Source of the DNA: a virus
Reading direction: 5' to 3' (one strand)
Virus record (IMG/VR): IMGVR_UViG_3300032249_000022
Span: 1 to 29,568 of that record
Length of the DNA stretch: 29,568 nt
Part shown: positions 1-29,568 of the stretch, one piece after another
Layout: each line of letters begins with the position of its first letter
How positions within the stretch are numbered: the stretch's first letter is position 1
Position numbers and translations under genes: made by a program
Notes under the pieces: model-generated
Told to the model about the DNA's origin: nothing
Seen by the model: the letters and a program-made list of their open reading frames with translations, nothing else
Databases searched by the model: none

Positions 1-955
1 GGCCTCGGAATTCTATGGAATCGGGGTCGTGTGTAGTCACCAGTTCAGGCAGCAGCAGCCTGCCATTAACAAACGTCAGTACGGCAAAGCCGGAGCGCCA
101 GTTAAGTGGGCCTTGCTCTGTGTAATCTTCAAACTGTGGGCCATACGGCTCTGCAAGCGTTCCGGTGTCAATTCCGTATCTTACGCCGTTGTAATCCGAA
201 AAAGGCGTGACTTTAAGGCTATGTAAGTGGCCTGTGACAATGTTTTTGCCTGACCACATGGTGTTATTGTGGGTGGCGTGAATGCCGCCTTTAAATCGGT
301 GCTTAACAATTGTGTCGTCATTCAACCACACCGACCAGCAAGCCTCCCAACTAGGGAAGTGGTCACGTAAACTAAAGCCTTGGACGTGTTCGTATTGCGG
401 CGCATTAGATGCCAAGAAAGTCTCAAACCGTGCATCATGGTTACCCAAAGGCCACATGAGTTTGACGTTGTGACGAGCCTTCTTAGCTGTTTCTTCAATC
501 TCGCCCATGCAAATAGTGCAAGCCTTGAGTTCTTCAATCACCGATGGCGACTTGCTCCAGCCGATTCTAGGATGTCTGCTTATGCCAGCGCCATCAAAGA
601 TGTCGCCGTTAGCGATCACGGCTGTAGGCTTTAACTCTGTAATCGCCCACAAAAGACCTTTATAGGCTGTTGAATAAATACCTGGCCAGAAGTGGGCGTC
701 CGAAAAAACGATGACTGTGCCGTTCAAGATGCCAAGGTTTTTGATTTTTGGATGGGTTGTGGCTTCCAGCCGATTCTTCATTTGAAAGTTGTCATTTGGG
801 CCTTGAAGCGGCTCCTTCATTTTTGACTCAAGTCGCTTGCGCCGTTTGTATAGAGCAGACACATGAATGCCTAGCTGCTTGCTGGCTTCCAGCATGGATG
901 CGCTATTCTCTATCGCGCTAATGATCTGACCTTCTGAGTGCATTGCGACTGCCAT
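1..955 (-). CDS. HTH-metallophosphoesterase, C-terminus cut by window edge
   Basis: The reading frame is open from an ATG at 955 to the left edge: 318 codons with no stop. The metal-binding motifs of calcineurin-like phosphoesterases occur in order: D86-x-H88 (SDAH), GD at 117-118 (NGDIFDG), GNHD at 171-174 and GHLH at 242-245. All expected dinuclear-metal ligands are therefore present, and the enzyme should hydrolyse phosphoesters; its substrate is unknown. Residues 6-45 look like a small helix-turn-helix (ENSASMLEASKQLGIHVSALYKRR), suggesting a DNA-bound role. The start is supported by AAGGA six to seven bases upstream and by a TAATG overlap with the stop of the acetyltransferase gene upstream. 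The end of the gene lies outside the window. The family call is firm; a nuclease role is inference. Confidence 0.88.
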   Translation of the reverse strand, partial: MAVAMHSEGQIISAIENSASMLEASKQLGIHVSALYKRRKRLESKMKEPLQGPNDNFQMKNRLEATTHPKIKNLGILNGTVIVFSDAHFWPGIYSTAYKGLLWAITELKPTAVIANGDIFDGAGISRHPRIGWSKSPSVIEELKACTICMGEIEETAKKARHNVKLMWPLGNHDARFETFLASNAPQYEHVQGFSLRDHFPSWEACWSVWLNDDTIVKHRFKGGIHATHNNTMWSGKNIVTGHLHSLKVTPFSDYNGVRYGIDTGTLAEPYGPQFEDYTEQGPLNWRSGFAVLTFVNGRLLLPELVTTHDPDSIEFRG

Positions 956-1371
956 TAGAGTTTCCTTCGCCAATAGAGAGTGTCTTTGCACCCCCAAGGT
1001 TTAGTTGGTTCAAACATTTTGAAGCCGCAAGCAATTAAGCTGTTTGCGGATGCGGGATTAAATCTTGTATCAGTTACGAGCCATTTCCATCCAAGAGCTT
1101 TCGCCTGTCGAATTCGGACACGTATAAATTCTTTCTGTAGTCCTTGTCCGCGAGAATCATATACAACGCCAGCACGACATAAATACCCACAATCAGTCCA
1201 GCTAACGGTACGCACAAGACCCGCAAACCCAATATCCCTGCCATCCTTAGTAGCAATCCACCAGCATCCAAAATTTGTGTCAACTGGTGTGTCATAAGGC
1301 AAGCAAAGCTCTTGAAGTGCTGACAATCTTTCTTGTACAGAATTTTTGCGAATGTCAACACGTTTAATCAT
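955..1371 (-). CDS. GNAT-family N-acetyltransferase
   Basis: This 138-aa protein has the acetyl-CoA-binding motif A of GNAT enzymes: a beta strand followed by R74-G75-Q76-G77-L78 (VVYDSRGQGL), then a helix. Further on it has the typical N-x-x-S/A-x-x-x-x-x-x-x-G-F motif B region (NPASANSLIACGF, 105-117). The fold predicts acetyl transfer from acetyl-CoA to an amine; the target (protein, small molecule or host factor) cannot be read from the sequence. It follows the endolysin after a 60-nt AT-rich gap with no clear Shine-Dalgarno sequence, and its TAA overlaps the ATG of the metallophosphoesterase. A second, unrelated-looking GNAT lies in the tail-tip cluster. Family call good, role unknown. 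Confidence 0.8.
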   Translation of the reverse strand: MIKRVDIRKNSVQERLSALQELCLPYDTPVDTNFGCWWIATKDGRDIGFAGLVRTVSWTDCGYLCRAGVVYDSRGQGLQKEFIRVRIRQAKALGWKWLVTDTRFNPASANSLIACGFKMFEPTKPWGCKDTLYWRRKL

Positions 1372-1431
1372 GCAAGTATTGAAATTGACTTTTATTTAAA
1401 GAAAATGACAAACTTGCTGATTACTTGATAA

Positions 1432-1941
1432 TTAAATCATTTTTAGTGCAGATTTCTCAACATCATCAACTCTTCGGCTCCAGCCTTTGCCAAAAGTGTC
1501 CCAATGTTCTAAAGACATGAGATAAGCAATACGGCGCTCAGAGTAATCTTTGATTAGCTGATCGGGGAAAAGGACCTTAGTTGCAGCAAGGGTTTTGGGG
1601 CCAATACCACCATCTTGCACAGCGCCAACAGCCGCCTGCAACAACTTAGCTGCTCTTCCGGGTCCGCTGTTAATAGCGCAGTCAAACACCAAGTAATCAA
1701 TACCAGATGGCAACTCGTCACCCTTAATTTTGTCCCAATACTTGCGCTTGTACAGTGGAGCAACGTCAGCAGGGGTTAACGCCCTCATGATTTTTTCGGT
1801 CACTGGATGACCACAATGCTCTTCCCACACTGCTTTAGTGCAGCCAAGGTTTGTCATACCGCCAGGGTCGTTTGGATGGTTTATAAAACCGCCTTCATGC
1901 TGGAGAACCTTTTGCAAGGCTTCGGCAAAATTTGCTCTCAT
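1432..1941 (-). CDS. endolysin, glycoside hydrolase 108 family
   Basis: The 169-aa protein carries the GH108 signature near its N-terminus: HEGGF (15-19) with the likely catalytic Glu16, followed by NDPGGMTNLG (24-33). The C-terminal half matches the small peptidoglycan-binding domain often fused to this family (DYLVFDCAINSGPGRAA, then DGGIGPKTLAA). Such enzymes cleave the glycan strand of peptidoglycan as N-acetylmuramidases. There is no signal peptide, so export should depend on the holin just upstream. Start and holin stop overlap as ATGA, indicating coupled translation of the lysis pair. Length is usual for phage members of the family. Confidence is high for family and role in host lysis. 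Confidence 0.93.
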   Translation of the reverse strand: MRANFAEALQKVLQHEGGFINHPNDPGGMTNLGCTKAVWEEHCGHPVTEKIMRALTPADVAPLYKRKYWDKIKGDELPSGIDYLVFDCAINSGPGRAAKLLQAAVGAVQDGGIGPKTLAATKVLFPDQLIKDYSERRIAYLMSLEHWDTFGKGWSRRVDDVEKSALKMI

Positions 1942-2351
1942 TTGGCAGCGCCCTTAACTTTTTCCCAAGACCGACCTACTACATAACCCAACATAACCGT
2001 GCCAAAGAGCGTAAGGATTGGCTCTGGTATTGACTCCATCCATGTCTTAAATCCCACGGTAAACCTTTGTGCTTCATCTGGGTAGAACACCGTCAAAATA
2101 CCCATAGGTATGGACCACAACAAAAGAATGTAGACCACATACAGAAATGATGGACGGGCACGACTTGTCCACGGATCGGCAGATTGTGCCTCCGCAATAA
2201 TGGCACTCATCTGTATTTTCATCTCATCAAGTCGGCCATCCTGCGCCATTTTTGCTAATTCCAGTTGAGCCTTGGCCTTTTGCTCCGGGTCTGGAATAAT
2301 CTTATCAATAATCTTCCCGCCAATATTAAAAAGTGCCTCAAGTCCAATCAT
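1938..2351 (-). CDS. holin, GTA-type 3TM family
   Basis: This 137-aa protein resembles the 3TM holins found in gene transfer agents and many proteobacterial phages. It has an N-terminal amphipathic segment (LFNIGGKIIDKIIPDP), a charged central helix, the conserved ADPWTSRARP block (58-67), a hydrophobic stretch at about 70-91 (FLYVVYILLLWSIPMG) and a last hydrophobic stretch at about 112-125. It should form lesions in the inner membrane that release the endolysin. AAAGGA lies seven bases before the ATG, the best ribosome site in the lysis cluster. Its stop overlaps the endolysin start (ATGA). Only two segments are obviously transmembrane; the third is inferred from the family. Confidence 0.85.
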   Translation of the reverse strand: MIGLEALFNIGGKIIDKIIPDPEQKAKAQLELAKMAQDGRLDEMKIQMSAIIAEAQSADPWTSRARPSFLYVVYILLLWSIPMGILTVFYPDEAQRFTVGFKTWMESIPEPILTLFGTVMLGYVVGRSWEKVKGAAK

Positions 2352-2365
2352 AATTGTTCCTTTTA

Positions 2366-2455
2366 TTACAGCACTTCAAGCAGTATTTTTACAGTCCAGA
2401 TGACAAGACCAGTGAGCAACACTGCTGCAACAAAAGCCTTGGCAAAGTCTTTCAT
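2366..2455 (-). CDS. 29-aa single-pass membrane protein in lysis cluster
   Basis: A very short frame starts at 2455 and encodes 29 residues, most of them hydrophobic (FVAAVLLTGLVIW, 8-20), ending in TAA. Its ATG overlaps the TGA of the preceding 59-aa gene as ATGA, and its end is 14 bases before the holin start. That places it in a tight chain: coiled-coil membrane protein, this peptide, holin, endolysin. Charged ends (MKDFAK at the start, VKILLEVL at the end) flank one membrane helix. I do not recognise a family; an accessory holin, pinholin-like or antiholin role fits the location but is inference. No recognisable Shine-Dalgarno precedes it, so reinitiation is likely. Confidence 0.55.
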   Translation of the reverse strand: MKDFAKAFVAAVLLTGLVIWTVKILLEVL

Positions 2456-2631
2456 TTTGTCAACCACATGGCAGAAAAAATTACACCAGCCATAGATACA
2501 ATCATTACCCCTGCTGCCGTAACAATTACACCTTCAAGCCGCTTTAGCCTTGCATTAATTTGCTCATAGCGGAAGGCGCAAACTTGTTCGTGGGTAGACA
2601 GTCTTGCGTCTGTTGCGTCAATTGTGTTCAT
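2452..2631 (-). CDS. XhlA-like/coiled-coil lysis accessory membrane protein
   Basis: This 59-aa frame begins six bases after the glycosyltransferase stop. Residues 1-33 are polar and helical with heptad spacing (YEQINARLKRLEG). Residues 35-56 are a membrane helix (VIVTAAGVMIVSMAGVIFSA). A short coiled coil followed by one C-terminal helix is the architecture of XhlA-type haemolysin/holin-accessory proteins and of several small phage lysis proteins. It overlaps the 29-aa gene as ATGA and lies directly upstream of the 3TM holin. There is no clear ribosome site; it is probably translated by reinitiation after the double stop TAG TAA. Architecture and position support a lysis role; the family name is tentative. 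Confidence 0.65.
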   Translation of the reverse strand: MNTIDATDARLSTHEQVCAFRYEQINARLKRLEGVIVTAAGVMIVSMAGVIFSAMWLTK

Positions 2632-2637
2632 GATTTA

Positions 2638-3720
2638 CTACACAGTCAAAGGTTGTGGGAATTCGCCTGTTGTCATGTAATGTAAATTGCGCTCTAAGCG
2701 AATATCTTGCGGAGCCAATTCTAAAGCCTTTTGGCAAAGCTGAACAGCCTCGTCTTTTAATCCAAGATTCCAAGCAGCAATTGATGCCAAGTCCCAAGGC
2801 TTTTCACCCCAAACTTCAGGATCCATTGTATATACAGCTTGTTTGTCAGTTATTTGTAAAGCAGACTTTGCCGCTGAATAACTTTCAGCCCACATACTGT
2901 GCCGATAACAAATCATTGACAACTCAACCCAAGGCTCACGAGTGCCTGGAGCTTCAGCAACTGCCAGTCTAAACCATTTGATGGCTTGGTGGGTGTCGTT
3001 TAGTTCAGCATAGGCTTTACCAAGCAATCGCATCGCATAGGCTCGTTCATTTTGCCAAGTTGCTTCTGGCATAGCCAAATACTTGTTGAGCGCCTCTATA
3101 GACTCTTGCCAACGAGAATAGAACGTCAATTCACGGGCATGGTAGAAAGCATTGCGAGGGCAATACGGGTCTTCTTTTACCGCCAACTCAAGCAACGGCA
3201 TATATTGACCACGCGATTTAGTTGGGTCAGGATGATGGCTCACCAGCAGCATATCCGTGTGTGCGTACACCTCTTGAATGCGACCGTCAGGACGAGGGTA
3301 TTCGTGCACACTATGCCACCATCTGTATCCCTTGCGATGGTGGATTTTTTCGTAAAAGAAACTGATCCCGCAACCCCAGTCAAACTTATAACGCAGACGA
3401 GTGGTGTTCTCTTGCCATACGCGCTCAACTTCCTCACGCCATCCCGGTTCTAGCACCTCATCCAAATCAAGGGAAATGCAGACATCGTAGTCACCGGGGA
3501 TTAGTGCCAGTGCAGCATTTCTTGCAAGATCAAAACGCCAAGGTGTAATGCAAATATCATGCACTTTTGCGCCACACTCAATGGCTTTTTCAACAGTTTT
3601 GTCTGTTGATCCAGTATCTGCAATCAAAATTAAATCCGCATCTTTTGCAGAGTCGCAAAATCTTTGGACAAACTGTTCTTCATTTTTGCTGATTGCATAA
3701 ACACAAATTTTTAATGTCAT
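2638..3720 (-). CDS. family 2-like glycosyltransferase with C-terminal TPR repeats
   Basis: The 360-aa product starts at ATG 3720, chosen because AAAGGA lies seven bases upstream and the start overlaps the HNH stop as ATGA. An in-frame start 18 nt upstream is inside the HNH gene. The N-terminal domain has GT-A features: CVYAISKNEEQ (6-16), ADTGSTDKT (34-42) and a DxD metal site at D85-L86-D87 (SLDLDEVL). From about residue 190 the sequence becomes helical repeats of TPR type (AFYHARELTFYSRWQESIEALNKYL, shown here in parts AFYHARELTFYS and WQESIEALNKYL; later LLGKAYAELNDTHQAIKWF and AWNLGLKDEAVQLCQKALEL). It should move a sugar from a nucleotide-sugar donor. Whether it modifies the virion or host surface glycans is unknown. 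Confidence 0.85.
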   Translation of the reverse strand: MTLKICVYAISKNEEQFVQRFCDSAKDADLILIADTGSTDKTVEKAIECGAKVHDICITPWRFDLARNAALALIPGDYDVCISLDLDEVLEPGWREEVERVWQENTTRLRYKFDWGCGISFFYEKIHHRKGYRWWHSVHEYPRPDGRIQEVYAHTDMLLVSHHPDPTKSRGQYMPLLELAVKEDPYCPRNAFYHARELTFYSRWQESIEALNKYLAMPEATWQNERAYAMRLLGKAYAELNDTHQAIKWFRLAVAEAPGTREPWVELSMICYRHSMWAESYSAAKSALQITDKQAVYTMDPEVWGEKPWDLASIAAWNLGLKDEAVQLCQKALELAPQDIRLERNLHYMTTGEFPQPLTV

Positions 3721-4205
3721 GTCTTGTTCCTTTTCCATTCGCCAAAATACTTGTTTTCAGCTTCATACCTTGCTTTTGCCGCATCTTCAAGCGTCTTAAA
3801 TGTTCCAAGATATTTTTGCTTGTGATCTACTTTAATGTAAGAACGATAGTTTTGATACTTTTTGCTCCAGCAAACACCAGCAATTCCTGTCGTGTTGGCT
3901 TTTGACAATTTTAAATTCTTGCCGTTTTGAGAATTTGTTGCCTCCCTCAAATTGCAAATTCTATTATCAGTTGGAACTCCATTGATATGGTCAATTTGGT
4001 CTTTGGGCCAAACACCATGATGCAATGCCCAAGCAATTCTATGTGCTTGCCATCGTTTTGGGCCAATGCAAATCCCAAGATAGCCACTATGTAACAATGT
4101 GCCAGCAGCCTTCTTTTTAATCATGCCTTTACCTTTGGCAATCCAAAAAATCAAGCCCGTCTCCGGGTCGTATTGAAGAAGTAATTTTAAGGCGTCTATA
4201 TTCAT
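3717..4205 (-). CDS. HNH homing endonuclease with AP2 DNA-binding domain
   Basis: This 162-aa protein has the standard two-part layout of free-standing phage homing endonucleases. The HNH nuclease region includes H55-R56 and IDHINGVPTDNRICNLREAT (71-90), where D72, H73, N75 and N81/N85 are the expected metal and catalytic positions. It is followed by an AP2-type DNA-binding domain (GIAGVCWSKKYQNY, 107-120; KYLGTFKTLEDAAKARYEAE, 131-150). It should nick or cut at or near its own insertion site and spread by homing. No clear ribosome site precedes it; translation may depend on the stranded start codon at 4254. It sits exactly at the beginning of a glycosyltransferase gene, whose first ten codons appear in diverged form upstream. 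Confidence 0.92.
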   Translation of the reverse strand: MNIDALKLLLQYDPETGLIFWIAKGKGMIKKKAAGTLLHSGYLGICIGPKRWQAHRIAWALHHGVWPKDQIDHINGVPTDNRICNLREATNSQNGKNLKLSKANTTGIAGVCWSKKYQNYRSYIKVDHKQKYLGTFKTLEDAAKARYEAENKYFGEWKRNKT

Positions 4206-4224
4206 GCTTTGAATTATGCCAAAC

Positions 4225-4254
4225 TTTGCTAATGGCGTAAACCGCTATTTTCAT
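4225..4254 (-). pseudogene. stranded 5' end of a second glycosyltransferase gene
   Basis: Twelve bases after the stop of the glycine-rich adhesin lies an ATG at 4254 with AGGA six bases upstream. It begins the peptide MKIAVYAISK. The intact glycosyltransferase begins MTLKICVYAISK, so the two share VYAISK, and the last 18 nt of both agree at 15 of 18 positions with mainly synonymous changes. After this point the frame runs into the HNH cassette and stops at 4129 (41 codons in all) without any resemblance to a glycosyltransferase. I read it as the original gene start left behind when the endonuclease cassette and a diverged glycosyltransferase arrived. A short real peptide cannot be excluded. 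Confidence 0.6.
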
Positions 4255-4265
4255 GTTTTGTCCTG

Positions 4266-6107
4266 TTAAAAGAATGCAAAAAAGTTGCCTTTGTATTCTG
4301 AAACAACAGGGGCAACAACAGTGTAGGTAAGTACAACAAGGCCACCAGTGCCTGATCCACGAACGCCTGCTGCCGCCGCAACTCCAGAAGCTGCACCGCC
4401 ACCACCACCGTAACCACCAGCATTTCCGCCGTTACCAAACAGTGTTGATGATGAGCCGATACCGCCACCACCACCGCCAGAACCGGGGCCGTAATTTACG
4501 CTTCCAGCCGTCCATGCGATGGGCGTGGTAATGTTAAATTGGCTACCCAAGCCACCGTGTCTAAATTGAGGGTTTGCAGTTGATGTTGACGCAGAGCCAC
4601 CGCCGCCGCCAGAACCCATTGATCCATTGCCCGCAACAGCTGAGGTTGTTCCCCCTGAACCACCAGCCGTACCTAGTGGGCCTATGCCCCCCAAGCCTCC
4701 TGTTGTGCTGGTGGTTGTCCCGCCTATACCAGAGGCATTTCCGTTTGTGCCTCCACCGCCACCGCCACCCCCTTGTGTTGATGTTTCGCCAGCAGTCGAT
4801 GCGGACCCGCCGTTCCTGCCTACACCACTTGGGCCAGCAGCACCACCACCACCGCCGCCACGCTGTTTGTTTGTGGTTGAGGTTTGAATCTGCGATGCGC
4901 CGCCGTTGCCGCCACTAAACTTCGTTGAAGCACCACCAATACTTAATGCCGAGCTACCGCCCGTGCCACTCAACGCGCCTTTGGCAAGCACGCCTTCTGC
5001 TTCGGTGGTTGGGGCTGTGCTACCCAACGCCCGAAACCAACTGTCAGCGGTTGAACCCCAAACACTTGCGCCCGGCACGTTGGCGTATCCAGCACCCGTT
5101 GATGGGCTGGTAATCGTAGATTCTGCATACGCACCACCACCGCCTCCGTTTTCTAAAACGCCAGTGTATTTGCCGCCTTGCGATCCGGGGCCAATAGCTT
5201 GAGCCTTTAAAGATGTCACGCCTTGCGGTATGTACACTGGACGAGTTGAAGTAACTATTTCAACGTAAGTGCCAGCTAATGGCGCAGAAGTGTAGGTAAT
5301 AACAATGATGCCTTGGCCTAACGTGCCGCCACCACCCGCCCCAAAGCCACCAGCTTGCCCCATAGTGCCGCCGCCATAAACACCGCCGCCGCCAGAACCA
5401 AGGGCATAAGTGTTTCCCGCAAAATCCGTCCAAACAACCTCACCACTTCCATTTCCGCCTGTTGCGCCCGGTGCGCCGCCACCGCCGCCACCGCTTCCGT
5501 TTGTGCCGTTACCGCCTGTTGGTGAGCCAGCAGTTCCCCCTGCGCCGCCTGCGTTTCCTGAACGGCTTTCACCGCCTGCACCGCCTACAAGCAGTGTAGC
5601 GTTTTGTCCGTTTCTAGTGCCTGCTACGTTACTGCTTGATGCGCCGCCACCGCCGCCCCTATTAGTAAAATAATTACCGCCATTTCCTCCGGGGCCAAAA
5701 GGCCCACCGCTACCGCCCCCTGCGGCTTGAGTGACAGAACAAACATCACCGTCACCAGAAGTGCCACCAGCATAAAAATTACCCACGCCAGCAGTGTAAA
5801 TACTGTTTGCGGCTTGGCTTGTTGGCGCAACAGACCCACCTTCAGCTTTTACACCTTGCGTAGATAAAGTTGGTTCGCTATTTGTATTTTTGTTAAACCA
5901 TGTAGAATTGCCAATAATGCCAGCGCCTATTCGTATAAATACAATAGAACCCGGAGTTAATGCAACATCAACAGATTTGGCGTATGAGCCTCCATGATTA
6001 ACATCGAAAGCATTGCCCCGACCTGCGCCAATAGCTTCAATAGTAGCTGTCTGGCAGTCTGCTGGCACAAACCATCGTGTGCCCGATGTAAGAACGATGG
6101 TTGGCAT
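4266..6107 (-). CDS. glycine-rich tail adhesin with two tandem Gly-rich domains
   Basis: The 613-aa product is dominated by glycine runs (GGGGGG, GGNGG, GTGG). It consists of two similar units. Unit 1 (about 1-275) opens with TSGTRWFVPADCQTATIEAI and closes with GQGIIVITYTS. Unit 2 (about 280-600) opens with TSTRPVYIPQGVTSLKAQAI and closes with TGGLVVLTYTV. Such glycine-rich domains occur at the tips of phage fibres, where packed polyglycine helices display receptor-contacting loops; S16 gp38 is the structural precedent. The gene starts by a TAATG overlap with the 62-aa gene and is the last gene of the fibre cluster, fitting a receptor-binding role. The domain type is well supported; the receptor is unknown. 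Confidence 0.82.
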   Translation of the reverse strand: MPTIVLTSGTRWFVPADCQTATIEAIGAGRGNAFDVNHGGSYAKSVDVALTPGSIVFIRIGAGIIGNSTWFNKNTNSEPTLSTQGVKAEGGSVAPTSQAANSIYTAGVGNFYAGGTSGDGDVCSVTQAAGGGSGGPFGPGGNGGNYFTNRGGGGGASSSNVAGTRNGQNATLLVGGAGGESRSGNAGGAGGTAGSPTGGNGTNGSGGGGGGAPGATGGNGSGEVVWTDFAGNTYALGSGGGGVYGGGTMGQAGGFGAGGGGTLGQGIIVITYTSAPLAGTYVEIVTSTRPVYIPQGVTSLKAQAIGPGSQGGKYTGVLENGGGGGAYAESTITSPSTGAGYANVPGASVWGSTADSWFRALGSTAPTTEAEGVLAKGALSGTGGSSALSIGGASTKFSGGNGGASQIQTSTTNKQRGGGGGGAAGPSGVGRNGGSASTAGETSTQGGGGGGGGTNGNASGIGGTTTSTTGGLGGIGPLGTAGGSGGTTSAVAGNGSMGSGGGGGSASTSTANPQFRHGGLGSQFNITTPIAWTAGSVNYGPGSGGGGGGIGSSSTLFGNGGNAGGYGGGGGAASGVAAAAGVRGSGTGGLVVLTYTVVAPVVSEYKGNFFAFF

Positions 6108-6295
6108 TAAAACTCCACCAATTCTTTACTGCCTGTTAGCAACGCTATTTGGCTGACAATTCGGCCTTTATGCCATGTGTGGCTAGGTGGCAATTCAACA
6201 AAGTAAAACCCGTCAGGACACCAATCGCTCATTTCGGCAACAATAGTGCTTTCAAGTTCATCGTCTGCAATACGTACAAGTGCAAGAATAGCCAT
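6107..6295 (-). CDS. 62-aa protein of unknown function, tail-fibre cluster
   Basis: This small gene encodes 62 residues with a conserved-looking aromatic and proline-rich core (DWCPDGFYFVELPPSHTW). I do not recognise a family. It is coupled on both sides: its ATG overlaps the cupin stop as TGATG, and its TAA overlaps the adhesin start as TAATG. Similar-sized proteins often sit between fibre genes of phages as chaperones or small structural parts, but nothing in this sequence decides between those. It has no signal peptide, membrane helix or coiled coil. Reality of the gene is well supported by the double overlap; function is unassigned. Confidence 0.65.
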   Translation of the reverse strand: MAILALVRIADDELESTIVAEMSDWCPDGFYFVELPPSHTWHKGRIVSQIALLTGSKELVEF

Positions 6296-6582
6296 CAGAC
6301 TTCTCCCATGCTCACGGGAGATTGGTTCATGAAAATCGTGTTTGGCTCAAGCGCCTCAACTTCATGCCACTCGTTTGCCGTTAAAAGCAAAGGCGAGTCT
6401 AGTGGAGTTAACTCCAGTTGCTTGCCCTCTTTGCGGACAACCATACGGCCTTGAATGCAGACCGTGGTGTGAGAAAAGGTATGCTCATGACGAGGCAATC
6501 CTTGGCCTGTATCAGCCATATAGATTGCAGAATTGACGCCGTTGTAGACGTACCTTGTCGTTGGTGCGATTGAAAACGTCAT
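6295..6582 (-). CDS. small cupin-fold protein
   Basis: Starting at ATG 6582 the product has 95 residues; a start 36 nt upstream would overlap the fibre gene and is less likely. The sequence fits a single cupin barrel. Motif 1 is GLPRHEHTFSHTTVCIQG, with a metal-type HxH pair and a third histidine where glutamate is usual. Motif 2 is PLLLTANEWHEVEAL, ending with the conserved His. Cupins range from enzymes to sugar-binding or structural domains. In this position, between a collagen-like fibre and a glycine-rich adhesin, a virion or fibre-associated role is likelier than metabolism, but this is inference. The start follows the fibre stop by two bases; only a weak GGG-type ribosome site is seen. 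Confidence 0.7.
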   Translation of the reverse strand: MTFSIAPTTRYVYNGVNSAIYMADTGQGLPRHEHTFSHTTVCIQGRMVVRKEGKQLELTPLDSPLLLTANEWHEVEALEPNTIFMNQSPVSMGEV

Positions 6583-6584
6583 GT

Positions 6585-8372
6585 TTAGAACCCAAAGTTT
6601 TTGGCAATCAAATCCCATTTACCAGCAGTGTCGTCGTAAATGAAGCCCATGTAATCCTGTTTGCCAGCACCAGATGACGATGCTGGTTGAGTTAAATCAG
6701 TTGAAAAACGAAACACAGGGTTCCAAATAAAAGTCTGTACGTTTGCACTGGTCATTCTAAACATCAGTTTTTGACCGTTAGCCAATGTTCCTGTCGGAGC
6801 ATTTATAGTAAACAGACCAGCAACTTGGATGTTAGCCATTGTCGCCATGTCTGTGGTGTTGGCATTAATAGTAATATCTGCTGCGGTTGCGTAAACAACA
6901 ACACGACTACCGTACATTGGACCAGTTGGGCCAGTTGGACCAGCAACACTGCTGTTTGCGCCTGTTGGTCCTGTAGGTCCTGTAGGTCCAGCAACCGTAG
7001 AAACCGCCCCTGTTGGACCAGTAGGGCCAAGATTGCCTTGAACACCTTGTATGCCTTGTATGCCTTGCGGTCCAGTAGGGCCAACACCACCAACATCTCC
7101 TGTTGGCCCCGTAGGTCCAGCGTTACCCTGAGTTCCTTGAGGGCCAGTTGGACCTGCTATTCCGTTTGGCCCTGTTGGTCCAGATGCACCTGTTGGGCCA
7201 AGTTGCGTAAACATAACTTGAGCAGCAGTAACAATTGCGCTAGGTGATGCAGGTCGTGTTGGAGATGTTGCTGAAGGAACAGCCCGGAGTTGCACTAACG
7301 TGCTTCCTGCCGACCACATAAATTCAAAATAATCACCAGCAGCGGCGGTAACAACATAGTTCCATGCGGCGACAACTAAACCTATTAAGCCAGCTTGGGG
7401 TCCGACTGTTTCAACACCAAGCGTGTCAGGAATATCAACGCCGTTTTGTCTCAACCAAATTCGTATGTTATGGTCAACAGTATCAGTATTTGCAAGCTGA
7501 AAACTAAACTGCAAATCATATTGACCGGCAGTTGCAAAAGTAATTTTTGTATTGTCAACAACAGATACACCAGATGACGATTCAGTAGTGTTAAACGCAA
7601 CTGCGTAGGCAAGTGTAGTATCTGTAATGGTCTGTGTAGTTGTATTTAAAAATGATCCGTATTTACCAGCAACACCACCCAAACCCTGTGGGCCTGTTGG
7701 TCCAGCAACAGTTGAAGCAGCACCCGTTGGTCCGGTAGGGCCAATGCTGCCTGTTGGCCCTTGTGTGCCTTGAATGCCCTGCGTACCCTGTGAGCCTGTT
7801 GGCCCTACAAAGCCTTGAATGCCTTGGACACCTTGTGGGCCTGTTGGTCCAGCAACACCTTGAATGCCTTGATTGCCAGTTGGACCAGTTGGGCCAGCTA
7901 CTGTTGATGCTGCGCCTTGCGCTCCTGTTGGTCCTGTTGCACCTGTTGGCCCCGTGATTGAATTACCTTGCGCTCCAGTTGGCCCCGTTGGACCAGTAAT
8001 TGCGTTACCTTGTTGACCCGTTGGACCCGTAGGGCCAGCAACAGTTGAGCCAGCCCCTGTTGGCCCCGTTGGACCAGTTGGCCCCCCTGCCGGTCCAGAC
8101 GGCCCTGTTGGGCCAGCAACAGTTGATGCTGCGCCCGTTGGTCCCGTTGGGCCAGTTGGCCCATTGCTACCAACAAATCCCGGACTGCCCGTAGGCCCTG
8201 TTGGACCAGTTGACCCTGTTGGGCCTCCAGCGGGACCTGTTGAGCCTGTTGGTCCAGTTGGACCCAATGGCCCCGCTACACCTTTGTCAATCATAACTTC
8301 CGTGCGAGGCTGCGGAATAACTTGCAGATTGACGTTGTTGCCATCAACAATTTGAACTTGAATGTTGCTCAT
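6585..8372 (-). CDS. collagen-like tail fibre with internal globular domain
   Basis: The 595-aa protein begins with a short non-repetitive segment (about 1-31), then a long Gly-X-Y block rich in GPTGPT and GPQGxQG (about 32-232). A globular insert follows at about 234-388 ([13 protein letters not shown] to QVMFTQL), a beta-rich domain resembling C1q/TNF-like heads. A second Gly-X-Y block (about 389-483) leads to a C-terminal fibre domain (about 485-595; [37 protein letters not shown]). Collagen blocks should form trimeric rods, as known for other phage fibres. The start overlaps the previous gene as ATGA. A fibre role is well supported; the C1q-like assignment rests on overall pattern only. 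Confidence 0.85.
6921..7208 (-). repeat. collagen-like Gly-X-Y repeat block 2
   Basis: A block of about 95 codons inside the fibre gene is dominated by Gly-Pro-Thr and Gly-Pro-Gln triplets (for example GPTGPTGPT). The DNA is correspondingly repetitive, with many GGACCTACAGG-like units on the coding strand. It probably forms the distal rod between the two globular domains. Repeat-driven length variation between relatives is expected. Confidence 0.85.
7677..8279 (-). repeat. collagen-like Gly-X-Y repeat block 1
   Basis: About 200 codons of near-continuous Gly-X-Y triplets form the proximal rod of the fibre. The unit TVAGPTGP recurs several times, often preceded by AAS or GAS, so the block probably grew by internal duplication of a longer module as well as of single triplets. 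Confidence 0.85.
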
Positions 8373-8857
8373 ACCACCACCACCCCATCAGAGCGAACCA
8401 AGAACAGCAAGAAAATGATGCTGTCATCTGCTGGTGTTGATCCAACCGCAGGAAAAGATACCTTGACTCGACCAGAGTAACCTACGCAACTTGTTGCACT
8501 GATGTCTAACTGAGGATCATTTGTCATCAACCCCCATGCTGTTGAATCTATGACCAGGGTGCAAGTGCCAGCAGCATCAACACGGTTGCTGATCGTCAAG
8601 TTAATTGGCGTTGGTGTTGGGTTGTAATCAGAAATGTCAAACGTCAATCCGTTGCGAGTGTCTTGAATGTTTGTGACGTTGCGCCGAACAATCTGCGCTG
8701 TGATTGTTGCGCCTACCAAACTCAATGGCAAGCCAGAGTTCTGGTTTGTAAACGACAAATTCCAAAAGGTGTTCTGGTTGTACACCAGTTCACCGGCAAG
8801 GATTGGATTGTCAAAGCCCGAAACTTGATTGAGTACGTTCTTACTAAAAATGGCCAT
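8369..8857 (-). CDS. beta-rich structural protein of the fibre/baseplate region
   Basis: The start at 8857 is fixed by GGAGG five bases upstream; an in-frame start 12 nt earlier would bury this site. The 162-aa protein is polar and beta-rich ([46 protein letters not shown]) with one domain and a hydrophobic tail ([14 protein letters not shown]). Its layout, with a Pro-Leu-Ser-Leu-x-Gly-Ala-Thr segment followed by strand pairs, resembles the N-terminal domains of upper baseplate proteins that anchor fibres, but I cannot confirm this. It overlaps the collagen-like fibre gene as ATGA, which suggests it is an adaptor or partner for that fibre. Confidence 0.6.
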
Positions 8858-8858
8858 C

Positions 8859-9602
8859 TCAGCCTCCAATTTTTTTAATTAAATATCCGTCCATTGGAGG
8901 ATATGAATATTTGCCATGCGACCAACCATGAAATCTGTTTTGAATAGATTTTACGTTATGCGCCTTAGCCGCTTCACGCAAAGTTCCAAAATCTCCTAAA
9001 GGCGTAACGTAAATTGCCCTTGGCTTCATCACTTTTGTTTTGCCAATTTGCGCTAACGAGATTTTTTCTCTAGTAGCATCTGATAAAGGTTTACGAGGCT
9101 GCTTGTTTTTAGTTGTTGCTCTATTTGCAGCAGAGACAGATGCAACGTGTTCTGCGCTTTTAGGCTTACCCTTTAAACCATTGGAAATTGCTTGCTTGTG
9201 AGTAGCACTAAGTGCAATGCCTTTTTTGGCCTTGCCGCCCGCACTAACGCCTTGCAAAGATGCTGAAATTTTTGCTTTAGTTTGTGCGCTTCTTTGTTTT
9301 CCAAACAAGGGGTGCTTGCTCCCCTTTAAGCCATTTCCACCATCGCCACCTTCCGTAAGATTGACAAGTGGATAAAATTTTTTCAATGCTGCAATTGCTA
9401 ATTTTTCTGCATTGAGTGCTTGTTTATTACTTAAACCAGATGCAATAATGATTGATTCATAGCCAGCTTTAGCAACGATGTTTTGCCAATGTGGATTGCG
9501 ATCTTTTTTTGATGTTGCTCGGTTTCCTGAACCTTTACCAACATAAAAAAGTTGTCCGGTGTCCAATCTTTTGTGAACATAGACATATGCGTTTACAGCC
9601 AT
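8859..9602 (-). CDS. GIY-YIG homing endonuclease with NUMOD3 repeats
   Basis: The 247-aa product has a GIY-YIG nuclease domain at the N-terminus: AYVYVHKRLDTGQLFYVGKG (5-24), a candidate catalytic Arg28 in the next segment, and a Glu at about 66 (NAEKLAIAAL). The central part contains several NUMOD3-like DNA-contact motifs (HPLFGKQRSAQTKAKIS, KPLSDATREKISLAQIGK). The C-terminus has a helix-turn-helix-like segment (TPLGDFGTLREAAKAHN). It should be a free-standing homing endonuclease inserted between two fibre genes. AGGGGA lies six bases before the ATG. A related C-terminal segment is present in the other GIY-YIG protein of this window, so the two are probably distant paralogues. Confidence 0.9.
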   Translation of the reverse strand: MAVNAYVYVHKRLDTGQLFYVGKGSGNRATSKKDRNPHWQNIVAKAGYESIIIASGLSNKQALNAEKLAIAALKKFYPLVNLTEGGDGGNGLKGSKHPLFGKQRSAQTKAKISASLQGVSAGGKAKKGIALSATHKQAISNGLKGKPKSAEHVASVSAANRATTKNKQPRKPLSDATREKISLAQIGKTKVMKPRAIYVTPLGDFGTLREAAKAHNVKSIQNRFHGWSHGKYSYPPMDGYLIKKIGG

Positions 9603-9632
9603 TGGGTTCCCCTAGTCTCGGGTGATAACGCT

Positions 9633-9651
9633 CCCCGCCTACTGGCAGGGG
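9633..9651. other. GC-rich hairpin upstream of GIY-YIG gene
   Basis: On the plus strand CCCCGCC, loop TACT, then GGCAGGGG forms a stem of seven pairs with one bulged base. It lies in the 86-nt gap between the collar-type fibre gene and the endonuclease gene. There is no U-run on either side, so it is not a convincing intrinsic terminator. It could stabilise mRNA ends or belong to the mobile cassette boundary. Confidence 0.4.
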
Positions 9652-9688
9652 TACGAATGATGTCTTGTATTGATAAGATTATGCCTTA

Positions 9689-10276
9689 TTAGGCGGTTCT
9701 TAGCCACATGCATACGGTGATGTATGGCTGAAGGTTGGCGTTGGTTGCGCTGGAGCCTGATGTATTAGTAGTAAATGAGTGGTTGTGATCTCCAGCGGAA
9801 AGAGTATCGTAATCAGCTCCCTCTGCGCGAGCATCAGCACCAGCAACTTTGTTAAGCGAGCCTCCAGCAGATACGTTAACAGCGTCTATAACGTGAACGT
9901 GTGATCCCGCTGTATTTGTAGTGCCCGTGTGATTATGGCTAACAACAATAGCATCTTTGCTACCACCAGTTTCTTGCAACGTGTCAAAAGCAGAATCAGC
10001 AGCATTTAAGCCGACAAGAACTCGACCAGCGCCAAAAGCTGTCCAAGTACCAAATCCCAACAATGTTGCAGGGTTTGTTGTCACTCCAGCATTAATGTAA
10101 ATTGATCCAACAGGATAAATTGACGCTGACAGGTTAGACACGGCAGCAGCAACAGAAGATGCCCCTGTACCGCCATTAGCAACTGGTACAGCGTTTACAA
10201 GACCATCAGTTGCGTCTAATCGACCACTTGAGTCAAGGTTGTTTGCCAGTTGAGAAAGGTTAAAGGCTTGAGTCAT
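9689..10276 (-). CDS. short tail fibre with collar-type C-terminal domain
   Basis: This 195-aa protein has the phage fibre repeat motif VANGGTGASSVAAAVSNL (32-49), followed by the collar-type domain that opens SIYPVGSIYINAG and continues FGTWTAFGAGRVLVGL. The histidine pairs in VSHNHTGTT and GDHNHSFTT resemble the metal-binding HxH motifs that stabilise trimeric fibre tips in many phages. It ends LQPYITVCMWLRTA, typical of this domain. The start has AAGGA seven bases upstream and lies nine bases after the gpJ-like gene, so it is the first fibre attached to the hub region. The domain assignment is good; the exact location on the virion is inferred. Confidence 0.82.
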   Translation of the reverse strand: MTQAFNLSQLANNLDSSGRLDATDGLVNAVPVANGGTGASSVAAAVSNLSASIYPVGSIYINAGVTTNPATLLGFGTWTAFGAGRVLVGLNAADSAFDTLQETGGSKDAIVVSHNHTGTTNTAGSHVHVIDAVNVSAGGSLNKVAGADARAEGADYDTLSAGDHNHSFTTNTSGSSATNANLQPYITVCMWLRTA

Positions 10277-10285
10277 GTGATGTCC

Positions 10286-13200
10286 TTATGCTGCGCCATC
10301 TCTGGCAAATGTTTGTTGATTCAACAATGTAAAGTTGTTTGAAAATGCTGTGACCAAATTATAGTTTGATGTGCTTGCCGTGTAATCTAAACCACTGCCT
10401 TGAGCAAGCAAAACACCGTTAGCGTAAATCTCAAGCGCCAAAGGATTGCTTGTAAATGAATATGTTAATGCTCCATTGACAGAATAAGCAACAGTGTTTG
10501 TTACGTTAGATGCAGGAATTCCAAGGTTGTTTTCCGCATACATAATGACCGTCATTTTTCCTGTTACGTTAGCTGGAAAACCCGTAATTGCATTGCCTGA
10601 CAGGTCATAATCAATTTCGCTAAATTGTGTGCCGTTAACATATATGGATTCAAAACCATTTCGTACGGTAACATTTGTAGGATCAATTGACGATGCGTTT
10701 GTTAAGTCATATGTGTATCGGCTAAACGGTCTGTAAGCAGCGCCAGCAGCACGTTGCCTAAAAACACCAAGTCCCGCCGTTGCACCAGATATTGTGGTTG
10801 TAAACGTAATAGTCTTTGTAGACACGTTTACCGATTGGACCGTAAATGTTGTTTGAGTAGATGTCGCGTCTGGTTGTGTTGCCAAGAAACATAACTTGTC
10901 ACCAGCTTCAACAATTTGATCGGTTGCATTCCCATAAACAATACTGCTTGCGCCGCTTGATACGATTGTTGTGCCAAGCACTTCATAGTATTGACTTGTG
11001 CTAACGGCTCTCATGTTGTAAACAATCACAATTTCACCAACAGCACATGCAGTAGTTAATACAACAGTTGTTGTTGTTTCTGTGTACAAACTGGTGTCTA
11101 ACAAACAACCATTTTTAAACACAAGGATATTGCCAACAACGTGAATAACAGAAAAAGAGGTTTGCCCTGCTGTTGCCACAAAAACAGATTCAGTATAAAA
11201 AAACTCATCTTGTTCGGTAAATCCCACAACACGACCATATATATCAACAGTTAAAGTTGAAGCATTAAAAGACTTTGAGTAAATGCCAGAACCAAAATTA
11301 AGAAACTTTTGCAATGATACAATCATTGAACCGCTAGTATTGTTAGTCACACTTAACAAACCATCAGCCGAACTAATTGCAGTTGTTCCTGATTTAGTCA
11401 ATTGTCCTGTTCGTTCGTCAAGATCAATAAAGTTTTGACCATCTTCTAACGCGCCCCAAACAGAAGAATCATAAACAGAAGTTTCTGATGGCACAAACGC
11501 ACCACCTAAGTTTGCAAATCCAGCATTACCCACAGCAAAACTAAACTTGCGGTTTGTTCTATTGGCAAATAATAAATAATTCGTTGTGCTAAAAGTTCCT
11601 TCGTACCATGTGTAATCAGCAGGATTTGTACTTCCGTTAGCTGTCGGAACATTTCTCAAGCCATAGTATGTTTTATTTCTTGGGTTTGTGCTAAATCCAG
11701 ATGTGCCTGTTGCGTTATCAGCATAAGCAACAGCAATATATCTGTCTGTGTATTGAAAAGTTGTTGGCCTCCAAACAAATACAGTTGACGCTGGAGAATA
11801 TTCACTGGTAGCAATTGGGTTTACCAAACGTGAAAACAGATACCAATTACCAGCAGGTATTTGAACATTAACTGTTGGCAATGTCTGATTAATAGAAAAA
11901 GGCACACCATTGCTTGGCAGTGATGTAGTTCCACCAAGCAATCGCTGAGTTGCCGTTGGCTCTGAAAATGCGGAATACCAGATTTCTGCATAGGTCGCAA
12001 AACTGGAGGAAGTCATAAATGGCTGCACGTTAAAACTAGGCACAGCAGCAGAAGCAAAAATAGAGGTCACTGTGGGCGCTGGAACAGGGCCAAAGTAGGA
12101 TGGATCAGGAAGGTCTGAATTGGGCGCTGCAACGTACTTTGTAATGTCCTGATCGTCATACACCTGTGCGTTGTATTCATTCAACTCAAACGATGCGCCA
12201 AGGTTGCCATCAGGCAAAGATACTTCAGACACACGCATTACCCTGAACGGTTTGTTTGACCAGCCGTAAGATGAGTTGGTCACAGTCACTACATCGCCAG
12301 CATCAACTTGAATGCCAACATATGCTGTGCTGAAACTTACAATCAAGTCTTCACGGGCTTGCTCAAGAATTCTGGTTGCAAGATATTGCGCCTGAACCGA
12401 ATCATTGGTCATTGCAAATTGAACTGACTGTTTATTGATTGGCTCGTTTGGATACAACAAACCTGCTGGAGTTTCATAATAAACAAAATCAGATTGGTCA
12501 CGGTTTTGACCACTAGGAAACTCAGCTTCAATTTGATTAACACTACTTGTAATGTCGTAAGCACTAACACGAATTTCACCAATAATTGAGTTGTCATCAA
12601 ACGCATAGGCGGGTGAAGAATCCTTGTTAATTACAATGCTCCATTGACCTTTTGCTGCGTTGTATTGATTCCAAGAATCGCAAACAATCATAATTGAGTT
12701 GATATTGTTTAGGCATGGTTGACCTGTATCAATAACACCATTAATGCGGTAACGAGGTTGCGTTACAAGGCCTACACTTGGGTCTGTGTAAGGAATTAAA
12801 CCATCACTATATGCGTTTAATGCTGTAGCAGATGAAATATCTACCAAGTCTGCTGGCATAGCGCCGCCGTACCTTTCGTTGGTGATGTAGTCGTACCAAA
12901 CATCACCTGGTTTTGCTGCACCAGTACCGTTAAGGTAATGACTCACAAAGTAAGTCAGCGTTTGCATATTTGTAGTTTCTGCGTCACGGTTGTAATTTAT
13001 TTTTACAATTGCAAAAGCAAGACCGTTCATTTGCCGACCAGATGCCGCCCAACGCAACTCAACGGGCAAGTCAGAACCGCCCATATACGTTGATGGCAAA
13101 GATGCTCCGTTTGCAGAAGTTATAACACCAGCTTCTGTTGACTTATACAAAGCTATGAACAAGTTGCCATCAACCTTAGTGTCTACATTACCTGCGCTAT

Positions 13201-13606
13201 CAGTAAGGCTCACAACTTTTGTTTGATCCGTACTATCAAAGGTAATCTTGCGATCACCCCAATACATATTTGTTAAGTTAAATGAAAATTGACCGTTAGG
13301 GCTAATGTGAGAAATCGCCAAAACGTAATACATTGTTTTGGCATCAGTGCTAAGAGCCGCATCTACAAACGAACCTCCTAGGTAAGCATCGCCGTACACA
13401 ACAGGAATGCTATTTGTTGACGATGGTGGAACTTGTTGACGTACACCGTTATCAACAGCTTGATTGCCGCTTGCATCAGGCGCAAATGCGCGAGACAACA
13501 ATGAAGAAACAGCAAAGTTAATTGCAAAAGCTGCCGCAAACATAGCAGTAGTAAACGCAGTAACTGCCGTATTGGTAATTGCAGCAACAATTAAAGTCCC
13601 AACCAT
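10286..13606 (-). CDS. gpJ-like central tail hub / tip attachment protein
   Basis: The start at 13606 is set by AAGGA six bases upstream, just after the acetyltransferase stop; a start 96 nt earlier would overlap that gene. The 1106-aa product opens with a hydrophobic segment (LIVAAITNTAVTAFTT) typical of this group. The N-terminal half has gpJ-type hub features: NSIPVVYGDAYLGGSFVDA (about 66-84), WYDYITNERYGG (about 240-251) and AGDVVTVTNSSYGW. The C-terminal half is a series of beta-sandwich fibre-like modules (YTESVFVATAGQTSFSV; VFKNGCLLDTSLYTE; IYANGVLLAQGS). It should cap the tail tube and carry or contact receptor-binding parts. It is followed directly by the fibre genes. Confidence 0.88.
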   Translation of the reverse strand: MVGTLIVAAITNTAVTAFTTAMFAAAFAINFAVSSLLSRAFAPDASGNQAVDNGVRQQVPPSSTNSIPVVYGDAYLGGSFVDAALSTDAKTMYYVLAISHISPNGQFSFNLTNMYWGDRKITFDSTDQTKVVSLTDSAGNVDTKVDGNLFIALYKSTEAGVITSANGASLPSTYMGGSDLPVELRWAASGRQMNGLAFAIVKINYNRDAETTNMQTLTYFVSHYLNGTGAAKPGDVWYDYITNERYGGAMPADLVDISSATALNAYSDGLIPYTDPSVGLVTQPRYRINGVIDTGQPCLNNINSIMIVCDSWNQYNAAKGQWSIVINKDSSPAYAFDDNSIIGEIRVSAYDITSSVNQIEAEFPSGQNRDQSDFVYYETPAGLLYPNEPINKQSVQFAMTNDSVQAQYLATRILEQAREDLIVSFSTAYVGIQVDAGDVVTVTNSSYGWSNKPFRVMRVSEVSLPDGNLGASFELNEYNAQVYDDQDITKYVAAPNSDLPDPSYFGPVPAPTVTSIFASAAVPSFNVQPFMTSSSFATYAEIWYSAFSEPTATQRLLGGTTSLPSNGVPFSINQTLPTVNVQIPAGNWYLFSRLVNPIATSEYSPASTVFVWRPTTFQYTDRYIAVAYADNATGTSGFSTNPRNKTYYGLRNVPTANGSTNPADYTWYEGTFSTTNYLLFANRTNRKFSFAVGNAGFANLGGAFVPSETSVYDSSVWGALEDGQNFIDLDERTGQLTKSGTTAISSADGLLSVTNNTSGSMIVSLQKFLNFGSGIYSKSFNASTLTVDIYGRVVGFTEQDEFFYTESVFVATAGQTSFSVIHVVGNILVFKNGCLLDTSLYTETTTTVVLTTACAVGEIVIVYNMRAVSTSQYYEVLGTTIVSSGASSIVYGNATDQIVEAGDKLCFLATQPDATSTQTTFTVQSVNVSTKTITFTTTISGATAGLGVFRQRAAGAAYRPFSRYTYDLTNASSIDPTNVTVRNGFESIYVNGTQFSEIDYDLSGNAITGFPANVTGKMTVIMYAENNLGIPASNVTNTVAYSVNGALTYSFTSNPLALEIYANGVLLAQGSGLDYTASTSNYNLVTAFSNNFTLLNQQTFARDGAA

Positions 13607-13608
13607 AT

Positions 13609-14055
13609 CTATTCCTTTACGAAACTTGCGCCGACAGCTTTGTATCCGCGCTTTGTGTAATTTATCAATGGGCCTTTTGCTGAAATTGATGTGTAAGCGC
13701 AATTTATAGCGCCATCAGCAATCAGTTTGCTGGCGATCTTGTCATATTCAATCCACAGTTTGCCGCCAACAAAATTGTTTCTTTGTTCGTGATCTACCCA
13801 CCATAACAACTCATGCAGTTCTATAACATCAGGACACCAAATGTTATTCTGCTTAATCGCAATCAATGTTCCTGTCATGTGCTTATCAATCAAGATAAAT
13901 CCACGACCATTAATAATGGAAAACAATAATTGCTCAACGTGTTTTGGCAAGTGTTTTGTTGTGTCGCCAAGAGCGTTAACAGGGTACTCTTGTGAGTAAG
14001 CCTCAACAAACTCTAGCAATCTTGGAATGTCGTATCTTGTAGCAAATCGAATCAT
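13609..14055 (-). CDS. GNAT-like protein within tail-tip cluster
   Basis: The 148-aa protein has a GNAT-like outline: an N-terminal strand with RYDIPRLLEFVEAY, a central beta region (RGFILIDKHMTGTLIAI), HELLWWVDHEQR (81-92) at the acetyl-CoA region, GGKLWIEYDKIASKLIADG, and a C-terminal YTKRGYKAVGASFVKE. The acetyl-CoA loop is a degenerate QRNNFVGG rather than a textbook Q/RxxGxG. Proteins of this type recur between the tail-hub genes of many siphophages; their substrate is not known. ATG overlaps the upstream stop (ATGA), and its stop is two bases before the gpJ-like start, so it is expressed with the hub. Confidence 0.72.
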   Translation of the reverse strand: MIRFATRYDIPRLLEFVEAYSQEYPVNALGDTTKHLPKHVEQLLFSIINGRGFILIDKHMTGTLIAIKQNNIWCPDVIELHELLWWVDHEQRNNFVGGKLWIEYDKIASKLIADGAINCAYTSISAKGPLINYTKRGYKAVGASFVKE

Positions 14056-14687
14056 ACGCCGAATCGTCTTTGTGATGGTGCTTGAGTAACTGCTTGGCTT
14101 CCTGACGTTGGCTCACCGCCAAAGTCAAAGTATGAACCAGCAATGGATGGAACACGGCTCATGCTAATGTCATTTGGATAAAAGGCCTGCCAAATCTTAG
14201 GCGTAGTGCGTACACCGCCAACTCTGTTTTCTAAGATTGTGCGGAAAGAAGCGCAAGACAAACCTACCGTAGCAACACGGCTTCTAACTTGCTCGTTCCA
14301 ATCTTCAGTAATAGAAAAATTGGAAACAATACCCTGATAGCGTTTAAAAAACTGCAATGTGGGGGTTGTAATAATTTGGTTGTTTGAGTCCATAAAGCCG
14401 CGCCAAACTTCTATGCGCGATCCTTTAATATCAGACCCCAAAACGATTGATACGCTTGTTCCGTCAACACCAGTTAACGAAATACTTAAATCAGAACTGT
14501 TGGCCTTGATGTCACGCTTAACATCAGAAAGCTGCAACAAACTACCAAGGCTTGTAAATGTAATGCCACTAACCGTAATAGGCGCAGCAGCATTGCAAAA
14601 AGTGTAAGTGGCAGATGGCATGGTTAGCCGAATAAACTCAGCATGGCGAATAGAAGAACTATTCAATGCTGTCATTGTTGTACTCAT
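14052..14687 (-). CDS. tail-tip hub protein, DUF2163-like
   Basis: The 211-aa protein lies between the tape-measure gene and the gpJ-like gene, the place of distal tail and hub proteins in siphophages. It contains LGSLLQLSDVKRDIKANSSD (48-67), ISLTGVDGTSVSIVL and SRIEVWRGF, then RVATVGLSCASFRTILENR and WQAFYPNDISMSRVPSIAG. This pattern resembles the DUF2163/hub group that surrounds the tail tube end. No enzymatic motif is seen. Its ATG overlaps the upstream stop as ATGA and its own stop overlaps the GNAT start. The structural role is well supported by context; the exact family is tentative. Confidence 0.65.
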   Translation of the reverse strand: MSTTMTALNSSSIRHAEFIRLTMPSATYTFCNAAAPITVSGITFTSLGSLLQLSDVKRDIKANSSDLSISLTGVDGTSVSIVLGSDIKGSRIEVWRGFMDSNNQIITTPTLQFFKRYQGIVSNFSITEDWNEQVRSRVATVGLSCASFRTILENRVGGVRTTPKIWQAFYPNDISMSRVPSIAGSYFDFGGEPTSGSQAVTQAPSQRRFGV

Positions 14688-15322
14688 GTAATGTTCTCTC
14701 TAAATACAAACGCATCATCCCAATTGACCAATGCGCTTGTGGGATATGGCGTTAGTGTATAGGTAGGACACTTTTCTGCCAAGACATTAAATGTGCAATT
14801 GTTCCCGCAAGCCACAGCCGCGCCAGATAAAGGCGAACCAATAACAGGTCGATGAATAGACACAGTAGCCGTTGACCCTGTATAGGGTACGTCAGCAGTG
14901 ATCTTGTAGCTGTACCCGTTAATCATTATAAAATCACCAGCCTTAAAAATAGCGCCAGTAGACACAGGCAAATTGGCAAGCGACAAGGTTTGCGAGTTGG
15001 CAGCAGGCGTTGCGCCTAGCGTTACAGTTGTAGGCGTTGTAGCTGCACCACCTTGATAAGCCGTAAACCACCGCAAGTTTGCGCTACTAAAAGTAATTGT
15101 TTCTGGCAACTGTCTGTCCAGGTTGTCAATTGTTTGAATGATTTGACGAGAAGTTGCGTAGGCCAAATAGTTGTGCGGCATAACAGTAAACACCCACGGC
15201 ACAGCAGTTAGGTACTGAGCCACACGCACCTGACCAGATCGACTAACCTGTTGACCTACCGTCCTTCGGTTGTTAACAGTCATTGACTGCTGAATCTCAA
15301 AAATATCTTGGAATCCGGGCAT
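14684..15322 (-). CDS. distal tail protein of unknown family
   Basis: Two ATGs lie close together at 15328 and 15322. AAGGAG is nine bases before the second and only three before the first, so I place the start at 15322, giving 212 aa. The protein follows the tape measure and precedes the hub protein, the position of the distal tail protein. Visible features are an N-terminal SMTVNNRRTVGQQVSRSGQV and RVAQYLTAVPWVFTVMPHNY, then beta-rich segments (SQTLSLANLPV; FKAGDFIMINGYSYKITADV) and a C-terminal DDAFVFRENIT. The segment with GDFIMINGYSYKIT looks like a small beta-barrel insert. No family is recognised with confidence. Confidence 0.6.
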   Translation of the reverse strand: MPGFQDIFEIQQSMTVNNRRTVGQQVSRSGQVRVAQYLTAVPWVFTVMPHNYLAYATSRQIIQTIDNLDRQLPETITFSSANLRWFTAYQGGAATTPTTVTLGATPAANSQTLSLANLPVSTGAIFKAGDFIMINGYSYKITADVPYTGSTATVSIHRPVIGSPLSGAAVACGNNCTFNVLAEKCPTYTLTPYPTSALVNWDDAFVFRENIT

Positions 15323-15324
15323 AG

Positions 15325-15384
15325 TCATTTACTCCTTTGTGCTGCGCGTCTTGCTTCTGTCCAAGGAACACCTTTTCTGGCCAT
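15325..15384 (-). CDS. possible 19-aa peptide or gene remnant after tape measure
   Basis: The 108-nt stretch between the tape-measure stop and the next gene has no normal-sized gene. One frame reads LDVVLHIYAHPKRQKAS and continues into MARKGVPWTEARRAAQRSK, ending TGA just before the next start. The composition looks like real protein and the end resembles NUMOD3-type motifs of homing endonucleases, but the only ATG is at 15384 and gives 19 residues. A competing frame starts by TGATG overlap at 15431 and runs 44 codons to 15297. Either could be a small gene, or the region may be a remnant. Confidence 0.25.
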   Translation of the reverse strand: MARKGVPWTEARRAAQRSK

Positions 15385-15430
15385 AGATGCTTTCTGTCTT
15401 TTCGGATGTGCATATATGTGTAAAACGACA

Positions 15431-17830
15431 TCAAGTTCTCCCGAAATTAGTAGACAGGTTTTTGTTGGCGTATTGGTTCGCCGCCCAAATGGTGTTTGAA
15501 CTTCCTAGCAAACGATCCTCAAACGACTTAACGTCAATGGCATTAATGTAATTGTTTGTGACGTTAGTTGTGCTGCCCATGTTGCTCAAAGCATGGTTTG
15601 GAATAATTGTTCCGGCAGTTTTAGGAACAAACAATTCTGGACCACGTTCACCAACAATACTTGGGCGACCAACAGGCGGCTCTCCACCATCTGCAAAACC
15701 ACTTATTTTTGCATATTCAAACTGTGACATATTTGTGCCGCCACCACCAGATACGGCGCCAAATAACCCTCCAAGAAATTTCATTGCAGCAGCCTTCATC
15801 TGGATTGCAATCAAATCTTGAATGACGCTACGAGCCAAGTCCTTCATGCTTAACTTGCCCGTTTTAACAAAGTTGTCAATGGCTGAAGACAAGCTACCAA
15901 ACACGCTGTCAAACACTTGCTGCGTCCGCTTGGCAGACTCATCCATAGTCACAAACATTTTTGCAATTGCTTCTTGGCGATCAAGCTCTTTCAATACAAA
16001 TGGGTCTTGACCCTCAACCTCTTTTCGCTTACGAGCGTATTCAAGCGAAATCTGAGCAAGTCTTTGCTCTTCCTCTGTCGCATAAATCATCTTGTATTTC
16101 AAATCAAGAGACTCGCGTTGGTACTCCATGTCGCGTGTTTGATTTTGTGCATTAACAACCAAAGCGGCTCGGCGGTTTTGCTCCATAGCCCAAGCTGCAT
16201 TAAATTCTTGTTCTGCTGCTTGCTCATCGTTATATTGAGCAATCACCCTTTTCATGTTTATCTGTCTTTTTTTCTCCGCAAGCTCAGTTTCAGCAGCAGT
16301 AACTTTGTTCTTGTAAATCTCAAGGTTTTGTTTTGTAGCTCTACCATCTTCTTGTTTATTCTTTTGACGCATTTCATCATAAGCATCAACAATCTTTTTA
16401 GCAGATTCAAGTTCCAGTTTTTCAATTTCATTAGCGCCAATTTGTGCGTATCTAAAAGCTGTATCTATTTTTGATTTTTGTAATTCATTTTCTTTTGCTG
16501 ACAACATTCCTTTATATTTATCGTATTCAGTAATTTCTTCTTTGCCCGAAGGCGGGACTACTGATTTTTCAGCGGTCTTAATTATTTTTTCAAGTTCAAC
16601 TCTACGCTCTTTAAGAATTTGAAGTCTTGCTCTTTCTTGCTTTGTATACTCTGGATTACCTGTGGATTTACTTAAAGTAAATTCAAGCGCCTCAATTTCA
16701 TCATTGACCTTTTTTAAGATACCAACATTAGTAGATGGGCCAGCAACGGCTTCTTTAAGAGCCGCCCAAAACCTACTCATTGCATTTTTTGCTTTATCCC
16801 AAAGCTGTTCCATATCACCCAAAATTCTTTTTTGAGCTTCCAATTTTCCGTTTAATATATTAGCCGCAAGTTGTGCCGCCTCTTGTTGCTTGCCAGCCTT
16901 TTCCAATGCTTCAATTTGTTTATATTGAGCCAAAGTCAAGAAATTCATTTTTTCGTTAAGTGTTTTTGCTCCAGCAGCAGTACCATTAAGACCAGACATT
17001 AACGCTTCAGCCGCTTGTTTTCCGTCAACACCAGCAATCTTTGAATAAGTAAGAACTGCTGTTGTAACTGCCTCAAGTGAAGTGCTAGTAAATTTTCCAG
17101 AAGCAACAAGAGCATCAAGTGCGCTTGTTGCATTGCCAATAGTAGTTTTTGCGGAATCCGCAACTGACTTAGACATATCAACAAGTTTGTTTGCTGTCAA
17201 ACCCGCATAATTCCCAGTCAAAGTCAAATTGTCTTGGAGCTTATCAAACTCTTGATGGGCTTCATATGCAGCATATGCTACGACTCCAAGAGTAGCGGCA
17301 ACAGCACCAAGGCCGACACTAAACGGAGTGAACAAAGTGCCGATGGCTTTGAACATGTTGCCAACGCCGCCCATGACATCTTTTAATTGACCACCTTGTT
17401 GCAAGATGGCAATGAAAGGGCTTTGACCAGAAGCAATTTGCGTAAACAAATCTGTTGTCTGATAAGTCAACTGAATCTTCTGTTGCTCATTCAATTTAAA
17501 CTGAGCGCCAGCAGCATTCTTTGTTGACATCGCCATCTTGTCGTAAGCAGCCGCTTGCTGCAACAAACGATCCTTCATATCCTTTGTGGCGTTCATGAAC
17601 TTACCCGAGGTAACTTCACGCTGGATTAACTCTACTTTTGTAAGAGTCTTGCCGTAATCTTCTGTTGCATGAGTAAGCGCCTTTAACTCGCCAGCAGCAG
17701 AGTTTGTATCTCGCCTAATAGCATTTTTCAGCTTTGCATTTTCCGAAATGGCTTTGTCAATAGACGCAGTAAATTCAGCCGTGTCCAAGCCAAGGACAAC
17801 ACCAAGTCGAGCAATGTTTTGTGAGGCCAT
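15431..17830 (-). CDS. tail tape measure protein
   Basis: The 799-aa protein has the two landmarks of lambda-group tape measures. An N-terminal block at about 120-155 reads QTTDLFTQIASGQSPFIAIL then QQGGQLKDVMGG. The C-terminal lambda-H-type block reads VFDSVFGSLSSAIDNFVKTG then KLSMKDLARSVIQDLIAIQM, at about 640-690. Between them are a hydrophobic stretch (GLGAVAATLGVVAYAAYEAH, about 172-191) and long coiled-coil regions. It ends with GGEPPVGRPSIVGERGPELF, a common terminus. It sets tail length and may pass into the host envelope. At about 0.15 nm per residue it predicts a tail near 120 nm (inference). The start overlaps the gp10-like stop as TAATG. Confidence 0.95.
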   Translation of the reverse strand: MASQNIARLGVVLGLDTAEFTASIDKAISENAKLKNAIRRDTNSAAGELKALTHATEDYGKTLTKVELIQREVTSGKFMNATKDMKDRLLQQAAAYDKMAMSTKNAAGAQFKLNEQQKIQLTYQTTDLFTQIASGQSPFIAILQQGGQLKDVMGGVGNMFKAIGTLFTPFSVGLGAVAATLGVVAYAAYEAHQEFDKLQDNLTLTGNYAGLTANKLVDMSKSVADSAKTTIGNATSALDALVASGKFTSTSLEAVTTAVLTYSKIAGVDGKQAAEALMSGLNGTAAGAKTLNEKMNFLTLAQYKQIEALEKAGKQQEAAQLAANILNGKLEAQKRILGDMEQLWDKAKNAMSRFWAALKEAVAGPSTNVGILKKVNDEIEALEFTLSKSTGNPEYTKQERARLQILKERRVELEKIIKTAEKSVVPPSGKEEITEYDKYKGMLSAKENELQKSKIDTAFRYAQIGANEIEKLELESAKKIVDAYDEMRQKNKQEDGRATKQNLEIYKNKVTAAETELAEKKRQINMKRVIAQYNDEQAAEQEFNAAWAMEQNRRAALVVNAQNQTRDMEYQRESLDLKYKMIYATEEEQRLAQISLEYARKRKEVEGQDPFVLKELDRQEAIAKMFVTMDESAKRTQQVFDSVFGSLSSAIDNFVKTGKLSMKDLARSVIQDLIAIQMKAAAMKFLGGLFGAVSGGGGTNMSQFEYAKISGFADGGEPPVGRPSIVGERGPELFVPKTAGTIIPNHALSNMGSTTNVTNNYINAIDVKSFEDRLLGSSNTIWAANQYANKNLSTNFGRT

Positions 17831-18321
17831 TATTTTCTCCGGCGTTCCAGTTTCTTGGCGTAGTCAGCAATGCCAACACCCAAAGCAGATTTTAATTCAG
17901 ATAGCACGTTATTAATGTTCTCTTGCAAAGCAACGCGCAGAAAAGGTTTTGCTGCCCTTTTTGATGTGCCAAATTCGTTAGCCAGCGACACAGCACTTTT
18001 CTTAACAGACACTACGGCAATTGCACCGTCAGTCTCATTTACATACTCACTTCGCTTGTCTTTCTCGCTTGGGATACGAGCATCAAGACGAATCGTATCT
18101 TTCATGTGAATTGGGTTTTTGCCATCTCTAGGCTTATCCCCAACAGGTGCGCGAGTTATTGCTGTTTGCAAAACTGCCTGCATTGCAATTTTGGCAGCAG
18201 GCACAAGGGTATTTCTGGCAACCAAATCCCCACGAAAGCCTTCTGCCATTTGTTTTAGCTGTTGCTCAAATTCAGCAAAGCCTTCCAGCTTGACAGACTT
18301 GCTTTCGGGAACATAAGCCAT
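17830..18321 (-). CDS. HK97 gp10-like head-tail/neck protein
   Basis: The 163-aa protein matches the HK97 gp10-like family: VKLEGFAEFEQQLKQMAEGF near the start, an APVGDKPRDG loop, and the diagnostic C-terminal block LANEFGTSKRAAKPFLRVAL. In HK97-type phages this family belongs to the head-tail joining or tail-completion proteins and is normally encoded before the tail tube. Here it is encoded between the tail assembly chaperone and the tape measure, coupled to both (one base from the upstream stop, TAATG overlap downstream). The family call is strong. The displaced position may mean a different virion role or an inherited gene order of this lineage. Confidence 0.85.
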   Translation of the reverse strand: MAYVPESKSVKLEGFAEFEQQLKQMAEGFRGDLVARNTLVPAAKIAMQAVLQTAITRAPVGDKPRDGKNPIHMKDTIRLDARIPSEKDKRSEYVNETDGAIAVVSVKKSAVSLANEFGTSKRAAKPFLRVALQENINNVLSELKSALGVGIADYAKKLERRRK

Positions 18322-18322
18322 G

Positions 18323-19116
18323 CTACTCTTTCAGGTAAGCCTCCGAACCCGGTCTAGTAGCCAAGAATGCCATCAATTGCTTGCTGGCTTGCTCTTGCTG
18401 TTGTTCCTTTGTCAGCGGCGGGACAATGTATTCATGCGTTGATGGAAGAACATCTTTCATCGTAAACGGTCTTGTCGTTTTTTGTATTTTCGAGTTTAAA
18501 TTGCCTGTGGTCAAGGAACTTAAAGCAAGCAAAATAGCTTTGTTTCCCAACATACCATCAGACAACATAATCTCGATATTCCGCATATCGTCTACAGGAA
18601 CATCATCAGGACACCCACCATGAGCGTAAACAAACGCTCTGGCTTGAAGGTGAATGTCCCAGATTAGTTTTTTCGAGAATCCTTGTATCCAGGCTGAATT
18701 GCCTCAGAAATTTTGGCAAGAATTTCCAACTGAACGGCAGTGGGCCATTCGGCTTCAATGTCTTCGTAAGTAATCTCATCAAGCGTTCCATTTACAGGAA
18801 CCAGCAACTTGATGTATTCAACCATTCGGTTTTCCATCTGCAAGATGGTTTGCACCAATTCTTTAGTAGACCGACCTTCAACGACCACATCTTCATCTGT
18901 CACCACAACACCATCAATAGTGCCAGTGCGGAAAGATGAGGTCATCTTGTCAAAGCGTTTTTGGAATTCGGCTTGGTCAAACTTCTCAATGCGATCTTGC
19001 ATGGCATCAAGTTCTTTTGTAAGCGGAACACGAACTTTAAAGTTGTATCCAGCAAGTTCAAAAGATTTGGTACGCAGATTGGAAATTTCGCCAAAGGCAG
19101 ATGTAAGTTTTGTCAT
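18323..19116 (-). CDS. gpGT-like tail assembly chaperone, product of -1 frameshift
   Basis: After a -1 slip at 18667-18673 ribosomes would leave the 150-aa upstream frame and read CTA ATC TGG onwards without a stop for 27 codons (beginning LIWDIHLQARAFVYAHGG). They would then continue into the frame whose first ATG is at 18586, ending at 18323. The joined product is about 264 aa. This is the G/GT arrangement known from lambda and many siphophages, in which the extended protein recruits tail-tube subunits to the tape measure. The T part (SDGMLGNKAILLALSS; TKEQQQEQASKQLMAFL) has no good start of its own. Position directly upstream of the gp10-like and tape-measure genes agrees. Confidence 0.85.
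18664..19116 (-). CDS. gpG-like tail assembly chaperone (unshifted form)
   Basis: The 150-aa protein is acidic and helical. It has a beta-rich N-terminal part (SFELAGYNFKVRVPLTKELD), a charged middle (RIEKFDQAEFQKRFDKMTSS) and a C-terminal EDIEAEWPTAVQLEILAKIS that resembles the end of other phage tail chaperones. It lies between the tail-tube genes and the tape measure and ends exactly at an A AAA AAC slippery heptamer, which is the defining feature of gpG. It would bind tape measure and tube subunits during tail assembly and is absent from finished virions in lambda. The start is three bases after the preceding stop, without a visible ribosome site. Confidence 0.82.
   Translation of the reverse strand: MTKLTSAFGEISNLRTKSFELAGYNFKVRVPLTKELDAMQDRIEKFDQAEFQKRFDKMTSSFRTGTIDGVVVTDEDVVVEGRSTKELVQTILQMENRMVEYIKLLVPVNGTLDEITYEDIEAEWPTAVQLEILAKISEAIQPGYKDSRKN
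18667..18673 (-). promoter_or_regulatory. A AAA AAC slippery site for -1 programmed frameshift
   Basis: The last codons of the gpG frame are CGA AAA AAC TAA, which contain a perfect X XXY YYZ heptamer, A AAA AAC, directly before the stop. AAGGA six bases upstream could act as an internal Shine-Dalgarno stimulator, as in dnaX. The -1 frame beyond it is open up to the downstream ORF. The efficiency cannot be judged from the sequence. Confidence 0.87.
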
Positions 19117-19119
19117 GGT

Positions 19120-19341
19120 TTATCGTGTGGTTTTGATAATCTTATCGTAAACAGCCTGATTCAAGGCAACAGCATAATCTACTGCTTGTTCAGGGCCGAT
19201 CTTGTCTGCATGATTCCGGGCAATATCGTGCGACAAAGCAATTGCAGTAATGCGCTGCTGTGTAAACCCAAACCAGTTCTTGGAAGAATCGGATTGGGCT
19301 ACAAGAAAGTTTAGAAGGTCGTTGCTGTCTTTTACTATCAT
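19120..19341 (-). CDS. 73-aa protein of unknown function before tail chaperone
   Basis: The gene encodes 73 residues, mostly helical and charged (DLLNFLVAQSDSSKNWFGFT, IGPEQAVDYAVALNQAVYDK). No membrane helix or known motif is visible. It lies between the 68-aa protein and gpG, six bases after one stop and three bases before the next start, so it is part of the tail operon. Small helical proteins here could be assembly factors acting with the chaperone, but this is position-based inference. No ribosome site is evident. Confidence 0.6.
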   Translation of the reverse strand: MIVKDSNDLLNFLVAQSDSSKNWFGFTQQRITAIALSHDIARNHADKIGPEQAVDYAVALNQAVYDKIIKTTR

Positions 19342-19347
19342 GTGTTT

Positions 19348-19554
19348 TTACTCTGTTGTGTCAACTTCTTCAATGACTACTACGGGAGCAGTCACGTTAT
19401 ATTTTCTCAGCAACGCCAAGGCAATGGCTTCTGCTGTGTCTGGTTTAGCAGTGGCATTTGCAAGTTCATCAGCGTCCACAACCATGCCACGGGCAGCAAG
19501 TTCAATGTCGCCGTAAATGGTCACAATTGCGTTAATTGCATCAATCAATTTCAT
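19348..19554 (-). CDS. 68-aa protein of unknown function after tail tube genes
   Basis: The start at 19554 is chosen because it forms an ATGA overlap with the stop of the second tail-tube gene. An in-frame ATG 54 nt upstream would lie inside the conserved end of that gene. The 68-aa product (MKLIDAINAIVTIYGDIELA at the N-terminus, AEAIALALLRKYNVTAPVVV near the end) looks like a small alpha/beta or helical domain; no family is recognised. Tight coupling to the tail tube suggests a tail-assembly role. Confidence 0.6.
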   Translation of the reverse strand: MKLIDAINAIVTIYGDIELAARGMVVDADELANATAKPDTAEAIALALLRKYNVTAPVVVIEEVDTTE

Positions 19555-20072
19555 GTGTTGTTCGACCAGCCAAACTGGTTGCCCCGTGGATGAATAGTGA
19601 AGGTGCATTTTGCTTCAGCGCCCGGAGCAGAATCAATTTGGAATTGACCCACGCGACCGTTGAAGGCATAAGCCACCGTGTTTGCGCCCTCAACTGCTGC
19701 AACCACAAAAGTGCGGTCAACAACACCAGAATAAGCATCAGCACGAATCTGAAGCAAAGCAGCATCAGCAGGATTCCAAGCAGCCGTGATAGTCAAACTT
19801 GTAGGAGCCGCTTGTACAGGGATTTTGTCGCTTTGACGAGAGCCAGCAACGCCGAAACTTGCAACCGCATCATCAATACCAAAAGCAGGAATTGCCTCAA
19901 CAGGAAGTGCAATGCCGTTTGCGCCAGTGCCGTTAGCCGAAGCGCCAACAATAGCCGCCACTTGTGCAGTCCAAACGGCCAGGTTAGCCGTTGACAAAGG
20001 CGATGGAGTTGCAGCCGATTGCATCCACAACGATGCGGCAAAACCGGGAAGAACTTTTGCAGGAATAGCCAT
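19551..20072 (-). CDS. second tail tube protein (paralogue)
   Basis: The 173-aa protein is a close paralogue of the product encoded just upstream. Over the last 118 residues my hand alignment gives about 101 identities, including PVEAIPAFG, AGSRQSDKIPVQAAPTS, RADAYSG and AFNGRVGQFQIDSAPGAEAK. The N-terminal 55 residues differ and carry an extra Ala/Gly-rich loop (GASANGTGANG). Tail-tube subunits form stacked hexameric rings, and the size, position before gpG and beta-rich sequence fit that role. GGAG is seven bases before the start and the gene begins nine bases after the first copy. Whether it is a second tube subunit, a special ring at one end, or a variant carrying a surface loop is not known. 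Confidence 0.8.
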   Translation of the reverse strand: MAIPAKVLPGFAASLWMQSAATPSPLSTANLAVWTAQVAAIVGASANGTGANGIALPVEAIPAFGIDDAVASFGVAGSRQSDKIPVQAAPTSLTITAAWNPADAALLQIRADAYSGVVDRTFVVAAVEGANTVAYAFNGRVGQFQIDSAPGAEAKCTFTIHPRGNQFGWSNNT

Positions 20073-20081
20073 GATGACTCC

Positions 20082-20576
20082 TTATGCGTTGTTGGACCAA
20101 CCGTACTGGTTGCCACGGGGATGAATGGTAAATGTCGCCTTGGCTTCAGCGCCGGGTGCAGAATCAATCTGGAACTGGCCTACACGCCCGTTAAAGGCGT
20201 AATAAACGATGTTTGAGCCTTCGGTAGCCGAAACTACAAAAGTGCGGTCAATCACGCCAGAATAGGCATCAGCACGCATCAACAGCAAGTTGGTGTCAGC
20301 AGGGTTCCATGCGGCTGTAATAGTCATGGAAGTTGGAGCAGCCTGAACAGGAATCTTGTCAGATTGACGCGAACCAGCCACGCTAAAAGAAGCAACGGCA
20401 TCGTCCATGCCAAAAGCAGGGATTGCTTCGACAGGAATAATGTTGCCACTAACAGCGAGAGGGGCCACGCTTGCGACCAAGGACAACTGAGCAATTGTCA
20501 AAGGAGTAGGTGCGGCTCCGGGTTGTGCGTACAACGCCGCGCTAAAACCAGGGAGAACTTTGTTTGGTAAAGCCAT
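20082..20576 (-). CDS. major tail tube protein (first copy)
   Basis: This 164-aa protein lies between tail-terminator-like and chaperone genes, the usual place of the major tail protein of siphophages. It is beta-rich with a conserved core (SVAGSRQSDKIPVQAAPTSM, ITAAWNPADTNLL, DRTFVVSATEG) and ends ATFTIHPRGNQYGWSNNA. Glycine and alanine predominate at the N-terminus. It should polymerise around the tape measure to form the tail tube. AAGGA lies eight bases before the start after a 37-nt gap, longer than most here. The neighbour at 19551-20072 is a near-copy. Direct sequence family is not named with certainty; role rests on position, size and duplication pattern. Confidence 0.8.
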   Translation of the reverse strand: MALPNKVLPGFSAALYAQPGAAPTPLTIAQLSLVASVAPLAVSGNIIPVEAIPAFGMDDAVASFSVAGSRQSDKIPVQAAPTSMTITAAWNPADTNLLLMRADAYSGVIDRTFVVSATEGSNIVYYAFNGRVGQFQIDSAPGAEAKATFTIHPRGNQYGWSNNA

Positions 20577-20613
20577 TTTGAGTATCCTTCAAAAGTTGAA
20601 CAATTGTCTTATA

Positions 20614-21033
20614 TTAAGCAGGAATGTCAATGGTGCAATCTAAGAAGATTTGCGCCATCTTTTCCTCATCGTTATAACTGTTATACAGCCACATAACATC
20701 AGCCTTTGCAATGTAAAAGCCTTCTGCTGGACTGCCAAGAATTCCGCTGTACCCATGCAAGGCTTGCAGAATCTGATTTGATATTGTAAAACCATCTTCA
20801 ATCTGTTGAGTGAAAATAGAAATCTGAAATACAGGACGGTCAATGCCTTTGTTGCTTTGCTGTGTGCCTGTATATACAGGTTGATGCACATTTCGGAGCA
20901 TCCAAGTAATAAATTTAGGCTCTGTTGCAAAGTTGCGGTTAAAAGCCGCATACACAGGCACAGGCGTGACAATGTTAGCCAGTTGATACTGGATAGCTTT
21001 GCCGTAAACAACAGGGTTTAATTGAGTTGCCAT
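20614..21033 (-). CDS. tail terminator-like protein
   Basis: The 139-aa protein precedes the tail-tube genes and follows the stopper-like gene, the location of tail terminators (lambda gpU or SPP1 gp17 type). Sequence features agree: an N-terminal helix and loop (LNPVVYGKAIQYQLANIV), then RPVFQISIFTQQIEDGFTIS, a second helix (NQILQALHGYSG) and a final strand pair (SYNDEEKMAQIFLDCTIDIP). Terminators cap the finished tail and join it to the head. ATG overlaps the previous stop as TAATG. The family match is weak by eye, so the call is mainly positional. Confidence 0.6.
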   Translation of the reverse strand: MATQLNPVVYGKAIQYQLANIVTPVPVYAAFNRNFATEPKFITWMLRNVHQPVYTGTQQSNKGIDRPVFQISIFTQQIEDGFTISNQILQALHGYSGILGSPAEGFYIAKADVMWLYNSYNDEEKMAQIFLDCTIDIPA

Positions 21034-21377
21034 TAGACCGCCGTAACAGGATCAGAGCGATAACACATAAACATAACTGTCATGCGGTCATCAGCTTCCC
21101 GAGCATTGTCAATACGCCAATCTTTGCCACGATAAGTAATCGAATAAAGATTTTGGTCATCTACTATTGCTTTTATGTTTGGCGTGTAATTCAGCGTCAT
21201 ATTAACCATGTCTTGATACAGCCGATATTTATCAGCAATTTTCAAGCTGTTACCAACAGCAGAGACACGGGCGCGAGTCTCAAACCACAATGTTTGTGTT
21301 GTAGATTGCTCACCAAAATCTGACTTGCCAAAAGTCAGATTGTTGATTTTAATGTTTTCAAAACGAGCAATTGCCAT
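21033..21377 (-). CDS. head-tail stopper-like protein
   Basis: The 114-aa protein lies between the connector and tail-terminator-like genes. Its C-terminal part, SITYRGKDWRIDNAREADDR (90 or so) followed by MTVMFMCYR, resembles the SPP1 gp16/Phage_H_T_join family, in which a YRGKxYxI strand is typical. An N-terminal NLTFGKSDFGEQSTTQTLWF could form the plug or interface loop. It should close the head after packaging and form the tail-docking ring. The call is moderate because the match rests on short motifs and gene order. Confidence 0.55.
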   Translation of the reverse strand: MAIARFENIKINNLTFGKSDFGEQSTTQTLWFETRARVSAVGNSLKIADKYRLYQDMVNMTLNYTPNIKAIVDDQNLYSITYRGKDWRIDNAREADDRMTVMFMCYRSDPVTAV

Positions 21378-21384
21378 TTGATGC

Positions 21385-22056
21385 TCACATGATGAGTGGT
21401 TTGTACAATCTTAAAAGCGTTGTCACGCCAAACGGAATGTCTTTTAGCTTTGTCTCTGTTGCATTAGCACGGTTGTTGTAAAGATGCGTGAGCAACAACA
21501 AGCCAGCTTGCTTGATGACAGAGTAAGCAGACAAAGGATTTGAAACAGTTGTGTACTGCACAATAATTGGCGCAGTCATCACGGTGTTAATGTTTGTCGG
21601 CAAATTGTTAACAATCACCTTGTTGCCGGAAGCATCGTAGTAATAGTTTGAACTTGTAATTGTTGTAAATACTGGAGGAAAAGCATCGTTCCAGTATCCA
21701 ACAGAATCAATCGTTACACCCGCCTGATTTGCATTAAAGTTTTGACTGACTTCAGGCAAGTCAAGACTGATTGGTGACGCTACAAGGCTTTCAGAACCGT
21801 ACCAGACGCGATAACTTACAGGCAGGATAGACATGCCAAGGTAATCTTCAATTGCTTGTCTGGTAGCCACTTCAAGACTAAGCAAATAAGTGTCTTGGCT
21901 TTCGTCTTGAAACAAATTGAGTTGGTTAGTGATTTCCTCAAGAGTCAACCACGGTGTGACACTATCACGCGCAATCTGTTCAACCTTAACGTAGTTAAAC
22001 GGATTGCGCGTCTGAGCGCCAAAGGGCGCAGCGTATTGATAGTTGTCAACGCTCAT
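21385..22056 (-). CDS. head-tail connector, phiE125 gp8 / HK97 gp6-like
   Basis: The 223-aa protein follows the capsid genes as connectors do. It has the family outline: WLTLEEITNQLNL near the N-terminus, the helix SLEVATRQAIEDYLGM, beta segments in the middle, and the diagnostic C-terminal helix SVIKQAGLLLLTHLYNNR followed by DIPFGVTTLLRLYKPLIM. In the phiE125 gp8 group the last segment likewise reads a leucine-rich helix, YxxR, then P-x-G-x-x-x-L-L. It forms the ring beneath the portal. AGGTG lies about eight bases before the start and the gene begins three bases after the second capsid gene. Confidence 0.8.
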   Translation of the reverse strand: MSVDNYQYAAPFGAQTRNPFNYVKVEQIARDSVTPWLTLEEITNQLNLFQDESQDTYLLSLEVATRQAIEDYLGMSILPVSYRVWYGSESLVASPISLDLPEVSQNFNANQAGVTIDSVGYWNDAFPPVFTTITSSNYYYDASGNKVIVNNLPTNINTVMTAPIIVQYTTVSNPLSAYSVIKQAGLLLLTHLYNNRANATETKLKDIPFGVTTLLRLYKPLIM

Positions 22057-22059
22057 GGT

Positions 22060-23094
22060 TTAAACACCTACCAAGCGAATGCCAGCAAAAGGGTCGCGCA
22101 CAGTGCTTACCATACGTTTTTCCGCATACAGCGTAATGAAACCAGGGCTTGTTTGTTCCATTGCTTGAATGGTCATTTCTTCAACGTCAGCAATAGTTAC
22201 AAAACGAGGCCAGTTAGCCAAGTAAATGTTAAATTTGCCAGCGCCTGTGGTCTGGATGTTTGGATTAGCAATGACAGGAAAGCCAAAAATGTTTTTAACA
22301 GCGCCGCCATCATCATCACCAACTTCAGCAAATTGTTTAATATTGGGTGCTGCTGTAGGGCCAAGGTTTCGCAATTCATGAATTGTTTGCGGGTGCATCA
22401 TCCAAGCAGTACCGGGCAAATTCCAGTATTGAGCAGGGAACAGCCGCACCATATCAGTAATGTCGCCATATGTAACCGCTGCGGCAGCTTGTGTGTAAGT
22501 CGCAATTGAATGGATACCGTTTGTAATTGCTGTGCCACTTGTACCAAAAGCGGATGTAGCAGCACTTGTGTACATATTCAGGCCACGCAAACCGTTAGTT
22601 GCGCCGTTAATTGTGGTCGTAGAACCAGCCTGATCGTTGTTCAGCACCATTGACGCGCCCTCAATTTGTGCGAATTCCAGCATCAAATCTTCAACAAGCG
22701 TTTCGTTTAGGTAGTTTACATCTGACATAACCGCTGAACGCACAGGCAGTTGAGCCGTAATCACTCGCGTTGGCAATTGCCAGATAGATGTGTTGATGTT
22801 TGGCGAACCGCTATCAGGCGTGAACGTATATCCAAACGGGTTTGTTGAGTTTGTCGCATTACCTGTCTTGGCAACAAACTGTATGCTTGAGCCAGATGCA
22901 GGAATAACACGCGACATCTCACGAATTGGATTTGCAAAACGCAATGCAGCAAATGCGTTATCAAAAAATGTCCGACCACCAACCCCGTCACCAGAGCCTG
23001 TGATAGCAGATGCTTCGCGCAAGTCAATCGTGACTTTATCGCCAGTTTCCAATGTTTGCTTAATTCCAGACAGGATGCGTTCGGTAATGGTCAT
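22060..23094 (-). CDS. second HK97-fold capsid protein, no delta domain
   Basis: The 344-aa protein is a clear paralogue of the major capsid protein upstream. From residue 27 (EASAITGSGDGVGGR) to the end it aligns with residues 106-449 of that protein. Shared blocks include FAALR-x-ANP, GSS-x-QF-x-x-KTGNA, TSIWQL, EFAQ, NNDQA, TNGLRGL, AFGTSGT and PGFIT-x-x-x-EKR. It lacks the first 80 or so residues, the coiled-coil delta (scaffold) domain. AGGA is six bases before the ATG. The upstream intrinsic terminator should lower its expression. A minor capsid role, for example at pentameric vertices as T4 gp24 does, fits; an alternative shell protein is also possible. This is inference from paralogy. 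Confidence 0.88.
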   Translation of the reverse strand: MTITERILSGIKQTLETGDKVTIDLREASAITGSGDGVGGRTFFDNAFAALRFANPIREMSRVIPASGSSIQFVAKTGNATNSTNPFGYTFTPDSGSPNINTSIWQLPTRVITAQLPVRSAVMSDVNYLNETLVEDLMLEFAQIEGASMVLNNDQAGSTTTINGATNGLRGLNMYTSAATSAFGTSGTAITNGIHSIATYTQAAAAVTYGDITDMVRLFPAQYWNLPGTAWMMHPQTIHELRNLGPTAAPNIKQFAEVGDDDGGAVKNIFGFPVIANPNIQTTGAGKFNIYLANWPRFVTIADVEEMTIQAMEQTSPGFITLYAEKRMVSTVRDPFAGIRLVGV

Positions 23095-23117
23095 ATCAGT
23101 TCCTAAATTATTGGCAC

Positions 23118-23145
23118 AAAAAGGAGGGGGTTATTAGCCCCCTCC
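23118..23145 (-). terminator. intrinsic terminator between the two capsid genes
   Basis: On the minus strand GGAGGGGG, loop CTAATAA, CCCCCTCC form a perfect 8-bp GC-rich stem followed by TTTTT. It starts seven bases after the major capsid stop and precedes the second capsid ATG. In a one-direction operon it should act as a partial terminator or as an mRNA 3' stabiliser, keeping the major capsid transcript abundant, as after gene 10 of T7. Confidence 0.9.
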
Positions 23146-23151
23146 GTTTTA

Positions 23152-24501
23152 TCAGTTAGCTGTGCCTGTCGAGCGATAGCGAACCAGTGCGTTTGGATCA
23201 CGCACAGATGTTGCCAAACGCTTCTCACCAAAGAAGGTGATAAAACCTGGCAGTGTCTGGTCGTAACGGCGCATAACCATGTTCAAACGATCAATGATCG
23301 TGTGAGCGCGGCTCCAATCACCAAAGTACATTGGGTACAGGCTAGTAGTACCAGCAGCACCAGCAGTAGCTTGGCTAGGATTGTCCAAATAACGGTTCAT
23401 CACAACGTCAAAGCCAAGCATTTGACCAATGATGCCATCAGGGTTCAACGACTCAACAGAGTTGAAGATTGGACGACCGTTGGTGTCTTGCAGACCACGA
23501 ATTGCTTGAGCCAAGATTGGGCTAACCATAAACTTGGTGGCAGGAGTCCAATACTGCTGTGGCAAGGCGTAAATCGTGTTGATAACGTCTTTGTATTGGA
23601 TGTTGTTAGCACCAACAGTGTTGGCGTTGGTTGTGATCTGGTCATAAGTAGCCAACGAGTGCAGACCGCTTGAAGAACCAGTACCGCTAGTACCAAAAGC
23701 AGCAGCAGAAGTTGTGCCACCAGCGTAGGTAGAGTTAGCACCAGCGTACTGGTCCAAACCGCGCAGACCGTTAGTACCACCGTATGGGTTACCAGCGGAT
23801 TGAGCAGCCTGGTCATTGTTCTGCACCATCGACAGGGCTTCTGCCTGGGCAAATTCTGCCAGCATGTCGTCAACAACGTTGGCTTCCAGACCATCAATGT
23901 CATCCAAAGCCGCAGTACGGATTGGGAACTGAACGTTCAGGTCTTGCAAAACCAATTGCCAGATGCTTGTGTCTTCAGTAGTGGTTGCACCGTTGTTCTG
24001 AATCGTATAGCCCCATGCCACACCAGCGTTGCCGGTCTTGACACGGAATTGATAGCTAGAACCATCGGTAGCCACAGTGCGAGACAGACCGCGCATGGGG
24101 TTAGCCAAACGCAGAGCAGCAAACACTGGATCGTAGCCAGTACGACCACCCTTGCCATCACCGCCAGCAGTCAAAGCAGAGGCTTCTTTCAGGTACGCAT
24201 CCATTTGGGCTTCGTCTGCAAAAATTTGCAGTTCTTTTTCCAAACGGTTGTTGCCTTTGTAGAAAGCAGTCAGTTGCTCACGCACCGAACGGTTCACATC
24301 TTGGCGAACAGTCTTAGCGGGTGTGCGAATGAACTCAGGCATGTTGATAGAAGCAACTTTGGCTTCCAGAGCAGACACCATTTCTTGCATTTCGGCTTTA
24401 ACAGCCTCAACAGCAGCAGGAATTTTGGCTTCAACAGCCACGATGCTTTCAGCTTGTTTAGCTTCAATAGCATCCAATTTTTCGAGGATAACTTGGGACA
24501 T
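23152..24501 (-). CDS. major capsid protein, HK97 fold with delta domain
   Basis: The 449-aa protein follows the prohead protease and is built like HK97 gp5. Residues 1-55 are a coiled-coil delta domain rich in Ala, Glu and Lys (LEKLDAIEAKQAESIVAVEA). Residues 56-105 are a linker, and the shell domain begins near EASALTAGGDGKGGR (106-120). Shell signatures include RTGYDPVFAALRLANPMRGL, TSIWQLVLQDLNVQFPIRTA, PQQYW and LPGFITFFGEKRLATSVRDP. The delta domain is expected to serve as scaffold and be removed by the protease, probably in the 80-110 region; the exact site cannot be read. A shortened paralogue follows. The start is three bases after the protease stop, with AAAGGT upstream. Confidence 0.94.
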   Translation of the reverse strand: MSQVILEKLDAIEAKQAESIVAVEAKIPAAVEAVKAEMQEMVSALEAKVASINMPEFIRTPAKTVRQDVNRSVREQLTAFYKGNNRLEKELQIFADEAQMDAYLKEASALTAGGDGKGGRTGYDPVFAALRLANPMRGLSRTVATDGSSYQFRVKTGNAGVAWGYTIQNNGATTTEDTSIWQLVLQDLNVQFPIRTAALDDIDGLEANVVDDMLAEFAQAEALSMVQNNDQAAQSAGNPYGGTNGLRGLDQYAGANSTYAGGTTSAAAFGTSGTGSSSGLHSLATYDQITTNANTVGANNIQYKDVINTIYALPQQYWTPATKFMVSPILAQAIRGLQDTNGRPIFNSVESLNPDGIIGQMLGFDVVMNRYLDNPSQATAGAAGTTSLYPMYFGDWSRAHTIIDRLNMVMRRYDQTLPGFITFFGEKRLATSVRDPNALVRYRSTGTAN

Positions 24502-24504
24502 GAT

Positions 24505-25305
24505 TTAACCTTTAAGTCGTTTGTCAAGGAGTTTGAGAAGTTCACGTTGCTCAAGAGCCGCGAGAATTTCTGCTTCGGTTGCCTCCGCATCAGAATCACT
24601 CTGAGTTGGCGCATTTTCAATAGGCGTTTCAACAGCATCACGCTGCTCAATCACCGTCTTGAACACAGATGCGGCGGCAACCGACATCTGCTTGGACAGA
24701 CCTGCATCCCGCAAGGCTTCTTCCAATACTTTCAAATCAGCAGATCCATCAGGTCGGAAATACTCCAACTTTTTGATTTCTGCTTTCATGTTATTTGGGT
24801 GCATGACAACGCTAGTTTCGCGCAAACCACCTTTTGTGATTTGGAAATAACCTTCATCCCAATAATCGCTTGAGCCAGCAGGAAAAACAGAACCATCTTC
24901 TTTAACCCACTGATATTCTTCAGCATAAGCGCCAACAGAAACACCGCCAAACATATTGGGGCTTTCTTTCATCACTTGATACAGGTCCGAGCCAGTTGTG
25001 GTGTTGAGATACAGACGACCAGAAGCATTCATGCCTTCGTCATCCATTTCAATGCTTGTCCACTCACCCACAGGAATAGCGTCAGCATTGTGGTTGACAT
25101 ACATAGGCAGTGGTCGGCCCATTTCAGCAAACTCTTTGGCCCACTGCATAAAGCCTTCTGGCTTGTAGAAAAACTTACGACCATCGGCGCCTTCTCGCGC
25201 ACCCCAAGTCGTAATACGAGCCTCAATCTGTCCAGACGGTTCGCCGTTGCTGGCTTTTTCGTTCAGATTCAGCTTGGCTTCGCAGATTAAATTCAATGTC
25301 TTCAT
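24505..25305 (-). CDS. HK97-family prohead protease
   Basis: The 266-aa protein carries the U35-type protease core: MYVNHNADAIPVGEW (68-82) with candidate catalytic His72, and FGGVSVGAYAE (119-129) with candidate Ser123, followed by ETSVVMHPNNMKAEI. It should cleave the capsid delta domains and itself during head maturation. Residues after about 190 form a separate charged region (EEALRDAGLSKQMSVAAASV; EAEILAALEQRELLKLLDKR) that may take part in assembly before being cut away. AGGGG six bases upstream fixes the start. It is preceded by a 136-nt gap with hairpins and followed immediately by the capsid gene. Confidence 0.92.
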   Translation of the reverse strand: MKTLNLICEAKLNLNEKASNGEPSGQIEARITTWGAREGADGRKFFYKPEGFMQWAKEFAEMGRPLPMYVNHNADAIPVGEWTSIEMDDEGMNASGRLYLNTTTGSDLYQVMKESPNMFGGVSVGAYAEEYQWVKEDGSVFPAGSSDYWDEGYFQITKGGLRETSVVMHPNNMKAEIKKLEYFRPDGSADLKVLEEALRDAGLSKQMSVAAASVFKTVIEQRDAVETPIENAPTQSDSDAEATEAEILAALEQRELLKLLDKRLKG

Positions 25306-25338
25306 TGATTGCCCCTAAAGCAATAGATTGGTTATTGT

Positions 25339-25372
25339 CCTGTATTTTAGGGGGTTGCCCTAATAATACAGG
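25339..25372. other. long hairpin between portal and protease genes
   Basis: CCTGTATTTTAGGG (25339-25352), loop GGTTG, then CCCTAATAATACAGG (25358-25372) form a 14-bp stem with one bulged base. A second, smaller perfect hairpin, AGGTC-GTTT-GACCT, lies at 25382-25395. Neither is followed by a T-run on either strand, so they are not typical terminators. They occupy the longest gene-free gap of the window (25306-25441). Possible roles are mRNA processing or stability at the portal-protease boundary, or translational control of the protease. Confidence 0.65.
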
Positions 25373-25441
25373 CAACTGTTTAGGTCGTTTGACCTGTTTT
25401 GCTAATCCTACCAGATATTTTGTATCAGTGTACATGATATA

Positions 25442-26839
25442 TCAAGTAGTGCCAATATTCATTTTTTTGGTCTGATTGCCGCCACCGCCACCAGTATCTT
25501 GCGAACTTGATCCAGAAACAGGTTCAACAGCGTCAGGCTCTTTTACCAACTCATCAGCACCTTCCATAGAAGGCAAGTTCATGTAATTACGGGCTTCGTT
25601 AGGGGTCATAATGCCGCCTTTTACGCCAGCAGTAGCAAAGTTCATTTGATCCAAAGGCGCACCCTTCAGGAAATCCTTGGTGTCAAACTCAATACACAGC
25701 GATGGATAACCCTCCAACAAATGTTGAGTCAGTTTCTGTTGAATATTGACGATTGTTGGATACATGGTGGTTTTGTAAAACTCATCCAATGCTGTTTGGC
25801 TGTTGTTGAACTTGCCATCATGAATTCCAATCATAGAGGGGGGCACACCAAACAACCCGCAGATTCGGCGCATGGTTTGCAACTTCAAAGCAGCAGCGTC
25901 AGTATCTTGCAAGGTCAGCATTTCCAACTTTTGATACTTCATGCCCTGGTCCAGCAACATGCCTTGACCTGGCTTGCTTGGGTCACTGGTCTTGCTACCC
26001 GTCATGTTGTTCCACGCCTCTTTCAAACGGGCTGCAATCTCTTTGTACTTGCCATCAGGAATAACTTGTTCTGTGACAAACATGCCAGAGGGCTTTGCAC
26101 CGTTCTGCATGACAAAGTTAGCGTACAGGTCAATGTCTTGGTCCAGGCCAACCAACTCAGTTGCCAAAATAGCTTTGTTAAAACCAGCAGAACCTTGCCA
26201 TGCCATTTCTTTTGTGTGCATGACTTGGAAATACTTAAAATCATGGTCCTTGTTAAAGCCATAGCTAGGCGTAGACAAACGGAATGTCGGATAACGTGTA
26301 GGCGTAATGGTTACGGCAATCAGCGTTGAATCCAACACATACATTTCCAATGGTGTTTCAGTAGAACTGTTCTGATCTTTTCTCCACCACAAAGTAAATG
26401 CTTCACCAGACAATTCGTACCACATCAACCATTGATACCAAAACTCATACTTGCTTTGGAAGTTGTTTGGGTTTCCCAATAACTTGGCAACTTGCTTGGC
26501 TTTAGCCCTATCTCTAGAGCCAACACCTTCACCTCTTATTGCGTCAACACTTTTACCGTCAGTTGTTTCGCAACAAACCTTAATAGGCAGTTGAGCCAAA
26601 GCACGGGCTTTTACACCAACGCAAGACATAATTGTGCTGTTTCTGGTCAGCACAGACATATCCACTGGGCGACCAGCGGTAGTTGTGCTGGCAGTGGTCA
26701 CATAGAGGATCTGCGTGTTAACACCAGCACGTTTATCGCTACCCTGATAAACAATGTTGTTGCCAAGAGCCGTCTGACCGAACAATGTATTGCTCTCAGA
26801 CTGAGTGTTTTTACGCTTAAAAATGTCAAGAATTGGCAT
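25442..26839 (-). CDS. portal protein, HK97 family
   Basis: The 465-aa protein has HK97-type portal features: NSTIMSCVGVKARALAQLPI near residues 67-86, LLGNPNNFQSKYEFWYQWLM (about 120-139), GEAFTLWWR, and the long C-terminal half with RRICGLFGVPPSMIGIHDGK and DEFYKTTMYPTIVNIQQKL. It ends in a flexible Gly/Ser/Asn tail (TGGGGGNQTKK). Twelve subunits should form the ring through which DNA is packaged, together with the terminase upstream. GAGGGG lies seven bases before the start. A homing endonuclease gene separates it from the terminase, which is otherwise its usual neighbour. Confidence 0.94.
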   Translation of the reverse strand: MPILDIFKRKNTQSESNTLFGQTALGNNIVYQGSDKRAGVNTQILYVTTASTTTAGRPVDMSVLTRNSTIMSCVGVKARALAQLPIKVCCETTDGKSVDAIRGEGVGSRDRAKAKQVAKLLGNPNNFQSKYEFWYQWLMWYELSGEAFTLWWRKDQNSSTETPLEMYVLDSTLIAVTITPTRYPTFRLSTPSYGFNKDHDFKYFQVMHTKEMAWQGSAGFNKAILATELVGLDQDIDLYANFVMQNGAKPSGMFVTEQVIPDGKYKEIAARLKEAWNNMTGSKTSDPSKPGQGMLLDQGMKYQKLEMLTLQDTDAAALKLQTMRRICGLFGVPPSMIGIHDGKFNNSQTALDEFYKTTMYPTIVNIQQKLTQHLLEGYPSLCIEFDTKDFLKGAPLDQMNFATAGVKGGIMTPNEARNYMNLPSMEGADELVKEPDAVEPVSGSSSQDTGGGGGNQTKKMNIGTT

Positions 26840-26856
26840 GATTTCCCCTCAATTTC

Positions 26857-27426
26857 CTACACTTTAGCATTTTTCTTATTAAAAGACCAACCTTCTTTTG
26901 GCTGGACAGGATAATTCTTGTCATCCCTTTTTGCCACAAAGCCTATACATCTATTTCGCACAGTCATAATGGCGCAATTGTTTGCTTCTGCGGCAAGACG
27001 CAAAGAATGAAATTGCCCTTTTGGAGTATTCCAAGTTCCAATTGATAAAGTCTCCGAACTTTGATCGTAACGACTTCTACTGTAAGCCTTGTTTGCCTTG
27101 GCAAGGTTTTCTCTATGCTTTTGCGACAATTTTCTGCCCTTCATTAAATAATGGAATCCAGTTGGGCCTCCTCCAGCTTGCACGTTAACAAGATTTCCCA
27201 TAGGGAAAAAATACGCTATAACTTTTTTTTCAATGTCGTATGCAAGACTTTCCGACAAATTGTCTGCAATGATAAAAATTGTATAACCATCTTTTGCAAC
27301 CTCATGCCATGCCAAATTTCTTTGGCCCTTGCTTTTTGCTCGTTTTAAACACCCTTTGCCAACGTAAAAAACTGTTCCATCAGGCTTGCAATGCAAGTAA
27401 ACATAAAAGTTAGTTTTGGCGTTCAT
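26857..27426 (-). CDS. GIY-YIG homing endonuclease
   Basis: The start at ATG 27426 is preferred over a GTG at 27441, which directly abuts the terminase stop. The 189-aa protein opens with a GIY-YIG domain (FYVYLHCKPDGTVFYVGKG), with a likely catalytic Arg in KRAKSKGQRN and Glu in DIEKKVI. A NUMOD3-like motif follows (KGRKLSQKHRENLAKANK), then a DNA-binding C-terminus (TPKGQFHSLRLAAEANN). That last segment matches TPLGDFGTLREAAKAHN of the other GIY-YIG protein here. It interrupts the terminase-portal order and is best read as a free-standing homing endonuclease. Neither flanking gene looks disrupted. Confidence 0.9.
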   Translation of the reverse strand: MNAKTNFYVYLHCKPDGTVFYVGKGCLKRAKSKGQRNLAWHEVAKDGYTIFIIADNLSESLAYDIEKKVIAYFFPMGNLVNVQAGGGPTGFHYLMKGRKLSQKHRENLAKANKAYSRSRYDQSSETLSIGTWNTPKGQFHSLRLAAEANNCAIMTVRNRCIGFVAKRDDKNYPVQPKEGWSFNKKNAKV

Positions 27427-27441
27427 GCTTGCATTATACAC

Positions 27442-29121
27442 CTACCATTCTAATGCTCTAAATCCAAAAGAGTCTGATACAAAAACATTGTCTAAATGAC
27501 CATGAATTGCCATTATGAGTGCAATGATTCCATCTACTTTGGCGCTTGGGTCAGCTTCGTTTTTCCTGACCTTTACGTTTCCGTTCACATCAGTGTAAAC
27601 CTCGCAGTTTCCTAGCTGCCAGCCAACAAACGGGTTGCCATCATGATGAATTGCCTTCTTGAGAATTAGTTGTTCAGTAGATTTGGAAGGGTTTGACAAA
27701 ACAGCCATTCCTTGCCCCACCTTAACCACTGGCAACCCCTCCGCATACAAGTTAGCCACCAATGCGGCGGCATTGTATGGGTCAAAATTTACAGCCTTGA
27801 CACTATGTTTCTCACACTCTTGCTTAATGTATGACTCAACTTCGTTTAAGTCAGTTACGTTGCCTGGAGTAAGCCTCAATATGCCAGTTAAGTGAGCCTG
27901 AGAAAAAATGCCTTTGTAGTGATTTGGAATTAACTCAATGGATTCTTCCGGCAGAAAGAATTGGAACTTAGCATAGAAATTTTCTTCGCTATACCTGTGC
28001 AAAGTACAGACAGCGTTTAAGTCCCGAGTGTGCGCTAAGTCAAATGCCACAAAAGTAGCTTCTGGCTTGTCAGTAGGCATAGGCGCGACAGATTCATCCC
28101 AATATCGCCTATCAATCCAAGCCGAATTAGCCGAGACATAAATGTTCAACTGCTTGCACAGGAACTCGTTTAAAGATGCAGGTTTGGCAGCCGCTTCTTC
28201 AGCCATCTGCGAGATGTGCTGTGTCGTGACCGAAACCCCAAGCATGGGATTTGCTTTGCCCCATACAGCAGGATCAGCCCAATTATCGCCGGGGTCAATG
28301 CTATACAGTAAACCAAACCAACGATGGCTGTCAGCAGCAGCGCCCCGCAAAACATTACGAAAGTGAGAAAGGTCTTCAAAGAACTTGGTTTCCTTAGTGA
28401 AGCTGGCAGTTGTCAGATACATCCGCAAAGGGTTCTTACGAGCGCCCATACCCGAGTGCAACACCTCAATCGACTGTCTCTCAGTAATCTGAGCAGCTTC
28501 ATCAATCATGGCGCAAGACGGGTTCTTACCGTCACCTGTTTTTCTGTTTTCCCGTGACAGCGCACGATAAGTGGAAGTCGAGTCGCCAGCCTTTTTCAGT
28601 TCACTTCGGTAAGGGATAAACTTAGCCGCCAACTCAGGCTTCATATTCTCTACGATAGCCTTGGACGAATCAAAGCAAATACTCGCCTGATCCCTGTTGG
28701 TAGCCAGAGTAAACACTTCAGCACCAGCATCACCAAACTGCAACTCATACAACGCAATGATGGACGCAATGGTTGTCTTACCTGACTTGCGAGGAACGAA
28801 CAAAATGACATCAGTAACATAGCGATATGAATGGTCACGCCTATCCCTAAACCCGTAAATAGCCGCCAAGTACATGACCTGAAACGGCTGTAATTCAATT
28901 GACTTCCCGGCATCCGGGCCTTTAACGTGGCGGCAAAATTTGACGAATTTAAGGATGTGTTCAGCTTTGGCAGGCACAAACTCATAAGGCGCATCCTTAC
29001 GTTCGACCATATCCAAGAACCGTTGGCAAGCTAGTTTGACATCTTCGCAAGCCTGAATGTCACCCCTACTTACCGCTACCGCATACTCAAAAGCAGGGTT
29101 AAGCAGTGGCGAATAACTCAT
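27442..29121 (-). CDS. terminase large subunit
   Basis: The 559-aa protein has both engines of a packaging motor. ATPase: Walker A P110-RKSGKT-116 (in VPRKSGKTTIAS) and Walker B AMIDEA at 204-209 with catalytic Glu208. Nuclease: acidic residues D361 (VAFDLAHTRD), D447 (VNFDPYN) and D530 (AKVDGIIALI), the three-Asp RNase H-like set. Similarity is to the Terminase_1/HK97-Sfi21 group. It cuts concatemeric DNA and drives it through the portal. The start lies 23 nt inside the small-subunit gene, and the gene ends two codons before the GIY-YIG gene region. Full length and no missing motif. Confidence 0.96.
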   Translation of the reverse strand: MSYSPLLNPAFEYAVAVSRGDIQACEDVKLACQRFLDMVERKDAPYEFVPAKAEHILKFVKFCRHVKGPDAGKSIELQPFQVMYLAAIYGFRDRRDHSYRYVTDVILFVPRKSGKTTIASIIALYELQFGDAGAEVFTLATNRDQASICFDSSKAIVENMKPELAAKFIPYRSELKKAGDSTSTYRALSRENRKTGDGKNPSCAMIDEAAQITERQSIEVLHSGMGARKNPLRMYLTTASFTKETKFFEDLSHFRNVLRGAAADSHRWFGLLYSIDPGDNWADPAVWGKANPMLGVSVTTQHISQMAEEAAAKPASLNEFLCKQLNIYVSANSAWIDRRYWDESVAPMPTDKPEATFVAFDLAHTRDLNAVCTLHRYSEENFYAKFQFFLPEESIELIPNHYKGIFSQAHLTGILRLTPGNVTDLNEVESYIKQECEKHSVKAVNFDPYNAAALVANLYAEGLPVVKVGQGMAVLSNPSKSTEQLILKKAIHHDGNPFVGWQLGNCEVYTDVNGNVKVRKNEADPSAKVDGIIALIMAIHGHLDNVFVSDSFGFRALEW

Positions 29122-29470
29122 CTACATCACTCACTTTTGCTTTCAACTTCGGGCGACCACGGGCAACTAGACCCAATTCAGCCAGCATCTTGATAGCCTT
29201 ATCAGCCATCTCCGTGCGAATCTTGAACCAAGCGGTCACGCCTTCATTGTTGCCGTAAACCGTGACATGGCCCATCTCGCGGATGTTAATTTCAGCGGTC
29301 AGCATACTGTCCACTGTGTTGACCAAAGTGCCAACCAACAATTCGTCAGATGCCGTGAGTGTTCCTGTCGAGGCTTCGACTTCAGAACGAATGGCGGTTT
29401 CAAACGCAGCCCTGTTCCAAGTGGACGGGTCGTTCAAATAGCCTAGGATGTGACGAGGTTTTTTTGCCAT
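29099..29470 (-). CDS. terminase small subunit, P27-like
   Basis: The start at 29470 (MAKKPRHILG) is supported by AAAAGGA eight bases upstream; a longer frame from 29530 adds 20 unlikely residues across the ribosome site. The 123-aa product has an N-terminal basic region, a helical middle (ASDELLVGTLVNTVDSMLTA) and the P27-type ending GVTAWFKIRTEMADKAIKML then AELGLVARGRPKLK. P27-type subunits bind the packaging start site and hand DNA to the large subunit. The 98 bases upstream to the window edge contain no gene and no convincing promoter; they include a run of seven G on the coding strand. Confidence 0.85.
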   Translation of the reverse strand: MAKKPRHILGYLNDPSTWNRAAFETAIRSEVEASTGTLTASDELLVGTLVNTVDSMLTAEINIREMGHVTVYGNNEGVTAWFKIRTEMADKAIKMLAELGLVARGRPKLKAKVSDVDELFATA

Positions 29471-29568
29471 AGGTGAATTCCTTTTGTCTTGTTTACGCAA
29501 GCGTATCACATTCAAAGAATTCCCGCGCAAACTCCCCCCCTCTGACTTTGCACCTACCCGTAATTGAC

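Follow-up and report, generated by a model that had tools for sequence, protein, structure and literature searches.

The WHO elements found at the FBA1 locus of Torulaspora and Lachancea yeasts combine an endonuclease gene with an end of the target gene that confers resistance (PMC7282813, eLife 2020). Their homing swaps the 3' end of FBA1, producing a chimeric, resistant gene; the displaced FBA1 fragments, truncated near the cut, begin at about one position and may serve as a second homology arm (PMC7282813). Among phages, the portion of the review PMC2988022 available to us presents SegF, SegG and MobE of T4 as free-standing homing genes beside their targets, with co-conversion of flanks as part of the T4 pathway, and reports that mobE of Aeh1 splits nrdA into two working genes. 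PMC10448857 describes HEG islands, in which homing genes stand at the edges of exchanged segments and flank cargo genes; a term search of that text returned neither glycosyltransferases nor displaced starts of targets. A literature search for end-replacing homing in phages, with most subscription journals outside its reach, found no case.

The locus studied here lies in a viral record of 29,568 bases, the whole of which we call the window. It resembles the WHO elements in that a target end appears to be replaced, and in that a displaced target fragment is truncated at about one position. However, WHO endonucleases are HO/intein-like with zinc fingers and act on a 3' end in yeast, whereas here we have an HNH-AP2 gene and a 5' end in phages. 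The window's gene has HNH_3 and AP2 in place of the HO/intein-like domain and zinc finger of the WHO family; it is thus an analogue and not a member, and no sequence kinship is claimed. With the T4 genes it shares a free-standing position adjoining the target, a probable spread by homing and co-conversion of flanks; the genes in the available portion of PMC2988022, in contrast, sit between genes, and no duplicated, truncated target start is described there. With the HEG islands of PMC10448857, it shares homing genes at the borders of exchanged phage segments.

On the minus strand of the window, an adhesin-like ORF is followed by a ten-codon remnant, 19 nucleotides, the HNH gene and a glycosyltransferase gene (GT). 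The adhesin-like ORF (4266..6107, minus strand, from the ORF list) is glycine-rich and its C-terminus reads VVAPVVSEYKGNFFAFF; Pfam and PHROG searches returned no match for it, and a scan of viral contigs with the C-terminus, a glycine-rich query, gave no confirmed relative. The sequence then runs from AGGACAAAACATG through MKIAVYAISK (4254-4225) and GTTTGGCATAATTCAAAGC to the HNH ATG at 4205. Those ten codons, the remnant (4225..4254, minus strand), have an intact ribosome site just 5'; they are separated from the HNH gene (3717..4205, minus strand, intact) by the left edge of the cassette (4206..4224, minus strand), with its promoter motif TGGCATAAT. The GT (2638..3720, minus strand, intact) belongs to a GT2-TPR type, with Pfam matches to Glycos_transf_2 and TPR and a match at 4e-101 to PHROG 13126, a beta-1,4-glycosyltransferase. 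The HNH stop TGA (3719-3717) and the GT ATG (3720-3718) overlap as ATGA, which makes translational coupling likely. A small ORF 3' of the GT (2452..2631, minus strand) forms a right flank common to relatives with and without HNH: it is 95% identical to HNH-free L006 and HNH-bearing L088, and 92% to HNH-bearing L001 (L numbers designate loci). Elsewhere in the window, the ORFs at 8859-9602 and 26857-27441, both on the minus strand, match PHROG 314 'homing endonuclease', the former also NUMOD3, and one of the two lies directly behind a terminase-like ORF; counting the HNH gene, this phage thus has at least three homing-endonuclease-like genes.

The HNH protein matches Pfam HNH_3 at 1e-16 and has an AP2-like C-terminus, a putative DNA-binding domain matched at 6.5e-4, below the Pfam cut-off. 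Its DHING and DN residues are invariant, and a dN/dS of 0.06-0.15 indicates purifying selection and rules out a dead gene. The ORF is an intact nuclease gene outside any intron or intein. I-HmuI is intron-encoded; its solved structure (PDB 1u3e) gives a weak profile match (E 0.025), and the two share the HNH catalytic domain family, the window's gene differing by its AP2-like C-terminus and by having no intron. The left edge TGG[CT]ATAATT[CG]AAAGC-ATG is kept in the nearer HNH relatives and is absent from the distant ones, and the sequence to its left varies from locus to locus. It contains an extended -10 motif, TGG[CT]ATAAT, in which TG precedes the -10 hexamer (4218-4213 in the window). Since this motif ends about 7 nt 5' of the HNH ATG, the HNH mRNA is probably leaderless. 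A scan of viral contigs with the pattern TGGYATAATTSAAAGCATG gave 15 exact matches, all on contigs that had been recognised before as HNH-GT loci; the HNH had no match in 84,980 genomes of bacteria and archaea, and a DNA search of named phages gave a single weak match of 116 bases.

The earlier note on this DNA had proposed that the ten codons are an old GT start, and this proposal holds: leader and remnant align with the leader and start of intact GTs from HNH-free loci. The ATG at 4254, with its ribosome site, is real and opens MKIAVYAISK as described, and the reported coordinates are right, as is the agreement of 15 out of 18 nucleotides between this copy, GTTTACGCCATTAGCAAA, and the GT start, GTTTATGCAATCAGCAAA. 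The alignment of leader and remnant reaches 35/39 nt with L033 (E ~5e-8), 76% over 71 nt with L059, the adhesin end lying within the alignment, and 71% over 79 nt with L005. Because many HNH-free loci align in this way, the likeness goes beyond chance. The earlier note expected HNH-free relatives to have this start fused to a full GT, and so it is in L005, L059, L007 and L043, none of them closely related to the window: the upstream gene ends in (G)NFF.FF-stop and a KIAVYAISKNE start follows 11-30 nt on. In L005, the gene 5' of the GT has a C-terminal end, VVAPPSSYLGNFFAFF, similar to that of the window's adhesin. When HNH-free sisters of the window were sought by a holin scan, no locus combining its GT and its adhesin appeared. 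In the window, the remnant ends at AGCAAA and directly abuts the HNH cassette.

Remnants are found at a few other loci. The one of L002 and L003, MTKKLKIAVSAIS, ends at AGCAA and is identical at 44/44 nt to the start of L029; in L002 it is also 91% identical over 56 nt to HNH-free L007, whose GT 3' part L002 shares. The aligned blocks of L002 have 17 nt of GT start in common, which is what an insertion that duplicates the start would produce. The remnants of the window and of L002/L003 end in the same codon, within one base of each other; the one of L095 is shorter, comprising leader and ATG (40/41 nt to L307) and ending after the ATG. The HNHs of the window and L002 are sisters, and the spacing from remnant end to TGGCATAATT is equal, so that the identical cut may be one event and not two: one site may have been broken twice, or a single insertion may have had its left arm exchanged afterwards. 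Between the two remnants, 8/27 nt differ, mostly silently, and they thus come from different functional GT alleles. Most HNH-bearing loci have no remnant, since the cassette comes right after the stop of the upstream gene. At L110 (1779-1800), the HNH ORF itself opens with ATGAAAATAGCTGTA (MKIAV), perhaps a displaced GT start that continues in frame into HNH, in a stretch too short for such a claim.

Scans of viral contigs yielded about 30 distinct relatives of the HNH (53-86% identity), each of them immediately 5' of a member of this GT family. All HNHs with an identity of at least 55%, from 30 distinct loci, lie within 15 nt 5' of the GT; below 50% identity, none of about 95 HNH genes lies directly 5' of it. 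Two distant HNHs with 35-38% identity (L052:3818-4288 and L074:7055-7525) are found immediately 3' of GTs of this family, so that the opposite side of the gene has a different HNH lineage. Mapped as a label onto the tree built from 136 GT bodies, the presence of HNH changes 17 times, at least 12 of these changes being forced by well-supported branches; from this scatter it follows that HNH moved between GT lineages. Filled and empty versions of the site can be paired: L094 with L027, L088 and L101 with L006, L091 with L030, and L002 with L007. These comparisons support the view that the HNH is a free-standing, mobile homing cassette of uncultured phages.

The cassette does not travel with a whole GT. 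HNH-bearing GTs are chimeras: their 5' 420-600 nt accompany the HNH, and their 3' part matches that of HNH-free phages at up to 97-100% identity. The identity between L002 and HNH-free L007 is 72-88% until about nt 420, then 94-100%; other breakpoints lie near 420 (L094 and L098 versus L017), 500 (L091 versus L030) and 600 (L101 versus L006). The drop in identity from 3' to 5' has a median of 16 points in HNH-bearing and 0 in HNH-free rows (Mann-Whitney p 2e-4, rows not independent); the HNH-bearing loci L103 and L106 have no drop. About 7/68 pairs of HNH-free GTs change as steeply, which shows that recombination of GTs does not require a resident HNH. One clade (100/100) unites the HNHs of the window, L002 and L091, and all three loci share the start KICVYAIS. 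However, the AU test rejects (p 1e-4) a grouping of the GT 3' parts of the window, L001, L170 and L091 into a single clade, and the 3' part of the window's GT groups with HNH-free L011/L015. Given this conflict, the window's GT looks recombinant as well, the breakpoints being mapped in relatives, as the window is without a close one. Tree scatter, breakpoints and the AU test point to horizontal movement with co-conversion of flanks; for the window itself, this rests on the tree conflict. The idea that homing brought both the nuclease and a diverged GT is therefore kept for the mobile nuclease, and cut down for the GT: in the resolvable relatives the incoming piece is the 5' 420-600 nt, and the 3' part is resident.

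The start of the GT is associated with the presence of an HNH. The common start A[VI]YAIS is found in 78/106 HNH-free GTs, versus 0/29 HNH-bearing ones, which have ten other versions; both counts leave aside L271, whose contig ends 105 bases upstream, and the second also L283, because its start, which reads CVNAIS, was registered at a wrong position. The raw Fisher p of 6e-14 ignores kinship; independent pairs go 5.5 times in the same direction and 0 in the opposite, with a median p of 0.03. This association fits a nuclease that reads conserved codon positions, so that resistance would need amino-acid changes. The window's start MTLKICVYAISK (3685..3720, minus strand), which has the CVYAIS state common to its HNH clade, is accordingly a candidate for a cleavage-resistant version of the KIAVYAISK target. 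Whole HNH-free groups carry CVNA, CVYA or VSA starts too, and the association is thus partly phylogenetic: resistance by substitution is not the sole reading, and such starts may have appeared by drift or persisted after HNH loss. Two near-twin pairs, HNH-free L267 versus HNH-bearing L106 and HNH-free L286 versus HNH-bearing L283, have the same CVNAIS start; HNH was perhaps lost there after a resistant start had been acquired. The HNH-bearing GT of L001 (270-290) starts as MT-stop-KICVYAIS, with an in-frame stop after two codons.

We consider it probable that this is a free-standing HNH-AP2 homing gene specialised on one phage GT, whose homing replaces the 5' end of the GT by a resistant one. 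The endonuclease would cut sensitive GTs within their 5' end, at about GCN-RTN-TAY-GCN-ATH-AGY-AA/A, the slash marking a position near AGCAA that we infer from the remnant ends. The break would then be repaired from an HNH-bearing donor, with HNH and the donor's GT 5' end copied, a step seen as mosaics with tracts of about 420-600 nt in resolved relatives, while the recipient would keep its own GT 3' part. The copied start, with non-synonymous changes such as KICV..,.VSA..,.ISA.. or.VNA.., would escape cutting by the resident enzyme. If the upstream gene had no homology to offer, or if an earlier remnant served as left homology arm, the old GT start would stay before the cassette, truncated at the break; the ten-codon scrap of the window may be such a recipient start left behind.

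Other explanations must be weighed against this homing scenario. In the version of the earlier note, the HNH travels with an entire diverged GT as a two-gene unit that replaces or precedes the resident GT. Tight linkage and the ATGA overlap fit such a unit, as does the fact that identity to the window declines jointly for HNH and GT; but in the resolvable cases, the window's donor being unsampled, the foreign part is limited to the 5' 420-600 nt, and the GT 3' parts go with HNH-free neighbours, so we judge a two-gene unit unlikely. Ordinary modular exchange, in which an adhesin or GT module was swapped by illegitimate recombination, with HNH a passenger and the remnant a chance junction, would account for upstream genes that differ in nearly every locus and for the 5'/3' mosaics of a few HNH-free pairs. 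A chance junction, however, sits poorly with remnants of the window and L002/L003 that end within one base in the same codon, with an L002 whose leader/start remnant and right flank are both L007-like, with the consistent 5' drop of HNH-bearing rows, and with a start state that tracks HNH; we regard such an exchange as improbable.

The two remaining explanations concern the remnant and the insertion itself. The earlier note suggested that the ten codons act as a functional leader, or uORF, from which HNH is translated by reinitiation, and the ATG at 4254 does have a good ribosome site. The frame of the remnant, however, is not that of HNH: it runs across the HNH ATG, stays open to 4129 and ends 76 nt into the HNH gene. 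The stretch from the remnant to the HNH ATG contains a conserved promoter motif, and most HNH-bearing loci do without a remnant. Reinitiation is thus very doubtful, and that suggestion is abandoned. As for an intron- or intein-type insertion in a GT gene that is still continuous, a GT start does stand on both sides of HNH, but it is duplicated, not split, the flanks are about 20 nt, and an Rfam search of 3000-4900 gave no intron match. This agrees with the earlier note, which saw no group I intron here: the catalytic RNA core of such an intron was not found in that interval, the intein is rejected along with it, and we give the insertion practically no credence.

The homing scenario may be carried further, though more tentatively and with some doubt on our part: the HNH genes could be a 'start-replacing' homing lineage, an independent mirror-image of the yeast WHO elements, that carries a resistant GT 5' end and keeps the displaced start as a portable left arm. 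With such an arm, the element could enter any sensitive GT, whatever the gene upstream. At this locus, filled and empty sites occur in nature together with leftovers of the target's end, and reading the target, the self-resistance and the repair tracts of a phage homing gene from them requires no cultured system. Homing of this kind would explain the 5'/3' mosaicism of this GT family, and would mean that the end-replacing homing known from yeast arose in phages too, with an unrelated nuclease. If true, start-replacing elements would drive the diversity of a phage-borne glycosyltransferase.

Follow-up and report, generated by a model that had tools for sequence, protein, structure and literature searches.

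Tandem paralogous tail tube genes with matched putative stacking surfaces in a siphophage-type viral genome: candidates for a mixed tail tube

Analysis of a viral metagenome record of 29568 bases (hereafter the window, i.e., the whole stretch of DNA that was analyzed) revealed two adjacent genes, A and B, encoding paralogous proteins of the lambda gpV type that probably co-polymerise into one mixed non-contractile tail tube with two alternative outer surfaces. We assign this reading a probability of roughly 0.7. Tail tubes are usually regarded as homopolymers. If the reading is true, abundant freshwater phages represent a natural case of a homomer becoming a two-component fibre, found again in dozens of genomes, for which the single-copy relatives provide controls. 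This would in turn open the questions of where the sequences need to agree for A and B to co-assemble and what benefit a second outer surface provides. In addition, co-assembly of paralogues could then be inferred from sequence alone, namely where amino acids agree within each genome despite saturated synonymous sites.

The gene pair, its predicted fold, and its distribution

On its minus strand, the window carries a structural module of the siphophage type, which encodes two capsid proteins of the HK97 type, connectors, a terminator-like protein, A and B, small proteins, and a tape measure protein of the lambda type. Within this non-contractile tail module, A and B are located between the tail-terminator-like gene upstream of A (20614..21033, minus strand; phrog_347, E 0.0034) and the downstream gene of the tape measure protein (15431..17830, minus strand; 799 aa; PF06791, E 3.6e-50). 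Gene A (20082..20576, minus strand) encodes a tail tube protein of 164 aa with a short O-loop, and gene B (19551..20072, minus strand) a paralogous tail tube protein of 173 aa with a longer O-loop. A comes first and adjoins B; from the stop of A to the start of B, the coding strand reads TAAGGAGTCATCATG. Herein, the A stop codon overlaps the ribosome-binding site of B (TAAGGAGTCATC; 20073..20084, minus strand). A Shine-Dalgarno-like core was found upstream of A in 80/80 relatives and upstream of B in 73/80. The open reading frames and the tight spacing described in the original prediction are confirmed.

Comparison of the two proteins over their final 118 residues gave exactly 101 identical positions, matching the approximate number predicted earlier. 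The full-length BLASTP alignment runs end to end and is far above chance (123/172 identical, E 2e-88). Divergence is concentrated in residues 16-46, with scattered copy-specific sites also in residues 96-125 in the C-terminal half. The N-terminal 45-55 residues had been described as different, which holds for residues 16-46 and fails for the very start of the proteins: because 11 of the first 15 residues are identical, the N-termini are diverged and not unrelated. An Ala/Gly-rich loop had been expected in the second gene only and corresponds to VGASANGT (B residues 42-49; 19926..19949, minus strand), an insert without counterpart in A and in single-copy relatives, the core of which is conserved among the B proteins of relatives.

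Sequence profiles match both proteins only weakly (phrog_158 major tail protein, E 2e-4 for A and 1e-3 for B), and the sole Pfam match of A was a sub-threshold one to Phage_tube_2. AlphaFold2 monomer models were calculated from input alignments of 70 (A) and 68 (B) relatives. Lambda-type tail tube chains were the top matches of the A model (Foldseek E 1.6e-4 to 2.2e-4, Z about 10) as well as of the B model (E 1.2e-5 to 1.9e-5, Z about 11). Both models predict the tail tube fold, consisting of a beta-sandwich, a flanking helix, and a long loop, the latter being of low confidence (pLDDT below 50 at A 53-79 and B 66-88). The best full-length structural matches were lambda gpV (PDB 7t2e, 8k36) and the YDC107 tail core (9mfe), with Z about 10 to 11.7. 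The likeness to lambda gpV includes the low-confidence long loop in the monomer models and the O-loop and flanking helix following in the same order. Lambda differs in that its single gpV gene encodes an Ig domain at the C-terminus, whereas A and B are two full-length paralogues devoid of it. Judged by modelled fold and gene position, A and B are lambda gpV-type siphophage tail tube proteins.

In lambda, the E-loop (residues 50-78) is flexible in the monomer, becomes ordered in the tube, and joins the ring-ring contact, while the outside of the tube is made up of the O-loop and helix (PMC10721106). In solved tubes, contact between rings is provided mostly by the long loop, which lacks order in monomers (PMC9022992). 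In phage JBD30, the neighboring disc takes up a hinge loop between its loops 217-227; the “two major tail proteins” of that paper are two copies of one protein (PMC11445458). Since a PDB sequence profile search up to E 10 returned no alignable relative, a residue-level mapping onto gpV is impossible and the interface was assigned by the order of structural elements. Because the models are monomeric and the stacking loop is of low confidence, the interface positions are given by analogy with distant structural relatives, which share about 12-18 percent identity. On these grounds, the ring-stacking interface would comprise A residues 47-95 (long stacking loop and flanks; 20292..20438) and 132-148 (hairpin turn region; 20133..20183), with B residues 56-104 (19761..19907) and 141-157 (19602..19652) as the respective counterparts. 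The copy-specific O-loop regions, A residues 16-46 (20439..20531) and B residues 16-55 (19908..20027; all six on the minus strand), are predicted to lie on the outer face by analogy with lambda, as are the copy-specific sites of residues 96-125.

Searches of IMG/VR and of genome contigs yielded 104 distinct A-B locus pairs, with the order A then B in all of them, as well as 59 distinct single-copy loci that extended far enough downstream. In phylogenetic trees, B represents one clade except for one long-branch member. Pooled dN/dS, determined from 24 independent close pairs, was 0.084 for A and 0.094 for B, i.e., both are under strong purifying selection. Taken together, the distribution, the B clade, and the purifying selection identify A and B as an old and maintained pair, not a fresh duplication. 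The analysis of synonymous versus non-synonymous divergence had been suggested with the original prediction; with values of about 0.08-0.09 in both copies, it supports the expectation that both genes are used. B copies with long branches and unusual reading frames (L064 8495-9218, L078 3945-4482) are possibly frameshifted or degraded, or else assembly errors. Close relatives (L218-L222) are found on metagenome-assembled-genome contigs labelled Alpha-, Beta-, and Gammaproteobacteria, Rhodocyclaceae, and Crocinitomicaceae, leaving the host uncertain.

Matched blocks and copy-specific, predicted outer faces

Identity values within and across genomes divide the proteins into two parts. In the putative stacking blocks (residues 47-95 and about 132-148), A and B of the same genome are the most similar pair, with an identity of 0.922 in comparison to 0.826 for A-A, 0.837 for B-B, and 0.821 for A versus the B of another genome. 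In the outer face, the identity between A and B is 0.624 within and 0.607 across genomes, while A-A and B-B reach 0.813 and 0.827, respectively. The same division is seen in the trees. Based on the outer-face columns alone, B forms one clade with a support of 100, whereas in the tree based on the stacking columns, A and B are intermingled (30 copy-label changes) and a supported set combines 34 A with 34 B.

On the level of single sites, A and B carry the same residue more often than allele frequencies predict, namely in 99 percent of the genomes at site 79 (prediction 47 percent), in 99 percent at site 85 (58), and in 100 percent at site 142 (78). Evaluation of mutual information revealed the homologous B column as best partner for 11 of the 16 variable A columns in residues 47-95 and for 8 of 11 in residues 132-164, while this applied to none of the 13 variable A columns in residues 1-46. 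An independent-pairs test on starred branches offered too few pairs per site for significance alone; consequently, a tree-based likelihood test of dependence was used on the best tree, which was built on 672 nucleotide columns of A and B themselves. For 13 sites, this test gave a median LR of 32.8 for homologous A-B pairs and of 5.1 for non-homologous pairs of the same sites. Among 30 independent close genome pairs, 24 double changes were counted in the two blocks together, where 3.4 would be expected; in 19 cases, both copies had changed to the same residue. Residues 1-46 showed no coordinated changes to the same residue in these pairs. Coordinated change arose independently fewer times than this raw count indicates, given that recombination can pass pairs matched beforehand from one lineage to another.

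The tandem capsid paralogues of the same genomes served as a control. In the window, these are two HK97-type major capsid proteins of 449 aa and 344 aa (22060-24501, minus strand; both PF05065). Their identity was 0.403 within and 0.402 across genomes, and the homologous column was the best partner in 0/129 cases, i.e., no matching of the A/B kind was found in this pair. Based on the capsid pair, residues 1-46, and the non-homologous site pairs, an artefact of the shared genome (composition, phylogeny) was rejected. The capsid pair itself is present in 47/47 two-copy and 26/26 single-copy loci with the flanking genes in view.

In principle, the A-B matching could arise if both copies must fit a common third partner. 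The columns of the neighboring proteins were compared in this respect: at 11-13 of 13 sites, the A stacking sites track B above any terminator, connector, capsid, gp10-like, chaperone-position, or tip column. At site 134, the terminator-like protein ranks directly after B in co-variation, and it also belongs to the top proteins at sites 133 and 79. This co-variation possibly marks a docking surface for the last tube ring, and linkage may contribute to it because the terminator gene adjoins A.

A probable mixed tube and its competing explanations

Among the options put forward in the original prediction, a mixed tube or a surface variant agrees best with the matching of the blocks and the copy-specific outer face. 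We infer that the A/B matching reflects contact within one tube and that both proteins are present in virions. In such a tube, one stacking interface would be common to A and B, with the long loop docking on the hairpin turn and the N-terminal arm of the next ring, so that A could sit above or below B and vice versa. The outer faces, i.e., the O-loop and flanking helix, would have diverged between the copies, and B would thus show a different, slightly larger surface. B would be placed between tube subunits on both sides, with A and B differing in what they display outward. The difference of the outer faces presumably serves decoration, host-surface contact, or tube mechanics. A stricter version, which we consider a tentative proposal, is an ordered two-component tube with A and B in defined alternating positions (within the ring or ring by ring), a long-term co-evolution of the interface, specialised outer faces, and a longer tail.

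A special ring at the tail end, already named in the original prediction, would place B at the tip or neck, comparable to the tube initiators of contractile injection systems, with A building the remaining tube. Terminal tube paralogues do exist: those of the Afp and PVC baseplates form the first tube layer, and chains of these baseplates are among the structural matches of A and B. Since B would touch A in this arrangement too, some matching is expected. However, a terminal ring would need only one B stacking face fitted to A, and both putative stacking blocks of B track A equally, for which reason it fits less well. Moreover, the face directed toward a non-tube partner should have turned copy-specific, and it is the outer O-loop and helix that did so instead. 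The ribosome site of B being as good as that of A does not suggest a protein made for six copies, either. Overall, an end ring appears unlikely.

A and B might also form separate homotypic tubes, i.e., alternative tails, with surfaces matching via a common terminator, tip proteins, and tape measure. The co-variation of the terminator with sites 133, 134, and 79, which exceeds that of most other neighbors, is in line with this possibility, but A tracks B above every terminator column at 13/13 sites. In addition, single partner proteins touch the end rings only, and yet the entire loop co-varies; the genes are tightly spaced and look co-transcribed, with no switch seen between A and B. We therefore regard separate tubes as rather improbable.

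Concerted evolution by gene conversion between the copies, in the absence of a functional A-B contact, had been raised as the origin of the C-terminal conservation. It would account for the mosaic phylogeny, in which the outer columns group by copy and the inner ones by genome lineage. Four lines of evidence were examined, namely the four-fold sites by block, the protein-versus-synonymous relation of orthologues, the codons at coordinated changes, and local tracts. In the matched blocks, the four-fold sites of A and B are identical at 0.367, which is near saturation (random expectation 0.312, cross-genome 0.343) and far below the 0.51-0.65 of orthologue pairs with equal protein identity. Within the window, pS between A and B was highest in the matched regions (0.733 and 0.727), compared with 0.586 in residues 1-46. 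At coordinated changes, A and B mostly use different codons; the A-B codon identity near these changes was 0.422 versus a background of 0.427, and local tracts were not found. Furthermore, conversion without selection would also have reached the capsid pair or residues 1-46. These data contradict the suggested conversion and make it highly improbable as the cause of the matching. A very old conversion at the base of lineages may have occurred, in which case something has kept the residues matched since.

Similarly remote is the idea that one copy left the virion for another role, e.g., as a decoy for host defence, which is prompted by the DSR2 defence system sensing tail tube proteins (PMC10981675) and opposed by the tube fold kept by both copies, the purifying selection in every block, and the co-evolving stacking surfaces.

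Known tubes, relatives, and tape measure length

Mixed tubes as such are already known. In phage SPP1, gp17.1 and gp17.1* build one tube from two forms of the major tail protein in a ratio of 3:1, sharing a common core and differing in their outer parts (PMC8718954; PMC9022992). The SPP1 forms originate from one gene, with a ribosomal frameshift adding a C-terminal FN3 domain to an identical core. In contrast, A and B, known here from sequence, are encoded by separate genes; their differences lie in the O-loop and helix, and their co-evolution has been long. A frameshift origin as in SPP1 was ruled out, A and B being complete genes with their own starts and stops. An extra C-terminal FN3 or Ig domain is likewise absent, as both proteins end at an equivalent core position (164 and 173 aa). 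According to the title of PDB entry 9vne, the type VI secretion system of Bacteroides fragilis contains an Hcp2-Hcp3 heterohexamer, i.e., two tube-fold paralogues in one ring; this system is a contractile secretion system, and its fold match to A/B reaches a Z of 7.8 only. Bacteroidales injection systems resemble the A/B locus in carrying two tube genes per cluster but are contractile and possess a sheath, and the available text of the report does not mention a co-varying interface (PMC7394362). Two major tail proteins are also listed, without detail, in the announcement of Gordonia cluster DJ phages. A survey of the mostly open-access literature found nothing further on duplicated major tail proteins and no account of tandem paralogous, co-evolving tail tube genes co-assembling in siphophages. 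Next to SPP1 and, by the PDB title, Hcp2-Hcp3, the tandem co-evolving siphophage pair would represent a further variant of the mixed tube, its co-assembly being probable.

The only cultured relative found is the Methylophilaceae phage P19250A, which carries a single tail tube copy. Its gene 10 (KX815270, 8597-9094) is annotated as hypothetical protein and represents a tail tube protein of the A/B family, with an identity of 71 percent to A and of 63 percent to B. P19250A shares the protein family, the gene neighborhood, and the two tandem capsid genes with the window; it differs in its single tail tube gene, its short O-loop, and a shorter tape measure of 594 aa.

This difference in tape measure length extends to the wider set of relatives, ranging from 644 to 986 aa in those with A and B (n = 58) versus 533 to 668 aa in the single-copy ones (n = 41). 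At 799 aa, the tape measure of the window likewise exceeds the single-copy lengths. Within the gene order in which the gp10-like gene comes first, the medians were 673 (A and B) versus 588 (single-copy), with p = 2e-10 calculated without phylogenetic correction. The longer tape measure would agree with B helping to lengthen or stiffen the tail, although this is a correlation only. Two gene orders were observed in this region: the gp10-like gene follows the chaperone-position genes in the window (17830-18321) and precedes them in P19250A and most single-copy relatives. A-B pairs are found in both of these orders.
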